From Flammeovirgaceae bacterium SG7u.111 (lineage in GTDB: Bacteria > Bacteroidota > Bacteroidia > Cytophagales > Flammeovirgaceae), in the NCBI GenBank assembly GCA_034044135.1, contig CP139021.1, forward strand, positions 6,982,001-7,046,000: DNA of 64,000 nucleotides, written 5' to 3'. Under the pieces are notes generated by a model. The model saw only the letters and a list, made by a program, of their open reading frames with translations. It did not search any database and was not told the origin of the DNA. Positions 1-64,000 of this stretch are shown in pieces (position 1 is the first letter of the stretch; each line of letters begins with the position of its first letter). The position numbers were made by a program, and so were the translations under genes.

Positions 1-1028
1 AGGTAAAGCCTGTAGTTATTTTCAAAATCGGGATCGAGCGCAAGCCCAAGCAAGCCATCTTCAAATTTGGTGTGGACTGGAATCTTCGCTATTTCCTTCA
101 CCTTTTCTTCTTTGGGCAAATAAAGGTTTACAGTTCCTCCTCTTTCAATAAAAAGGATTTTTCCGCTGTCCAACACCTCTAGCTCCATTGGCTCGTTGAG
201 GTTACTGGCATAAACAGCCTTTACAAACCTATTTTCTTCAGGAACTCTTGGTTGCCTCACATGAGCATAGTCCAAATGGTTATCGCCAATAGCATAGGTG
301 ATTCCTCCTTTTATAATTTCCAAAAATTCTTTTTCCTCAAACGTTTCGTCCGTGTGGCCAAAGCCTGTATAAAACGCCCTTCCACCATCAAAATCATGAT
401 ACCAAGTGATGGGATGGAAATCCCCATGTTTTCCTGCTCCATAGCTTTTTTCGTCTACGGTTATCAGCACATTTACATGCTCGTTGAAACTTTTGTAGTT
501 ATAGAACTCATCTGTTTTCACAAAAGAAGAATCGAGGTTTTCAACCGAAATATGGTCGTGGTTTATAACAGTCACTTTTCCTTCACGCACGTTAGGGTCA
601 GAAGGGTGTCCATTGAACCAACCTCCTACAAGCTTGCCATACCAAGGCCATTTGTATTCGGTATCTGCGGCAGCGTGGATTCCCACAAAGCCACCTCCCG
701 CTTGGATGTAGCGCCTGAAGTCGGCTTGCTGAATATGGTCTAAAACGTTCCCGGTTGTGTTCAGAAAAACAACTGCACTGTAGTTTTTGAGAGAATCTTC
801 AGTGAAAACACTCGCATTTTCGGTCGTATCTACCGCAAAGCCCATTTCTTTGCCTAGCTTCAGCATAGCAACTTTTCCTGCGGCAATAGACCCGTGTCTA
901 AATCCTCCAGTTTTTGAAAAGACTAATACTTTTTTTTCTCGGGTTTCGTGCGAACAAGAAAACAGCCCACTGATTATTGAGGTGAGTGCAAGGCAAATAA
1001 ACGCCTGCTTCCAAAATTGTTTGTTCAT
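1..1028 (-). CDS. ThuA-domain / PQQ-type sugar dehydrogenase fusion lipoprotein (3' end cut by window)
   Basis: Reading leftward from ATG at 1026-1028, an open frame of 342 codons runs off the window edge. Residues 1-26 look like a lipoprotein signal ending in LFSC. Residues about 33-245 match a ThuA (trehalose-utilisation/glutamine-amidotransferase-like) domain: KVLVFSKTGGFRH near the start and the family hallmark GIHAAADTEY followed by WPWYGKLVGG and FNGHP. After about residue 255 a new domain begins (FVKAVYASNLNEPMELEVL, then DGLLGLALDPDF), typical of the first blades of the glucose/sorbosone dehydrogenase beta-propeller. Such fusions occur in Bacteroidota and are thought to act on sugars at the cell envelope; substrate unknown. 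Expected to continue well beyond position 1. Confidence 0.85.
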   Translation of the reverse strand, partial: MNKQFWKQAFICLALTSIISGLFSCSHETREKKVLVFSKTGGFRHGSIAAGKVAMLKLGKEMGFAVDTTENASVFTEDSLKNYSAVVFLNTTGNVLDHIQQADFRRYIQAGGGFVGIHAAADTEYKWPWYGKLVGGWFNGHPSDPNVREGKVTVINHDHISVENLDSSFVKTDEFYNYKSFNEHVNVLITVDEKSYGAGKHGDFHPITWYHDFDGGRAFYTGFGHTDETFEEKEFLEIIKGGITYAIGDNHLDYAHVRQPRVPEENRFVKAVYASNLNEPMELEVLDSGKILFIERGGTVNLYLPKEEKVKEIAKIPVHTKFEDGLLGLALDPDFENNYRLY

Positions 1029-1257
1029 ATCTCGTAAATGACGATTTAGGGTATTTGTTAATGTAATTTTAAGATTAATACTATTGTTTAAATTCCGTTA
1101 GCCAGTTCTATTTCTTTCTTTTCATTTTCACGTTTGAGTTACCCTATCTTCCGTGAACGTAGTTAGTTAGTGGTGCTTTTTTGTTATCCAACAAAAAGCA
1201 GAGTATCAAATCTAGTTATTTTTATTGAATGAAAAGGGTTGATTGGGGTATGCTAAT

Positions 1258-1298
1258 AAAAAAGCCACCTTGCCTAAGAAGACAGCAAGACGGCTTTT
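1258..1298 (-). terminator. Intrinsic terminator of the multi-PAS gene
   Basis: Arms AAAAAGCCACCTTGC (1258-1272) and GCAAGACGGCTTTTT (1284-1298) form a stem of about 13 pairs with a 2-nt mismatch. Read on the minus strand it ends in a T run, 17 nt after the stop codon of the gene at 1315. The flanking A run also makes it usable on the plus strand. Confidence 0.8.
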
Positions 1299-1314
1299 TC
1301 GAAGCATAGATTTA

Positions 1315-4300
1315 TTAAACCCTAAAATTACGGGGCAAAACGATATCTAATACCGTCCCCACTTGAGCTCTTTCGTTCATTAATATTTGCCCCTGATACT
1401 TGGCAAGAACTTCGTTTGGCTTCTGAAGCAGAGTATTATTTCCTAGGCTATCACCTAAAGCTGCTGTAATAGCTGTACCCGAGAGCGAAACGGTCATGTT
1501 CATCTCATTTCTATCTAACGTCCACCACACCTCTCCTTCGGAAGGCAGGCTACTAGCCAAGAAAGAAACCAAAGGAGCAAAAAGTTGGAATAAAGCTACT
1601 CGGTCAGCAAAAATCCAACCATCAAACTCAAAGTTAGTTTGGGTACTCAGTCCTTCTGGAAAATCTGCTTTGTACAAAGAAAGCAGTGCATCCAAAAACT
1701 CATTGAGGTTGAGCAGCTCCATTTCTTCTTCCTTCGCATTCATTATTTCTTCCAGTTCTTCCAGCACTTTATCCACATTGGCAACTAGCCCTCCTTGAGC
1801 CATATCTACATCTCCGTCCTTTTGAACAGCCACTATTTCTTGTATACAAGCCTGTAGCTCGCCAGCCGAAGCACCACTATTTATCAATGACTTCAACTGA
1901 AAAATAGGATGTGGCTTTTCAGGCTCAGCAACTACTTCATCTATTGGAATTTCTTCTTGTACCTCTGGCTCTTCTACAAATGCTGAGGTTTCATGTTCTT
2001 GACCATTTTGGCTCGGCACTGGAAAGTCGTTTATTTCTGCCTGCATTTCGGTAGGTTCTTCCGGAATTTCTAACGAGGGGACAGCAACTGCATCATTAGC
2101 ACTTCCTGATGCTTCAAGTGGGCTCAAGCCAATCCTGATGGCTTCTATCCCATGTACCTCAAGCAAGTTAGTGATGCTTAAGTTAAAGTATTTCTGCACA
2201 CCCTCTTGGGCAAGAATAATTTTATGAGAAACGCGCTCTCCTCTTCCTGCCGAAGTAGCTTCGGAAAATAATTTTTCAAAAACACCTTTTTGTTCTTTGT
2301 CAAAAAGCGCCGCAAGTTTTCCTACCGAACTAATACTGGTTGGGGTCAGCTTCCTCGCAGTACCGTTTTGATAAAAAATATCACCGCTATCGTTGCACAG
2401 CAAAATTGATTCAGTCGCATTATCGAGCAGCCACCTTACATACAGCGTATCCTTCTCCATAGTAGCAAAAGATTGCTTGAGGTTGGTAATATTTTGACCT
2501 ACAACAGCTATAGAGTTATCTTTTTTCACAAAAGAAAAGCTGACATACAGCCATTTGTTTTGCTGCTCGGGCGTCTTTATTTGAAGCTCTTTACGAATTA
2601 CCTTATCCTTGCCTTTACTCAGCTTAGTTACTACCAAATCATAGATTACAGCCGACATTTCGTCCAGCATATCCCTGAATTGCATGTTGAGGGCATCCTC
2701 TTTTTTCAAACCCAAATGCCGCTCCGTATCGCCCTCTAAATAAGAAAAATCGCCTTGGTCATTGAGCATCATAAAGAGATGATCTGGGGTTTTCTTTATC
2801 GTTTGAAAAAGAATATTTTCCGTTGAGTCAAATGCGGGGGCGGGGTTCTCCAGCATCTCCACACTTTTTCCATCAATCGATTTTATCTCGAGAATAAACC
2901 CTTTGAAGCTTGAATTTTTCTCTGCATTTATCACCATCACCTTCACTTTTTTCCACAAACCATCTTTGTCCATGATCTTAATGGAAATCTCTTTCTCCTT
3001 TGTCTTACTTTTCGATGTTTCGGCTATGGCTTTTTGTACTTCTTCATGATGTTTAGAATGCACCCACTTTAGCAAGCTGTCTTTCGGCTGATACCCAAAA
3101 AGCATTTTCACCGCATTATTAGCATATTTGATAGTGGAATCTTCATCAATAAATAGCAGTACAGATGACACATTTTTAACTAATGCAGAATAAAAACTTG
3201 CTTTGAACGAAAGTTCTTTTTCTTCTTTTTTCTTTTCGGTCACATTATCGAGCTGAAAAAGCAGCCCTGTGAAAACTTTCTCTTTGGTAATGCTTCCCCC
3301 ATGTGCCTCAACTTGCGCCCAGTTGCCAGATTTATGCTTGAACTGCAAATCGAGGTCGAGCGTAGCCGAATGGTCTGCCTCTAGGTATTGCATGTTGCGG
3401 AGCAAAGCAAGTTTTTCAGTTGCTGGCACAAAATCCAGCAAGCTTTTCCCTATCAACTCTTCAACTCTGAAGCCTAATTGGCTTGAGCAAGCATTGTTGA
3501 CAAAGGTTATTTTCCCATTGGCATCGGTAAATACGTAGACCCTATTCGCTTTTTGGAGTACTTGTTTACATAAGGTCCCTTCTCCATTGGTACTTGCAGG
3601 AGCACTCACCGAAACTCCTGATACCGCTTTATTAAACGACATCAGCACGCTAAAGTCAGGGTCACCTCCCAAAGAGGCTATAATCAATTCTACTTTTTCC
3701 CAATTTCCATTTGCCAACAGAAAACTAATCTGTTCCGTCCCCGAATAATTTGCATCTGAATTAGCCAACTGCAAATGGTTTTGAACCTTTGACACATCAT
3801 TAGAATGGATAAAATCGAGTCCACTTCGACCAACCCTGTCTTGCTGCGAATAACCGTAAAATGCCTCTATCGCCTGGTTTTCAAAAACGATATTTCCCAG
3901 CCTGTTCAATACACTGATAGGAGTAGGGATATTTTCTTGCAACATTTGTAGCTTTTTAAGCTCTTTTTTACTGTTTACAAGCTGGTTCTCTCTTTCAGTT
4001 ACATCATCAATTTCTATCATCACCCCTTCAAAAGGGCTATCGCTTTCTAGGTTTACCAGCACGGTATCTCCTTTGCTCCAGCCTTTTCCTTCGGCAAAAC
4101 GGTACCTAATTGAAGCACATTTCTTTGGCTCTTGTTCTCTCCTTACCTCCTCCAAGACCGATCTGATCTCAAGCTTGTCCTCTTCGTGTATGTACTCGAA
4201 AAACGTATCTTTTCCCACCAACCCTTTGAAGGCATGTTTGGCTGCCTGATTCTCATAAATCACCGAATTGTGGCTATCTAGTACTAATATAGATTTGGAA

Positions 4301-5562
4301 GAATAGCGGTTGATGGTATCAAAAAATGATTCTCGCCTGCGAAGAGTGGTAATATCTGTTGCTACCAACCATACTTCTTTTACAAAATATTGCTCAACTA
4401 CCCCCAACAGGCTTCTTTGCACATACTGAGTCTCCCCATTTTCAAGCGAATAGCTCACCTCCTGCTTTAACACATATTCTTTCCCAATAAATTTCTGAAT
4501 GAGCTCTTCGTGGTTTTCTTTACCCAAGAAATGTTTAAGGGGCGACATACCAGGCACTATTTCATCTTGACTCAACCCAAAAAGCCCTAGAAATGCATCA
4601 TTATACATACTGATTACACTTTCCGAAAGCAGGGCGACTTGGTCAGGCTTTACTTCAGCGGTGCTAAAAGGACTTTTTACGGTAAATTTTGCAATGGCCG
4701 TATCTACTCCGTGAAAAAACTTTTCGAGCTTGCCAGATTCTTCCCTGAGTTCGGTACTGGCTTTGAGCCACTCATGTTCGCGATAGCTCAAAGAAATCAC
4801 TTGGGCAATGAGCCGCCCGAGTGCTATTTCGCTCTCTGACCATTTCCGGATGTTGTTCTTATTTTCATAAATGCAAACCCCTATCGGTTTGCTATTATGG
4901 TACAATGTGGTGGTAAATGCCGCTACGGTACTATGCCCAGAAAAATATGCATCCTCTAAATCTGCCAACAACGGGTGACCGTGGGTATGCTCCGCAGCAA
5001 TATCTTTTTCACTTAGTAGGGACCTGAAAAAGTTAGGGTGATCTACTTGGCTAAGTTTATCGTGCTTTTCGTGAGTATGACCATCGGCATTGAAAACATC
5101 GAGGCATTTCAAGCTATCAAACGCATCGTTGAGCAACCAAATACTTGCATAATTCACCTTGAGCATCGCTGCCGCTTTTTCGGTAAAGTACTCAGGCTGT
5201 TCGTAAAAGTCTCGTTCGCCTATTGCATCGGTAAAACTTTCTTCCAGCAAATGCAGCTCGTAGTTATTTTCGTTTACCTCTTTTTGATAATCATTTTTTT
5301 CTTTCAGAATATCCGTAAACCTTCTAAAGGTGCTTCGGAAACTTCCGTCTAGCAAGACCCAAACCAAGAGCACAATCAGCACTCCTGCTACAGATGTACC
5401 TACTGAGATAAGATTGGTAGTAGATTCATTTTCTACATACGAACTATAATTATCGAAAACTATCCAGCCTGTGGAAACCACTGCTTGGAAGCCCAAAATA
5501 AAAATGAGGAGGCTTTTATAAGAGCGGGTGCTCTCAAGGTACTTTATATGTTTTTTTTCCAT
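1315..5562 (-). CDS. Membrane GAF/multi-PAS sensor protein with degenerate kinase-like C-terminus
   Basis: 1415 residues. Two membrane helices (about 18-36 and 51-72) are followed by a GAF-like domain (about 105-262). About seven PAS-like modules follow (roughly 275-408, 412-525, 535-645, 668-778, 790-900, 915-1030, 1040-1145), several ending in the usual DVTE or DNVTE segment. A Glu/Pro-rich linker (1150-1220) leads to about 190 residues laid out like HisKA plus HATPase_c. That region has no HE[IL]RTP box, no N-box Asn and no DxGxGI loop; the segment ADRVALFQLFAPLVSFLASSL sits where the N-box should be, and the end QILMNERAQVGTVLDIVLPR still resembles the last strands of the fold. It is likely an inner-membrane sensor unable to bind ATP normally. 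No response regulator is adjacent. It has its own downstream terminator. Confidence 0.8.
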   Translation of the reverse strand: MEKKHIKYLESTRSYKSLLIFILGFQAVVSTGWIVFDNYSSYVENESTTNLISVGTSVAGVLIVLLVWVLLDGSFRSTFRRFTDILKEKNDYQKEVNENNYELHLLEESFTDAIGERDFYEQPEYFTEKAAAMLKVNYASIWLLNDAFDSLKCLDVFNADGHTHEKHDKLSQVDHPNFFRSLLSEKDIAAEHTHGHPLLADLEDAYFSGHSTVAAFTTTLYHNSKPIGVCIYENKNNIRKWSESEIALGRLIAQVISLSYREHEWLKASTELREESGKLEKFFHGVDTAIAKFTVKSPFSTAEVKPDQVALLSESVISMYNDAFLGLFGLSQDEIVPGMSPLKHFLGKENHEELIQKFIGKEYVLKQEVSYSLENGETQYVQRSLLGVVEQYFVKEVWLVATDITTLRRRESFFDTINRYSSKSILVLDSHNSVIYENQAAKHAFKGLVGKDTFFEYIHEEDKLEIRSVLEEVRREQEPKKCASIRYRFAEGKGWSKGDTVLVNLESDSPFEGVMIEIDDVTERENQLVNSKKELKKLQMLQENIPTPISVLNRLGNIVFENQAIEAFYGYSQQDRVGRSGLDFIHSNDVSKVQNHLQLANSDANYSGTEQISFLLANGNWEKVELIIASLGGDPDFSVLMSFNKAVSGVSVSAPASTNGEGTLCKQVLQKANRVYVFTDANGKITFVNNACSSQLGFRVEELIGKSLLDFVPATEKLALLRNMQYLEADHSATLDLDLQFKHKSGNWAQVEAHGGSITKEKVFTGLLFQLDNVTEKKKEEKELSFKASFYSALVKNVSSVLLFIDEDSTIKYANNAVKMLFGYQPKDSLLKWVHSKHHEEVQKAIAETSKSKTKEKEISIKIMDKDGLWKKVKVMVINAEKNSSFKGFILEIKSIDGKSVEMLENPAPAFDSTENILFQTIKKTPDHLFMMLNDQGDFSYLEGDTERHLGLKKEDALNMQFRDMLDEMSAVIYDLVVTKLSKGKDKVIRKELQIKTPEQQNKWLYVSFSFVKKDNSIAVVGQNITNLKQSFATMEKDTLYVRWLLDNATESILLCNDSGDIFYQNGTARKLTPTSISSVGKLAALFDKEQKGVFEKLFSEATSAGRGERVSHKIILAQEGVQKYFNLSITNLLEVHGIEAIRIGLSPLEASGSANDAVAVPSLEIPEEPTEMQAEINDFPVPSQNGQEHETSAFVEEPEVQEEIPIDEVVAEPEKPHPIFQLKSLINSGASAGELQACIQEIVAVQKDGDVDMAQGGLVANVDKVLEELEEIMNAKEEEMELLNLNEFLDALLSLYKADFPEGLSTQTNFEFDGWIFADRVALFQLFAPLVSFLASSLPSEGEVWWTLDRNEMNMTVSLSGTAITAALGDSLGNNTLLQKPNEVLAKYQGQILMNERAQVGTVLDIVLPRNFRV

Positions 5563-5776
5563 AAATATTCTCTTTCAATCCTAACCCAGCCACCGATACA
5601 AATGCTCATAAAGAACTTCTGTGACCAATGAAAAGGCGAGCTCTAGCTTTTCGAAGCTAAGTAACAGGTTGTATAGCTAATAGTAGTATGTTCTGTTTAA
5701 TATTCCAAAGTGAATATACTAAAGAATATGGAAATAACAGGGGAAGATCGGCCAAGGCAGATCCATGACCTATGGG

Positions 5777-6616
5777 CTAACCTGTGAAGCCACTTGTCGC
5801 AGCCGATTCGGTCATTTTATCCGACAGTTCTTTTCCCAAGTATTTATCAATAAAATGATGGACCACGTACAGCAATGGGGTAAGTACCACAGCTACAAAA
5901 AATTTATAAATATAGTTGATGATCCCGACCGCTATTACCTGCTTTAGCGACCAATTTCCAAAAACATAAAAAGCGACCCCAAGCACCACAAAACTGTCTA
6001 TAAGCTGTGAGATCAATGTTGATCCTGTTGCCCTTAGCCAAATTTTGCTACTACCTGTAAATTTTCTGAGGTATTGGAAAGCCGCAACATCAACTAACTG
6101 TCCAATAAGAAAAGCCAATAATGAACCAATGATAATCCCCAAGCCTTGTAAAAATATAGTGTTGTAAGCACTATCTATATTAAAGAGGTTTCCATCTCTA
6201 TCTACACTATTTACATCTATCCAAAACTGGGCTGGGGGCAGATCGGTGAGCACTACTATCACCAAAAACATATAGGCAATAAGCCCCGCCGTAAGAAATG
6301 AAATTTGCCTCACTCCTTTCTTTCCAAAATATTCATTGATCACATCGGTGGTGATGAATACCACAGGCCAAAGCACCACACCTGCCGTAAGGTTGAAATC
6401 AAGCACAAAATCTCCAAAAAGAGTGATTTGAGCTGGCTTAACGCCCAAAAAAGCTTCTAAAGAAAAGATTTTAACTCCCAATACTTCCGCCATGAGGGCA
6501 TTGGAAAGAAAAATACCGAACAATACAAGAAGCAAAATATTTCTTTTGCTAAGCTCTAGGGGTGTATAGCTTACCGCTTTAAGTTGTGCCAAAAGATTAG
6601 TTTTATTTAGGTTCAA
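5777..6616 (-). CDS. Queuosine precursor transporter (YhhQ/VUT family)
   Basis: 279 residues with six or so hydrophobic segments (for example 27-48, 79-98, 104-122). It carries the family signature TTDVINEYFGKKGVR around residues 88-103, and later motifs such as IGQLVDVAAFQYLR and the conserved RATGSTLISQLIDS. Family members (E. coli YhhQ, 221 residues) import preQ0/preQ1, precursors of the tRNA-modified base queuosine, across the inner membrane; the extra length here is mainly N-terminal and loop sequence. It stands alone, divergent from the SUI1-like gene, with about 207 bp between the two starts. Older annotations may call it DUF165 or vitamin uptake transporter. Specificity is inferred from family. 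Confidence 0.88.
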   Translation of the reverse strand: MNLNKTNLLAQLKAVSYTPLELSKRNILLLVLFGIFLSNALMAEVLGVKIFSLEAFLGVKPAQITLFGDFVLDFNLTAGVVLWPVVFITTDVINEYFGKKGVRQISFLTAGLIAYMFLVIVVLTDLPPAQFWIDVNSVDRDGNLFNIDSAYNTIFLQGLGIIIGSLLAFLIGQLVDVAAFQYLRKFTGSSKIWLRATGSTLISQLIDSFVVLGVAFYVFGNWSLKQVIAVGIINYIYKFFVAVVLTPLLYVVHHFIDKYLGKELSDKMTESAATSGFTG

Positions 6617-6780
6617 TAAAATGAATGTATGCTAACTAAATTCAGGATTGAAGAGAATTGTTTCTTCGCTATCAAATATACAATACCCTTTCTACAATTC
6701 ATCCAGCTGATTCTTTTGGAAAACAAAATGGCATTGGAGCACTGTAAAAAAGGCAAAAAGCATTGCTTCGCTTATTTTGT

Positions 6781-6788
6781 TAAATTTG
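6781..6788 (+). promoter_or_regulatory. Candidate -7 element for the SUI1-like gene
   Basis: TAAATTTG fits the Bacteroidota -7 consensus TAnnTTTG and lies 35 nt before the ATG at 6824. A TTG at 6763-6765 is closer than the usual 19-21 nt spacing, so the -33 element is weak. Confidence 0.4.
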
Positions 6789-6823
6789 TAGTAGTTGATG
6801 TTTCTAACTAAACAAATAAAATC

Positions 6824-7165
6824 ATGGCAAAAGATTGGAAAGACAGATTAGGCGTGGTGTATTCTACCAACCCCGATTATGAATATGAAAACTCATCTGA
6901 AGATGGAGCGGAAACTCTTCCTCCTGAAAAGCAAAACTTGAAAGTTCAGATTGATAAAAAACAGCGCAAGGGAAAAGTAGCCACATTGGTGACGGGCTTT
7001 GTAGGAACTGAAGATGATCTGAAGGCCTTGGCAAAAAAACTAAAGTCGAAATGTGGTGTAGGCGGGTCTGCAAAAAACGAAGAAATTATAATCCAAGGGA
7101 GTTTCATGGACAAAGTAGTCGAGCTTCTAAAAAATGATGGATACAAAGTAAAAAGGGTGGGCTAA
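6824..7165 (+). CDS. SUI1/eIF1-like translation factor (YciH family)
   Basis: 113 residues, close to E. coli YciH (108). The N-terminal 40 residues are acidic and variable. The rest is a SUI1 fold: VQIDKKQRKGKVATLVTGF (about 42-60), the KCGVGGS loop (about 84-90) and EIIIQGSFMDKVVELLKNDGY. The Lys/Arg-rich and CGxGG loops are those that contact the ribosomal P site in eukaryotic and archaeal eIF1. Bacterial homologues are thought to influence start-codon fidelity, probably under stress, though their exact role is unsettled. Single gene with its own candidate promoter. Confidence 0.92.
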   Translation: MAKDWKDRLGVVYSTNPDYEYENSSEDGAETLPPEKQNLKVQIDKKQRKGKVATLVTGFVGTEDDLKALAKKLKSKCGVGGSAKNEEIIIQGSFMDKVVELLKNDGYKVKRVG

Positions 7166-7365
7166 CCTCACTCTTTCAGGTGGGTAAAAAAATAGTATTA
7201 AACCACCTATAACATGGATATATCCTAATTTTTCAGCTTTTAATTATAGAAAACACATGTAGAAGTTAACATATCTTACTGGCGAGCTGGTCTTGTTTAT
7301 TTTTTAAAATTTTAAACTTTTCCTAAAGTTAAAATTATAGTAAATGAGTACGAATCCACTAGCTT

Positions 7366-9696
7366 ATGCTTACCAACACAAACTTCAGCCCTGAGATTGA
7401 AAATTTCAAGGCACTTATAGAACAGCTTGATAAAGTTTTTTTTGTGAGAGATGCCAAATCGCAAAAAATGCTCTATGTAAGCCCAGCTTTTGAAAATTTA
7501 TGGGGAATGAGCAGAGATGTTCTTTTTAAAAACCCAAGCTCATTTACCGAACTAGTCCACCCTACTGATAGGCGAAGCGTGATCAAACGCCATATTACTT
7601 TCCTATCAAAGAAAACCCAATTTGAAGAGAGTTATAGGATTATAAGAGCTGACAAATCTATTCGCTGGATCTCTGCCAAAACCATCCCTGTGTTTGATGA
7701 AAAGGGTGAACTTTACCAAATAGCTGGCATAGCCGAAGATATTACCAGACAAAAACAGCTAGAAAACATCCTACACGAAGTAGAAAAAGTTTCTAAAGTA
7801 GGAGGGTGGGAATTTGAACTTACCAACAAACAGTTCACCCTTACCGATGGTGTTTATAATATTTGTGAGCTGCCAACAGGCCATGACCTTTCCTTTGAAG
7901 AAGCCTTAAATTTCTTCACCCCCAGCTCGAAGTTCAAACTCATAAAAGCACTCAAACAAGCTTTTGTAGACTCAAAAAACTTTAGCCTTGACCTTGAATT
8001 TATTACTGCCCTAAAAACCAAAATCTGGCTTAGGACGGCTGTAAAACCTACTCACTGCAACCGAAATGTTTGCAAGTTCATTGGGACTATCCAAGACATT
8101 ACTTCTACAAAAGAGGCTGAATATAAACTGATAGAACAAAAAACAGAAGCTGAGGAAGCTGCATACGCTCAGTCGATTTGCCTTTCGACCATGAGCCATG
8201 AAATCCGCACTCCTATGAATGCGGTAATTGGGATGACACACCTCCTGCTCAGTGAAAACCCAAAGCCATCGCAAGTAACCCCATTGCGTACTCTTAAATT
8301 TTCTGCGGAAAACTTAATGGTACTCATCAATGATATTTTGGACTATAATAAATTGGAATCGGGAAAATTCACTTTTGAAAATATTCCATTTTCACTTAGG
8401 GAAGTTGCCGAAGATGTTAAAGAAGCATTTGCCCATAAAGCAAAAGAAAAAAGCATCAGCATCAAACTCAAGCTGGATGCCGATATTCCAACTTTTGTAA
8501 AGGGAGACAAAGTTCGACTTACTCAAATCCTAAACAACTTGGTGAGTAATGCTATTAAATTCACCGAGAAAGGCGGAATAACTATAGATATTGAAGTAAA
8601 AGAAACAGAAGGAAATACTGTACAGATATACTTCTCGGTTGCCGATACGGGTATCGGCATCCCTAAAGACAAACAACATGCAATCTTTGAGCAGTTTACC
8701 CAAGCTAGCCCGGACACTTCCAGAAAATATGGTGGCACAGGATTAGGACTTCCCATTGCAAAAAAGCTCTTGTCGCTCCAAAAAAGCGATCTCAATCTAA
8801 CTAGTGAAGAAGGGAAAGGCGCACAGTTTTACTTTGAGCTTTCTTTCGATAAAGTGAACAAAAATATAAGGACCTCACCTAAATCATTGCCAAAAGTGTA
8901 CGATTTGAAAAGGATAAACGTACTTGTGGTAGAAGACAACCGAATAAACCAGCTTGTAGCAAGACGCTTTTTAGAAAAATGGGGTGCAGTTATCGACATT
9001 GTCGAAGATGGCAAAGTAGCCGTAGAACGGGTACAAAAGAAAGATTACGACATCGTACTGATGGACTTGGAAATGCCTAAAATGAATGGATATGAAGCCA
9101 CAAAAATCATCAGGAAAATGGGCGGAGATTATGCTTTTCTGCCTATCATCGCACTAACAGCTTCAGCTATGCAAGATGTGAAAGAAAAGGTAATTAACGC
9201 AGGTATGAACGACTACATTCAGAAGCCGTTCCATCCAGATGATTTTTACAATACAATGACAAAATATTACAAATTAGACGAACAAAGTTTGGGCAAAAAA
9301 TTCGTCGATAGTGGACAAATTCTCGATCTCGATAAACTTTGGGAACCTCAAAACTTATTTTCCATCATAAATGGAAGTGAGGATTTTTTCAACCAATTCT
9401 ACGAAACAGCAGAAAACTCCTTATTAGAGTTCACAAGAATATACGAGGTAAGTCTTTTGAGCAATGACGTAAACAGTTACAGGCAAAATGCGCACAAAGC
9501 AAAATCCGTACTAAAACTTATTGGAGCTCAATCTGTTATCAAAGAGCTGCAAGTTGGCAGAAATTTAGTTGAAGACCCCCAAGCCAAACATGCCGACCTT
9601 ATTCTTTCCATCGAAAAAGTACAGCGACATATCGAACAGATTTTTGCTGAAATGAAGCAATGTAAAGAAAAGCTATTAACTGGCGAAAACTGTTAA
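7366..9696 (+). CDS. Hybrid histidine kinase: PAS-PAS-HisKA-HATPase-REC-HPt
   Basis: 776 residues with no membrane segment, so probably cytosolic. Two PAS domains occupy about 10-130 and 135-248. HisKA carries the H-box MSHEIRTP with His278. The ATPase has N-box NNLVSNAIKFT (390-400), DTGIGIP and GGTGLGLPIAKKLL. A receiver domain (about 517-635) carries phospho-acceptor Asp567 in LMDLEMP and a KPF lysine loop. The C-terminal 110 residues are helical with AHKAKSVLKLIGA, an HPt-like motif with His710, so a complete phosphorelay could run inside one chain. All catalytic residues are present, unlike two other kinases in the window. No output regulator is adjacent. Its TAA overlaps the trpA stop on the other strand. 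Confidence 0.93.
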   Translation: MLTNTNFSPEIENFKALIEQLDKVFFVRDAKSQKMLYVSPAFENLWGMSRDVLFKNPSSFTELVHPTDRRSVIKRHITFLSKKTQFEESYRIIRADKSIRWISAKTIPVFDEKGELYQIAGIAEDITRQKQLENILHEVEKVSKVGGWEFELTNKQFTLTDGVYNICELPTGHDLSFEEALNFFTPSSKFKLIKALKQAFVDSKNFSLDLEFITALKTKIWLRTAVKPTHCNRNVCKFIGTIQDITSTKEAEYKLIEQKTEAEEAAYAQSICLSTMSHEIRTPMNAVIGMTHLLLSENPKPSQVTPLRTLKFSAENLMVLINDILDYNKLESGKFTFENIPFSLREVAEDVKEAFAHKAKEKSISIKLKLDADIPTFVKGDKVRLTQILNNLVSNAIKFTEKGGITIDIEVKETEGNTVQIYFSVADTGIGIPKDKQHAIFEQFTQASPDTSRKYGGTGLGLPIAKKLLSLQKSDLNLTSEEGKGAQFYFELSFDKVNKNIRTSPKSLPKVYDLKRINVLVVEDNRINQLVARRFLEKWGAVIDIVEDGKVAVERVQKKDYDIVLMDLEMPKMNGYEATKIIRKMGGDYAFLPIIALTASAMQDVKEKVINAGMNDYIQKPFHPDDFYNTMTKYYKLDEQSLGKKFVDSGQILDLDKLWEPQNLFSIINGSEDFFNQFYETAENSLLEFTRIYEVSLLSNDVNSYRQNAHKAKSVLKLIGAQSVIKELQVGRNLVEDPQAKHADLILSIEKVQRHIEQIFAEMKQCKEKLLTGENC

Positions 9697-10487
9697 CTAA
9701 GCCCCTTAACCTTCTTTACAAAAGCTGTGATGTCTTCTTCTAAATCATCACTGTTCTTTAGAAGGTTGATAAACGCACTGCCTATAATAGCTCCGTCGGC
9801 ATGGCTGCAAGCCTGCTCAAATGTTTTATTATCCGAGATCCCAAAACCAATTAATTTCGGGTTTTGCAATTCCATCTTCTCTATTCTCTGAAAATACGCC
9901 AACTGAGTATTTTCTACTTTCGCTTTTGCCCCCGTAATGCTATTTGCAGCTACCATGTAGATAAACCCTCCAGACATCTCATCAATCTGCTTTATTCTTT
10001 CCTCTGAAGTCTGGGGAGTGATCAAGAAAATATTATGGATACCGTAATGCTTATAGAGCTTTTGGTAGTCTTTCACATACTCAGGCAGGGGCATGTCAGG
10101 TAAAATAGTACCATCAATTCCTATCTCGGCACATTTTTCCAAAAACTTTTCTACACCGTATTGCATTACTGGATTGAGGTAGCCCATCAAAATAATAGGA
10201 ATATTCACTTCCATACGGATGTCTTCAAGCTGCTCAAAAAGGTGTGCGATGGTCATTCCCCCATCTAGCGCTTTTTGGTTGCTCTCCTGAATAGTAGGAC
10301 CATCGGCCACAGGATCGGAATAGGGCATACCTATTTCCACCATGTCCGCACCGGCATTTTCGAGTGCTTTTATAATCCGAGTTGTATCTTCAAAGCTTGG
10401 GAAACCAGCTGTGAAATATATATTTAAAACTTTTCCTCCCTTTTTGAAGGCAGCATCTATTCTATTTTCTTGTATCAGTTCCATCAT
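9693..10487 (-). CDS. trpA: Tryptophan synthase alpha subunit
   Basis: 264 residues, standard length. The enzyme cleaves indole-3-glycerol phosphate to indole plus glyceraldehyde 3-phosphate and passes indole to TrpB. Catalytic Glu51 and Asp62 lie in VEIGMPYSDPVADGP; the phosphate-binding region GFGISDN and ADGAIIGSAFI are present. It is the last gene of an apparent minus-strand operon cvpA-pabA-trpA (81 bp after the amidotransferase gene) and its stop overlaps that of the convergent hybrid kinase by a few bases. Unusually, trpB is not next to it and the main trpEGDC operon lies about 42 kb away. Confidence 0.97.
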   Translation of the reverse strand: MMELIQENRIDAAFKKGGKVLNIYFTAGFPSFEDTTRIIKALENAGADMVEIGMPYSDPVADGPTIQESNQKALDGGMTIAHLFEQLEDIRMEVNIPIILMGYLNPVMQYGVEKFLEKCAEIGIDGTILPDMPLPEYVKDYQKLYKHYGIHNIFLITPQTSEERIKQIDEMSGGFIYMVAANSITGAKAKVENTQLAYFQRIEKMELQNPKLIGFGISDNKTFEQACSHADGAIIGSAFINLLKNSDDLEEDITAFVKKVKGLS

Positions 10488-10568
10488 CTTAAATTCAACT
10501 CTTAGAAGTATTCGAGCCCAAAAATAAACTTTCAGTTTGACTTTCGTGAAATTGACTCCATTTTCAGT

Positions 10569-11135
10569 TTATTTTATTTGAAAGGTCTCTGCCCAATTTT
10601 CCAGCATTTTCAGACCAAAAGTAGTCAAGATTGCTTCTGGGTGAAACTGCAATCCCCAAATAGGTAATGTCAAATGCTTCATTGCCATTATTTCCCCTTT
10701 TGCAGTAGTCGCTGTTGGCACTAATGAAGGCGGCATATTTTGCAAAATGAGCGAGTGGTAGCGAACAATTTCTGTTTTTGGAGGAACGCCCTTGAACATA
10801 TCTTGATCTATGCAACAAATTTCAGAAATTTTCCCGTGCATAGGTTTTTCAGCCTTTACCAACTCCGCCCCGAAATATTCCCCTATAGCTTGATGCCCCA
10901 AGCAAATACCTAGAATTGGCAACTTTTGCTCGTAATGTTCCAACACCGACATCAAATTACCTGCTTTCCGAGGGATTTCTGGACCAGGGGACAAAACCAC
11001 CCCGTGATACTTCCCAGCCTTTATTTTTTTTAAGGGAAAGTCATTTCTAAGCACATCGCATTCGATATTGAGTTGCCCGAAATAATCAACCAAATTATAA
11101 GTGAAAGAATCGAAATTATCGAGTAATAAGATCAA
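10569..11135 (-). CDS. pabA: Glutamine amidotransferase of the PabA/TrpG family
   Basis: 188 residues, class I glutamine amidotransferase. The triad is visible: Cys78 in GICLGHQ, His165 and Glu167 in LQFHPEA. It supplies ammonia to an aminodeoxychorismate or anthranilate synthase large subunit. The loop reads SPGPEIPRKAG where TrpG at 53043 has the usual SPGPGIPEEAG. Because that second homologue is embedded in trpEGDC, this copy is better assigned to folate (PabA) or to a dual role; the trpA gene immediately downstream leaves room for doubt. It follows the cvpA-like gene by 32 bp, so the three are probably cotranscribed. Assignment as PabA is inference. Confidence 0.8.
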   Translation of the reverse strand: MILLLDNFDSFTYNLVDYFGQLNIECDVLRNDFPLKKIKAGKYHGVVLSPGPEIPRKAGNLMSVLEHYEQKLPILGICLGHQAIGEYFGAELVKAEKPMHGKISEICCIDQDMFKGVPPKTEIVRYHSLILQNMPPSLVPTATTAKGEIMAMKHLTLPIWGLQFHPEAILTTFGLKMLENWAETFQIK

Positions 11136-11167
11136 TATCGGTTATTTGGTTGTGTTAGAAATGAACG

Positions 11168-11728
11168 TTAAGCTCCTTTAGGGTCGAGCATAGCCCTAAT
11201 ATCATCGTAGAGCTCTCCTATAGAAGGCGAGAGTATCTTGCCAGTTTCCACTAGCCAAATCTGAAAGTCGAGTAACATGGGATAGATTTTAGTATCGTCG
11301 GTGATATCCTTGGGAAGTCGTAAACCTGCCGCATCCAACAGCCCAAGGAATATGCTCAAGAACACGGCATACTTAAGTCCCCCAAGTACCATTGCGGCAA
11401 AATTGTCGAAACTGTCGAAGATTGAATAATCTATTTTATTTTGAATTGCCCTCGTCATTTTGTTGAGGGCCAAAGAGCCCAACACAAAAAATAGAACATA
11501 AAACCCAAATTTAGCTATCCGAGGAGAATTCATATCCAAGGCTTTATCAGCACTCATAAAAACATTGGCTATGGCAAAAAAGATCAAAATGACCCCTGCC
11601 ACAAATACAACGATAGAAATAAGCTCTACCAAAAAACCTTTTTGATAGCCTTTATAGGCTCCCCAAATAATAAAAAATGCCAATACTAAATCGACAACCC
11701 TTATGTAAGACGAAAAATAGCTCTCCAC
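11168..11728 (-). CDS. CvpA family membrane protein
   Basis: 186 residues with four hydrophobic segments: about 12-33, 35-56, 76-95 and 110-130. The opening VVDLVLAFFIIWGAYKGYQKGF is the classic CvpA/Colicin V production signature (D-x3-A-x4-G-x2-G-x3-G). The family is inner-membrane; E. coli CvpA is linked to purF expression and bile-salt or colicin phenotypes, but its molecular role is not firm. Here it leads an apparent operon with pabA-like and trpA genes, so it may be carried by genetic context rather than by shared function. Confidence 0.88.
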   Translation of the reverse strand: MESYFSSYIRVVDLVLAFFIIWGAYKGYQKGFLVELISIVVFVAGVILIFFAIANVFMSADKALDMNSPRIAKFGFYVLFFVLGSLALNKMTRAIQNKIDYSIFDSFDNFAAMVLGGLKYAVFLSIFLGLLDAAGLRLPKDITDDTKIYPMLLDFQIWLVETGKILSPSIGELYDDIRAMLDPKGA

Positions 11729-11853
11729 TTTGTTCGATTATAATGTGATGAATAAAAAGCGGTTAGTGAGTTTTAATAATTGTTTTTCTATTCAATCAAT
11801 ACTTTATCAAAGATAACATACCTTATTGAAAAGCAGTTTTCTACTTTATAAAA

Positions 11854-12306
11854 TTAACCTGCAAGTGCTTTTTTTACCGCATCGGCTATACGCTTTCCAT
11901 CAGCCCTACCTGCTATTTCGGCCCTTGCCTCGTTCATCACCCTGCCCATATCCTTCATTCCGCTAGCGCCTGTTTTCTCTACTATTTCCCCCACTATCTT
12001 ATCAACTTCCTCTTCAGCAAGCTGCTGTGGTAAAAATTGCTCAATTACTTTTGCTTCTTCAAGCTCATTTTGGGCCAATTCTTCCCTACCATTGTTCATA
12101 TATATATTGGCAGAATCTTTACGCTGCTTTACTGCTTTATTAAGAATCTGGATTTCGGTTTCGGCAGAAAGACCGTAGTAGCCAGGTTTTTCGGTTTCGG
12201 CTAATTGGATGAGCGACTTGATGGCCCTTAAAGCTACAAGTGCTTTTTTGTCACCTGCCCTCATCGCTTCTTTCATTGCCGCTTCAACTTTCTCTTTTAA
12301 TGACAT
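11854..12306 (-). CDS. GatB/YqeY domain protein
   Basis: 150 residues from ATG at 12304-12306. An in-frame extension to 12348 exists, but its first 14 residues are not family-like, while MSLKEKVEAAMKEAMRAGDK is the usual start. The domain resembles the tail of GatB, the tRNA-binding helical region of the amidotransferase that makes Gln-tRNA or Asn-tRNA. Conserved pieces are RAIKSLI, AVKQRKDSANIY, EAKVIEQFLPQQL and the final GRADGKRIADAVKKAL. Freestanding YqeY proteins may assist tRNA-dependent amidation; direct evidence is limited. Single gene, divergent from pdxJ. Confidence 0.93.
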   Translation of the reverse strand: MSLKEKVEAAMKEAMRAGDKKALVALRAIKSLIQLAETEKPGYYGLSAETEIQILNKAVKQRKDSANIYMNNGREELAQNELEEAKVIEQFLPQQLAEEEVDKIVGEIVEKTGASGMKDMGRVMNEARAEIAGRADGKRIADAVKKALAG

Positions 12307-12489
12307 TATGATTGGTTTTGGATAAAAATTTCTTTTTAAAAAGATCAATTTTTTCTTCGCTCTAAAATGAGACTTGCCAATTTAAAATAGCAAATGGCAA
12401 TTTCTATTACTAGAAGTCCTTAAACAAAGAATTTCATTATTTTCTACAAATATATTAAATCGCAGAAGGATTCTAAATTTGGAAAAGGT

Positions 12490-13206
12490 ATGACAAAGCT
12501 AAGTGTTAATATAAACAAGATAGCCACGCTGAGAAATTCGCGCGGTGGAAATATGCCAAATGTGGTAAATGTGGCAAAGGATTGTGAACGGTTTGGTGCA
12601 CAAGGCATCACCGTACACCCCCGCCCCGACGAGCGGCACATCCGCTATGCCGATGTGTTCGACTTGAAGGAAATTGTAACCACCGAGTTCAATATAGAAG
12701 GCAACCCTCAGAAAGGGAGGTATATGGAAGTGGTTCTGCAATCGAAACCTACCCAAGCCACATTAGTTCCCGATACGGATGGAGCCATCACATCAAATGC
12801 TGGTTGGGACACTATTGCACACAAAGCCTATTTGGTAGAGACTATAGCCGAACTCAAACGAAACGGGATTAGGACATCAATTTTTGTAGACCCTGATGAA
12901 AGAATGGTAGAAGGGGCGGCCGCAACCGGCACAGACAGGATTGAGCTTTATACGGAATCGTACGCTACTGGCTTTATGACAGATAAAGCAGCAGCAATCG
13001 CTCCATTTAAAAAGGCGGCAAAGCTTGCCAAAGAACTAGGTTTAGAGATAAATGCTGGGCACGACCTAAGCCTTGAAAATCTCCACTATTTTTATAAGGA
13101 AATAGAAGGGTTGGATGAAGTTTCAATCGGCCATGCACTGATAAGCGATGCGCTTTATTTGGGTTTGGAAAACACAATCCAGCTCTACCTCAAAAAGCTT
13201 ACATAA
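12490..13206 (+). CDS. pdxJ: Pyridoxine 5'-phosphate synthase
   Basis: 238 residues (E. coli PdxJ 243). It condenses 3-amino-2-oxopropyl phosphate with deoxyxylulose 5-phosphate to give pyridoxine 5'-phosphate, the ring-forming step of the DXP-dependent vitamin B6 route. Visible motifs: [17 protein letters not shown] at the N-terminus, [13 protein letters not shown] with the catalytic His, [12 protein letters not shown] and the phosphate-binding end [11 protein letters not shown]. The DXP route implied here also matches dxr at 29.6 kb, which draws on the same DXP pool. A TAAATTTG box at 12474-12481 is so close to the ATG that the mRNA would be nearly leaderless if that box is the real -7 element. 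It converges on the next gene with a 6-bp gap. Confidence 0.97.
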
Positions 13207-13212
13207 ACCATA

Positions 13213-14928
13213 TTAAAACCTTCTTATTCCTAAAGCTGTGGAGTAGTTTTCTACTTGCTTTATGAAATGCAATTTTCTGATGGGGCCTGCTTTCACTTCA
13301 AAGGAAGTAATAGCCCCTTCTGCATTTCTATGGAAGCTCGCCAGGCCGTCTTCCATCGCCCATTTATCAATTTTTATCATAGAAAAAGGGGTTTTTAGTT
13401 TATTCCCAACCTTTAGGAAAAGCTTATCGCCTACCCTCGAAATACTGTAATATGCGTTTAGCTCATCGCTGTAATAGGTACCCACAAATTCATTCAAATC
13501 AACTCCATATTGGCTTGCCGCTTTCTCAGCAAAAATCTTCTTTCCGTTCAGGCTCAACCAAAAACTTGAGCCCCCTTTTTCTTTGGATGGAATAAAAGCA
13601 AGGCTCAAATCTATTTCTTTGGCAAAAAACTCACTTTTGCTTTTGGCAAAAAGCTGCATTTTTATTTGCCCCAAAAAATCGATATAAAACTCCCCTTTTT
13701 CGGTAAAAAGCTTCACCACCATCCCATTTGCTAATTCGTAATTTCCCACCAACTCTTGTAACTCCAGTTTTAGTTTGGGGTTACGACTCTCTACTTCTAG
13801 TACCTCCAAAGAAAGCTGGCTTTCAATATTTAAGCTATCTAGCATAACATCCGCTACTTGGTAAGCTAGCTTCGTTGCAGGAAGACTACTCACATTTGAG
13901 AGGCAAATTACCGTCATATTCAATTCTGGAAACCTAAGCAACTGCGACCTAAACCCCACAAAAGCCCCGCTATGACCGACTGTCTTAATACTTCGATGCT
14001 CTCCATGATCCAACCCCGCTGCATAGCTCAACTTTTCCCCATTGGAAAGCCTTCCCTTTTCCTGCATTTTTTGAGTAAAATTAGTGATAGGCAAACGGTT
14101 ATAATAAAAATTCCAATCCCACTTGGCAAGATCTTCTACTGTAGTAAAAAGCCCTCCATCACCAATAATACTCAGGTTGGACATATAAATTTCAAATCCT
14201 CCATTTTCCCCACTAGCATAGCCCGAAGCCCTGTTTCTTACAATCATTTTGTGGTTATCGTGAAAATGGGTGTTGAACATTTTGAGCGGATCAAAAATAT
14301 TTTTTTGAGCAAAAACACCTATACCCTCCCCCGCCACTTTTTTCACGATTTCACCAAGCAGAAAATAGCCCGAATTGTTGTAGAGCATATCCGTACCTGG
14401 TTCAAAATTAAGGTTCTTTTGCCTTTTGATCATTTCCAATACCTCTTCCGAAGTAAAGCGATCTTGCTCATTATAGCCCGAAAGCATAGCCAACTTAAAA
14501 AAATCTCTCAAACCACTCGTATGATACAATAAATGCTTCACCTGAATCTGGTCAGCATAGGCGGGAAACCCTTCAAAATAGTCGGACAGTTTATCGTCCA
14601 GCGAAAGCTTGTTTTGCTCCTCCAGCATAAGGATACACGCTGCCGTAAACTGCTTAGAAATAGACGCTACCCTAAAAACTGTTTTATTAAAAATAGGGAT
14701 ATTGTATTCGAGATTGGCCATGCCATAGCCTTTCGTATAAATCAAGTCACCGTCTTTTATAACCCCGATAATTCCTCCAGGCGTAGTAGGTTTATCCCAT
14801 TCCTGAAAAATAAAATCGACTTTTTTCTGAAGCTCATCGCTGATTTTTTGTTGCCCAAAAAGAGGCAACGATGCCAGAAACATGACAAATGTGAGCGAAC
14901 TAACGATGCGAGTGCGGAAAGTCTTCAT
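13213..14928 (-). CDS. Secreted beta-lactamase-fold serine hydrolase
   Basis: 571 residues. Signal peptide about 1-26 (ending LFGQ). The catalytic domain (about 35-360) is of the class C beta-lactamase/DD-peptidase/esterase type: Ser89-I-S-Lys92 in VASISKQF, the YxN element Tyr183-Asn-Asn185, and a GHSGAF motif in place of KTG. A C-terminal part (about 380-571) looks like lipocalin-like beta strands often attached to this family in Bacteroidota. It is probably periplasmic or exported, acting on peptidoglycan peptides, esters or D-amino acid peptides; the substrate cannot be read from sequence. Not necessarily a resistance enzyme. A 324-bp intergenic region lies upstream. Confidence 0.88.
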   Translation of the reverse strand: MKTFRTRIVSSLTFVMFLASLPLFGQQKISDELQKKVDFIFQEWDKPTTPGGIIGVIKDGDLIYTKGYGMANLEYNIPIFNKTVFRVASISKQFTAACILMLEEQNKLSLDDKLSDYFEGFPAYADQIQVKHLLYHTSGLRDFFKLAMLSGYNEQDRFTSEEVLEMIKRQKNLNFEPGTDMLYNNSGYFLLGEIVKKVAGEGIGVFAQKNIFDPLKMFNTHFHDNHKMIVRNRASGYASGENGGFEIYMSNLSIIGDGGLFTTVEDLAKWDWNFYYNRLPITNFTQKMQEKGRLSNGEKLSYAAGLDHGEHRSIKTVGHSGAFVGFRSQLLRFPELNMTVICLSNVSSLPATKLAYQVADVMLDSLNIESQLSLEVLEVESRNPKLKLELQELVGNYELANGMVVKLFTEKGEFYIDFLGQIKMQLFAKSKSEFFAKEIDLSLAFIPSKEKGGSSFWLSLNGKKIFAEKAASQYGVDLNEFVGTYYSDELNAYYSISRVGDKLFLKVGNKLKTPFSMIKIDKWAMEDGLASFHRNAEGAITSFEVKAGPIRKLHFIKQVENYSTALGIRRF

Positions 14929-15252
14929 AATTACCTGGTTTTAGTGTTGGTAGTTAGGCTGCATGGCTTTGAGAAAAACATAAAAACCACACAGCTTTCA
15001 TTTCCAGCAATTTACCCCAGCCCTATCTGTCGGTTTTTATTCACATCCTCTCTATAATAATCCCATATTCTCAAATTATTGTTCACTTTCGACTAAGTTT
15101 AAGAAAAGGGTTTTTCTAAGAATAAGGATTTAGCAATTGCTAAAACGCTCAGATGGGTTCATATTATTTTGTACTTTAGATCAATTGCAGCGCAAGCATT
15201 TTATAATTTAGGCAAATGACTTGTGTATTTTTTTGAATAACTCTATAAAAAA
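14929..15252. promoter_or_regulatory. Divergent intergenic region with a 16-bp palindrome
   Basis: 324 bp between two divergently transcribed genes. It contains a perfect 16-bp palindrome, TTTAGCAATTGCTAAA at 15129-15144, a reasonable size for a dimeric repressor site. I see no clear TAnnTTTG box with a matched -33 element and no convincing small gene. Confidence 0.4.
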
Positions 15253-16602
15253 ATGTTTGAAAGTATACGTAAAAAAGCTCTCGACTTTGCAGGGTTGCAA
15301 GAGCTTAGGGAAAAGAACCCTCAGAAAAAGATAGTTTACTGCACTGGGTGTTACGATATATTACAATCGGGACATGCCGTATTTTTCAACCAGTGCAAAG
15401 CTCTTGGGGATATTTTGGTCGTAGGTGTGGGAAAAGATATTGTGATAGAAAAGCTTAAAGGACCAGGGCGACCAGTAAATCCAGAAATAAATAGGCTATA
15501 CTTAGTTGCAGCTATGCAGGATGTGGATTACGCAACCTTAAATGGAGAAGAAATACTTGAAGGAAAAGTGGACTTTATGCCCGTACTGGAACACCTCAAA
15601 CCTGATATTTTTGTTATAAACGACGATGACTCAGGACTTGAACACAAACAAGAGCTTTGCCATAGCCTGGATATTGAGCCCAAGCTTGTTTCAAGAGTAG
15701 TACCTCCCGAATTGATGCCTACTTCCACCACCAACATTATCAACAAAATCAATTACGCATACAGGGCTGCGCTTAGAATTGACTTTGCTGGTGGGTGGAC
15801 TGATGTGCCTTACATAATGAATGGGAAAACGGGCTATGTTTCCAATGTAGCCATTAAGCCACTTATTGAATATAAAGCAGGGCAATTTAACTTCTCAGGA
15901 TACCCAAGAGGCAGCGGATTGAGTACTTCCACCGCCGCCAAACTCCTTGAAATGATCAGCGCCAAAAACTACAATTCTGAGAATAAAACCCTAGAAACAA
16001 TTGGTGAAGACTTATTCAACTACGAAAATAAAGAACTAAACTGGTTTATTGGCCGGCAAGACCAATACTCCATTGTGTATGGAGGGTTTCATTGTTTCGA
16101 ATTTGGCAGCGATTATGCAAAACTACTTCCTATCGAAATACCTCCAGAAACGCTCGACTTATTTCGCTCCAAGTTGCTTTTGCTCCATACTAGTGTATCG
16201 AGAAATGCGCAAACTGCTGTAGAAGAAGTTTATCAGAATTATAAAACCCAAAGTGGGCAAGATGCATTGAAAAAGCTAGCAGAGTATGGCAAGGCTTTTT
16301 CTGAAGCTCTTTTGGCAAAAGATATAGAAGCCTGTGCTGAAATAATAGAGAAAAACTGGCAAGCCCAAATCCAACTTGCTCCTTCTAGCACCAATAAAGA
16401 ACTGGATGAAATGTACAGTTTTGCGAAAGAGAATGGAGCACTTGGCGGCAAACTTTGTGGAGCTGGGGGAGGTGGTGCTTTTGTATTTGTTTCAAACAAT
16501 CCTCTTGAACTTCGTACACAATTGAAAAAAAAGTTCTCAGCTTGTTTTGAAATTGATTTTGAGTTTGAAACCCTAGATATCAAATCTTTGAATAAGATAT
16601 AA
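15253..16602 (+). CDS. Bifunctional nucleotidyltransferase / GHMP sugar kinase fusion
   Basis: 449 residues. The N-terminal part (about 25-165) is a cytidylyltransferase-fold domain like the adenylyltransferase half of HldE: KIVYCTGCYDILQSGH, VGVGKD, GRPVNP, DYATL and the closing TSTTNIINKI. In the nucleotide-binding HxGH motif the first His is replaced (Gln38-S-G-His41). The C-terminal part (about 168-449) is a GHMP kinase of the HddA/fucokinase type: RAALRIDFAGGWTDVP, ATP loop PRGSGLSTSTA (218-228) and GGKLCGAGGGGAF near 393-407. Expected chemistry is phosphorylation of a sugar followed by nucleotide transfer, giving an NDP-sugar for glycans. HldE fuses the same transferase to a PfkB kinase instead. 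Substrate unknown. dapF follows by 64 bp. Confidence 0.82.
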   Translation: MFESIRKKALDFAGLQELREKNPQKKIVYCTGCYDILQSGHAVFFNQCKALGDILVVGVGKDIVIEKLKGPGRPVNPEINRLYLVAAMQDVDYATLNGEEILEGKVDFMPVLEHLKPDIFVINDDDSGLEHKQELCHSLDIEPKLVSRVVPPELMPTSTTNIINKINYAYRAALRIDFAGGWTDVPYIMNGKTGYVSNVAIKPLIEYKAGQFNFSGYPRGSGLSTSTAAKLLEMISAKNYNSENKTLETIGEDLFNYENKELNWFIGRQDQYSIVYGGFHCFEFGSDYAKLLPIEIPPETLDLFRSKLLLLHTSVSRNAQTAVEEVYQNYKTQSGQDALKKLAEYGKAFSEALLAKDIEACAEIIEKNWQAQIQLAPSSTNKELDEMYSFAKENGALGGKLCGAGGGGAFVFVSNNPLELRTQLKKKFSACFEIDFEFETLDIKSLNKI

Positions 16603-16622
16603 CAAGCCAACCTCCAAATTCA

Positions 16623-16630
16623 TAATTTTG
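16623..16630 (+). promoter_or_regulatory. Candidate -7 element for dapF
   Basis: TAATTTTG fits TAnnTTTG and lies 36 nt before the dapF ATG at 16667. No TTG is seen 19-21 nt upstream, so support is partial. Confidence 0.35.
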
Positions 16631-16666
16631 TGAGCTTTTAATACAAAAATTCATAGATCAAGTAAA

Positions 16667-17440
16667 ATGGAATTACACTTTGTAAAATATCAGGGAACAG
16701 GGAATGATTTTGTGATGATAGATGATAGAGCCCATGAGTTTGATGCATCAAATCATCAGCTAATAACGAAGCTTTGCCACAGGCGATTTGGCGTAGGGGC
16801 AGACGGACTTATTCTCCTGAGAAACCGAAAAGGCTACGATTTTGAAATGGTTTATTTTAATGCAGATGGGCACTTAGGCTCTATGTGTGGGAATGGAGGA
16901 AGGTGTACTGTTCATTTTGCCCACTCCCTTGGCGTTTTTGATAAAAAAACCACATTTTTAGCTGCCGATGGCGATCATGAAGCATCCGTTGCTGAAGGCA
17001 TTGTACATCTCAAAATGAACGATGTGAGTAGGGTAGACAAAGGAGATGGATATGTGTTTATGGATACCGGCTCGCCACATTATGTGGCTCCCGTCCAAAA
17101 CCTTAAAGCTTTTCCCGTGTTTGAAAAAGGGAAGGAAGTTCGCCATAGCTTTATGGATGGTGGGACGAATGTGAATTTTACGGAACAGAAAGGAGATGTA
17201 CTGCATGTTCGCACTTTTGAAAGAGGCGTGGAAGATGAAACACTTTCCTGCGGAACTGGAGTAACAGCCTCGGTTATTGCCGCAAACCTGAACGGAACTC
17301 CTGAGCCTGTAAAGGTAAAAGTACTTGGCGGAGAGCTTGCTGTCAACTTTGATAAGGTCGGCGATTTGTACACCAACATTTACCTAATAGGTCCTGCTAA
17401 AGCTGTTTTTGCTGGAACTTTTGACCTTAATAATTTCTAA
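16667..17440 (+). CDS. dapF: Diaminopimelate epimerase
   Basis: 257 residues. It converts LL- to meso-diaminopimelate, used for lysine and for peptidoglycan cross-linking. The PLP-independent two-cysteine mechanism is visible: Cys74 in MCGNGGRC and Cys195 in SCGTGVTA. The N-terminal FVKYQGTGNDFVMID and the GVGADGLILL segment are also standard. Length is slightly shorter than E. coli DapF (274). It sits 64 bp after the sugar kinase fusion and may be cotranscribed or use the candidate box at 16623. Confidence 0.97.
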   Translation: MELHFVKYQGTGNDFVMIDDRAHEFDASNHQLITKLCHRRFGVGADGLILLRNRKGYDFEMVYFNADGHLGSMCGNGGRCTVHFAHSLGVFDKKTTFLAADGDHEASVAEGIVHLKMNDVSRVDKGDGYVFMDTGSPHYVAPVQNLKAFPVFEKGKEVRHSFMDGGTNVNFTEQKGDVLHVRTFERGVEDETLSCGTGVTASVIAANLNGTPEPVKVKVLGGELAVNFDKVGDLYTNIYLIGPAKAVFAGTFDLNNF

Positions 17441-17595
17441 TTACAACTATTGGGGCAAATGGAAGGTCTGTAAATTAACACAGGGAGAAAAACCTTTCTC
17501 CCTCCAAAATATTCAGCATATTTCACTAAATTCCCAACTGAATGTACTAGTACAGACAAGCTTTTGAGAAGATAAAAGACCACTACTGAAATAAT

Positions 17596-19617
17596 ATGAA
17601 AAAATTTGTATTTCCTTTTTTCTTACTGCCTCTGCTAATTTTTATAGCATCTTGCTCGTCCTCGTATAAAGTAGCCGAAAACCATTTTAAAAAAGGACAC
17701 TACAACACTGCTATTCCTATTTTCCTGAAAACCGTCGAAACCTCTGGTTCGGAAGAACAAAAGGCAAAAATCAACTATATGGTGGGGGAATGCTATCGCC
17801 TTTCCAATAGATTGCCCGAAGCAGAACCCTTCTACCGCAAAGCTTTTGTGAGCAAGGCTTACAATGATGAAAACTTGCTTTATCAATACTGTTTCGCCTT
17901 GAAGGCCGCTGGGAAATATGAATCTGCCGAGAAAGGGTTCAAAAAATATATTCAGGAGGGAAAGGAATTTTTGAAAGTGAGAAGAGCCAAGCAAGAGCTT
18001 GAAAACTTGAAAGAAATAGAAGCTGTATCAAAAGTAAATCCGTATATCACCATTACCAATTGTGATGCACTCAATACGGAAGCGGCTGAGTATGGCCCCA
18101 TGATGTTCCAAGATAACCAACTGGTATTCACAAGCTCAAGAATGGGCCAAGAAATTTTCGAATCTACTGGCAAGCCATTTACCGATTTATTTTACTACGA
18201 CCTAGAGGCTAATGCAGATTGCAAAGGCGCAGCTCGCCCCTTCAACGAACTGGTGAACTTGGAAGGCTTCCATGAAGCCTCGGCAACGTTTAGCCGAGAT
18301 GGAAAGGTGATGATTTTTGCACGTAGTAATAGTGGAAAAAAGAAAGACTTGGCCGAAGAGGTCAACCTTTATATTTCTACCCAAGAGGAGGGCGAATGGA
18401 CTGAACCAAAGCTCTTCTTGCCCGTGACCACCCTTAAGTACTGGGACGGGTGCCCTATTCTCCACCCCGATGGAAAGACATTGTACTTTGCCTCTAACAG
18501 GCCTGGTGGATATGGCGGCTTGGACATTTACCGAACTCGCCGAAATACTAGAGGAGAATGGAGCCGCCCTACCAATATGGGCAAAGTGATCAATAGCGCT
18601 GGAAACGAGATGTTCCCTTTTGTTTCTAGAGAAGGCAAACTTTACTTTGCTTCGGACGGACATCCGGGAATGGGTGGTCTTGACCTGTTTGAAGCAGTAA
18701 GAAGGGATGGTAAAATTACGGTGAAAAACATGAGACCTCCGTTCAACTCTCCTTCCGATGATTTTTCACTGGCTTTCAAAACCCCAAAAACAGGTTATTT
18801 CTCTTCAAATAGAACTTCAGACGGGGCAAAGGGCGATGATGATATTTTCTACTTTGTAGATGAAACTCCCGAAACCAAAATCATCAATTATTACTTAGCA
18901 GGAACTACTTTCCAAGAGGAAAACATCAAAAAATCTTTGTTGGATGAAGTAACCTTGGAGCTGCTAGATGAGAGCGGCGATGTGATTGGCACTACCAAAT
19001 CTGATTCTGTAGGAAGGTTTAAGTTTGAAAACAAGTTGCAAATAGGAATTGATTATACGGTAAGAGGTTCTAAAACTGAATTCATCGATGCCAACGAACT
19101 ATTTTCTACTATAGGAAAAGGAAGGGACCCCGAAGAATTTGACGATCCTGAAAACGACGTAGTTTTTGAAACCGAACTTTCTCTTTACCAAAACATTTTT
19201 GCCGACCTCGATATGGAAGGTGGTGAAGAAACAGGCGAAGGAGGAAGAAGGTCGGTGGTGTTGGAAGGAATTCTGTATGATTTGGACGACTGGCGAATTA
19301 GACCTGATGCGGCTAGGGAACTTGACAAATTGGTCATCTACCTAAAAAGTCGCCCAACCCTAAAAATTGAATTAGGAGCGCATACGGATAGTAGGGCAAG
19401 TGACAGGCACAATATGAGGCTTTCGAAGAGAAGAGCCGAATCGGCTGTTGAATACATCGTTTCGAATGGGATTGACCCCGAGAGGATTGTGGCCAAAGGT
19501 TATGGAGAAAGTCAATTGCTGATTCCCGATGCTGTATCTGAAGAAGAACATCAACTGAACAGACGCACAACGGTTACCATTTTAGGAGAAGTTGGCGACG
19601 AGGAAGAAGGAGAATAA
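17596..19617 (+). CDS. OmpA-family lipoprotein with TPR, PD40 propeller and CRD (PorE-like)
   Basis: 673 residues. Lipobox IASC at about 17-20 predicts an outer-membrane lipoprotein. Order of parts: TPR-like helices (about 25-140), a PD40/WD40-like propeller (about 150-430, with repeats such as GKTLYFASNRPGGYGGLDIY and GKLYFASDGHPGMGGLDLF), a carboxypeptidase-regulatory-like beta domain (about 455-510), then an OmpA C-terminal peptidoglycan-binding domain (about 560-670, LGAHTDSRASDRHNMRLSKRRA and LNRRTTVTI). This order matches PorE, the peptidoglycan-anchoring lipoprotein of the type IX secretion system, but Bacteroidota carry several paralogues, so the T9SS role is inference. A terminator follows. 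Confidence 0.85.
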   Translation: MKKFVFPFFLLPLLIFIASCSSSYKVAENHFKKGHYNTAIPIFLKTVETSGSEEQKAKINYMVGECYRLSNRLPEAEPFYRKAFVSKAYNDENLLYQYCFALKAAGKYESAEKGFKKYIQEGKEFLKVRRAKQELENLKEIEAVSKVNPYITITNCDALNTEAAEYGPMMFQDNQLVFTSSRMGQEIFESTGKPFTDLFYYDLEANADCKGAARPFNELVNLEGFHEASATFSRDGKVMIFARSNSGKKKDLAEEVNLYISTQEEGEWTEPKLFLPVTTLKYWDGCPILHPDGKTLYFASNRPGGYGGLDIYRTRRNTRGEWSRPTNMGKVINSAGNEMFPFVSREGKLYFASDGHPGMGGLDLFEAVRRDGKITVKNMRPPFNSPSDDFSLAFKTPKTGYFSSNRTSDGAKGDDDIFYFVDETPETKIINYYLAGTTFQEENIKKSLLDEVTLELLDESGDVIGTTKSDSVGRFKFENKLQIGIDYTVRGSKTEFIDANELFSTIGKGRDPEEFDDPENDVVFETELSLYQNIFADLDMEGGEETGEGGRRSVVLEGILYDLDDWRIRPDAARELDKLVIYLKSRPTLKIELGAHTDSRASDRHNMRLSKRRAESAVEYIVSNGIDPERIVAKGYGESQLLIPDAVSEEEHQLNRRTTVTILGEVGDEEEGE

Positions 19618-19644
19618 AATATTCTGATACAAATTACATCAATG

Positions 19645-19687
19645 GCTCAAAGTAGGTATGTATGGCATAGCGACTTTGAGCTTTTTT
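19645..19687 (+). terminator. Intrinsic terminator after the PorE-like gene
   Basis: Perfect 9-bp arms GCTCAAAGT (19645-19653) and ACTTTGAGC (19673-19681), then a T run to 19687. Confidence 0.8.
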
Positions 19688-19755
19688 TATAACTTTTGAA
19701 CAAGGAGATTTTTATACCCCCAAGCTTTATCCGCAATTAATTGAACTAGAAAAAA

Positions 19756-20850
19756 ATGAGCATAAAGAGTTTTAGCATATTCGAAGGGAATAAAAGATTA
19801 TTGTATTGGTTTTGCCAGTTCAGCGGATGGTCTCTCATGGGACTTTACACCCTCATTGTCAACATTCAAGGAGATGGGTTGCCCGAAACATATATTGTGC
19901 TCGATACGATGTTCACACTCGGCTGCCTAATGATGCTTTCGCACCTTTATAGGTATTTCATTATCAAATGGGGTTGGCTAAAAATAATATTTTCGAAGCT
20001 CATACTCAGGATAATGCTTTCTTCATTTATCCTTGCTATTGTCTCTACGCCCTTCTCGTTGCTTTCAACTTTACTTTTTCACAAAGACCAATTAGAAGTA
20101 GCGCTAACTCTTGAGAGCTTAATTGTAAGTGTAATTACCGTAACATTCCTTTACTTCGGCTGGTCGCTTGCTTATGTACTGTACCACTACGTAACCAACT
20201 ACAACCGTAACTTGAAGTGGGAAGCATTGATCAATGAATTTGAACTGAATCAACTAAAATCCCAATTGAACCCTCATTTTATTTTCAATGCGCTCAATAC
20301 AGTAAAAGCATTGGTAGATGAAGATCCCCAGAAGGCTAAAGATTCGATAAATCAGCTATCCAATATCCTCCGAAACTCGCTGATGATGGATAAGAAAAAG
20401 GTGATTCCATTTCAAGAAGAGCTGAATATTGTGAGAGATTATTTGAACTTAGAAAACACGAGATACGAGGAAAGATTAAGTGTTGCTTATGACATTGATG
20501 ATTTGACACTTGGACATAAAGTACCACCTATGATGATCCAAACTATTGTGGAAAATGGGATAAAGCATGGAATTGCTAAGTTAAAAAACGGTGGGCAGAT
20601 CACGATAAAAACTTCTTTGGGAGAAGATAGGTCAGCCATATTTGAAATAAGAAACACGGGAACTTATGACCCCAAACCAGAAAGAAGGGAAGGCTATGGT
20701 TTAAAAAGCACAAAACAAAGGCTCGCACTTCTTTACCACAACCGTGCTGATTTTTCTATTAATAATGAGAAAGACCAAAGCGTACTGACCTATATAAAGA
20801 TACCCCAGTGGGACAATAGCGAGCTGGTTACTTCTACCGCTCCACAGTAA
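19756..20850 (+). CDS. LytS/YehU-type sensor histidine kinase
   Basis: 364 residues. About four membrane helices fill the first 150 residues (roughly 16-36, 46-68, 82-105, 122-145). The cytoplasmic part is the His_kinase family typified by LytS: LKSQLNPHFIFNALNTV with His173, then VPPMMIQTIVENGIKHGI (N-box) and GYGLKSTKQRLALLY. Kinases of this class normally pair with a LytTR response regulator in the same operon; none follows, because apbE lies convergent only one base away. It is therefore an orphan here. Signal unknown. Confidence 0.93.
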   Translation: MSIKSFSIFEGNKRLLYWFCQFSGWSLMGLYTLIVNIQGDGLPETYIVLDTMFTLGCLMMLSHLYRYFIIKWGWLKIIFSKLILRIMLSSFILAIVSTPFSLLSTLLFHKDQLEVALTLESLIVSVITVTFLYFGWSLAYVLYHYVTNYNRNLKWEALINEFELNQLKSQLNPHFIFNALNTVKALVDEDPQKAKDSINQLSNILRNSLMMDKKKVIPFQEELNIVRDYLNLENTRYEERLSVAYDIDDLTLGHKVPPMMIQTIVENGIKHGIAKLKNGGQITIKTSLGEDRSAIFEIRNTGTYDPKPERREGYGLKSTKQRLALLYHNRADFSINNEKDQSVLTYIKIPQWDNSELVTSTAPQ

Positions 20851-20851
20851 A

Positions 20852-21874
20852 CTATTCCACAAAGTACTTAGCTAATCCTTTGGTTTGATAGGTTTTCACT
20901 TCTCCACCTTCATCGTAAATCAAAAAGCCTTCAAGGTTTGGCTGAGACTCTAGGATTTTAATTGCCCGCTCTACCCCTATCACCATAAACGAGGTAGCAA
21001 ACGCATCGGCAGTCATACAATCATCGGCAAAAACCGAGGCGCTTAGCAAACTATGCTGCACGGGTACTCCAGATACTGGATCAATGGTATGTGCGTACTT
21101 TTTCCCGTCTTTTTCATAGAAATTCTGATAATTGCCCGATGTAGCCAAAGCTTTGTTTTCTACCCTAATTTTTGCGCTCAACAGATCGCCTCCTTTTTCT
21201 AGGTAATAAGGGTTATTGATACCAATTAGCCATGCCTCTCCATTTTTATTTTTTCCATAGCAAATAAGCTCACCACCTATTTCTACCATAAAATCTTTGA
21301 TCCCGTGTTCAAGCAACAGCTCGCCAACCAAGTCTACGGCATAGCCTTTTGCTATCGCGCTAAAATCGAGCTGAATACCTTCTTTTAACTTCCAGACTTT
21401 TTCCTTATCAAAACCTACCTTATCGAAGCCTACATACTGAAGTAGAGAGTCCACCACACCTTTATCAGCATAAGGCTCTTTATCTGGGCCGAAGCCCCAG
21501 GCATTCACCAAAGGCATTACTGTCGGATCAAAAGAGCCTTCGGTAACCTTATAGATCTCTTTACTTTTTTGGAGAACTGGATAGAAAAAACGAGAACGGA
21601 ACTCCACTGAGCTATCCCTGTTGAACTCCGATATTTCAGAGTATTGAATGTAGGTAGAAAGCGATTCGTTAAATGCAGCAAGTAACTCTTTGATTTCTTC
21701 TGTCAAATCTCTTTTCTCGACATCTAGGTATTTCACATTATAAGAGACCACGCCCATAGTAACTCCGCTCACAGTCATCTCCTGCGCTTTAGAGCTTCTA
21801 TAGAAATAAACAATAAGTACAAGAGTAATTAGTACTGCCGAATAAATTAGGTTCTTTTTCTGATTTTTATCCAT
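20852..21874 (-). CDS. apbE: FAD:protein FMN transferase (ApbE family)
   Basis: 340 residues with an N-terminal membrane anchor (about 9-26). The enzyme attaches FMN from FAD to a Thr or Ser of target flavoproteins such as Na+-NQR subunits or other periplasmic redox proteins. Motifs: GVTMGVVSYNVKY near residue 36, VNAWGFGP, DFSAIAKGYAVDLVGELL, EIGGELICYGKN and HTIDPVSGVP with the Mg-binding Asp and Thr residues of DCMTADAFATSFMVIG. No obvious flavinylated partner lies nearby. It converges on the LytS-type gene with one base between stops. Confidence 0.95.
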   Translation of the reverse strand: MDKNQKKNLIYSAVLITLVLIVYFYRSSKAQEMTVSGVTMGVVSYNVKYLDVEKRDLTEEIKELLAAFNESLSTYIQYSEISEFNRDSSVEFRSRFFYPVLQKSKEIYKVTEGSFDPTVMPLVNAWGFGPDKEPYADKGVVDSLLQYVGFDKVGFDKEKVWKLKEGIQLDFSAIAKGYAVDLVGELLLEHGIKDFMVEIGGELICYGKNKNGEAWLIGINNPYYLEKGGDLLSAKIRVENKALATSGNYQNFYEKDGKKYAHTIDPVSGVPVQHSLLSASVFADDCMTADAFATSFMVIGVERAIKILESQPNLEGFLIYDEGGEVKTYQTKGLAKYFVE

Positions 21875-21987
21875 TTCAAAAAATATAATATGGGCTTTTG
21901 TTCGCTAGGGCAAAGGTAAGCACTTGAATATTCTATATATTTAATTAGTAGATAAATTCTAAAAGAACCTATTGTTAGATGAACTTG

Positions 21988-24063
21988 CTAAGCGGGCACA
22001 TTATCTTTCAAATTTGGGATTTCTATTGAAAACCTCGTGCCCGAACCTGGGAGTGATTCAACAGAAAGTTCGCCTTGAAGCCTGTTTACCGTTTCCTTCA
22101 CTATATACAAACCAAGCCCCGAACCAGTACTATTTTCATTTCCTCTATAGAACATTTCAAATACCCTATTTACATGTTCTTCGGAAATACCCACCCCGTT
22201 GTCGCTCACCTCAATAGAAGCTACGTTCTCGTTTACATTTACCTTCACCTTAATAAATGGTTCAGTTGTATAGGGGTTGCGGTATTGAATAGAGTTGGCT
22301 ATCAAATTGCTAAAAATATCATACAACCTTCGCTGATCTGAATAAAAGGGGCTTTCTTGTATCACCTCTATTTCCTGATTGATGATAATGTTTTTTGAAG
22401 GAGGGAGCAATTGCTTAAGAATTATCTCTAAAAATGCTTTGAAGTTTATTTCTTGGCTTGCTATTTCTACCCTCGCATTTTTTGAAATATTTACGATATA
22501 GCTGATAAATCGGTCTAGCTTCCGCAGGCTTTGCTCTTGCAATCTGCTATAATGTCGGATTTTGTCTATATCCGTTTCATTCCTGTTCAATTCTAATAAG
22601 CCTAGCACAGTAGTTACAGGGGAACGGAGGTCATGTGCTGCCCTGTACACAAAATTATCTAGTTCGCTATTGATCTTTTTCAGCTCGGCATTTTGAGCTT
22701 TAAGCTGCGCTTCGTTGCGAGCAAGCTTTTCATTTACCAACATCAAATTATTAAGCGACTCTTCCAACCTAACCTCTCTATCTTGCAAGGCTTTATTCAG
22801 CATCTCTTTTTTGTGCAATAGCTGGATTTCCTTCTCGTGCCTCTCCTTATTTTCGGTAATGTCGGAAATAGTGCCAATGGTAAGCAGCGGGTGTCCTTCA
22901 TTGTTTTGTGTAAAAACAGTTTCTTTTGCCAATATCCAGATCCAATTCCCTTCCTTATGCTGAACTCTGTATTCCAGCTCATCCACTACATCATCAAAAG
23001 ACTTCCCTCTCTTTACCAAGAACTCGCAAAACATCTCCCGATCTTCAGGATGGACAAGTTCCAATAATTTCTTACCAGACTTTTTCATCAATTCGCTTGG
23101 GGTAAAGCCTAATAAGCGCTCGCTATTTTTACTAATGTAGGTAGGTTTTTGGCTCTCCAAATCAAGTATATATAACACCGAAGGACTAGCCTTCATTGCT
23201 TTTTCTATGAACCTCTTATTTTCTTTAAGTTGTTTTTCTGTTTCTTTTTGCGGGGTAATATTTTGGGAAACGGAAAATATTCTATTGATCTCTCCTTCTT
23301 CATTACTAATAGGGCTGGCACTCATCAAATAGTTGTTGCCCTTGTACATAATTTCAAAAGTAGTACTTTCCCCTTGTTTGACCTTTTCATACTCTTTTAC
23401 AATGATTCCGGAGTTGGTCTTGTCAAAAATATCGGTAACCTTATTGCCCAAAAACTCTTCGTGCCCCAAACCTAGCTCATCAAGCTCTTTCCCTGAAACA
23501 AACTCATAAACAAACTCACCTGTCAATACCGAAACTATTCCATTAGGATAATTTTCAGCCAACAGCATATAAAGCTCCGTGCTTTCTTGAAGGTCTTTGG
23601 TTTTTACCTCTACCTGCTCCTTCAGCTGGTCATTTAGCTGGGCAAGCTCTTTTTGCTGCCTCATTACCGTTTTATACGATTCGGCCAGCCTTATTGCAGA
23701 ATTGATCCTTGCTTTAAACTCTACTTTATTAATAGGTTTCTTTATATAATCTACCGCGCCTGCGCTCAAGGCATATTCTAAATCCTCATCTTCTGTTTTT
23801 TTCCCTGTCAGAATAATAACAGGAATATCCTTGGTTATACTTTGTTTTTTTAGTTTAGTTAACGTCTCTATCCCATCTAGGTCTGGCATACACCAGTCAA
23901 GAATTATTAAGTCTGGTTTTCTTTCGGAAGCTAGTCTGAATGCAATTTCCCCACTATTAGCACTAAGCACTTTATATTGTGCACTAAATGAGCTAATAAG
24001 CTGAACCAAAACCCGAATGGTCTCTTGCTGGTCGTCTGCGATTAATATTTGGTATTTTTTCAT
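21988..24063 (-). CDS. REC-PAS-PAS-histidine kinase
   Basis: 691 residues, no membrane segment. An N-terminal receiver domain (about 3-125) has Asp56 in LIILDWCMPDLDG and a KKP lysine. A coiled coil (about 130-160) is followed by two PAS domains (about 165-275 and 285-405) and another coiled coil to 465. HisKA has His477 in AAHDLRSP; HATPase has Asn590 in NLIANSIQY, DNGVGIS and STGSGLGLYIVKE. All key residues are intact. Receiver-first kinases usually take phosphate from an upstream kinase or serve as regulated relays. The TPR kinase gene lies upstream on the same strand across 405 bp and a terminator, so they are separate units. Confidence 0.92.
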   Translation of the reverse strand: MKKYQILIADDQQETIRVLVQLISSFSAQYKVLSANSGEIAFRLASERKPDLIILDWCMPDLDGIETLTKLKKQSITKDIPVIILTGKKTEDEDLEYALSAGAVDYIKKPINKVEFKARINSAIRLAESYKTVMRQQKELAQLNDQLKEQVEVKTKDLQESTELYMLLAENYPNGIVSVLTGEFVYEFVSGKELDELGLGHEEFLGNKVTDIFDKTNSGIIVKEYEKVKQGESTTFEIMYKGNNYLMSASPISNEEGEINRIFSVSQNITPQKETEKQLKENKRFIEKAMKASPSVLYILDLESQKPTYISKNSERLLGFTPSELMKKSGKKLLELVHPEDREMFCEFLVKRGKSFDDVVDELEYRVQHKEGNWIWILAKETVFTQNNEGHPLLTIGTISDITENKERHEKEIQLLHKKEMLNKALQDREVRLEESLNNLMLVNEKLARNEAQLKAQNAELKKINSELDNFVYRAAHDLRSPVTTVLGLLELNRNETDIDKIRHYSRLQEQSLRKLDRFISYIVNISKNARVEIASQEINFKAFLEIILKQLLPPSKNIIINQEIEVIQESPFYSDQRRLYDIFSNLIANSIQYRNPYTTEPFIKVKVNVNENVASIEVSDNGVGISEEHVNRVFEMFYRGNENSTGSGLGLYIVKETVNRLQGELSVESLPGSGTRFSIEIPNLKDNVPA

Positions 24064-24468
24064 GTGGTCGGGTTATGCCTATCTCGTTCAATAGGGCTAA
24101 TCTGTTCTTCTATTTAATTTCCCATTTTTTTACTATTTAAAGCAAAACATTACCTCTTCAATACTAATAAGTACTAACTGATTTTTTGCAAGAACTAAGC
24201 TAACAAATTAACATTTATTAAATAATAAACACTTGAAATATTCCTACAGCATCTTTGAATAAATCAATTTTTAACATTTTTATTCAAATAATCTATATTA
24301 AGTATTATAGAACTTAAGTTCATAAGTGTTCTTTTTCGATAAAAATAGAGAATAAATACTACATAAGTTACAATCTCAACGATAAAGTCAATACCAATCA
24401 GAAACATATAAAAAAACCCTGAGCCGAGGCTCAAGGTCTTGAATCTAATCATTAAACAGAATACGTAT
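24064..24468. other. AT-rich intergenic region
   Basis: 405 bp between the two kinase genes. It contains the terminator at 24411-24437 and a long AT-rich stretch that must hold the promoter of the downstream kinase. A 62-codon minus-strand frame (24264-24452) reads through that terminator and shows no family features. I see no other gene. Confidence 0.5.
24411..24437 (-). terminator. Intrinsic terminator of the TPR kinase gene
   Basis: On the minus strand ACC-T-TGAGCC pairs with GGCTCA-G-GGT across a 2-nt centre and runs into six T. It starts 32 nt after the kinase stop codon. Confidence 0.8.
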
Positions 24469-26274
24469 TTAGGTTGTTACCAACTCATTTATTTCAATTG
24501 GAAGCTCTACATAAAAGCTTGTACCTTCTCCCCCATTGCACTCACACCATACTCTCCCTCCTAACAACTCCGTATACTCTTTCACTACAGATAGTCCCGA
24601 ACGACTTGCTGGTTCCCCATTTTTACTCCCACCTTTCAACCTGTATTTAGAGAAGATTGTTTCCATTTGCTCTTTCCCTATTCCTGGTCCCTGATCCTTT
24701 ATTTTGGCAAGTAACTTTTGACCTTCCTGAGACAAAGCAACCTTCACCTCTTTTCCTTCAGGCGTATATTTAACCGCATTCAAGATCAATGTCTTGAACA
24801 CTTGTTTTATATAATTAGGCTCAACTTTCGCTTGAGTAGTGCAATTGGCTTCCTTGCTAAATTGGATTTCAATACTTTTTGGCCTGGCAAACTCAGCTTG
24901 GGTATCAGCAATGATCCCATCTAAAGTTTTTGCAACATCTATCATTTCCATCCTAATTTTATGCTTATCCGATTTAATCTTCTCTATTTCCTCAATATCA
25001 GCTATCAGCGTTCGGAAGTGCATGGTTGATTCTGCCACCACATTCATAAAATCAATTTGAGCTGGAGTCAAGCCACTCACATGCTCATCAATAATTTCTA
25101 ACAAATCTTCCAAATGTTCCAGTGGCTCCTTCAAATCCTTAGCTAGGATATTATTCAACTGACTGATTTCATCATGAAGCTCGAGCAATTTTGTGTTCTT
25201 TTCTTCAAGCTCCACATTCTGATTACGAATATTCTCCTCGCTTGCAGCAATCTTTTCATTTTGAATACGCAGTTGGATACTGCTCTTTTCTATCTCTCTT
25301 TTCTGCGATTGCAACAGCCTATTTGCTTTGTTCTTCTGAACATAAGCCCATGTAATTAGCACAACCATTACTGCGGTAAGCACTAAACCTATAATAATTG
25401 AAGTAATCAGAATTTTATCGGCTCTCAATTTAGCTTCTTGCTCTTGGAGCTTGGCATTTTGTAGTTCTTTGGTTTTCTCCAAAAGCTCAATCTCATTTTT
25501 CCTTGCCTTGGCAAGAGCAGCAATTTCTCGCTCCCTAAGTTTTATAATCTCAAGCTCTGTCTTGTGTTGTTCAAGCTCAAGTTCCGTCAACTGCTTTTGC
25601 TTTTGCAGTCTCGACTTATCAACATTAAACTGTTCGGTAAGGTCATTAATATAGCGTTGCCCTTCGTACTTAAAACCATCCGTATAAAACTTATGGTAGC
25701 GAAGCGCCTCTTCTTTATTCCCCAAAGCTTCATGAGACTTTGCTAAGTACAAATAACTATCCGTCACTTCCATGGTAGAGCTTATCTCTTTGGCTATGCT
25801 CAAGCACTCTTCCAAGTGTTGGATCGCTTTTTTTGGATTTCCACTATCAAAATTGATGATACCAAGCTGAAGTAGCGTACTTGAAATCCCAGATTTATCT
25901 TTCAACTTCCTTCGGATAGAAAGAGAATTTTTAAGATTACTGATGGCCAAATCACTTTGCCCACTCTCAGCACTGATAACACCTATATAATGATAGCCCT
26001 GTGCCGCACCATAGTCATTCCCAATGCTTTTATTGATTTCTACCGATTCGGAAAAAAACTCGATAGCCTTATCGCTTATCCCTTTATTCCAATAAAGAAA
26101 AGCAATTTGCAACAAGCTGGTATTTACATCGTCTTGATCACCTGCTCGCCTGTACTCTTCTAGGCGTTTCAAATACACTTCTATTGCCTCAGAATCTTGC
26201 TGAGCAAAGCTTTTTTGGACATCTGCCAAAAGAATTCCCAGCATGCAAGTAATTATTAAAAAAGCTGATTTCAT
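24469..26274 (-). CDS. TPR-containing histidine kinase homologue lacking the phospho-acceptor His
   Basis: 601 residues. Signal peptide (1-24, ending SFAQ), TPR repeats in the periplasm (about 30-200; for example AAQGYHYIGVISAESGQSDLA), a long coiled coil (205-288), a membrane helix (about 289-312) and a second coiled coil (315-375). In the dimerisation helix, where kinases read sHDLKxPL, this protein has LAKDLKEPL, with Lys379 in place of His. The ATPase domain keeps N-box Asn499 (TLILNAVKYTPEG), DQGPGIG with Asp527, and a modified G2 loop SRSGLSVVKE. So it probably binds ATP but cannot autophosphorylate in the usual way. It may act as a pseudo-kinase partner or allosteric sensor. Confidence 0.87.
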   Translation of the reverse strand: MKSAFLIITCMLGILLADVQKSFAQQDSEAIEVYLKRLEEYRRAGDQDDVNTSLLQIAFLYWNKGISDKAIEFFSESVEINKSIGNDYGAAQGYHYIGVISAESGQSDLAISNLKNSLSIRRKLKDKSGISSTLLQLGIINFDSGNPKKAIQHLEECLSIAKEISSTMEVTDSYLYLAKSHEALGNKEEALRYHKFYTDGFKYEGQRYINDLTEQFNVDKSRLQKQKQLTELELEQHKTELEIIKLREREIAALAKARKNEIELLEKTKELQNAKLQEQEAKLRADKILITSIIIGLVLTAVMVVLITWAYVQKNKANRLLQSQKREIEKSSIQLRIQNEKIAASEENIRNQNVELEEKNTKLLELHDEISQLNNILAKDLKEPLEHLEDLLEIIDEHVSGLTPAQIDFMNVVAESTMHFRTLIADIEEIEKIKSDKHKIRMEMIDVAKTLDGIIADTQAEFARPKSIEIQFSKEANCTTQAKVEPNYIKQVFKTLILNAVKYTPEGKEVKVALSQEGQKLLAKIKDQGPGIGKEQMETIFSKYRLKGGSKNGEPASRSGLSVVKEYTELLGGRVWCECNGGEGTSFYVELPIEINELVTT

Positions 26275-26460
26275 ATTCGCAATATTTTAAGGCTATGCCG
26301 AATAATTGTTTTCAATTCTAACTAAAACTAATGCCTGTAGGCACCATTAGTCAATTTAACCTTAAAAACGCCTAGCTATATGTTATCGCATGTGAATGTT
26401 AATATTATTCAATACTTATAATTGAAAGGCATGTAGGATTTGGGCAAGGTTCGAACAATA

Positions 26461-27939
26461 TTACTCTACTTTGATAACCCTAATTTTAAAATGACCATTG
26501 CTAATGTCGGCAGATCTTGCTGCCAGAGCTTCTCGGTACGACCTACCCGAAAATTCACAATGTTCTAAGTACAGAAAAGGACTTTTTAAAGAAGGGCTAG
26601 CCACTTCAAATACAGCATCAGTACTATTGTAGCTTTCAAAGGAAGTGATTCCAGCATTTCTAAAATAATCATCCACTACTAAATAATCGTAACCTTTTTC
26701 ATTGAGCTCTGCCATACTTTCAGGATAAAAAACCACATCCGCTTCTACCTCTGAACTAAGCCAAGGAAATATACCATTCCCAACAGTTGAAGCTACTTTT
26801 ACTTTTCCCTGTCTATTGATCTCGCCTGCAACTTTTTGGTAATTGCTTTGGGCAAAAGGGTAGACATAACGATTCAGCTGGAATAGGTTTAAGGCGATCA
26901 AAAAAAACATAACTAAGTAAAACAAGGACTTTCGCTTGATTACTTTTTGGACGAAAAGAAAGCTCAAAACATAAACAAAAGGATACAGGAAGAGTAGCCC
27001 ACGGGGAGCTTTTTGCAGCACGGACATCATTCCAAAAAACAATAAGAATACCCAAAGAAAAACACTACTCAACTTATTCTTTTCAGCATCTATAAGATTG
27101 ATTTTCAGATTTTTCCTGCTTACTAAAAAGAACAAAACTGCGGTGGGAAAAGCAAGGTAATTCTCAAATGTGAGGAAGTACTTGGGGTAGAAAAAAATAT
27201 CCCACTCAAATTTGGACAAATGGACGGTTGGATTTACATTTTTATCTACCGCACAGACGTAAAAACTTTTGTAGAGCTGAAGTGGATCTACTTCTAACCA
27301 GAGGTTTAAAAGTGGAAAAAACAGCCAAGGAGCAATCCCTATCGAAAATGCAACAGCAGTGTGTTTCAACTTAAATTTTCCCACGAGGACTATTACTAAC
27401 AATAAATAAGGCAAAAGTAAAAATGCCTTGTAGTTCACAACAAGTAAAAACGAAAGGATGCCCGACCAAATCAGCAGATGTTTCATCTGGTCAGTTTGAA
27501 GATATTTGAACAGGTAAACACCTATTCCCACAAAGGCTGGCAAACTCATGCTTTCTATAGAAAAAGCCCGAGCATTTTGAACCAAAAAACAGGAAGAACC
27601 AACAAAAAGGAGAAGAATTATTTTTTCCCAATATGCTATCCCCAATTCCTTAGCAAGGAAGTGAACCAACCACCAAATGGCGAGCAAATTGAGCATGGCA
27701 CTTATATGTACCAAAAGTGAAGCACTGGAAATAAGCTGATAAATGGGCAGATAAAAAAGGAAAAAAGCAGGGCTGACGTGGTGATACAAGTTGACAAAAT
27801 CACCTTGTGCCATTTCCCTGATCACTAGAAAATTTTTAGCTGCATCATAGTCAGCAAATAGGTTTTCATTGAGCAGAAAGACCCTCAGCCCATATAAAAT
27901 AAAGACAGCAACTATTTCCAAAAACCACTTAAACTTCAT
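26461..27939 (-). CDS. Polytopic membrane protein, GT-C glycosyltransferase-like
   Basis: 492 residues from ATG at 27937-27939. A GTG at 27966 is in frame but lies inside the rseP terminator, so it is not used here. Roughly ten hydrophobic segments fill the first 370 residues, followed by a soluble C-terminal domain of about 115 residues. The early luminal motif LFADYDAAKNFLVIREM and the overall plan (acidic residues in the first loop, many helices, soluble tail) resemble family 39/83-type lipid-linked sugar transferases, but similarity is only topological. Direct identification fails; it could be a mannosyltransferase-like enzyme or an uncharacterised family. Single gene downstream of the rseP terminator. 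Confidence 0.6.
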   Translation of the reverse strand: MKFKWFLEIVAVFILYGLRVFLLNENLFADYDAAKNFLVIREMAQGDFVNLYHHVSPAFFLFYLPIYQLISSASLLVHISAMLNLLAIWWLVHFLAKELGIAYWEKIILLLFVGSSCFLVQNARAFSIESMSLPAFVGIGVYLFKYLQTDQMKHLLIWSGILSFLLVVNYKAFLLLPYLLLVIVLVGKFKLKHTAVAFSIGIAPWLFFPLLNLWLEVDPLQLYKSFYVCAVDKNVNPTVHLSKFEWDIFFYPKYFLTFENYLAFPTAVLFFLVSRKNLKINLIDAEKNKLSSVFLWVFLLFFGMMSVLQKAPRGLLFLYPFVYVLSFLFVQKVIKRKSLFYLVMFFLIALNLFQLNRYVYPFAQSNYQKVAGEINRQGKVKVASTVGNGIFPWLSSEVEADVVFYPESMAELNEKGYDYLVVDDYFRNAGITSFESYNSTDAVFEVASPSLKSPFLYLEHCEFSGRSYREALAARSADISNGHFKIRVIKVE

Positions 27940-27952
27940 CGGGTAATGATAT

Positions 27953-27983
27953 AAAAAAAAGCCCACGCTATTGGCGAGGGCTT
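27953..27983 (-). terminator. Intrinsic terminator after rseP
   Basis: On the minus strand AAGCCC-T-CGC pairs with GCG-T-GGGCTT (one mismatch, 5-nt loop), followed by eight T. It is 20 nt past the rseP stop and overlaps the non-functional GTG of the next frame. Confidence 0.88.
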
Positions 27984-28002
27984 ACATATTTTATTAGCAA
28001 AG

Positions 28003-29325
28003 CTAGTTGATTAGAGCTTTATAGATGTCATTTCCAAAAGCAAATACCATTAAGCTCAACAACAGCACCATCCCAACTTTTTGCGATGTTTCCAAGAACT
28101 TATCTGATGGAGGGCGACCAGAAATAATTTCATAGGAAAGGAAAACCACATGCCCGCCATCAAGGGCTGGAATAGGCAAAAAGTTCATAAATGCCAATAC
28201 CATCGAAAGCATGCCTGCAATGGTCCAGAAGCGAATCCAATCCCAAGTTCCTCCAAAGAATTTTGCTATGCCAATAGGGCCACTAATCGATTTGGAAGCT
28301 GACATATCTCCACTGAATATTTTCTTAAATGCCTTTAGCTGAACTGCAATAACAGAAAAAGCATCTTGCGTCCCTTTCTGAACCGACTCACCCAAGCCAT
28401 AATGAAACCTTGACCTTTCCAGCATAGAACCAGGGTAAAAACCTACAGTACCATCTTCATTTACCTGAACGGTCAATTCTTTTTCTCCTTCATTCTCCCT
28501 CACTACTGTCATGCTCACCACTTCTCCTTCATTATTACGCAAGGCACTACGGAAATCTTGAAAATAAACAATTGGTGTATTATTGACTTCTACTATCTTA
28601 TCACCATTTTTCAACCCTGCTATTTCAGCATTACTTTTTTCAATCACTTCCTGCACAAAAAATGGCTCAAGAACCTCGATGAAACTTCCACTTCCTTCCC
28701 GTTCGCTCATCCTATCCAAGAAGTCGGATGGAATGGGAATCACAACCTCTTTTCCATCTCTCAATACTGTATAGCTAGCATCTGTCTCCAGCAAATATTT
28801 TGGATTGCGGACATCGCTGAAGTTGCTAAACTCCTGCCCGTTGACCTTGACTATCTTATCACCTCGCTGCAAGCCAAGCTCCATTCCTAGCTCATTAACA
28901 TAAATACCGTGCTTGTTCGCTTCTTCTACCGAGGTATAAGATTCACCTAAGAAATAGACGAGGCAAATAAAAATAAAAATACCAGTTATCACATTTACGA
29001 TAATTCCTCCCAACATCACGATTAAACGTTGCCAAGCTGGCTTAGCCCTAAACTCCCAAGGTTCCGGCTCAGAATTAAGATGATCTGTATCTAACGATTC
29101 ATCTATCATCCCTGATATTTTTACAAAACCTCCAAGGGGTAATGAGCCTATCGAGTACTCTGTTTCACCAAGTTTGATACCCCAAATTTTAGGAGGAAAC
29201 CCAATGGAATACTTTTCTACCCTCATCCCAAAAGCCTTTGCGGCAATCAAATGTCCCAACTCATGCAAGCCAACTAATATCGATAGCCCCAAGATCAATT
29301 GGGCAGCCATTACTAATCCTTCCAT
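28003..29325 (-). CDS. rseP: RIP site-2 metalloprotease RseP
   Basis: 440 residues (E. coli 450). It is an inner-membrane zinc protease that cleaves transmembrane segments such as anti-sigma factors and leftover signal peptides. Zinc motif His21-Glu22-L-G-His25 in the first helix; third ligand region FLPIPALDGG with Asp389. Two PDZ-like domains lie between (about 125-205 and 215-300; for example GLKNGDKIVEVNNTPI). It lies downstream of dxr, a common pairing in bacterial lipid/envelope clusters, although 227 bp separates them, so a separate promoter is possible. The order dxr-rseP matches many Bacteroidota genomes. Confidence 0.96.
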   Translation of the reverse strand: MEGLVMAAQLILGLSILVGLHELGHLIAAKAFGMRVEKYSIGFPPKIWGIKLGETEYSIGSLPLGGFVKISGMIDESLDTDHLNSEPEPWEFRAKPAWQRLIVMLGGIIVNVITGIFIFICLVYFLGESYTSVEEANKHGIYVNELGMELGLQRGDKIVKVNGQEFSNFSDVRNPKYLLETDASYTVLRDGKEVVIPIPSDFLDRMSEREGSGSFIEVLEPFFVQEVIEKSNAEIAGLKNGDKIVEVNNTPIVYFQDFRSALRNNEGEVVSMTVVRENEGEKELTVQVNEDGTVGFYPGSMLERSRFHYGLGESVQKGTQDAFSVIAVQLKAFKKIFSGDMSASKSISGPIGIAKFFGGTWDWIRFWTIAGMLSMVLAFMNFLPIPALDGGHVVFLSYEIISGRPPSDKFLETSQKVGMVLLLSLMVFAFGNDIYKALIN

Positions 29326-29552
29326 ATAAATCTTATTGTATTTTGTTTGACAGGGTAATCAGTAGCCGAATCTGTCATTTATGGTTTGTCTTAAAAAGGT
29401 GTCTTATACAAAAGTGTTGATAACCACTTATGTTTTGATAGTTAGAGAAAAAACTTCAACCTAAAGGTCAAAATTACCCGACTCCCAAAACTACATATTT
29501 CTACTTCAATAACTATGTATCCCAAAGGCTATTACCCTTCCAAAAGTTTTAT

Positions 29553-30713
29553 TTACTTTTTTACCCCAGAATCAAGAGCAAATTGCCTTACAAACTTGTC
29601 GGTTTCCACATAGTCTTCATAGCTTGGGTTAGTTATAAAAGATGTAGCCTCCAAGCAAGCTTCATTGAGCTCCGCTATTTCTAAAAAACCTATTTCATCT
29701 TTCAGAAAACGTGCTACCGCAATCTCGTTTGCGGCATTGAGTGCACATGGCATATTCCCTCCTTCGCCTAGAACCTTAAATGCCAGCTCCAAGTTCCTAA
29801 AAGTTTTTCTATCGGGCTGCTCGAAGGTAAGCTGAGGATAGTTTACAAAATTGAACCGTTCAAAAGCATTGGGCAATCTCTGGGGGTATCCCAACGCATA
29901 TTGAATCGGCAGCTTCATATCGGGCAAACCGAGCTGTGCTTTCATAGATCCATCTTCAAACTGCACCATGGAATGGATGATAGATTGCGGATGAACTATC
30001 ACATCAATTTGATCTTGTTCCAGGTCAAAGAGCCATTTTGCTTCTATCACCTCCAGCCCTTTGTTCATCAACGTGGCCGAATCAATCGTGATTTTGGCTC
30101 CCATCTCCCAGTTGGGGTGCTTTAAGGCTTGTTCTTTTTTTATTTCCAACAACTGACCTCTAGTTTTTCCACGGAAAGGACCGCCAGAAGCCGTGAGGAT
30201 TATTTTTTCAACCGGGTTTTGATCCTCTCCTACCAAACATTGGAAAATAGCCGAGTGCTCCGAATCTACAGGGTAAATATTCACTCCATGTTTTTTAGCC
30301 AATTCCATCACCATTTCTCCAGCTACCACCAACGTTTCTTTGTTTGCCAAGGCTATATCTTTGCCAGCTTTTATCGCCGATAAAGTAGGTTTCAAGCCCA
30401 CATAACCTACCAAAGCGGTCAGCACCATCTCCACATTGTCGCGGCAAACCACTTCAGAAAGAGCCTCTTGGCCAGCCAAAACTTTGATATCTGTATGGGA
30501 AAGCGCCGAGCGGAGTTGTTCGTATTTTGCCTCATTTCCTATTACCGCCACCTCTGGTTTAAATTTCAAGGCTTGCGCTATCAGGAGTTCCACATTATTT
30601 CCAGCGGTAAGCACCGAGACTTCAAACTTATCTTTTTGCTCTTCTACTACCTCCAAGGCCTGCGTACCTATTGAGCCCGTTGAACCAAGAATTGCGATAT
30701 TCTTTTTTTCCAT
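29553..30713 (-). CDS. dxr: 1-Deoxy-D-xylulose 5-phosphate reductoisomerase
   Basis: 386 residues from ATG at 30711-30713; an in-frame extension to 30755 adds 14 non-homologous residues. The enzyme turns DXP into MEP with NADPH, the committed step of the non-mevalonate isoprenoid pathway. Motifs: NIAILGSTGSIGTQALEVV (NADPH loop), ALANKETLVVAGE, PVDSEHSAIFQCL with the metal-binding Asp/Glu, TASGGPFRG and PNWEMGAKITIDSATLMNKG. It shares the DXP precursor with pdxJ earlier in the window. Divergent from marR. Confidence 0.97.
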   Translation of the reverse strand: MEKKNIAILGSTGSIGTQALEVVEEQKDKFEVSVLTAGNNVELLIAQALKFKPEVAVIGNEAKYEQLRSALSHTDIKVLAGQEALSEVVCRDNVEMVLTALVGYVGLKPTLSAIKAGKDIALANKETLVVAGEMVMELAKKHGVNIYPVDSEHSAIFQCLVGEDQNPVEKIILTASGGPFRGKTRGQLLEIKKEQALKHPNWEMGAKITIDSATLMNKGLEVIEAKWLFDLEQDQIDVIVHPQSIIHSMVQFEDGSMKAQLGLPDMKLPIQYALGYPQRLPNAFERFNFVNYPQLTFEQPDRKTFRNLELAFKVLGEGGNMPCALNAANEIAVARFLKDEIGFLEIAELNEACLEATSFITNPSYEDYVETDKFVRQFALDSGVKK

Positions 30714-30853
30714 TATGTATATTAAAAGGTGATCTTTGCAATCTTTCGATCCCAAGTTTAGCGGTTTCTACTTATGTTGCCAACAATTAGGAGCGGAAGA
30801 AAGATATTTTATTTGAGAGTAAATACTAAACAAGTTATTTGTATTAGCGTTAT

Positions 30854-30890
30854 ATTTATTATGCATGCATAATAAATTTTATTATTTTTG
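30854..30890 (+). promoter_or_regulatory. marR promoter with 24-bp palindromic operator
   Basis: A perfect 24-bp palindrome occupies 30854-30877 (left arm ATTTATTATGCA, then its exact reverse complement). Five bases further on, TATTTTTG at 30883-30890 fits the -7 consensus TAnnTTTG, 29 nt before the marR ATG. The palindrome thus fills the -7/-33 spacer, the expected place for a MarR dimer to block RNA polymerase. The palindrome is seen directly; the regulatory role is inferred. Confidence 0.72.
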
Positions 30891-30918
30891 TTCGTGCACC
30901 CTTATTCTAAAAGAACTA

Positions 30919-31452
30919 ATGACACCAACTCCAGAAAATAACAGACAGAAATCGGTGGACTTCAGCATCAAAGCTGCGTGGCTAGCCATTTCGAAAATGT
31001 ACAACTATATAGGTGCAGATTTTGACATAACCCATTCAACTGGCTTTGTACTCTTAAATATAGACAGGGAAAATGGATCTCCTGCTACTAAAATTGCTCC
31101 ATTGTTGGGCATGGAGGCACGAAGCCTTACCCGTATGCTTAAATCGATGGAAGAGCGCAAGCTGATCTGCCGAAAGCCCGATGCGGACGACAAACGAAAA
31201 GTAATGATTTTCCTTACGGATGAAGGAAAAAAACAACGAGAACTGGCTAGGCAAACAGTTAAGTATTTCCACTCAAAAGTAGAAGAGCGCGTAGGAAAGC
31301 AGGAGCTGGAAATATTTTATCATGTAATGGAACAAATCCATTTCACCATTGAACACTTAGATGAAAAAGAGGCGGAAGAAGCCATCTTTGGAAATACGGT
31401 CAAAAAGCTTGGTCTTAAAGACAAAAGCGATCTGAAAAACAACAGCAAGTAG
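30919..31452 (+). CDS. MarR family transcriptional regulator
   Basis: 177 residues from ATG at 30919; the in-frame ATG at 30865 lies inside the palindromic operator and its 18 extra residues are unlike the family. Winged helix-turn-helix: ENGSPATKIAPLLGMEARSLTRMLKSMEERKLI (recognition region about 54-86) followed by the wing RKPDADDKRKVMIFLTDEG. The flanking helices form the dimer interface. MarR proteins are usually autorepressors released by small ligands. Directly downstream lie fadN- and fadA-type genes, so a fatty acid or acyl-CoA ligand is plausible. Its stop codon sits inside a terminator hairpin. Confidence 0.92.
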   Translation: MTPTPENNRQKSVDFSIKAAWLAISKMYNYIGADFDITHSTGFVLLNIDRENGSPATKIAPLLGMEARSLTRMLKSMEERKLICRKPDADDKRKVMIFLTDEGKKQRELARQTVKYFHSKVEERVGKQELEIFYHVMEQIHFTIEHLDEKEAEEAIFGNTVKKLGLKDKSDLKNNSK

Positions 31453-31471
31453 CCTTATACTACTTGTTTTT
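31446..31471 (+). terminator. Terminator of marR
   Basis: Arms CAAGTAG (31446-31452) and CTACTTG (31460-31466) followed by five T. The TAG stop codon of marR is the end of the left arm, so transcript end and translation stop are fused. Confidence 0.72.
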
Positions 31472-31635
31472 CAATACAACTCTACCTGAATTTGCAAGTC
31501 ATTTCTTGCTTTTAAGTTCTTACTAACATTTCTTTCCCAGCAAAACATCAGCCCTCCTTAAAAAAGGGCTTTGCAATGCATTTGGGAAAAATAGACACAT
31601 AAAATTTCATTTAGTTACTTTCAAAAAAATCAAAT

Positions 31636-34041
31636 ATGAAAAACAGAACGATCAAGAAGGTAGCAGTGCTTGGTTCGGGAGTGATGGGTTCAAGAATTGC
31701 CTGTCATTTTGCCAACATTGGTGTGAACGTACTTTTGCTCGACATTGTGCCCAAAGAGCTCAATGATGCAGAAAAGGCGAAAGGGCTGACGCTCGAACAC
31801 CCAGCGGTAAGAAACCGAATCGTGAATGATTCGCTGCAATTTGCCTTAAAATCAAAACCTTCTCCAGTGTACGAAAAGTCGGTTGCCAAGCTTATCCAAA
31901 CAGGCAACTTTGATGACAACATGAAGCAGATCGCAGATTGCGATTGGATAATTGAGGTAGTAGTAGAAAAAATCGAGATCAAGCAATTGGTTTTCGAACA
32001 AGTAGAAAAATACCGCAAACCTGGCACGCTCATCACCTCCAACACCTCGGGTATCCCGATGTTCATGATGGCAAAAGGGCGTAGCGACGATTTCCGCAAG
32101 CATTTCTGTGGAACCCACTTCTTTAACCCTCCCCGTTATCTCCGCCTTTTGGAAATTATCCCTGGTCCAGAAACCGACCCTGAAATCATTGATTTCTTGA
32201 TGCACTACGGCGACTTATTCTTAGGAAAAACAACCGTTCTATGTAAAGATACCCCAGCTTTCATCGCTAACCGAATTGGTATTTATGCCATCATGTCGGC
32301 TATGCACGTGGTAGAAGAAATGGGGCTTACGGTCAATGAAGTAGATAAATTGACAGGAACAGCCATTGGTAGGCAAAAATCTGCCACCTTCCGTACGCTC
32401 GATGTGGTTGGGCTAGATACAGTGGTAAATGTGGCCAGTAACTTGGAAGCGATCTTGCAGCACGATGAGTCGAAAGATAAGTTCAAACTTCCTCGCATCG
32501 TCAAAGAACTTTCCGACAGGAAATGGTTTGGTGACAAAACCAAGCAGGGATATTACAAGAAAACTAAGGATGAAAAAGGCAAGACGGTTATTTTAGAGCT
32601 TGACCTTAACACGATGGAATACGGTCCAAAATCGAAGGCTCGTTTCGAATCACTCAACCAGATAAAAGAAATAGAAGATACTCGTAAAAAAATTGAGGTG
32701 ATGGTCAATTACCCCGATAAATCGGGCGAATTCCTTCGCAAAACTTTCTACGACACGTTCAAATACTGTACTTTCCGCATTCCCGAAATAGCCGACGACC
32801 TTTACAAAATAGACCAAGCAGTAGCTGCTGGTTTTGGGTGGGATTTAGGGCCATTCGAAACTTGGGACACTTTGGGCGTGAAAGCTACGGCAGAAAAAAT
32901 GGAAGAAATGGGTTATAAGCCTGCCCAATGGGTGTACGAAATGCTAGAAAAGGGCATCGATTCTTTCTATTTGATGGAAGCTGGAGTGAAGAAATTCTAC
33001 AGCATCAGTACTGGAAAATACGAAGTTATTCCAGGAACGGAAGGCTTCATCTACCTCGATACGCTTCGCAAAACTAACAAGGTTTGGGGCAACTCAGGCT
33101 CAAGCGTATTCGACCTTGGAGATGGCATTTTAGGAATAGAATTCCACACCAAAATGAACTCGTTGGGTGCAGAAGTAATTGAGGGAATCAATACGGCTAT
33201 TGCCATGGCAGAAAAAGACTACCGAGGCTTGGTAATAGGCAACGAAGCACCGCAGTTTTCTGCAGGAGCTAACTTGGCGATGCTCTTTATGTATGCTGGC
33301 GAGCAAGAATGGGACGAGGTAAATATGATGATTGCCCAGTTCCAAAATACCATGATGCGGGCTAGGTATTCTTCCATCCCTGTAATTTCAGCACCTTCGG
33401 GCTTGGCATTGGGTGGTGGTTGCGAGCTTTCCTTGCACTGCGACCACATTCAGGCACATGCCGAAACCTACATCGGCTTAGTAGAATTTGGCGTAGGGGT
33501 AATCCCAGGCGGTGGAGGTTCTAAAGAAATGGCCTTGAGAGCAGCTGACCAATTTGTAGTTGGTGATCCTGAATTCAACAGACTACAAGAATATTTTATG
33601 AATATTGCTACAGCAAAAGTGGCTACCTCGGCACATGAGGCCAAAAAGATGGGCTACCTCCGCGATAAAGATGGAATTACACTCAATCGCTCTCGCTTAT
33701 TGGCCGATGCTAAAGCTGCTGCAGTAAGCTTGGCAGATGCCGGCTATATTCAGCCTATCCAAAGAACAGATGTAAAAGTTCAAGGAAAAGCAGGGATGGC
33801 ACTTTTTGAAGCTGGAATTGCAGGTATGCTATATGGAAACTATGCTTCGGAGCACGATGCAAAAGTAGCTCGCAAGTTGAGTTATGTGATGAATGGAGGA
33901 GACCTTTCTTATCCTTCTTTTGTTTCTGAACAGTACTTGCTCGATTTGGAAAGAGAAGCTTTCTTGAGCCTTTGCGGAGAGCCTAAAACGTTGGAAAGAA
34001 TCCACAGTATTCTATTCAAAGGCAAACCTTTGAGGAACTAA
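31636..34041 (+). CDS. 3-Hydroxyacyl-CoA dehydrogenase / enoyl-CoA hydratase (FadN type)
   Basis: 801 residues (B. subtilis FadN 789). Order is dehydrogenase first, hydratase last, the reverse of E. coli FadB. Residues about 7-330: NAD fold VAVLGSGVMGSRIACHFAN, SNTSGIPM, GTHFFNPPRYLRLLEIIPG with the catalytic His, and NRIG. Residues about 500-700 form the crotonase-like domain: NEAPQFSAGANL, LALGGGCELSLHCD and VGVIPGGGGSKEM. It catalyses hydration and NAD-dependent oxidation in beta-oxidation. The thiolase gene follows after 46 bp, forming an operon; no acyl-CoA dehydrogenase gene follows, unlike fadNAE of Bacillus. An imperfect TGCAATGCA at 31572-31580 weakly echoes the marR operator core. 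Confidence 0.95.
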   Translation: MKNRTIKKVAVLGSGVMGSRIACHFANIGVNVLLLDIVPKELNDAEKAKGLTLEHPAVRNRIVNDSLQFALKSKPSPVYEKSVAKLIQTGNFDDNMKQIADCDWIIEVVVEKIEIKQLVFEQVEKYRKPGTLITSNTSGIPMFMMAKGRSDDFRKHFCGTHFFNPPRYLRLLEIIPGPETDPEIIDFLMHYGDLFLGKTTVLCKDTPAFIANRIGIYAIMSAMHVVEEMGLTVNEVDKLTGTAIGRQKSATFRTLDVVGLDTVVNVASNLEAILQHDESKDKFKLPRIVKELSDRKWFGDKTKQGYYKKTKDEKGKTVILELDLNTMEYGPKSKARFESLNQIKEIEDTRKKIEVMVNYPDKSGEFLRKTFYDTFKYCTFRIPEIADDLYKIDQAVAAGFGWDLGPFETWDTLGVKATAEKMEEMGYKPAQWVYEMLEKGIDSFYLMEAGVKKFYSISTGKYEVIPGTEGFIYLDTLRKTNKVWGNSGSSVFDLGDGILGIEFHTKMNSLGAEVIEGINTAIAMAEKDYRGLVIGNEAPQFSAGANLAMLFMYAGEQEWDEVNMMIAQFQNTMMRARYSSIPVISAPSGLALGGGCELSLHCDHIQAHAETYIGLVEFGVGVIPGGGGSKEMALRAADQFVVGDPEFNRLQEYFMNIATAKVATSAHEAKKMGYLRDKDGITLNRSRLLADAKAAAVSLADAGYIQPIQRTDVKVQGKAGMALFEAGIAGMLYGNYASEHDAKVARKLSYVMNGGDLSYPSFVSEQYLLDLEREAFLSLCGEPKTLERIHSILFKGKPLRN

Positions 34042-34087
34042 TTTTTGTTTTCCAATTAGAAATTTTTCATCAAAAAAAGATATTAAA

Positions 34088-35263
34088 ATGGATGCATATA
34101 TAGTAGCTGGCTATAGGTCAGCCGTAGGCAAGGCAAAAAAAGGAGGGTTCAGATTTACCCGTCCCGATGATTTGGCAGCCGACGTAATCAAACATTTGGT
34201 AGCTTCAGTGCCTAATTTCGATGCGAAACGTGTCGATGACCTAATTGTAGGAAATGCGGTTCCCGAAGCAGAACAGGGCATGCAAATGGGCCGAATGATT
34301 TCCCTTCTTTCATTACCAATGGAAGTGCCGGGCTTTATCGTGAACCGCTATTGCGGTTCGGGCTTAGAAGCAATCGCCCTGGCCTCGGCAAAAATCTCTT
34401 CTGGAATGGCAGATTGCATTATTGCAGGGGGTACGGAGTCGATGTCGCTTGTTCCTATGTTGGGCTACAAAACAGCCCTAAACTGGAAAATTGCAGAGAA
34501 AACCCCTGAATATTACCTCAGCATGGGCATCACGGCCGAGGAAGTAGCCAAAGATTTCGGCATTAGCCGTGAAGAAGCTGACGCCTTTGCCATTCAATCG
34601 CACCAACGAGCTTTCGAAGCAATAAAAGCAGGAAAATTCAAAGATGAAATAGTGCCAGTTACTGTCAACGAAACCTATGTTGATGCAAATGGGCAGAAAA
34701 AAGAACGCTCTTATGTGGTAGATACCGACGAAGGGCCAAGGGCTGATACAAGCCTAGAAGTATTGGCGAAACTTCGCCCAGCTTTCAAAATGGGTGGGCA
34801 AGTGACTGCTGGAAATTCATCCCAAACTTCCGATGGAGCTGCTTTTGTTATGGTAATGTCGGAGAAAATGGTGAAAGAGCTTAATCTTGAGCCAATTGCC
34901 CGCATGGTCACTTACCAAGCAGCTGGAGTAAATCCTCGTGTGATGGGAATTGGTCCAGTAGAAGCAGTGCCAAAGGCATTGAAAAAAGCAGGATTGACGC
35001 TGAATGATATTGACCAAATTGAGCTGAATGAGGCATTTGCCGCACAAGGCTTGGCGGTGATAAAGCAACTAGGTTTGGATCAGGAAAAAGTGAACGTGAA
35101 CGGTGGGGCAATTGCTTTGGGTCACCCACTGGGCTGCACAGGGGCGAAACTTTCCGTCCAGCTTTTTAATGAAATGAGAAGAAGAAACCAGAAATACGGA
35201 ATGGTAACCGCCTGCGTAGGGGGTGGCCAAGGTGTAGCTGGTATCTACGAGCTTTTGAAATAA
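34088..35263 (+). CDS. Acetyl-CoA C-acyltransferase (thiolase, FadA type)
   Basis: 391 residues. The enzyme splits 3-ketoacyl-CoA with CoA to release acetyl-CoA, the last step of each beta-oxidation turn. Active-site residues: nucleophile Cys89 in NRYCGSGLEA, His346 in ALGHPLGCTGAK and Cys376 in TACVGGGQG. Paired with the FadN-type gene 46 bp upstream. A strong terminator starts 17 nt past the stop. Because the pair is marR-fadN-fadA, degradation is more likely than synthesis. Confidence 0.96.
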   Translation: MDAYIVAGYRSAVGKAKKGGFRFTRPDDLAADVIKHLVASVPNFDAKRVDDLIVGNAVPEAEQGMQMGRMISLLSLPMEVPGFIVNRYCGSGLEAIALASAKISSGMADCIIAGGTESMSLVPMLGYKTALNWKIAEKTPEYYLSMGITAEEVAKDFGISREEADAFAIQSHQRAFEAIKAGKFKDEIVPVTVNETYVDANGQKKERSYVVDTDEGPRADTSLEVLAKLRPAFKMGGQVTAGNSSQTSDGAAFVMVMSEKMVKELNLEPIARMVTYQAAGVNPRVMGIGPVEAVPKALKKAGLTLNDIDQIELNEAFAAQGLAVIKQLGLDQEKVNVNGGAIALGHPLGCTGAKLSVQLFNEMRRRNQKYGMVTACVGGGQGVAGIYELLK

Positions 35264-35280
35264 AAACTAATTCTCTTCAG

Positions 35281-35318
35281 AAAGCTTTGCCTCTCAGTGA
35301 GCAAAGCTTTCTTTTTTT
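35281..35318 (+). terminator. Terminator of the fadN-fadA operon
   Basis: Ten-base perfect arms AAAGCTTTGC (35281-35290) and GCAAAGCTTT (35301-35310), then CTTTTTTTT. The GTG at 35297, in frame with the next gene, lies in its loop and stem. Confidence 0.92.
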
Positions 35319-35338
35319 TCAACCAACTTCAACTGATT

Positions 35339-36157
35339 TTGGAAACAGATTTTTTACGCTACAAAAATTCCAAAATTGAGTTTCGGAAGCACGGAACAGG
35401 CAATACGTTGCTCGTAGCTTTCCATGGCTTTAGCGATAAAGCTGCTATTTTTGATATCATTCGCCCTTCTTTGGAAAAGGATTTCACCTTATTTGCCATC
35501 AGCTTTCCTTACCATGGAGCTACCGACTGGCAAGAAGGGCATTTTACAAAAAATGACATCGCCGAAATCATCCAGCTTATTCTTCAAAAAGAGAAAAAGG
35601 AACGGTTTGCCCTGATGGGCTATAGCATGGGAGGGAAAGTTACGCTCAATATGATTCCATTTTTTGCAGAAAAACTGGAAAAAGTAATCCTCCTTGCTCC
35701 AGACGGGATCAAAACCCATCCGCTCTACGATGTAAACGCATTGCCAGATTGGTACATGAATTTGTTCAAAACCTTACTGAAAGCCCCAAAACTATTTTTC
35801 AAATTGACCAAATTGCTTTATAAATGGCGGATTTTGAGCAAGTTTTTATATGATTTTACCATCAACCATTTTAGCACAGAGCAGCAGCGCAAGCGTTTTT
35901 TCTACGTTTCGGCGTCTATTAAAACATTTAAGCCTGATTTACTAAAAGTGAAACAACTGCTCAACCAGCAGCAAATTTCTACTTCTCTATTTTTAGGGAA
36001 AAGGGACGAGGTAATCCCTCCAGTAGTTGGACCTATTTTTTCCGAAGGGTTAGAGCGATGCAAAGTCCATTATTTACCCAAAGGACATTTACTAATTGAC
36101 GAAGAGTTGAATGATTCGATTTCGGAATCAATTGAAACACCAACGGCCTCGCTATAA
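35339..36157 (+). CDS. Alpha/beta hydrolase
   Basis: About 272 residues from a proposed TTG at 35339. No usable ATG exists: the first in-frame ATG falls after the oxyanion loop. A GTG at 35297 is inside the upstream terminator hairpin and so is less likely. Fold signatures: VAFHGFSDKA (HGF oxyanion loop), SFPYHGATDW, nucleophile Ser in GYSMGGKVTL, an Asp in FLGKRDEVIPP and a late His in YLPKGHLLI. Likely a cytosolic esterase or lipase-like enzyme; substrate unknown. The stop codon lies in the loop of its own terminator. It may depend on read-through of the fadA terminator or on a promoter in fadA. Confidence 0.8.
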   Translation: METDFLRYKNSKIEFRKHGTGNTLLVAFHGFSDKAAIFDIIRPSLEKDFTLFAISFPYHGATDWQEGHFTKNDIAEIIQLILQKEKKERFALMGYSMGGKVTLNMIPFFAEKLEKVILLAPDGIKTHPLYDVNALPDWYMNLFKTLLKAPKLFFKLTKLLYKWRILSKFLYDFTINHFSTEQQRKRFFYVSASIKTFKPDLLKVKQLLNQQQISTSLFLGKRDEVIPPVVGPIFSEGLERCKVHYLPKGHLLIDEELNDSISESIETPTASL

Positions 36158-36180
36158 GCGAAGCCGTTGATTCTTTTTTT
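36142..36180 (+). terminator. Terminator of the alpha/beta hydrolase gene
   Basis: Arms AACGGC-C-TCGCT (36142-36153) and AGCGA-A-GCCGTT (36157-36168), then TTCTTTTTTT near 36171-36180. The TAA stop is in the loop. Confidence 0.85.
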
Positions 36181-36197
36181 ACAAAAAATTTCACTAC

Positions 36198-39023
36198 TTA
36201 TTCTGGTATTAATACCATCTTGGCATAATTGTCTAATGTAAAATATTTTGCCGCTACCTTTTTCAAGTCTTCGGCAGTCAATTTATCAATTCTCTCTTCG
36301 TAGTCTTCTATTTCTGTATAATCTCGGTCATACATATAAGAATTGCGGAGCGTGCTAAGCCAGAAACGGTTTTGCTTGAGATTCTCCTTCATCTCCAGCT
36401 TTTGCGTTTCTTTAATTTTCACCAAATCTTCTTCTGAAGGGCCTTCTTCTCTCAATTTCTTCAATTCATCGAGTGCTGCTTCGGTAAGTTTTTCAACATT
36501 ATCAGGACCGCAAGGGAAACTGATATTGAGCATATAACTCCCTACTGGTAATTCTTGCACACTTGCTGAAGCACCTACACCGTACACACCGCCTATTTCC
36601 TCTCTCAATCTTTCAATAAGTTTGATGGTGAGGACTTGAGCCACCGAAGTCATTTTGTAGGCAGTTTTCTTGTCATAATCGAAATAGCCAGTTACTGCAA
36701 GTCGGACCATACTTTTAGGCTCAGTTCCTTTTTTGACTATTTTCTCCACTTTGCCCTCAGGGTAGCGAATGTTCAAATCCTTCCACTTTTCGTCTTTATT
36801 GAGCGCAGGCAAACTTCCCAAATAAGTTGCCAATAATGGTTTGATTTCTTCCACTTTAAAATTACCAACCAGAAAGAAGGTAAAGCCAGAAGCATCGGCG
36901 AACCGCTCTTGGTAAATCTCAAAACTCCTGTCCAAATCGATGTTGTTCCAATCTTCTTCGGTTGGGAAACCGCCACCTCTTATACTATTTTGGCTCATCA
37001 CTTTAGAAGCCTGATCCATAAAATAATATTGGGGGTTTGAAAGCAAATTTTTATAAAGCGCTTTGTTCTGATTAATATAAGACTGGAACGCCTCAGGATC
37101 TTTACGAGGTGCTGTGAAATTCAAGTGCACCAATTGGAACATTGTTTCCAAATCTTTAGGGGCAGCAGAGCCTGAAATACCTTGGGTAAGCTGACGTATA
37201 TACGGGCTTGCACTAGCAATTTTCCCTGTCATCAATTTCTGCAACGCAATATTATTCATGTCTTTTAAGCCACTTTGGGACATAATTGCATCTGCATTTG
37301 TTACCGATTGGTAATCTTCGTCTGGATACAATGAACTACCACCCCAAGAATATCCGTCCAAAAGGATTTCATCATTTTTAAAATCAGTCGGTTTCAATAC
37401 TACTTTTACCCCGTTCGAAAGCGTCAACTCCGTTACACCCAATGCTTTCTTTTCTTCGTCCACTATTTTTCCTGCCGCAGGAAGCTCTTCCATAAGAGCC
37501 GTCGCAGACACTTCGTCCACATAAGGCTCTAGTTTTTTCTTATCTACTTTTTCAAGTAACCCTGTTATTTGAGCTTTGGTAGGAACTTCATTTCCTTCTT
37601 TCTCAACAGCTGTCACTACTACCACTCTATTGTTAGGAGTCATCCATTTTTTTGCCAAAGCATTTACCTCTTCAAGTTTAATAGTTGGCAAGAATTCTTT
37701 ATAAATAGCAAACTCCGTGGCAATTCCGGGAATAGGCTCATCTTCAAGGAAGTTTCTCACATATTCGTCAGCGTAGTTACCAGACTCAGATTTGTCACGC
37801 TCATTATAAGCTCTTTCCATATAAGCTAAAAGCTCGGTTTTATAGCGCTCAAGTTCACCAGGAGTAAAGCCATGCTGCAATACACGATAGCTTTCTTCCA
37901 AAGCACTTTCCATGCCTGTCAAAATACCGTTGTCACCAGCTATAGCCGTAACTGTATAGGCATCTATTCCTGCCAAAAACCCTCCGTAAGAAGCACCACC
38001 ATACATAAATGGAGGAGTCGCACTTTGGCGCAATTCATTCAAACGCTGATTGAGCATGCCATTATACAAAGAGTTCATCACCTGCTGGCGATAGTCGGCT
38101 ATGGTCTTGAATGACTCTTTCTGATGTTTATAGTAAATACTGATCCTATTGTAAGTTGCTTCCTTGTCCTTGGCAATGGCTACCAAAGTTTCTTCATGCT
38201 GAGGCATGTCATATTCAATACGTTTCTTTGGCTTTTTTACCGCAGGTACTTTTCCAAACTGCTCTTTAATTTTTTTCTCCATCTCGTCCACATCTATGTC
38301 ACCCACGGCTACTACAGCCATTAGGTCCGGACGATACCAGTCTTTGTAAAATCGCTGAATAGTTTCAGGCTTGAATGACTCCAGTACTTCTTTTGTACCT
38401 ATTGGCAAGCGCTCTGCATACCTAGAATCTTTAAGCAAAACAGGCAACCAAACTTCGCGCATCCTGCCGTCAGCACCGAGGCCTAACCTCCACTCTTCAA
38501 TTACCACCCCTCTTTCTTTCTCTATTTCTTCTGGGTCAAGTGAAGCATTAAATGCCCAATCTTCCAAAATCTGTAAGCCTTTGTTGAGCTTGTCTTCATC
38601 ATCTACGGGAATAGGAAGAATGTAAACCGTTTCATCAAAGCTGGTGTAGGCGTTGAGGTGTGCGCCAAACTTCACCCCAATGGACTGTAAATAACTTACC
38701 AATTCATTTTTTTCAAAATTCTTAGTGCCATTAAAGCACATGTGCTCCATAAAGTGGGCAAGACCGAGCTGGTCATCATCTTCCAAGATAGATCCTGCAT
38801 TAACTGCTAATCTGAGATCAACCTTATTTTCTGGCTTGGCATTTTTCTTAATGTAATAAGTCATGCCATTATCCAGCTTTCCAATCCGGATAGAAGGGTC
38901 TACAGGTATTTCATTGTTGATATTTGAAATTGCGGCATCGGCATTGAGCGTGCTTTGGGCAAAAAGGCTTTGGCCAACCACGAACATAATGCCAAAGAAA
39001 AAAACAATAATTCTTTGATACAT
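36198..39023 (-). CDS. M16 family zinc metallopeptidase (insulinase/pitrilysin type)
   Basis: 941 residues. Signal peptide (1-22, ending LFAQ) sends it to the periplasm or beyond. The N-terminal M16 domain carries the inverted zinc motif His90-F-M-Glu93-His94 in GLAHFMEHMCFNGT, with the third ligand probably Glu170 in EKERGVVIEEW. Two halves of M16 fold follow each other (about 45-480 and 530-935); the second lacks HxxEH, as is usual for the non-catalytic half. It resembles the large Bacteroidota M16 peptidases that degrade peptides in the periplasm. Single gene. Confidence 0.95.
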   Translation of the reverse strand: MYQRIIVFFFGIMFVVGQSLFAQSTLNADAAISNINNEIPVDPSIRIGKLDNGMTYYIKKNAKPENKVDLRLAVNAGSILEDDDQLGLAHFMEHMCFNGTKNFEKNELVSYLQSIGVKFGAHLNAYTSFDETVYILPIPVDDEDKLNKGLQILEDWAFNASLDPEEIEKERGVVIEEWRLGLGADGRMREVWLPVLLKDSRYAERLPIGTKEVLESFKPETIQRFYKDWYRPDLMAVVAVGDIDVDEMEKKIKEQFGKVPAVKKPKKRIEYDMPQHEETLVAIAKDKEATYNRISIYYKHQKESFKTIADYRQQVMNSLYNGMLNQRLNELRQSATPPFMYGGASYGGFLAGIDAYTVTAIAGDNGILTGMESALEESYRVLQHGFTPGELERYKTELLAYMERAYNERDKSESGNYADEYVRNFLEDEPIPGIATEFAIYKEFLPTIKLEEVNALAKKWMTPNNRVVVVTAVEKEGNEVPTKAQITGLLEKVDKKKLEPYVDEVSATALMEELPAAGKIVDEEKKALGVTELTLSNGVKVVLKPTDFKNDEILLDGYSWGGSSLYPDEDYQSVTNADAIMSQSGLKDMNNIALQKLMTGKIASASPYIRQLTQGISGSAAPKDLETMFQLVHLNFTAPRKDPEAFQSYINQNKALYKNLLSNPQYYFMDQASKVMSQNSIRGGGFPTEEDWNNIDLDRSFEIYQERFADASGFTFFLVGNFKVEEIKPLLATYLGSLPALNKDEKWKDLNIRYPEGKVEKIVKKGTEPKSMVRLAVTGYFDYDKKTAYKMTSVAQVLTIKLIERLREEIGGVYGVGASASVQELPVGSYMLNISFPCGPDNVEKLTEAALDELKKLREEGPSEEDLVKIKETQKLEMKENLKQNRFWLSTLRNSYMYDRDYTEIEDYEERIDKLTAEDLKKVAAKYFTLDNYAKMVLIPE

Positions 39024-39214
39024 AATAGTACTATGTTTTTGATTAAAAGCTATGAAACTTGTTGATAATGGGCTTGTGAAATCTGATTATTATAGAAGTT
39101 CAAACTAACGAATTTTGTTTGGAAAACCCTCTGGCAAGTAGATAAAAGAAATAGACTTTTACAAGATGAGTAAATACAGTGGATCAGCGGTAGTGCATTC
39201 GTAACAGGATGTTG

Positions 39215-39261
39215 AAACCCAAAAGGGCATCTTCGCTATGCAAAGACGCCCTTTTGGGTTT
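39215..39261. repeat. Long imperfect inverted repeat / hairpin
   Basis: Arms AAACCCAAAAGGGC (39215-39228) and GCCCTTTTGGGTTT (39248-39261) are perfect 14-mers, and the inner bases TCTTCGC/GCAAAGA extend the stem with one wobble. It begins 32 bp downstream of the 131-residue gene. There is no long T tract, so it may be a weak terminator or an RNA 3' stabilising structure. Confidence 0.6.
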
Positions 39262-39292
39262 AACCTTAAAATCCAGACGGTTTAAAGCCCGA

Positions 39293-39688
39293 CTATTGTA
39301 TTGCTTTCATCGGAAGCACTTCAGCTTCAATTTGCCTGTTGTCTTCCAACAACTGATTTGTATATCTCAATTTTCCATTAGGAACTATGAGGCAAAGCTT
39401 ACCACCCTTCATTCCCGCAAGGGCAGAAAGAGTAGTTAGTTTCGATACCATTTTCCCATCTGTATCTTTTCCTTTAGGTACTATTTCAAAATAGTGCTTA
39501 CTATTTGACTTGCTTGCAGTAATATTTGGAATGAATATATCATCCGAATTTTTTCTGAGCAGCCTTGTAGGGCGTTCATACTCTTCTATATCTGCTTTTA
39601 TCTCTGTGAAACCTTTCTTTTCAAGGTAAGAAATGATGTCTTTCATCATGTCCTGATTTTCCGGTGTCAGTAATTGTTGTGCAAGCAT
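39293..39688 (-). CDS. Uncharacterised 131-residue protein
   Basis: 131 residues, no signal or membrane segment; mixed alpha/beta. I do not recognise a family with certainty. The middle reads DDIFIPNITASKSNSKHYFEIVPKG (split over about 49-73), then a helix (KLTTLSALAGMKG) and a strand GKLCLIVPNG. This pattern of P-N/D-I, a hairpin, an E-I-x-x-K strand, then helix and strand, is like the core of PD-(D/E)XK nuclease-fold domains, but the acidic residues do not line up cleanly, so nuclease activity is doubtful. Coding is supported by a clean ATG start and lack of a competing frame. A hairpin lies just downstream. Confidence 0.72.
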   Translation of the reverse strand: MLAQQLLTPENQDMMKDIISYLEKKGFTEIKADIEEYERPTRLLRKNSDDIFIPNITASKSNSKHYFEIVPKGKDTDGKMVSKLTTLSALAGMKGGKLCLIVPNGKLRYTNQLLEDNRQIEAEVLPMKAIQ

Positions 39689-40026
39689 GTTTTTATGAAG
39701 GGTTTAAATAAAGCGATTTATTTATATTATTAAATTAATTTTTCGAGAACAATTCAGGTAGTTGTGAGACTCTAGCGCATAGAAAGGTGAAGCTTTAAGA
39801 AGGCGGTCAATCCAAAAATAAGCTGAAAAATATGTATCCAGAATATTTATGGGACTATCAAGCAGAAAGCTTTGGTCAGTCTAGAATAGAGTCGAAGTCA
39901 AGTCGATGAGTTAATGGGATGTCAAAAAATACCTTCTAAGACAAGCTGTTGAAGGTTGAAAGGGGATTATTACGTTACCTTTCCTATAATTTGGAACAAA
40001 TATACTAACAATTTGTTTGCAAAAAC
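39689..40026. other. Intergenic region without recognisable content
   Basis: 338 bp between two minus-strand genes. A 25-codon plus-strand frame (39832-39909) opens MYPEYLWDYQAESFG and has no further support. No clear promoter box or hairpin seen. Confidence 0.4.
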
Positions 40027-40701
40027 TTAAAATACGAAACCTATTCCAATATGAGGTAAGAATAAATCAGTTTTAGATCTTTTTACATCAAACACTAACT
40101 GCTCATTTTTCTCGTCGTAAGTAACTGATTTTCGGGTAAGGTATTCAGCTTCTCCTCCTGCCAAATAAGTTAACTTCAGATCTAGGTACAAGCCTTGAAC
40201 TAAAAAAATATTGACCCCTGCACTCCCGCCATAACTAATAGCCCAATCACTCACTTCTGTATCAGCCCCTAGCTTGTCCTCGTACCTGTCAGATTTAATT
40301 ACCGAACGTGTATAAATATACTTCCCGCCAAACATAAGCTCGCCGTAAGGCTGCACTGGCAAGTCCACGTCGGGCAATACCCTTCCCACAAAATGGAAAC
40401 CTATCATATTATTGTTCCTTGTTACATCCACCTCTTCCAAATTGCCATCCACATACATATCTTCTTGATTGGTCTCTGTACCATATACTATGTAGTTAAA
40501 ATCAACCCCTAAATATATAGGGCTAGTTTCTTTTACCTGAACAAGAACGTTCCCCGCAGCCCCCAATCCCCATACGCTAGGTACGGCTTCTTTAAATTCA
40601 TTGGTAGGAATGGCTCCTACTAATCCTAAGTTTACATTTACAGCTTGTCCAAACAAACCAAGGGGAAGAATAGCTATGACTATTAAAAAGAGGATTTTCA
40701 T
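40027..40701 (-). CDS. Outer-membrane beta-barrel protein
   Basis: 224 residues. Signal peptide MKILFLIVIAILPLGLFGQ, then alternating amphipathic strands ending in an aromatic residue (LFLPHIGIGFVF), typical of a small porin-like barrel of the OmpW/PorT-like type in Bacteroidota. Strands such as PIYLGVDFNYIVYG, IGFHFVGRVLP and GLYLDLKLTYLAGG are visible. No specific ligand or partner can be inferred. It is divergent from dnaK across 275 bp that contain TGACAT inverted repeats, so the two could share regulation. Confidence 0.8.
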   Translation of the reverse strand: MKILFLIVIAILPLGLFGQAVNVNLGLVGAIPTNEFKEAVPSVWGLGAAGNVLVQVKETSPIYLGVDFNYIVYGTETNQEDMYVDGNLEEVDVTRNNNMIGFHFVGRVLPDVDLPVQPYGELMFGGKYIYTRSVIKSDRYEDKLGADTEVSDWAISYGGSAGVNIFLVQGLYLDLKLTYLAGGEAEYLTRKSVTYDEKNEQLVFDVKRSKTDLFLPHIGIGFVF

Positions 40702-40773
40702 AGTAGAGTTTTTTTATTCAGATAGTTTCAGAAGCTACTTGTACACGATTAAGAAAATTTGAGAAGTAATTAC

Positions 40774-40903
40774 TGACATAAGTCGCTATGTCAAGTTACG
40801 GATTTGGCACTCAAAAAGATATTTACTTGAAGTAATGTCAGCTATGCCTGTCCAAATTCAATAACGAAAAAACAAAATCAGTGACATTATGTCATAATAT
40901 GTC
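40774..40903. promoter_or_regulatory. Cluster of TGACAT inverted repeats upstream of dnaK
   Basis: IR1 is TGACATA-6 nt-TATGTCA at 40774-40793. IR2 is TGACAT-T-ATGTCA at 40882-40894. Single half-sites ATGTCA at 40835-40840 and ATGTC at 40899-40903 also occur. Four occurrences of the same hexamer in 130 bp suggest a regulator-binding region. It does not match the full CIRCE element. Confidence 0.5.
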
Positions 40904-40976
40904 GCTTGGCACAAGCATTGATATTTGAAGACTGATTTTAAAATGAATTAATTGACTAAAAAACATAAAAGCAATC

Positions 40977-42911
40977 ATGGGAAAAATCATAGGTATTGAT
41001 TTAGGAACGACCAACTCTTGTGTTGCTGTGATGGAAGGGAACGAACCAGTAGTAATCCCTAACAGCGAAGGCAGGAGAACTACTCCCTCTATTGTAGCAT
41101 TTTTGGAAGATGGAAAAGGTGAGAGAAAAGTGGGCGACCCTGCTAAAAGGCAAGCCATTACCAACCCTCAAAATACCATCATGTCTATCAAGCGCTTCAT
41201 GGGTAAAAAATACACAGAAGTAGGGAGTGAATTGAAGACAGTTTCTTACAATGTAGAAAAAGGAAACAACGATACGCCAAGGGTTAAAATTGGTGATAGA
41301 TTATACACGCCTCAAGAAATTTCAGCTGTTGTGTTGCAAAAAATGAAGCAAACTGCAGAGGATTACTTGGGTACTACAGTGACTGAAGCGGTAGTAACTG
41401 TTCCTGCTTATTTCAACGATTCGGAAAGACAAGCTACTAAAGAAGCGGGTGAAATTGCAGGATTGAAGGTAAACAGGATCATCAACGAACCTACTGCAGC
41501 AGCTTTGGCTTACGGGCTTGACAAAAAGTCTGAAGACATGACCATCGCAGTATTTGACCTTGGTGGTGGTACATTTGATGTATCTATCCTTGAGCTAGGC
41601 GACGGTGTATTTGAAGTAAAATCTACAAATGGCGATATCCACTTAGGTGGTGATGACTTTGACCAAAAAATCATTGATTGGTTGGCTGAAGAGTTCATCA
41701 AAGACGAAGGAATTGACCTGCGTAAAGACCCAATGGCTATGCAGCGTTTGAAAGAAGCTGCCGAAAAAGCGAAAGTTGAACTTTCAAGCTCAACTTCTAC
41801 CGAGATCAACTTGCCATACATCATGCCAGTAGACGGTATTCCTAAGCACTTGGTAAAAAGCTTGACTAGGGCTAAGTTTGAGCAATTAGCTGACGATTTG
41901 GTGAAGCGTACGCTTGAGCCATGCAAAAGCGCATTGAAAGATGCTGGCATGACATCATCAGATATTGATGAAGTCATTTTGGTAGGTGGTTCTACGCGTA
42001 TTCCTAAAATTCAGGAAGAGGTTGAAAAATTCTTTGGCAAGAAACCTTCTAAAGGTGTAAACCCTGATGAGGTTGTGGCTATCGGAGCTGCTATCCAAGG
42101 TGGTGTACTTACTGGTGAGGTAAAAGACGTATTGCTTTTGGATGTTACCCCACTTTCTTTGGGTATAGAGACTATGGGTGGCGTAATGACAAAACTGATC
42201 GAGTCTAATACGACTATCCCAACTAAGAAATCACAAGTGTTCTCTACTGCTGCTGACCAACAGCCTTCGGTTGAGATCCACGTGTTGCAAGGTGAAAGAC
42301 CAATGGCTAAGGACAACAAAACTATTGGTAGATTCCACCTAGATGGTATTCCACCTGCACCAAGGGGCGTTCCTCAAATTGAAGTTTCGTTTGATATAGA
42401 TGCCAACGGTATTCTTCACGTAACTGCTCTTGATAAAGGAACTAACCGTGAGCAAAAAATCAGGATCGAGGCTTCTTCTGGTCTTACTGACGAGGAAATC
42501 AAGAAAATGAGAGATGAGGCGAAAGCCAATGAAGAAAGTGATAAGCAGGAGAAAGAGAAAATAGAGAAGTTGAATGCTGCTGACTCATTGGTTTTCCAAA
42601 CTGAAAAGCAATTGAAAGAATTTGGAGATAAACTTTCTGAAGGCAACAAATCTGCCATAGAAGCTGCTTTGACAGAACTTAAAACTGCACATTCTTCTCA
42701 AGATATTGCTGCTATCGACAAGGCGATGGAAAGCTTGAACGGAGCATGGAGTGCAGCATCTCAAGAGATGTACGCAGCAGCTGGAGCAGATCCTAATGCA
42801 GCGGCTGGTGGTCCAGAAGATGCTGGAGGAGCTGAAGCAGGCGCTGATACTAGTGGAGAAGATGACGTTACTGACGTTGAATTTGAAGAAGTTGATAAGG
42901 ATAAAAAATAA
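40977..42911 (+). CDS. dnaK: Chaperone DnaK (Hsp70)
   Basis: 644 residues. Nucleotide-binding domain (about 1-380) opens [20 protein letters not shown] and has [31 protein letters not shown] and [11 protein letters not shown]. Linker [19 protein letters not shown] leads to the peptide-binding domain, then the helical lid and an acidic tail ending EEVDKDKK. The Gly/Ala-rich segment near 605-625 is usual. dnaJ and grpE are not adjacent. A strong terminator follows 23 nt past the stop. Confidence 0.98.
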
Positions 42912-42934
42912 GACTTCTCAACATATAAATTTTT

Positions 42935-42967
42935 AGCCCTTCGGTTTTGTAACCGAAGGGCTTTTTT
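42935..42967 (+). terminator. Terminator of dnaK
   Basis: Perfect 12-bp arms AGCCCTTCGGTT (42935-42946) and AACCGAAGGGCT (42951-42962), 4-nt loop, T run to 42967. Confidence 0.95.
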
Positions 42968-42982
42968 GTTATTATACCACTC

Positions 42983-43573
42983 ATGTTCGATCCAAAGCAA
43001 ATAAAATATTTCAAAGACCAAGATTTTCTTCTTACCAAACACCGAATAATGAAGCAAATGGCTTCTTTATTTCAAACCGTAAGAGATGAATTATCTAGCC
43101 AACTAGCTATATCTACCCAATTTTTGCCCAAAGAAACCGATATATCTTCTGGAAAAATCTCTAAAGGAGAAAACTACAAGGGCTTGCCTTATATGGTATT
43201 GGATTACCCTCGCTATTTCTCAAAAGAAAACATTTTTCTGATGAGGACTATGTTTTGGTGGGGAAATGAATTTAGCGCCATGCTCATTTTGAAAGGGCAA
43301 CCGCATGAGGAATTGAAGACTGCATTGAGAAGCTTTTTAAGTCAAGAAATTGCACAGGATTTCTACTTGTGCGTGGGCGATTCTCCATGGGAATATGATT
43401 TTGGAACGGACAATTACTGCAAGGTATCGGCTATAGATGAGGATGAGCTGAATGCTATCTTGGCAAAATCTTTTTTAAAACTCGCTCAAAAAGCCCCACT
43501 CGACTCCTACAAAACCCTTCCATCATTTATTGTGCGCTTTTGGATATCAATTTTTGACAATCTTCCTGTATAA
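42983..43573 (+). CDS. Uncharacterised 196-residue cytosolic protein
   Basis: 196 residues, no signal peptide or membrane helix, rich in aromatics. I do not recognise a family. The N-terminal helix region (about 1-45) precedes a Pro/Tyr-rich core: ISKGENYKGLPYMVLDYPRYF, FLMRTMFWWGNEFSAMLIL, and CVGDSPWEYDF. The C-terminal part is helical. The ATG is only 15 nt past the dnaK terminator, so the promoter must overlap the dnaK end, or the gene is reached by read-through; a link to stress response would be guesswork. Confidence 0.75.
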   Translation: MFDPKQIKYFKDQDFLLTKHRIMKQMASLFQTVRDELSSQLAISTQFLPKETDISSGKISKGENYKGLPYMVLDYPRYFSKENIFLMRTMFWWGNEFSAMLILKGQPHEELKTALRSFLSQEIAQDFYLCVGDSPWEYDFGTDNYCKVSAIDEDELNAILAKSFLKLAQKAPLDSYKTLPSFIVRFWISIFDNLPV

Positions 43574-43705
43574 GCCGATACGATGCTAGGATTATTGTAT
43601 TTTTGCTTTGGGTGGAGATGGCTCTTGCTTCATTTTGAGCCCCTCTACCTCCACAGCTCAATATAGCACTCGTGCTTACTTACATCAACCATAATTATTT
43701 AAACT

Positions 43706-45274
43706 ATGAGAAAATTATTCATTAATCTATTTTTAACCTGCTGCCTAGTCTATTCGGCTTCTGCCCAAGAGGTAAAAAAATATGCCGAGACTATCAAAGC
43801 TAGCGATCTTAAAAAGCACTTAGAAATAATCGCTTCTGACGAGTACGAAGGAAGGGAAACTGGTGAAAAGGGTCAGAAAATGGCAGCAGAGTATATCGTA
43901 AACCAGTTCAAGGGCGATAGTTTGATTGGCCCTGTAAAAGCAAATACTGACAACCCTTACCTACAACCATTTGAACTTGAAAAGTCAAGTTGGGATGATG
44001 TAACTATTGAGACAGAAGGTAAAAAGCTTTCACTTTTCAATGAATTCTTTGTTTATGGCAATACCGTACTTGAAAACGGAGAGTATGAAGTAATTTTTGG
44101 AGGTTATGGCATAGACACTGAAAAATACTCTGATTACAAAGACCTTGATGTAGAAGGTAAGATCGTGGCGGTGATGGAAGGTGAGCCAAAAACAAAAGAC
44201 ATCTTCTTGATTTCAGGCTCAGAAGAAAAATCACCTCAAAATGACACAAGGGCAAAAATTGCCACCGCTTCAGAAAAAGGCGCTAAAGGCATAATAATCG
44301 TTTATGAATCAGACGAAAATTACCAAAAAAGGGCACAAGTTTTTAAGCAATATGCTAGCCGCCCTTCATTAGGTTTTCCTAAAGGCAAACAAGATGAAGG
44401 AACTGCACTGTTTTTCACCTCGCCAACTTATGCCGGTGACCTCCTTGGCACTTCTCCCAAAAAACTCCAATCCGCTATTAAGAAAATAAACAAAAAAGGA
44501 AAAACCTTAGCTGGAGAGTATTCTAACACGATTGCGATTACAATGGAGAGAAAAATAGAGTCTGTAACTACTGAAAATGTACTAGGCTTTTTGGAAGGAA
44601 CAGATTTGAAAGATGAAGTTGTTATAGTTACAGCTCATTACGATCATATTGGAATAACTGGTGGAGAGATAAACAATGGAGCTGACGATGATGGCTCAGG
44701 AACTGTAAGCGTTTTGGAAATTGCTGAAGCATTTACCAGTGCTAAAAAAGAAGGTCATGGCCCAAGAAGAAGCATGCTATTTATGACCGTAACTGGTGAA
44801 GAAAAAGGTCTTTTGGGTTCTAGATACTATTCTGAAAACCCAATTTTCCCAATCGAGAACACAGTAACAGACCTAAACATCGATATGGTTGGCAGGGTTG
44901 ATGAAAAACATAAGGACAATCCTTTTTACATCTATATCATCGGGTCAGATATGCTATCAAGCGAGTTGCACGAGCTTAGCGAAGATGTTGCGAAAAAACA
45001 ATACCCAAACATAGAGTTGGATTACCAATATAATGCAAAGGACGACCCAAATAGGTTTTACTACCGCTCTGACCACTACAACTTTGCAAAACACGGTATC
45101 CCTGTGATCTTCTATTTTAATGGAACACACGAAGATTACCACCGCCCAACTGATACTGTCGAAAAAATCCACTTCGATAAAATGGAGCAGGTTGCGAGGT
45201 TAATATTTTCTACAGCATGGGAAGTTGCCAACAGTGACAACCGTCCTTTAGTTGACAAAAAAGCTGGAAAATAA
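43706..45274 (+). CDS. M28 family zinc aminopeptidase with PA domain
   Basis: 522 residues. Signal peptide 1-21 (ending ASAQ). A PA-like insertion (about 130-240; GYGIDTEKYSDYKDLDVEGKIV) interrupts the peptidase part. Catalytic metal ligands: His in VTAHYDHIG, Asp in NNGADDDGSG, general base Glu and ligand in TGEEKGLLGS, Asp in NIDMVGR, and His late in GTHEDYHRPTDT. These fit a di-zinc exported aminopeptidase. Common among Bacteroidota for peptide scavenging. Shares a bidirectional terminator with the convergent LRR gene. Confidence 0.95.
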   Translation: MRKLFINLFLTCCLVYSASAQEVKKYAETIKASDLKKHLEIIASDEYEGRETGEKGQKMAAEYIVNQFKGDSLIGPVKANTDNPYLQPFELEKSSWDDVTIETEGKKLSLFNEFFVYGNTVLENGEYEVIFGGYGIDTEKYSDYKDLDVEGKIVAVMEGEPKTKDIFLISGSEEKSPQNDTRAKIATASEKGAKGIIIVYESDENYQKRAQVFKQYASRPSLGFPKGKQDEGTALFFTSPTYAGDLLGTSPKKLQSAIKKINKKGKTLAGEYSNTIAITMERKIESVTTENVLGFLEGTDLKDEVVIVTAHYDHIGITGGEINNGADDDGSGTVSVLEIAEAFTSAKKEGHGPRRSMLFMTVTGEEKGLLGSRYYSENPIFPIENTVTDLNIDMVGRVDEKHKDNPFYIYIIGSDMLSSELHELSEDVAKKQYPNIELDYQYNAKDDPNRFYYRSDHYNFAKHGIPVIFYFNGTHEDYHRPTDTVEKIHFDKMEQVARLIFSTAWEVANSDNRPLVDKKAGK

Positions 45275-45295
45275 GCCTACTTGAGTTAAAAACAC

Positions 45296-45328
45296 AAAAG
45301 CCTCTCTATTCAGAATAGAGAGGCTTTT
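45296..45328. terminator. Bidirectional terminator between M28 peptidase and LRR genes
   Basis: Perfect 16-bp arms AAAAGCCTCTCTATTC (45296-45311) and GAATAGAGAGGCTTTT (45313-45328) around one central base. A and T ends serve both strands. Confidence 0.93.
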
Positions 45329-45350
45329 CAATATATATAGATGTTTTATT

Positions 45351-46187
45351 TTACATTCCAAAAACTTCGCAATTAGGAGTAGCTGCAACAAACTTCTGTA
45401 CTTCTTCTTGAGTCACTTTTGTATCCTCACAATATACAACTGTCAAATTACTTAGTCCTTTTACTGGCTCTAAACTGCTTACTTCAGTATGCTGGAAAAC
45501 CAACTCCGTCAGGTTTGCTTTGCCCTTCAAAGGCTCCAAACTATTTACACTCGTCCGCAAAAATGAAAGTTCACTAATCCCCTGAATCCCAGAGAGTGCA
45601 TTTAAGTTTTTTATAGGAGTATTATTGCAATACAATACTTTTAAGTTTGTAAGGCTTTTGAGTGGGTCAAGCGACACCACACTGGAATTAGAACAATCAA
45701 TCACTTCTAAACTAAGAACACCCGTTAAAGGCTCTAGACTTGTCACTTTAGTTCTATAAAACTCTAGCTTAGAAAGACTTTTCAAGTTTTTAAGCGGTGT
45801 CAAATCCACTACTTTAGTTGAACCAAAATTCAAATTTTTCAGGTTATCAAGACCAGAAATTGGTCCCAAGTCACTGACTTTAGTTTGGTCGCACCAAAGT
45901 GATTTTAACCCTTTAAGTTCTCTGACAGGCTCTAGCGTAGTAATCAAGGTTTGAGAACAGTCCAAAACAGTTAGCGAAGCAATGGCCGCAAAATGTTGTT
46001 GGTTAGGAACTCCATTGATACCAACTTCTTTAGCAAATAGTTTTTGCCAAGCTGGTTCAAGTTTGTTCCACCATTCTATGTTTATGCTACTTGATTGTGA
46101 TGTATGCTCAAAAGCCGATTCAGGATACTCCCCTCTGTTTGTAAATGACATTAGCAACAAGAGGGAAAATGACAGTATGATCCTCAT
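45351..46187 (-). CDS. Leucine-rich repeat protein with regular 22-residue repeats
   Basis: 278 residues. Short signal-like N-terminus (about 1-18), a small cap with WWNKLEPAWQKLFAKEV, then eight consecutive 22-residue repeats from about residue 71 to 246, consensus LxxLxCxxTxVxxLxPLxxLxN. This is the internalin/SDS22-like register. A closing cap follows (VTQEEVQKFVAATPNCEVFG). The regularity implies a single curved solenoid for protein-protein contact, outside the cytoplasmic membrane if the signal is real. No anchor, sorting domain or enzyme part is present. Partner unknown. It uses the shared terminator downstream. Confidence 0.85.
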   Translation of the reverse strand: MRIILSFSLLLLMSFTNRGEYPESAFEHTSQSSSINIEWWNKLEPAWQKLFAKEVGINGVPNQQHFAAIASLTVLDCSQTLITTLEPVRELKGLKSLWCDQTKVSDLGPISGLDNLKNLNFGSTKVVDLTPLKNLKSLSKLEFYRTKVTSLEPLTGVLSLEVIDCSNSSVVSLDPLKSLTNLKVLYCNNTPIKNLNALSGIQGISELSFLRTSVNSLEPLKGKANLTELVFQHTEVSSLEPVKGLSNLTVVYCEDTKVTQEEVQKFVAATPNCEVFGM

Positions 46188-46347
46188 CTTTCCTATTATT
46201 TTGTTTAATATAGAAACTAAAATAATTGGTGTTTATTTTTCCAAAATTGATAAAAAATCAGCTTTTATATAGGAAGGCTTTTATAAAATGATTTTATCCC
46301 CCTATTCCTATGTGAAAGAGGGATATACATAGGTTTTTTACCTACTT

Positions 46348-47574
46348 CTAACTTTCTATTTTTACAAACCCCGCTTTCTTAAAATCATTCCAAAATCCAG
46401 GGTAAGATTTGTTGACCACTGTAGCGTCGTCAAAACTCACTTCTGTAAACAAACCAAGTGGGGCAAAAGCCATTGCCATTCGGTGGTCATCATACGTATA
46501 AAAATCAATAGGTTTAAATACAGGATCAGTACCAGGTATAATAATTTCTTCATTCCCAACCACTTCCACTTCCACTCCTATTTTCTTTATCTCTCGTTGC
46601 AAAGCATCAATCCTATCCGTTTCTTTAATTCTCAAACTTTGCAAACCTGTTAACTTTGCCTTTATTCCTTTTGCCGCACAAACTACGGCAACGGTTTGGG
46701 CAAGGTCAGGGCAATGGGTAAAGTCCCATTCAAAATCATTTCCAAAAGCCACTTTTTCCAACACTACCCCATCTTTTTCAAAAGTAGATTTGACACCTAA
46801 CTTAACCATAATATCAGCAATAGCCTTATCGCCCTGCAAAGAGTTCTCTCTCAGGCTTAGCAATTTCACCTTAGCTTCTGAAGCTAAGGCAACTAAACTG
46901 TACCAATAGCTCGCTCCCGACCAATCTGGCTCTATGGAATATTGATTTTTAGTATACAATTGAGGCTTAATTGAAATCACATTTCCCTCCCATATATAGC
47001 TTATCCCAAAATGCTCCATCAAAGCAAGCGTCATGTTGATATAAGGACGTGAATTGACATCACCCACAAGCGATAGCTCTAACCCACTTTCTAATGTAGG
47101 CGCAACCATCAGTAGAGCCGAGATATACTGACTGCTCACATCGCCCCTTATACTTACGTTACTGCTTTTTTGCTTAAAGCTTTTGATATGAATAGGCGGG
47201 TAACCCTCCTTGTTTTCATAGGAAATTTCAGCCCCAATTTCCCTCAATGCATCTATCAAAATCCCGATTGGTCGCTGCTGCATCCTCTCAGTTCCCGTCA
47301 TTATCGTTTCCCGACCTGTTGCAGCGCAATAAGCCGTTAAAAAGCGCATAGTAGTCCCAGCATCTCTTACATCAAAAGTAAGCTCATCCGAAGCCAGTAA
47401 ACGAAGCATTGTTTGTGAATCGCGAGCATTTGATAGATTCGATAATTCAATATTGCCATGGGACAAAGCTTGCATGATCAGCGCTCTGTTACACTCACTT
47501 TTTGAGCCTTCTATTTGAAGCTCAATTAAAATTTTTTTTGAAGGATGGGTGATTGATATTTTCTCGTTGTCCAA
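46348..47574 (-). CDS. aroA: 3-Phosphoshikimate 1-carboxyvinyltransferase (EPSP synthase)
   Basis: 408 residues, somewhat shorter than E. coli AroA (427). It joins shikimate 3-phosphate to the enolpyruvyl group of PEP, the sixth step of the shikimate pathway that feeds Trp, Phe, Tyr and folate. Motifs: IEGSKSECNRALI (for the usual PGSKSxxNRAL), DAGTTMRFLTAY, RMQQRPI, RGDVSSQYISALL, DWSGASYW, RIKETDRIDAL and TYDDHRMAMAFAPLGL. The IEG for PG change and a short N-terminus make it a divergent bacteroidal type. Separate from the trp genes. Confidence 0.95.
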   Translation of the reverse strand: MDNEKISITHPSKKILIELQIEGSKSECNRALIMQALSHGNIELSNLSNARDSQTMLRLLASDELTFDVRDAGTTMRFLTAYCAATGRETIMTGTERMQQRPIGILIDALREIGAEISYENKEGYPPIHIKSFKQKSSNVSIRGDVSSQYISALLMVAPTLESGLELSLVGDVNSRPYINMTLALMEHFGISYIWEGNVISIKPQLYTKNQYSIEPDWSGASYWYSLVALASEAKVKLLSLRENSLQGDKAIADIMVKLGVKSTFEKDGVVLEKVAFGNDFEWDFTHCPDLAQTVAVVCAAKGIKAKLTGLQSLRIKETDRIDALQREIKKIGVEVEVVGNEEIIIPGTDPVFKPIDFYTYDDHRMAMAFAPLGLFTEVSFDDATVVNKSYPGFWNDFKKAGFVKIES

Positions 47575-47630
47575 TGTGAATCAATTTTGAGGTTTTATGC
47601 TAGGCACAATACTTTTTAGTTTTTTAAAAG

Positions 47631-48407
47631 CTAGTTATTTTCTGTGGTTGCCATGACATTTTCGGGCAAATAGCTATTGGGCTGTGGAACAATTTCCATC
47701 TCAAACAAGCTTGACAAATGCCCTTGAAGTTTTGCCTCTACGTCAGCCATCTCAACTTTTTTACCCAATTCTTTCTCCATAGAAGTCACCGCTTTATCAG
47801 TGATTCCACAAGGGACAATATGCCCAAAGTAAGAAAGATCTGTATTAACATTGAGGGCAAAACCGTGCATAGTGACCCATCGGCTCATTTTCACCCCAAT
47901 GGCGCAAATTTTACGAGGGTTTATTTTTTTCTCGTGGTCCAGCCACACACCCGTAAGACCATCGATCCGTCCTGCTACCAAGCCATAATCTGCCAAGGTG
48001 AGAATAATTGCTTCTTCTATCATTCTCATGTACAGGTGGATGTCAGTCATGAAATGGTCTAGGTCCAAAATTGGGTAACCGACCACTTGCCCTGGTCCAT
48101 GGTAGGTAATATCTCCTCCTCTATTTATTTTGAAAAACTCAGCTTTATGCTCACGCAAACCATTTTGTTGGAGAAGCAAATTATTCATATCACCACTTTT
48201 CCCAAGTGTATATACATGAGGGTGCTCCACAAAAAGCAGATGATTGTGTGTAGTTTTCGGATGCCCGCCCGCTTCTTCCAGTTTGCGGTTTTCAAGCTTC
48301 ATTTTCACTATTTCTTCAAAAAGTACAGTTTGGTAATCCCAAGCCTCTTTGTACGACATTTTACCCAAATGCCTCAAATATGTCACTTTGTTTTTTTTCT
48401 GTTCCAT
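47631..48407 (-). CDS. lipB: Lipoyl(octanoyl) transferase
   Basis: 258 residues from ATG at 48405-48407; a TTG at 48458 is in frame, but its 17 extra residues are unsupported. LipB moves octanoyl from acyl carrier protein to lipoyl domains, the first step of lipoate attachment to 2-oxoacid dehydrogenases. Motifs: HLLFVEHPHVYTLGKSG, NRGGDITYHGPGQVVGYPI, RKICAIGVKMSRWVTMHGFALN (with the conserved Lys) and HIVPCGITDKAVTSM (catalytic Cys in PCGI). lipA is not adjacent. Confidence 0.96.
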   Translation of the reverse strand: MEQKKNKVTYLRHLGKMSYKEAWDYQTVLFEEIVKMKLENRKLEEAGGHPKTTHNHLLFVEHPHVYTLGKSGDMNNLLLQQNGLREHKAEFFKINRGGDITYHGPGQVVGYPILDLDHFMTDIHLYMRMIEEAIILTLADYGLVAGRIDGLTGVWLDHEKKINPRKICAIGVKMSRWVTMHGFALNVNTDLSYFGHIVPCGITDKAVTSMEKELGKKVEMADVEAKLQGHLSSLFEMEIVPQPNSYLPENVMATTENN

Positions 48408-48550
48408 CTGCTCTTTGCAATACGCTTTTTTGTAAAAAAGGGAAAGCCACCCCGCCAAAAGCCTGTGCTTAAAAATTTAACACGAAGCTTTCAAAGTGCA
48501 AAACTAATCTTCCTTTTTGATTTAAAGAAAAAACAGCAAAAGAGAGAGAC

Positions 48551-51190
48551 CTAAGACAGGCTAAAGCCTATTCCTTTCTGCTGCTTACCAAACAAACTTT
48601 CCACATTAATTTGTTTCACATCAGCATAAGTTAATGTTTGGAGCGCTTTTTTGGTTCGCTTCTGCTGAGGCAAGGCAGCCATACGCAGATGTTGTATTTT
48701 TATAGACTGGTCAATAAGCTTTCTCACTTCCCTCCCATTCCCAAAAAACTTATCACGTTTATGATAAAGAAGTTCGAAATGCCTGCGCAAATGGTCTTTT
48801 GCTTTTGCATCAGCCTTCAGGTTTTCTTCGGCAAGCATGAAACAAGCTATCTCGTAAAGCTCATCTACATTAAAATCTTCGAACAACATTTCTTTTTCAA
48901 ATCGCGATTTCAAGCCTGGGTTCATCTTTAGTAACCGCTCCATCTCACCTGTATACCCTGCCATTATCACAATGAACTCGCCCCTGCTGTCTTCCATCTC
49001 TTTCAAAATCACCTCCATCGCTTCTTTTCCATAGTCCCCCGTTCCATTGCTCGAAAAAAGCGAGTAGGCCTCATCTACAAACAGCACCCCTCCTTTGGCT
49101 TTGCTCACTAGTTCTTGAGTTTTCATGGCTGTTTGACCTATGTAGCCCGCCACTAAATCTTGCCTACTGCACTCTACCAAATGTCCTCTTTCCAAAATCC
49201 CCAAGGCTTTGTAAGTCTGAGCTAAAATGCGTGCTACGGTAGTTTTTCCTGTACCAGGGTTGCCTTTAAATACAGTATGAAGAGGAAACTTCCCCAAAAT
49301 ATCTCGGTGCGACTCCCTGTAAAACTTCACCAACCTGATAAGCTCGTGAATATTATTTTTTATAGAAGTAAGTCCCACCAATTCATTCAACTTCTCCAAT
49401 GAAATAGTCAAAAGTTCATGGTCAATTCCAATCTCTGGATTCTCTTTTTCTTGCGACTTGAAAACTGCTTCTAAATCCTCCAGCTTTATATTTTTCAATT
49501 TCTGTTTTTTAGGCTCATGACCTGCCACTCCAGCTACTTCTTTCATCACCCTTAAGCCCATTTCCATTTTGGCTTCGTCTATAATGGAGCTTACCAGCCT
49601 CGCATTGCCAAACGTATGGTCACGCTCCCTAAACTTATCGGTAAGCTTTTTCTTCAGAGATGCACGAGCACTTTTGGTAAAACTGATTTCCTTCTCTGCG
49701 GACATGATATCGGCTATTTGCATCAGGTCTTGGGGCAGGTAGTCAGGAAAGTTAAAATAGGTTTTAAAACGAGATTTGAGACCAGGGTTAGAACTTAAAA
49801 AGATCTCCATTTCCTTGGGATAACCTGCGGCAAAAATGGCAATATCACCAGGTCCATCCGACATTTCCTTTACCAAAATCTCGATAACCTCATGACCATA
49901 ATCCTTATTGTCGTCCTCGTTTCGCACCAGTGAATATGCCTCATCAATGAACAAAACACCACCTCGGGCAGTCTCTATAATATCTTTTACCTTCGGTGCC
50001 GTCTGCCCAATATACTGACCTATTAACTCTGCCCTGCCTACTTCATGCAATTTGCCATTGCTCAGCAACCCCATCTGGTAATACAGCTTTCCTAGCAAAC
50101 GGGCCACAGTAGTTTTTCCTGTACCAGGGTTGCCCAAAAATACCGAATGCAAGTTGGCAGGTTCACTTTCTTCAAAGCCCTGTTCTTTCCTGAGCTTCAC
50201 AAATTCAAGGTATTTCACATAATCGTGAATCCGTTTCTTTATCTCTACCAAGCCTATCAGCTTGTTCAGTTGCTTTAAGTTATCTTCTAATTTTTCACCC
50301 GTACTTTCGGCCAAAGCATCGTCATCTTGTTTGATAAAAGTATCCTCACCTACAAGTACTTGGCAATTTCCCTCTACATTTTCATCGCCACATTCAAAAG
50401 GAACTATTGCCAGCAACTGATCCATGAACACTACTTCTAAAGTATAGCGACCATAATACCACGACCCTTTCAATTCGGAGCCCCAACCTGTTACCAAAAC
50501 TACTTCCGATTCCGTATTTTTTATTTGTCTAAGCTCTACGGTGCAGCCTTTAAGTTGCCTTGCCTCATTATAAAAATTGAAGGTGATTTCACTAAACCAT
50601 GAGCGTTCTTGAAGATTTTCTATCACAAACTCAGCCCACACATAGCGAGTATCTTTTACACTAAATTGCTTGAGGTATTTTCGTTGATCCTGTTCTATAC
50701 CCGAATCCCCCCCCTCAAAAAGCTTGATATTCATGAGCTCAAAATAGGGATTTAGCTCAGGCGTTACAGGTCCGCTATCTTCTACATAAAAATACGCTTT
50801 CCCAACAAAGTCATCTTGAATGTAAGCTTCCCACAAGTAATCGCCCCTTTTCCAGTAATGTCCTGGCTCTTCATGCCCCCAACCTTCTCGTATTTTTACC
50901 ACGTTTTCGGCCACGGGCACTTCCTTCTCCAAGGGCAGCTCACAAAGAAGTTCTTTTTCGCCCTCCACTAGTTTGTAACATTTTAATGTGAGGTGTATAA
51001 ACCAATTTTCTACATCAAAATATTTGTTGAAAAATGAAAGTTCCACATACAGATAAGAAACCTCGCAGCTCTCAAAAACCCGTCTATATTTTTTTTGCCC
51101 ATTAGCCAACCACTCGGTAGAGGAGTAAATTTTTAGCCCTTTGTACTTGTATTTGGCGGAATTTTCTGGGCTTCTACTTTCTTCCTTCAT
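48551..51190 (-). CDS. Tandem CbbX/SpoVK-type AAA+ ATPase with duplicated N-terminal beta domain
   Basis: 879 residues. Two AAA+ modules share the same arrangement: Walker A GNPGTGKT at 353-360 and 643-650, Walker B LFIDEAY and LFVDEAY near 413 and 703, pore-like GQYIGQTAPKVK and AGYIGQTAMKTQ, and NPGLKSRF finger segments. Both ATPases look intact. Before them, residues about 15-140 and 155-270 appear to be a duplicated all-beta domain I cannot name (paired features: the RGDYLWEAYI and YGRYTLEVVF strands, each after a GWG). The nearest characterised relatives by AAA type are CbbX, SpoVK and EccA, which remodel protein complexes. No signal peptide. Function unknown; probably a cytosolic remodelling machine whose N-domains choose the client. 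Confidence 0.82.
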   Translation of the reverse strand: MKEESRSPENSAKYKYKGLKIYSSTEWLANGQKKYRRVFESCEVSYLYVELSFFNKYFDVENWFIHLTLKCYKLVEGEKELLCELPLEKEVPVAENVVKIREGWGHEEPGHYWKRGDYLWEAYIQDDFVGKAYFYVEDSGPVTPELNPYFELMNIKLFEGGDSGIEQDQRKYLKQFSVKDTRYVWAEFVIENLQERSWFSEITFNFYNEARQLKGCTVELRQIKNTESEVVLVTGWGSELKGSWYYGRYTLEVVFMDQLLAIVPFECGDENVEGNCQVLVGEDTFIKQDDDALAESTGEKLEDNLKQLNKLIGLVEIKKRIHDYVKYLEFVKLRKEQGFEESEPANLHSVFLGNPGTGKTTVARLLGKLYYQMGLLSNGKLHEVGRAELIGQYIGQTAPKVKDIIETARGGVLFIDEAYSLVRNEDDNKDYGHEVIEILVKEMSDGPGDIAIFAAGYPKEMEIFLSSNPGLKSRFKTYFNFPDYLPQDLMQIADIMSAEKEISFTKSARASLKKKLTDKFRERDHTFGNARLVSSIIDEAKMEMGLRVMKEVAGVAGHEPKKQKLKNIKLEDLEAVFKSQEKENPEIGIDHELLTISLEKLNELVGLTSIKNNIHELIRLVKFYRESHRDILGKFPLHTVFKGNPGTGKTTVARILAQTYKALGILERGHLVECSRQDLVAGYIGQTAMKTQELVSKAKGGVLFVDEAYSLFSSNGTGDYGKEAMEVILKEMEDSRGEFIVIMAGYTGEMERLLKMNPGLKSRFEKEMLFEDFNVDELYEIACFMLAEENLKADAKAKDHLRRHFELLYHKRDKFFGNGREVRKLIDQSIKIQHLRMAALPQQKRTKKALQTLTYADVKQINVESLFGKQQKGIGFSLS

Positions 51191-51408
51191 TCTCTTTGGT
51201 GTTAATTTTAAACTCGGTTAACTTCTCGTGAAAGCGATATAAAACTTCGTATAAATTCAAATTGACCATACAAACCTTTACAATATACATTTTTTCTAGT
51301 TGAAAATAAAGTTATTTCTCCAGCCCCACCCACACTTATTTAGCCCAAATAAAAAAAATACAAGGAGTACATTTGGATTATTCATTACATATTCATTTTT
51401 TTGTTGCC

Positions 51409-51459
51409 ATGAAAACAACGGCACTACACATTAGGAATTGGTGGCACACTTGGATATAA
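51409..51459 (+). CDS. trpL: trp operon leader peptide
   Basis: A 16-codon frame, MKTTALHIRNWWHTWI then TAA. Three Trp codons (TGG at 51439, 51442 and 51451) in 16 is far above expectation, and the frame lies 97 bp before trpE with a terminator hairpin between. Stalling at the Trp codons would leave the 3' half of the CACTTG/CAAGTG hairpin free, the standard logic of ribosome-mediated attenuation. Direct sequence support is strong; regulation is inferred. Confidence 0.85.
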   Translation: MKTTALHIRNWWHTWI

Positions 51460-51510
51460 TCAAGTGGACAGGCTACGCCTATAGTGCATTTTTAAATATA
51501 TAAGATATAT

Positions 51511-51550
51511 AAAATGGCTTTCTGTTCACTCAGAAAGCCATTTTTGTTTT
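51511..51550 (+). terminator. trp attenuator (terminator hairpin before trpE)
   Basis: Arms AAAATGGCTTTCTG (51511-51524) and CAGAAAGCCATTTT (51531-51544), 6-nt loop, then TTTTTGTTTT overlapping the end of the stem. It ends 7 nt before the trpE ATG, so any trpEGDC transcript from upstream must pass it. Confidence 0.9.
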
Positions 51551-51556
51551 AAACTC

Positions 51557-52993
51557 ATGCAAAAGACCCTCAAAAAAGTGGAAACATTTAACATCAAAAC
51601 CCAAACACGAAAATTACTGGCAGACACTTTTACCCCTGTTAGTATCTACCTCCAGCTAAGAGATGTGTTCGTAAACAGCATTTTGCTAGAAAGCTCCGAC
51701 TACCATGGCAATGACAATGCTTTTACCTACATCTGCTGTGAGCCTATCGCCACTTTTGAAGCAAAAGGAAAGTCTGTGACCGAAAAGCTTCCAAATGGAA
51801 AAACCATCAACCATTCGCTGGCATCTAACAGCGAAATGCTCGGACATCTCAACGGGTTTGTGGAAAAATTCAAAGCCGAAGATTTAGGACATAAGTTCAT
51901 CCACAACGGGCTTTTTGGCTACATGACCTACGACTCGGTACAATATTATGAAGAAATAGAATTTGGGAACAAGCCTACCGAGGAAATGAAAATTCCCGAT
52001 ACAATGTATCAAGTTTATCGCTATATCATCGCTATCAATCATTTCAACGAAGAAATTTTCCTGTTTGAAAACAATGTAGAAGGGGTGGAAAGCCTAAGCA
52101 AACTCGACCAAATTCAGGCACTGCTCAGTAACCGAAGTTACGTTACCCACCAGTTTGACCCAGAACCCGAGGAAGCCACCAATTTTACCGACGATGAATA
52201 TATGGGAATCGTGGAAAAAGGAATAAAGCATTGCAAGCGAGGAGATGTTTTCCAAATAGTACTTTCCCGCAGGTTCAGCAAAAATTTCAAAGGTGACGAA
52301 TTCAACGTCTATCGCGCCCTACGCTCCATCAATCCCTCCCCCTACCTTTTCTACTTCGACTATGGCAACTACAAAATATTTGGTTCTTCGCCCGAAGCCC
52401 AAATTGTAATTAAAGACAAGCAAGCTGCCATTTATCCAATAGCGGGTACTTTCCGCCGAACCGGAAACGACAAGCAAGACGAAGAAGTAGCAAGGCAACT
52501 TTTTGACGATCCCAAAGAAAACTCAGAGCACTTAATGCTGGTAGATTTGGCTAGAAACGACCTAAGCAGAAATGGAGAAAAAGTAGAAGTTGCCACGTTC
52601 AAAGAAATTCAGTACTTCTCGCACGTAATTCATTTGGTTTCCAAAGTAATTGGCAAAGTAACGAAAGATAATATTTTACAAGTAGTTGCAGATACCTTTC
52701 CCGCTGGTACACTTTCCGGAGCTCCAAAATATATGGCCATGGAACTTATTGATAAATACGAAACCGTAAGCCGAGGGTACTACGGAGGCTGCATCGGATT
52801 TTTAGGCTTCAACGGCGAGTTTAACCATGCTATAATGATCCGTTCGTTCCTCTCTAAAAACAATACACTTTATTACCAAGCAGGAGCTGGAGTAGTGGCA
52901 AAATCGAACCCAAGAAGTGAAATGGAAGAGGTGAACAACAAACTAATGGCACTCAGAAAAGCCATTGAGGTTGCTTCGGAAATAAAAGCATAA
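51557..52993 (+). CDS. trpE: Anthranilate synthase component I
   Basis: 478 residues. With TrpG it makes anthranilate from chorismate. The N-terminal Trp-binding motif LLESSD (43-48) indicates feedback inhibition by tryptophan. The C-terminal chorismate-binding domain shows VFQIVLSRRF, NPSPYLFYFDYG, GSSPEAQIV, PIAGTFRRTG, DLARNDLSR, FPAGTLSGAPK and YYGGCIGFLGFNG. It is the first structural gene after the attenuator and is followed by trpG after 49 bp. It therefore has two control levels: attenuation and end-product inhibition. Confidence 0.97.
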   Translation: MQKTLKKVETFNIKTQTRKLLADTFTPVSIYLQLRDVFVNSILLESSDYHGNDNAFTYICCEPIATFEAKGKSVTEKLPNGKTINHSLASNSEMLGHLNGFVEKFKAEDLGHKFIHNGLFGYMTYDSVQYYEEIEFGNKPTEEMKIPDTMYQVYRYIIAINHFNEEIFLFENNVEGVESLSKLDQIQALLSNRSYVTHQFDPEPEEATNFTDDEYMGIVEKGIKHCKRGDVFQIVLSRRFSKNFKGDEFNVYRALRSINPSPYLFYFDYGNYKIFGSSPEAQIVIKDKQAAIYPIAGTFRRTGNDKQDEEVARQLFDDPKENSEHLMLVDLARNDLSRNGEKVEVATFKEIQYFSHVIHLVSKVIGKVTKDNILQVVADTFPAGTLSGAPKYMAMELIDKYETVSRGYYGGCIGFLGFNGEFNHAIMIRSFLSKNNTLYYQAGAGVVAKSNPRSEMEEVNNKLMALRKAIEVASEIKA

Positions 52994-53042
52994 AACCTTC
53001 TTACAACAAAAATCAGGTAAAAACATTTAGAGCAAACTTTTC

Positions 53043-53609
53043 ATGAACTTACTCATACTCGATAATTACGATTCGTTCACCTACAATCTCGTCCATTTGG
53101 TGAAGCACCTCGGCTACTCTCCTGTAATTAAAAGGAATGACAAAATTAGTCTTGATGACGTAGATGCCTATGATAAAATACTCCTTTCCCCAGGCCCTGG
53201 CATTCCTGAAGAAGCAGGAATAATGATGGATTTGATAAAAAGATATGCACCGACTAAAAGCATAATGGGCGTTTGCCTTGGCCACCAAGGTATTTCCGAA
53301 GCTTTTGGTGCCAAGCTGCATAATTTGGATTTGGTCTATCACGGCATAGTCACCGATACAGAAATCACCGATGCCGAAGAGATTCTTTTCAAGGATTTAC
53401 CTACTACACTGAAAACCTGCCGCTACCACTCATGGGTAGTTGACCCAGAAGGCTTGCCCAACTGCCTCGAAGTCACCGCTACCAACAGCGAGGGCAGGAT
53501 CATGGCGATTAGGCACAAGGAATTCGATGTGCGCGGAGTGCAATTCCACCCCGAGTCTTTCTTGACCGAAGGCGGCGAAACCATGCTTAAAAACTGGTTA
53601 GAATCGTAG
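53043..53609 (+). CDS. trpG: Anthranilate synthase component II (glutamine amidotransferase)
   Basis: 188 residues, same length as the PabA-like copy at 10569 but clearly distinct. Cys78 in MGVCLGHQ, His169 and Glu171 in VQFHPES make the amidotransferase triad; the loop SPGPGIPEEAG is standard. It donates ammonia to TrpE, encoded 49 bp upstream. The trpD gene follows after 36 bp. Position in the operon makes the TrpG assignment safe. Confidence 0.96.
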   Translation: MNLLILDNYDSFTYNLVHLVKHLGYSPVIKRNDKISLDDVDAYDKILLSPGPGIPEEAGIMMDLIKRYAPTKSIMGVCLGHQGISEAFGAKLHNLDLVYHGIVTDTEITDAEEILFKDLPTTLKTCRYHSWVVDPEGLPNCLEVTATNSEGRIMAIRHKEFDVRGVQFHPESFLTEGGETMLKNWLES

Positions 53610-53645
53610 TTATCTTTATTTTTTGACCTTTAACATAGATATAAA

Positions 53646-54626
53646 ATGAAAGAAATATTAAACCATCTTTTTGAATACAAAACCCTTTCAAAAGAGCAGG
53701 CAAAGGAAATTTTGACAAATCTGGCTCAGGGCAAATATAACAACAGCCAAGTCGCTGCTTTCATGACGGTTTACCTCATGAGGAACATTACGGTAAATGA
53801 ACTAGCAGGCTTTAGGGATGCTATGCTGGAGCTTTGCCTCCCAGTAAAGTTTGACCACGATGTAATAGACCTTTGCGGAACGGGTGGCGATGGGAAAAAT
53901 ACTTTTAATATAAGCACACTGTCTTCTTTTGTTACCGCTGGAGCTGGGGTAAAAGTTGCCAAACATGGCAATTACGGGGTTTCTTCTGTTTCTGGTTCTT
54001 CTAACGTGTTGGAATATTTTGGCTACAAATTCACCAACAACACGGATGAACTCAGAAAAAAAATGGACGAGGCAAATATCTGCTTTCTTCACGCACCATT
54101 GTTCCATCCAGCCATGAAAAACGTTGCCCCAATTAGGCGGGAGCTTGGCATCAAAACCTTTTTCAATATGTTGGGACCAATAGTGAACCCGTCCAAACCC
54201 AAGTACCAATTAGTGGGTGTTTTCAGCTTAGAGCTCCAAAGGCTATATGCGTATTTGTACCAAAATACATACAAGCATTATGCAATTATCCACGCACTAG
54301 ACGGCTATGATGAAGTTTCTCTTACGGGTGATATCAAATCGGTAACGCACCAAGGCGAACAGCTGCTTACCCCTTCTGACCTTGGTTTGCCCAAACTCAC
54401 CCAAGAAGAAATTTCTGGGGGAGAATCGGTAGAAGATGCTGCCACTATTTTCAAAAATGTATTGGAAGGAAATAGCACCGAAGCACAAAGAAATGTGGTT
54501 TTAGCAAATTCAACCTTAGCTATTGCTTGCGCTAAAAACATCTCAAATACAGAAGCTCTTGAACTTGCCAAAGACTCCTTGGACTCGGGCAGGGCAAAAG
54601 CTGCTCTAAAAAAACTCATCGATTAA
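53646..54626 (+). CDS. trpD: Anthranilate phosphoribosyltransferase
   Basis: 326 residues. It couples anthranilate to PRPP. Signature DLCGTGGDGKNTFNIST (PRPP loop), KHGNYGVSSVSGSSNVLEYFG, the anthranilate-site FLHAPLFHPAMKNVAPIRRELGIKTFFNMLGP and HALDGYDEVSL are complete. Third gene of trpEGDC. The TAA is followed 28 bp later by a 68-residue frame of unknown function. Confidence 0.97.
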   Translation: MKEILNHLFEYKTLSKEQAKEILTNLAQGKYNNSQVAAFMTVYLMRNITVNELAGFRDAMLELCLPVKFDHDVIDLCGTGGDGKNTFNISTLSSFVTAGAGVKVAKHGNYGVSSVSGSSNVLEYFGYKFTNNTDELRKKMDEANICFLHAPLFHPAMKNVAPIRRELGIKTFFNMLGPIVNPSKPKYQLVGVFSLELQRLYAYLYQNTYKHYAIIHALDGYDEVSLTGDIKSVTHQGEQLLTPSDLGLPKLTQEEISGGESVEDAATIFKNVLEGNSTEAQRNVVLANSTLAIACAKNISNTEALELAKDSLDSGRAKAALKKLID

Positions 54627-54654
54627 CCTTACCCATCTCTTAACCAATACAACC

Positions 54655-54861
54655 ATGACTAAATACATAGAGAGCATCCAACGATTTGCCAAACTGGAAA
54701 AAGATTATCATAGTAAATTCCCAAACGCTCAACCCGTTGGCAATTTTTTCGCTTATTTTGAACTAGACGACTTACTTGATATAATACAAGGAGCAAACGG
54801 AAAGGAGATAAAATTCACACTGGAAAAACAAACAAATAGCTGCTCGTATAGCTATTTGTAG
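54655..54861 (+). CDS. Small unknown protein between trpD and trpC
   Basis: 68 residues from ATG at 54655, 28 bp after trpD and 18 bp before trpC, so it fills the operon gap tightly. No signal peptide. Sequence is helical at first (IESIQRFAKLEKDYHSKF), then mixed (FFAYFELDDLLDIIQGANGKEIKFTLEKQ). No Trp residue and no family that I recognise. Tight spacing and same strand support translation, but a decayed or fortuitous frame cannot be excluded. Confidence 0.6.
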   Translation: MTKYIESIQRFAKLEKDYHSKFPNAQPVGNFFAYFELDDLLDIIQGANGKEIKFTLEKQTNSCSYSYL

Positions 54862-54879
54862 AAAACTGGATAAAGAAAA

Positions 54880-55671
54880 ATGTCGAATATTTTAGATAAA
54901 ATAATAGCCCACAAGCTACAAGAAACCGCAGCTAGAAAGGAACAAATTTCTATATCAGAACTGGAAAAATCTATTCCTGAAAGAAGTATTATTTCTTTGA
55001 AAGAGAGCATCAAAAAAACAGAAAGCGGAATTATTGCCGAGTTCAAAAGACGCTCACCATCCAAAGGATTAATCAACGGAACTGCTTTACCAAGCGAAGT
55101 TCCAGCTGGGTACTTGGAAGCTGGAGTAGCTGGCGTTTCCATCTTAACTGATGAAGAATTTTTTGGAGGAACCAACGAAGACCTCAAAACTGCACGCTCA
55201 TTTGCCAAAGGACCTATTCTACGTAAGGATTTCACTGTGGAAGAATACAACGTGGTAGAAGCCAGAGCCATAGGAGCTGACGCCATCTTGCTGATAGCCG
55301 CTGCTTTGGAGCCCAAACAGCTCAAAAACTTGGCAAAACTGGCAAAAGAGCTAGGTTTAGAAGTATTAATGGAGATCCACAACAAAGAAGAACTTAATCG
55401 TTCAATAAATGAATATGTCGATTTGGTGGGGGTGAACAACAGGAACTTAAAGACGTTTGAAGTTTCAATAAACACATCGATTGAACTAGAAAAAGCAATC
55501 CCAAATGAGTTTTTGAAAGTTTCAGAAAGTGGAATTAGCAATCCAAAAACAATTTTGGAACTTAGAGAGATTGGCTTTTCAGGCTTTTTAATTGGGGAAA
55601 ACTTCATGAAAACTAATAACCCCATCCAAGCATGCAAAGAGTTTGTAAGTATGCTCAAAAATCTTGGATAG
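54880..55671 (+). CDS. trpC: Indole-3-glycerol phosphate synthase
   Basis: 263 residues. It closes the indole ring from CdRP. Motifs of the TIM barrel: IIAEFKRRSPSKG (catalytic Lys region), ILTDEEFFGG, ILRKDFTVEEYNV, LLIAAALEPKQL, LEVLMEIHN, VGVNNRNLKTFEV and KVSESGISNPKT. Stand-alone, not fused to TrpF as in E. coli. trpF does not follow; corA lies 108 bp on. So the operon ends here and the next pathway steps (trpF, trpB) must be elsewhere. Confidence 0.97.
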   Translation: MSNILDKIIAHKLQETAARKEQISISELEKSIPERSIISLKESIKKTESGIIAEFKRRSPSKGLINGTALPSEVPAGYLEAGVAGVSILTDEEFFGGTNEDLKTARSFAKGPILRKDFTVEEYNVVEARAIGADAILLIAAALEPKQLKNLAKLAKELGLEVLMEIHNKEELNRSINEYVDLVGVNNRNLKTFEVSINTSIELEKAIPNEFLKVSESGISNPKTILELREIGFSGFLIGENFMKTNNPIQACKEFVSMLKNLG

Positions 55672-55778
55672 TCAAAAACTACCGCTTCTGTCTTTTCAAC
55701 CAGTTTAATCACTCCTAGTCTCGACATTTCTTGAACACAAAATAGTAAGAACTGATCAAATAACCCTATTACTAGAAA

Positions 55779-56690
55779 ATGATACAGACTGTATTTGAAG
55801 ACAAAAATGAAAATTTTAAATGGGTAGATGTGGTAAACCCTCAGCCCGAAGAATATGAAATCTTAACCAGTAAATATAACCTGCACCCAGCAGCTGTCAA
55901 AGACTGCCTTGCTCCTGAGCATTTGCCCAAATATGAACGTATTGGCGAAAGCAGCTTCGTAATAGCAAGAATCTATGACGAGAGCTCTCAAGACGCTGCC
56001 GATACCGTGCAGCAACTAACCAACAAAGTTGCCATGTTCATAACGGATGAGTTTATTATTACTATCCACAGAAAAGATGAACCATTTATTGCTAGGGCAA
56101 AAGAAAAATGGCACAACCCTTCCAAGCTAGCGGAAAAAACCCCTACATACCTTATAAACCAGTTGATTTATAGGTCTATCAAAACTTACGAAGGAGCACT
56201 TTATCGCTCTACAGAGCGGCTAGATAAAATTGAGAAGAAAATATTTGCCGATTCGAAAGCACCTGAACTTATCAGGGAAATGTATATAATTAAAAGAAGA
56301 GCTTCAGTTTTCAAAAGAATGCTGCTCCTCTCTAAAGATATGCTCAACCAATTTGCCCGCTTTTCGGACGTGCAAGACCCCTTTACCCAAGACCTTATAG
56401 ACAGTGCCGACAGCATGCACTTTAAGGCAGATGAGCTTCACGAAAACGTAAACAACCTATTAAATCTCCACCTATCTCTTGCATCACATCGCACCAATGA
56501 GGTAATGGGAGTACTTACTATCGTATCCATGCTATTCCTACCATTAACCTTTATAGTAGGTTTATACGGTATGAACTTCCAATATATGCCTGAGCTTAAC
56601 TACAAATACAGCTACTTTGTAGTCTTGATCCTTATGATCATAATGGTGATTGTCTCCTACATTTGGTTCAGAAGGAAGGGCTGGCTGTAG
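55779..56690 (+). CDS. corA: CorA family Mg2+/Co2+ transporter
   Basis: 303 residues. A soluble alpha/beta funnel domain (about 1-240) precedes two C-terminal helices (about 241-263 and 278-297). The signature YGMNF follows the first helix (LPLTFIVGLYGMNFQYMPE), with the acidic residue of the periplasmic loop. The protein ends with the basic FRRKGWL typical of the cytosolic tail. Pentameric inner-membrane channel. It may be cotranscribed with trpC or have its own start; no terminator is visible between them. Confidence 0.95.
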   Translation: MIQTVFEDKNENFKWVDVVNPQPEEYEILTSKYNLHPAAVKDCLAPEHLPKYERIGESSFVIARIYDESSQDAADTVQQLTNKVAMFITDEFIITIHRKDEPFIARAKEKWHNPSKLAEKTPTYLINQLIYRSIKTYEGALYRSTERLDKIEKKIFADSKAPELIREMYIIKRRASVFKRMLLLSKDMLNQFARFSDVQDPFTQDLIDSADSMHFKADELHENVNNLLNLHLSLASHRTNEVMGVLTIVSMLFLPLTFIVGLYGMNFQYMPELNYKYSYFVVLILMIIMVIVSYIWFRRKGWL

Positions 56691-56751
56691 CCCAAAGCCT
56701 GCTGGGTAAATGAGCTAAACTCAAGAAAATCAACAAAATATTGATTTTCAA

Positions 56752-56782
56752 TTTGGGATAAGATTATTAATTGCTACTTTTG
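56752..56782 (+). promoter_or_regulatory. Strong promoter of the ribosomal protein block
   Basis: TTTG at 56752-56755, 19 nt spacer, TACTTTTG at 56775-56782. This exactly fits the Bacteroidota consensus TTTG-N19-TAnnTTTG. It predicts a leader of about 130 nt before rplC, with a short GC-rich inverted repeat (CTGTGCC/GGCGCAG) near 56804-56819 that could be a control structure. Confidence 0.8.
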
Positions 56783-56917
56783 CACTCCTTTTTAAAGGGA
56801 AAACTGTGCCTAGGCGCAGCGTTTATTTTAATAATATTCCAATTTTAGAGTATTAGTTTATTTAACCAGCATGTTGCAACAATCTGCTTGTAACCTCTGC
56901 TACAACGACAATTTAAA

Positions 56918-57538
56918 ATGCCCGGAATAATTGGTAAAAAAATCGGGATGACAAGTGTTTTTGACGAGAACGGAAAAAACATTGCATGTACTGTCATCCA
57001 AGCTGGGGAAAATGTTATTACCCAAGTCAGAACAAAAGATGTCGACGGATACGAAGCTATCCAGGTAGGATTCGGAGACAGAAAAGAAAAAAACACGCCT
57101 AAAGCCCTTCAAAGCCATTTCAAAAAGGCAAACACTACTCCTAAGCACAAGCTTACTGAGTTTAGAGATTACGAAGGTGATTACAGCCTAGGAGATGTTT
57201 TGTCTATTGGCGAAGTTTTCGAAATAGGAGACTTTGTCGATGTGTCAGGCACTTCAAAAGGTAAAGGTTTCCAAGGTGTTGTAAAAAGACACGGATTTGG
57301 TGGTGTAGGTCAAGCTACTCACGGTCAGCATAATAGAGGTCGTGCACCAGGTGCTATCGGAGCTTGTTCGTATCCTGCAAGAGTTTTCAAAGGTCTTAAG
57401 ATGGCTGGACAAACAGGAAACAGCAAGGTAACGATTCAAAACCTTAAAGTTTTGAAAATCATTCCCGAAGAAAACCTCATCGTATTGAGCGGTGCAGTAC
57501 CGGGAGCTAAAAATTCTTACGTGATCATCGAAAAGTAG
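56918..57538 (+). CDS. rplC: 50S ribosomal protein L3
   Basis: 206 residues. Opens [20 protein letters not shown], with the [22 protein letters not shown] loop that reaches the peptidyl-transferase centre and the [12 protein letters not shown]-like segment (here [20 protein letters not shown]). First gene of the block; normally rpsJ (S10) precedes it, but corA does here. Start ATG follows the A-rich TTTAAA with no Shine-Dalgarno. Confidence 0.97.
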
Positions 57539-57546
57539 TATTTGAA

Positions 57547-58167
57547 ATGGAATTATCAGTATTTGATATAAGCGGAAAAGATACGGGCAGAACTGTTGCG
57601 TTGCCTGAATCAGTATTTGGAATCGAACCAAATGATCACGCCATCTATCTTGACGTAAAGCAATTCTTGGCTAACCAAAGACAAGGAACACATGCTGCCA
57701 AAGAAAGAGCGGATATCGTAGGTTCAACCAGAAAGATCAAAAAGCAAAAAGGAACTGGTACAGCTCGTGCGGGTAGTATCAAATCTCCTATTTTTAGAGG
57801 TGGTGGACGTGTATTTGGTCCAAGGCCAAGAGATTATAGCTTCAAGCTTAACAAAAAGCTTAAAAAATTGGCTAGGAAATCTGCTCTTGCTTACAAAGCA
57901 ACAGATTCATCGATCTCTGTAATAGAAGGTTTCAACTTAGACACGCCAAAGACTAAGTCGTATTTGAATATCCTTAAAGGATTGGAATTGTCTGGCAAAA
58001 AGACATTGCTAGTACTCCCAGAACAAGATACCAACATCTATCTTTCTGCGAGAAACATTCCAAAGACGAAGGTAGTCACTGTTGACAACCTAAATACTTA
58101 TGAAATTCTTTATGCAGACACGTTGATAGTTGCCGAGTCTTCACTCGAAAAACTTTCAGCCCTCTAA
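57547..58167 (+). CDS. rplD: 50S ribosomal protein L4
   Basis: 206 residues. Conserved loop [21 protein letters not shown] (split here at about 59-79) followed by [13 protein letters not shown], then the globular domain with LVLPEQD and [14 protein letters not shown]. In E. coli L4 represses its own operon through the S10 leader; whether it does so here, with rpsJ absent, is unknown. It begins 8 bp after rplC. Confidence 0.97.
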
Positions 58168-58180
58168 ACCAATATTAGTT

Positions 58181-58468
58181 ATGCAAATACTTAAGAAGCC
58201 CATAGTAACAGAGAAAGTTACTGAAATGAACGAAAAGGGCATATATGGATTTATTGTTGACAGGAGAGCCAACAAAATACAGATCAAGAAAGAGGTAGAG
58301 GCAACTTACGGTGTCAATGTAGATAGCGTAAGAACTATGAACTACCAAGGCAAAGCTAAAGTTCGTTACACTCGTACGAAAGTTATTAGTGGACGCCAGC
58401 AGTCTTTCAAGAAAGCAATAGTTCAAGTTGCAGAAGGTGAGTTCATCGATCTGTATGAAAATTTATAA
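58181..58468 (+). CDS. rplW: 50S ribosomal protein L23
   Basis: 95 residues from ATG at 58181; an earlier in-frame ATG at 58130 lies inside rplD and is unneeded. Typical QILKKPIVTEKVTEMNEKG start, the basic YQGKAKVRYTRTKV loop and KKAIVQVAEGEFIDLYENL end. L23 sits at the tunnel exit and docks SRP and trigger factor. Confidence 0.96.
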   Translation: MQILKKPIVTEKVTEMNEKGIYGFIVDRRANKIQIKKEVEATYGVNVDSVRTMNYQGKAKVRYTRTKVISGRQQSFKKAIVQVAEGEFIDLYENL

Positions 58469-58498
58469 TTGTTACAAGACATTTAAAATTATATAAAA

Positions 58499-59326
58499 AT
58501 GGGTGTTAGAAAACTAAAACCGACTTCCCCAGGACAAAGGTTTAGATTGGCCCCAACTTTTGAGGAGATTACAACCAGCAAGCCCGAAAAGTCATTGTTG
58601 GCTCCTTATAAGAAGTCTGGTGGTAGAAATAGTCAGGGACGCATTACTTCTAGAAACAGAGGCGGTGGTCACAAACAAAGATATAGGATCATCGATTTCA
58701 AAAGGACAAAACACGGCATGCCTGCTGAAGTATTGTCAGTTGAATATGATCCAATAAGAACAGCTCGTATTTCTTTGCTTCAATACGAAGATGGTGAGAA
58801 GACGTACATCGTTGCACCAGCAGGGATCCAAGTAGGACAAAAAGTAGTATCTGGACCAGAAGCTGCTCCAGAACTTGGCAACTGCCTTCCACTTGAAAAC
58901 ATTCCTTTGGGTACCATTATTCACAACATTGAGTTGAAACCAGGTAAAGGAGCTGCGATGGCTCGTAGTGCAGGGTCTTATGCTCAGCTAATGGGTCGTA
59001 CTGGAAAATATGCCACTCTTAAATTGCCTTCAGGTGAAAGTCGTTTAGTATTACTTTCTTGCTACGCAACGATAGGTACTGTATCAAACAGTGATCATAT
59101 GAACGAGCGTTTAGGAAAAGCGGGTAGGAAAAGATGGTTAGGAAGACGTCCACGTGTAAGAGGTGTTGCTATGAACCCTGTCGATCACCCAATGGGTGGT
59201 GGTGAAGGAAGGTCTTCAGGAGGTCATCCAAGGTCACGTACTGGTCTTTACTCTAAAGGTAAGAAGACTAGGAGTCCTAAGAAGTATTCCAACTCTTTCA
59301 TTATTGGCAAAAAAAATAAGAAATAA
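58499..59326 (+). CDS. rplB: 50S ribosomal protein L2
   Basis: 275 residues. [14 protein letters not shown] start, the conserved [17 protein letters not shown] region, GDKVV-like turn replaced by [13 protein letters not shown], and the [21 protein letters not shown] motif near the peptidyl-transferase centre with its key His. Basic tail [17 protein letters not shown]. Confidence 0.98.
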
Positions 59327-59328
59327 AC

Positions 59329-59607
59329 ATGTCTAGATCACTTAAAAAAGGACCATATATAGATTATAGGCTTGATAAGAAAGTAGCTACTCTTGAAGAG
59401 TCTGGCAAAAAAACAGTTATCAAGACTTGGTCAAGAAGATCAATGATTTCCCCTGATTTCATAGGTCACACATTTGCAGTTCACAACGGCAACAAATTCA
59501 TCCCTGTTTATGTAACCGAAAACATGGTAGGTCATAAGTTTGGTGAATTTGCACCTACTCGTAACTTCAGGGGGCACATTTCTAAAAAAGATAAAGGGAA
59601 AAGATAA
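59329..59607 (+). CDS. rpsS: 30S ribosomal protein S19
   Basis: 92 residues. [14 protein letters not shown] start, [22 protein letters not shown] core, and [16 protein letters not shown] end, all standard. It starts 2 nt after the rplB stop and is followed 3 nt later by rplV. Confidence 0.98.
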
Positions 59608-59610
59608 ATC

Positions 59611-60015
59611 ATGGAAGCAGTAGCGAAATTAAATAACGTACCCATCGCTCCCCGTAAGATGCGCCTAGTTGTTGACACTATTAGGGGACAAAAAGTAAGT
59701 CACGCACTTAACCTGTTAAAGTTCGAAGCGAAAAGTGGTGCTCCACTTATAGAAAAGCTTCTTCTTTCAGCTCTTGCCAACTGGGAAGCAAAAAACCCTG
59801 ATGAGGCTATAGAGGATGCAGATCTTTTTGTAAAAGAAGTATTTGTTACTCAGGGAAGGACTCTTAAAAGATTCAGACCTGCACCTCAGGGAAGAGCTCA
59901 CCGTATCAGGAAACGCTCTAACCATGTAACTTTGGTAGTTGATTCATTCAGCAATACTTTGCTTGACGAAGTTGAGGAAGTCGAAACTGAAGTAACTGAA
60001 CAATCTGATAATTAA
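59611..60015 (+). CDS. rplV: 50S ribosomal protein L22 with acidic tail
   Basis: 134 residues against 110 in E. coli. The core (about 1-112) has [20 protein letters not shown], the tunnel loop [25 protein letters not shown]. The extra C-terminus (about 115-134) is acidic, [16 protein letters not shown]. rpsC begins 17 bp later and carries a basic tail instead. Confidence 0.97.
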
Positions 60016-60032
60016 TTTCAAAGAAAATATTC

Positions 60033-60800
60033 ATGGGACAAAAAGTAAATCCAATAGGGCTCAGGTTAGGATACGTAAAAGGATGGGATTCTAGCTGGTA
60101 CGGAGGAAAAGACTTCTCAGACAAATTAGTTGAGGACGAAAAAATTCGTAAATATGTTAGTGCCAGACTCCCTAACCCAAGGGCAGGCATTTCAAGAATT
60201 GTAATAGAAAGAACGCTTAAAAGGCTAACCCTTACTGTTCACACGGCTCGTCCGGGTGTAGTAATTGGTAAGGCTGGTGCTGAGGTTGATAAAATCAAAG
60301 AAGAGCTTAAGCAACTTACTAGTAAAGATGTTCAGATCAATATCAGTGAGATCAAAAGACCTGAGCTTGATTCTAAACTAGTTGCAGAGTCTGTTGCACA
60401 GCAAATCAGCAATAGGGTATCGTACAGGAGAGCTATGAAACAAGCTATCCAAAACACGATGCGTGTTGGTGCTCAAGGTATCAAAATCAAAGCTTCTGGT
60501 AGACTAGGTGGTGCTGAAATGGCAAGAACCGAACTTTACAAAGAAGGTCGTATTCCATTGCATACACTTAGAGCTAACATCGACTATTCATTGGTTGAAG
60601 CTCAAACTGTATATGGTAAAATCGGTATCAAGGTTTGGATATTTAAAGGCGAAATCTACGGTAAGCCTGATTTGAGCCCAAATATCGACGAAGCTCCAGA
60701 AAGAGGAAATAGAGGCGGTAACAGAGGTGGTAACAAAAGAAAACCACAAGGAAGGAGAAGACCAGGAGGAGGCGGAAGACCTCAGAACAACGATAGATAA
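60033..60800 (+). CDS. rpsC: 30S ribosomal protein S3 with Arg/Gly-rich tail
   Basis: 255 residues (E. coli 233). [19 protein letters not shown] start, KH domain with [14 protein letters not shown], and C-domain [15 protein letters not shown]. The last 35 residues are low-complexity Arg/Gly/Asn ([20 protein letters not shown]), an extension often seen in Bacteroidota. Normally rplP (L16) follows; here a terminator and a minus-strand gene do. Confidence 0.97.
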
Positions 60801-60808
60801 TGTATCAA

Positions 60809-60838
60809 AAAAGGGCTGCAAGTTTGCAGCCCTTTTCT
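60809..60838. terminator. Bidirectional terminator after rpsC
   Basis: Arms AAAAGGGCTGCA (60809-60820) and TGCAGCCCTTTT (60825-60836), then CTTTTT; A run on the left gives T on the minus strand. Shared by rpsC and the convergent cyclophilin gene. Confidence 0.93.
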
Positions 60839-60851
60839 TTTTGCTTTTTTC

Positions 60852-61757
60852 CTATTGAAGAGAAATCCCAAACTTTTGCTCGATAGTAGGTTTAGGCATT
60901 ATTTCTACCACAACCTTAAAAGACACATCGTCGAAAGGCCTGTCTCCTGAACCTGTTGGCACTTGACTTATTTTTTCCAACACATCTAATCCAGTAATTA
61001 CTTCTCCAAAGACGGTATATTCCCCATCTAACGAAGGGTAGCCACCTATAGAAGTATAAGCTTGAAGTTGCTGCTCAGAAATTGGCTTATCAAGCTCCAC
61101 TCCAAACTCCTCCTCAATCACCTCTTTATTGTCCATTATCAACTTTCCATATTTCTCCATTTCCCCGTCTACTTGAAGCTGCACTGCTTCTTGACGCACA
61201 GAGTAATATTCTTCTTTTTCAAGTAACTGCACAAACAATCCCTGCATTTGCTGATAATCAACCATCAAGTTTTTCAGCTCTTCTTCACTAAAAACTTTTC
61301 CTTCTACCACAAAAAACTGGCTTCCATTAGATTCTTTATCAGGATTGGCATCACCACCAATTCTGGCCGCAGACAATGCCCCTTTTTTATGAATTAAACT
61401 AGGGTTAAACTCAGCAGGAATAGTATAGCCTGGACTTCCCATTCCAAGCTTTGCCAATGAGCCAGCATCCCGTGAAGTTGGATCACCTCCCTGAATCATA
61501 AATTCAGACATCACTCTATGGAAAAGCAAATCGTCATAAAATCCATCTACCGCCAGTTTTACAAAGTTTTCCTTATGAAGAGGGGTTTCATCGTAAAGAA
61601 TGGCTTGCATATTTCCCATACTAGTTTCTATGGTAATTAAATATTCTTCTCCTTCTTTTAGCGAACGGTATTCTGAGAGTCCTTTTTTCTTTTCCCCACC
61701 ACAAGAAGAAATTATGGCCAATAGAAATAAGAATGGAATTAAGTTTTTCAACATCAT
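60852..61757 (-). CDS. Cyclophilin-type peptidyl-prolyl isomerase lipoprotein
   Basis: 301 residues. Signal with lipobox ISSC (about 16-19) predicts an outer- or inner-membrane lipoprotein. The cyclophilin core: FVKLAVDGFYDDLLFHRVMSEFMIQGGDP (first part, with the catalytic Arg) and GSQFFVVEGKVF, then VFGEVITGLDVLEKI. A helical insertion of roughly 75 residues (about 165-240, EELKNLMVDYQQM) interrupts the fold, a bacteroidal variant. Helps fold exported proteins. It begins 5 bp after the pepP-like stop on the same strand, so the two form an operon. Confidence 0.93.
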   Translation of the reverse strand: MMLKNLIPFLFLLAIISSCGGEKKKGLSEYRSLKEGEEYLITIETSMGNMQAILYDETPLHKENFVKLAVDGFYDDLLFHRVMSEFMIQGGDPTSRDAGSLAKLGMGSPGYTIPAEFNPSLIHKKGALSAARIGGDANPDKESNGSQFFVVEGKVFSEEELKNLMVDYQQMQGLFVQLLEKEEYYSVRQEAVQLQVDGEMEKYGKLIMDNKEVIEEEFGVELDKPISEQQLQAYTSIGGYPSLDGEYTVFGEVITGLDVLEKISQVPTGSGDRPFDDVSFKVVVEIMPKPTIEQKFGISLQ

Positions 61758-61762
61758 TTTAC

Positions 61763-63055
61763 CTAACTGTTTTGCATTATTGATTCTATTTCATCTGCCT
61801 CAATCGGAATATCTGCCATCAGATCAACTGGAGAGTTTCCATTGATAAGAATATCATTTTCAATCCTCACGCCTATTCCTTCTTCTCGGATATAAATACC
61901 AGGCTCGCAAGTAAACACCATCCCATCTTCAAATTTCCTAGCCCTTGAACCATAATCATGCACATCCAAACCCAAATGGTGAGAAACTCCATGCATAAAG
62001 TATTTCCTGAATAATGGCTTACCTCGTTTTTGGTTTTTCACGTCTTCTGCTGTGAACAGCCCGAGCTCAATCAATTCCTCTTCCATTATTTTCTGTACGT
62101 CTGCGGTATAGTCTATCAAATTATTACCTGGAACAAGCATTTGAATTCCCTGTTTCATCACTCTCAACACAGCATTATAAACCGCCTTTTGCCGTTCGGT
62201 AAACTTTCCGCTCACGGGAATAGTACGGGTCAGGTCAGAAGCATAATTAGCATACTCAGCCCCAAAATCCATTAAAAGCACATCCCCATCTTGGCACTGT
62301 TTAGCATTGGAGATATAATGTAGAACGCAAGAGTCTGAGCCCGAAGCGATGATAGGTTCATATGCCGACCCTCTTGAGCGATTCCTCAAAAACTCATGCA
62401 TCATTTCTGCCTCTATTTCATATTCCCACACCCCTGGCTTCACAAATTTCAACACTCGCTCGAAGCCTTTTTTGGTAATTCCACAAGCATGCTTTATCAA
62501 CTCAACTTCCGTTTCAGATTTGATCACTCGGAGGTGATGCATTATTGGGGACAAACGCTCATATTCATGCAGGGGAAATTTCTCTTTACACCATTTTATG
62601 AAGCGGGCATCCCTCGTTTCCACATCTTCTCCTGCCCTCAAGTGCTCATTTGTGTTCAAATAAATTCTTTCGGCTTCGTAAACCAACCTTGTCAGCACAT
62701 CATTCATACTGCTCAACCAGTAAACAGTTGGCACTCCCGAAGTTTCTCTTGCCTGTTGTTTGGTATATTTTGCCCCTTCCCAAATCGCTATCAACTCACT
62801 CGTTTCTTTCAAAAAAAGAATTTCACGGTGCTTTTCCTCCCTCGCATCGGGAAAAACCACTAACACCGACTCTTCCTGATTTATCCCACTTAAATAAAAA
62901 ATATCTGAATGCTGTTTGAAAGGCATCACACCATCGGCACTGGTCGGCATAATGTCATTAGAATTTAATATGGCAATTGAGTTTGGTTTCATCTCTTTTG
63001 CCAAGTTCTTTCTATTTTTGATGAATAAAGAATTGTCGATTGGAGCGTATTTCAT
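61763..63055 (-). CDS. pepP: Aminopeptidase P (Xaa-Pro aminopeptidase)
   Basis: 430 residues, M24B family. N-terminal non-catalytic domain (about 1-165), then the pita-bread domain with metal ligands: two Asp in LLMDFGAEYANYASDLTRT, His in HGVSHHLGLDVHD, Glu in CEPGIYI and Glu in VRIENDI. Removes N-terminal residues before proline. No signal peptide, so cytosolic. First gene of the pepP-cyclophilin pair. Confidence 0.95.
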   Translation of the reverse strand: MKYAPIDNSLFIKNRKNLAKEMKPNSIAILNSNDIMPTSADGVMPFKQHSDIFYLSGINQEESVLVVFPDAREEKHREILFLKETSELIAIWEGAKYTKQQARETSGVPTVYWLSSMNDVLTRLVYEAERIYLNTNEHLRAGEDVETRDARFIKWCKEKFPLHEYERLSPIMHHLRVIKSETEVELIKHACGITKKGFERVLKFVKPGVWEYEIEAEMMHEFLRNRSRGSAYEPIIASGSDSCVLHYISNAKQCQDGDVLLMDFGAEYANYASDLTRTIPVSGKFTERQKAVYNAVLRVMKQGIQMLVPGNNLIDYTADVQKIMEEELIELGLFTAEDVKNQKRGKPLFRKYFMHGVSHHLGLDVHDYGSRARKFEDGMVFTCEPGIYIREEGIGVRIENDILINGNSPVDLMADIPIEADEIESIMQNS

Positions 63056-63279
63056 GTCCTAATATATAATTAAGTTTAAGTTGTTTCAGCTACTCAATAA
63101 TCGATTAGCAGAACTTTTAACATCTCGATTACCGTTTAAAAATAAGCATATTTAGCTGAGCGACACATTTTTCCCTTTGCTAATTAGTAAAAGCATAGCT
63201 ATCAAAAACCATTTTTACTCACCCAATTATTGGTTTGAGATATCTAATTAAGAAATTTTACAATTTAATAAATCAACTA

Positions 63280-64000
63280 ATGAGAATTTTAATTGGAGTA
63301 TTGAGCTTTTTAATTCTTTCCTCTTCGGCTTTTGCCCAACAGCAAAAATACTGGGTCGTATTCAAAAAAAAGGAAATAAAAGAGCATGAAAACACAGCAC
63401 TTGTGTCTGAAAAAACACTTGAAAACAGAAAGTCACAAGAGATTCCTTTAATTCAATATTCTGATTTTCCAGTTTCTGCCTCCAATTTAGAAAGCGTAAA
63501 ACAAGAAGGGGCTGCTCCTCTTGTGGTATCCAAATGGCTCAATGCCGCAAGCGCAAAACTTACCCCCGAGCAAGTGAACAGGCTCAAGCAATTGCCTAAT
63601 GTAAAAAAAGTCATCCCTATCCGAGGAAAAATGCTTCCTGCTAAATATACCATGCCATCGCCATCTTATGCTACTGCCATCAGCCAAATGGAAGCCAACG
63701 TAATGGCCGAAGAAGGACTCACAGGCGAAGGAGTTGTTGTTGGTGTAATTGACGCTGGTTTTTTCGGTGCAAAAAACAACAAATACCTGAAAGAACTTTT
63801 CAAAGATAAGCGAGTATTGGGCGTAAAGGATTTGGTAAACCCTCTTAAAACCGACCATTACGATTCTATGGAAACTTTTTCGGACAGCCACGGAACGACT
63901 GTTTTGAAAATGATAACGGGGGTGAAAGGAAAAGGAGAGCAGTCAGGCTTTGCTACCAATGCTACATTTTACTTGGCAAGAACTGACCACGGTGACAACG
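63280..64000 (+). CDS. S8 subtilisin-like serine protease (3' end cut by window)
   Basis: From ATG at 63280 an open frame of 240 codons runs off the right edge. Signal peptide 1-20 (SSSAFAQ). Propeptide-like region to about 145 in the style of exported Bacteroidota subtilases (SKWLNAASAKLTPEQVNRLKQLPNVKKV). Catalytic Asp158 in VVVGVIDAGF and His204 in SDSHGTTVLKMI are present; the Ser lies beyond the window. Such enzymes often end in a type IX secretion sorting domain; that cannot be tested here. Confidence 0.9.
   Translation, partial: MRILIGVLSFLILSSSAFAQQQKYWVVFKKKEIKEHENTALVSEKTLENRKSQEIPLIQYSDFPVSASNLESVKQEGAAPLVVSKWLNAASAKLTPEQVNRLKQLPNVKKVIPIRGKMLPAKYTMPSPSYATAISQMEANVMAEEGLTGEGVVVGVIDAGFFGAKNNKYLKELFKDKRVLGVKDLVNPLKTDHYDSMETFSDSHGTTVLKMITGVKGKGEQSGFATNATFYLARTDHGDN

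Follow-up and report, generated by a model that had tools for sequence, protein, structure and literature searches.

In the trp attenuator of E. coli, tandem Trp codons are combined with a 1:2 leader hairpin, a 2:3 antiterminator and a 3:4 terminator, and the position of the trpL stop codon makes a terminating ribosome cover segment 2. In the Bacteroidota, the family RF01692 (Bacteroid-trp), named by Rfam as a tryptophan peptide leader, was described in 2010 by Weinberg et al. as a cis-regulatory candidate of Bacteroidetes (PMC2864571), and leader-like short frames have been reported from Bacteroides thetaiotaomicron (PMC7366714). In the accessible parts of two reports on Flavobacterium psychrophilum, Bacteroid-Trp is noted before the trp operon (PMC6414381), and transcriptomes are said to give 'strong clues' to leader-peptide attenuation before amino-acid operons (PMC9723704). 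Signs of leader-peptide attenuation in the Bacteroidota are common to these accounts and to the locus described here, but, unlike the present analysis, the accessible parts of both (PMC9723704, PMC6414381) give no antiterminator pairing or covariation. No relevant report turned up when the open literature was searched for antiterminators of leader peptides in the Bacteroidota.

The locus lies in a window, the whole 64,000-nucleotide stretch of DNA analysed, from a 7.7-Mb genome of the Flammeovirgaceae (Cytophagales, Bacteroidota). Four trp genes were identified by NCBIfam profiles, and the nearest named relative of the window trpE is that of Flexithrix dorotheae, at 74% identity:

51557-52993, plus strand: trpE, anthranilate synthase component I (TIGR00564 is the best family at 408 bits, though below its cut-off of 517.7; orthologues found)
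53043-53609, plus strand: trpG, anthranilate synthase glutamine amidotransferase (TIGR00566, 192.7 bits, cut-off 121)
53646-54626, plus strand: trpD, anthranilate phosphoribosyltransferase (TIGR01245, 318 bits, cut-off 199)
54880-55671, plus strand: trpC, indole-3-glycerol phosphate synthase (NF001377, 290.5 bits, cut-off 260)

Between trpD and trpC there is a gap of 253 nt (54627-54879), in which a repeat resembling a terminator lies on the minus strand (54859-54832). The divergent neighbour of the trp leader (48551-51190, minus strand) encodes an 879-aa protein with two CbbX/SpoVK-type AAA+ domains. A trpF-trpB locus (L198, L200) lies about 190 kb from trpEGDC, and inspection by eye of 270 bases upstream of trpF showed no tandem Trp codons.

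The region before trpE carries the following features:

51368-51375, plus strand: -7 box TACATTTG, of the Bacteroidota form TAnnTTTG, the predicted leader promoter
51409-51459, plus strand: leader ORF of 16 codons (ATG 51409, TAA 51457-51459), peptide MKTTALHIRNWWHTWI; Trp leaders precede trpE in 120 of 174 relatives
51421-51487, plus strand: outer stem, GCACTA (51421-51426) with TAGTGC (51482-51487), from the minimum free energy fold
51439-51444, plus strand: tandem Trp sensor codons 11-12, by direct reading
51447-51466, plus strand: leader hairpin P1 (CACTTG/CAAGTG), 51447-51452 with 51461-51466, predicted to sequester the antiterminator strand
51451-51453, plus strand: third Trp codon, inside the 5' arm of the leader hairpin, by direct reading
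51463-51471, plus strand: antiterminator 5' strand AGUGGACAG (segment 2), 18 nt past the tandem Trp codons
51487-51516, plus strand: AT-rich local hairpin, the antiterminator of an earlier note, judged here not to be the switch
51511-51544, plus strand: intrinsic terminator stem-loop of 14 bp with a 6-nt loop, -18.8 kcal/mol; the stem covaries
51522-51530, plus strand: antiterminator 3' strand CUGUUCACU (segment 3), top of the terminator 5' arm plus terminator loop
51545-51550, plus strand: terminator tail TGTTTT, by direct reading; the attenuated transcript is predicted to end here

An earlier note on this DNA had proposed a 16-residue frame with three Trp codons between a TAnnTTTG box and a terminator, and had drawn a CACTTG/CAAGTG hairpin overlapping the last of these codons; both are borne out at 51409-51459 (box 51368-51375, stem 51511-51544) and at 51447-51452 with 51461-51466, where the third Trp codon lies inside the hairpin. 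The 14-bp terminator of that note also stands, but its gap of 7 nt to trpE does not, as the U-tract ends 6 nt, and the stem 12 nt, before the trpE ATG at 51557. The Trp content of the frame (3/16 codons) bears on the reading that this is a plain terminator or processing hairpin, with a Trp frame that is incidental or serves solely in translational coupling to trpE. The terminator is strong and near trpE, as such a reading would have it, but an ATG frame of 6-35 aa with a Trp pair (WW) and three Trp appeared in none of 3000 dinucleotide shuffles (WW at all in 11), and at 120 loci in relatives the Trp codons are kept and their spacing to a covarying antiterminator is fixed. We therefore give this reading very little credence. 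The leader is the sole 6-35-aa WW frame with three Trp in the whole window, and in all 120 relatives' leaders analysed the Trp pair is tandem or once-interrupted, with WWW in 81. TAnnTTTG occurs in the window at chance level (75 found against 75.7 expected); in 66/120 relatives it is found no more than 60 nt before the leader ATG, against 5/120 for neighbouring 60-nt control windows, and by its sequence and position TACATTTG may act as the leader promoter. No clear -33 promoter box was found upstream of the window leader.

From its sequence and from folding models, the region is very probably an attenuator of the ribosome-mediated kind, acting on transcription of trpEGD(C). It has a leader ORF with codons for the product amino acid, an intrinsic terminator, and an antiterminator that rivals both leader hairpin and terminator, as in attenuators of the trpL type. 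Leader-peptide attenuation of trp genes in the Bacteroidota, as the earlier note had suggested, is well supported by comparison with relatives. Promoter use, ribosome stalling, termination and a response to Trp in cells are what we infer from these parts, as follows. The transcript would begin just past the TAnnTTTG box, and a ribosome would enter the 16-codon leader. With ample Trp-tRNA, the ribosome would reach the stop codon (51457) and cover the strand 51463-51471; once it had departed from the stop, P1 would re-form and sequester the same strand. With 51463-51471 blocked in either way, the 14-bp terminator would fold and transcription would end near 51550. With scarce Trp-tRNA, the ribosome would stall at the tandem Trp codons (51439-51444), masking the 5' arm of P1 and leaving AGUGGACAG free just beyond its edge. 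The free AGUGGACAG could then capture CUGUUCACU on its emergence from the polymerase, invading terminator loop and upper stem before synthesis of the 3' arm, and the polymerase would continue into trpE. Nine pairs inside the loop of an intact stem look sterically impossible, so antiterminator and terminator should exclude each other.

The main evidence for this pairing is comparative. We gathered 174 distinct trpE upstream regions, from named genomes and from the family, order and class, and surveyed them automatically for an intrinsic terminator placed behind a short frame that carries two or more Trp codons. At least 121/174 have this arrangement, nearly all of them in Bacteroidia, a figure that is a lower bound because some loci are cut or misoriented; the Prevotella-type loci among the 174 showed no Trp leader with terminator. 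The leader peptides are diverse (for example MKNVTRNIVKSWWWRSVNSN, MTTIITNKHWWWHNIRS and MNTITLNTSWWWNLSFRNK) and the Trp cluster is constant. Of the 121 leaders, 120 entered the pairing tests, in which each leader's own strands were compared with swapped strands. Specific pairing was confined to a stretch about 12-24 nt past the Trp codons: strands of 16 nt whose start lies 12-18 nt beyond WW paired better with their own partner than with swapped ones (p about 1e-14 to 1e-15), and at other offsets from WW the advantage was hardly present or absent across the 120 leaders. With the basal arm of the terminator as partner, own strands did no better than swapped ones in the same leaders. The own-pairing effect persists after thinning to 86, 64 or 28 dissimilar leaders (0/5000 permutations). 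The antiterminator strand of relatives follows the tandem Trp codons at a median of 19 nt (IQR 18-21), an offset in keeping with the front edge of a ribosome stalled there.

In an alignment of 22 leaders (A1), picked because they could be aligned, the antiterminator helix is paired in 95.4% of cells and shows two-sided changes in 5/8 pairs. It was matched on every measure by 0/500 shuffles, a control that leaves relatedness in, and slid versions of the helix reach only 29-50% paired. Both partner strands vary together in relatives, as in GUAAACAG/CUGUUUAC (L002) and GCUGUGGGCAAC/GUUGCUCACAGC (L147), and further co-changed strands are GUGGACU/AGUUCAU (L014) and GAUGAACACG/CGCUGUUCAUC (L054). 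The terminator stem is paired in 100% of cells in the relatives' alignment and P1 also covaries among relatives, such that all three helices covary. In the upstream-region alignment that the earlier note had called for, Trp codons, terminator and compensatory stems are therefore kept in relatives, in place of the lack of conservation that it had named as counter-evidence. As judged from these sequences, the covarying antiterminator is 51463-51471 with 51522-51530.

Folding models of the window add the dependence on the ribosome. The region 51376-51556 folds at -45 kcal/mol (z = -4.6 against shuffles), and P1 has a pair probability of 0.98-0.99 in the full-length leader. The strand AGUGGACAG is complementary both to the Trp-codon region, in P1, and to the terminator apex, where its duplex with CUGUUCACU is worth -13.4 kcal/mol; in relatives, the antiterminator strand is sequestered by the Trp-codon region with a value of 0.62 versus 0.15 in shuffles. 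The outer stem (51421-51426 with 51482-51487) was considered as a regulatory stem and set aside, the fold of the window being what points to it. With the polymerase at 51529-51532, the modelled antiterminator probability is 0.87-0.97 if the ribosome occupies the tandem Trp codons, 0.00 if it is at the stop codon and 0.01-0.04 if the leader, taken from its ATG, is free; with the ribosome on the third Trp codon it is still 0.73. Masking a competing strand favours the antiterminator by construction, and as such the stop-codon position is the informative comparison. For the whole 5' UTR modelled without a ribosome, the value is 0.47 at 51529, 0.94 at 51532 and 0.04 at 51536, the antiterminator being favoured for a short stretch, which is a point against the attenuator reading. 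Across the 120 leaders, the expected number of antiterminator pairs is 8.6 stalled, 2.6 free and 0.8 at the stop. In folding models, then, the outcome is set by the position of the ribosome, on Trp codons or at the stop. The complete terminator is the equilibrium winner in every modelled state, which implies that antitermination must be kinetic, decided during terminator synthesis.

These models also bear on the antiterminator of the earlier note, a pairing of an AT-rich arm (51487-51501) and the foot of the terminator (51505-51516). That this pairing can form is upheld, and it is probable until the terminator is completed (score about 0.5-0.8 before the terminator), but it is independent of ribosome position, its likelihood being about equal whether the ribosome is absent, stalled or at the stop codon. 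In relatives, pairing between linker and terminator foot is barely specific (own -2.96 versus swapped -2.65 kcal/mol, p = 0.018), and the AT-rich pairing would not stop the upper terminator stem GGCUUUCUG/CAGAAAGCC from forming. The AT-rich arm was therefore rejected as the switch, and we consider it very unlikely to be the antiterminator; the folding under alternative constraints that the earlier note had proposed does point to a ribosome-dependent switch, but one made by strand 51463-51471.

T-box and TRAP-type systems regulate trp genes in Firmicutes, and the present leader might by analogy sense a ligand or protein through a T-box, a TRAP-type site or some other Trp-sensing RNA. An Rfam search of the whole window at cut-offs returned no family, T-box included, and a permissive search (E up to 10) returned no T-box or other Trp-sensing family except Bacteroid-trp, itself below its cut-off; other weak matches of the permissive search (bantam, L20_leader and so on) were taken as chance. 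The B. subtilis TRAP site has 11 (G/U)AG triplets, against two only in 51376-51556. On these grounds ligand or protein sensing by the leader appears to us the least probable of the readings considered, and we retain ribosome-mediated attenuation.

A covariance model built from 22 leaders, the window leader among them (R1), was used to search more widely. In the 7.7-Mb host genome the window leader is its sole good match (E = 2.8e-9, the next being 0.17), and as such no second trp attenuator with a good R1 match was found there. The next match (L202; G000:C1:2560760-2560857, minus strand; weak, E 0.17) has a short frame MNRISIINMIAWQLILLRMGRMLY, then a strong terminator, then an EamA-type-transporter-like gene; it is perhaps another attenuator, or a chance match. 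In a sample of the phylum, R1 found real trp leaders before trpD (L208) and before trpE (L212, L215). It also found a leader MKIELTQMHNWWWPVIENNSGIAM (L213) that precedes a trpE-like gene in a Bacteroidota genome from outside the class Bacteroidia; there the apex pairing can be read directly as AACAGTGGG against CCCACTGTT. At least one R1 match (L210) is terminator-only, and phylum-wide R1 counts were therefore not used. In one genome (L193) the Trp leader does not directly precede trpE but is over 1 kb upstream of it. In the Flexithrix clade, the closest to the window, the leaders (L001, L002 and L003: GFWFWQW, GFWFWYWY and GFWFWYWH; the first is followed by trpE-trpG-trpD) mix Phe, Tyr and Trp codons, which perhaps read all three aromatic amino acids. 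Seven further leaders (L136, L137, L140, L141, L145, L148, L155) are 34-36 residues long with a conserved tail YIKDIGDKSC, and in these the partner of the terminator apex, a conserved GGCGATA, forms part of the coding frame.

For the trp leader of Bacteroidota the likely antiterminator is now named, with covariation support, and its pairing can as such be tested by a single compensatory-mutation experiment. Attenuation of this kind needs a ribosome close behind RNA polymerase, and an attenuator working phylum-wide would therefore argue for coupling of transcription and translation at the trp leader in Bacteroidota.

RF01692 is the top Rfam match of the window leader (51389-51522, end to end, 29.5 bits, E 0.17 in a 351-base search); the leader does not reach the gathering cut-off of 49 bits, and the host genome has no RF01692 match at E <= 0.001. 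Both are from Bacteroidota, stand before trp genes, and have a Trp-codon leader and a hairpin over the Trp codons, but the RF01692 consensus stops at the start of the terminator, and so holds neither terminator nor antiterminator pairing, whereas the switch of the window extends into the terminator. Each of the six loci that RF01692 found combines a WW leader and a terminator with an apex-complementary strand 19-22 nt after WW, the apex pairing being strong against shuffles in three and weak in three. RF01692 passes its cut-off in 5/149 Bacteroidia genomes and in 1/20 trpE-upstream loci tested, most of the latter with the architecture of the window, which suggests that it detects a small share of Bacteroidota trp leaders. 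That the phylum has one attenuator class capturing terminator loop and upper stem, not the whole 5' arm, with RF01692 a fragment of it, seems to us close to an even chance, if slightly under. Because RF01692 loci share its architecture, despite the score below cut-off, the window leader is filed under a known kind, the ribosome-mediated trp attenuators of Bacteroidota; it is not formally an RF01692 match. The E. coli Trp_leader (RF00513) gave no match in the region at E up to 10, and the likeness to trpL, lacking sequence homology, is either convergent or too diverged to tell. According to the folding models, the two share the same segment logic and stop-codon placement. Unlike that of E. coli trpL, the antiterminator of the window takes mainly the terminator loop and the top of the 5' arm, not the whole arm. 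The kind of attenuator is as such already known, and the exact switching RNA pairing is what has been worked out here.
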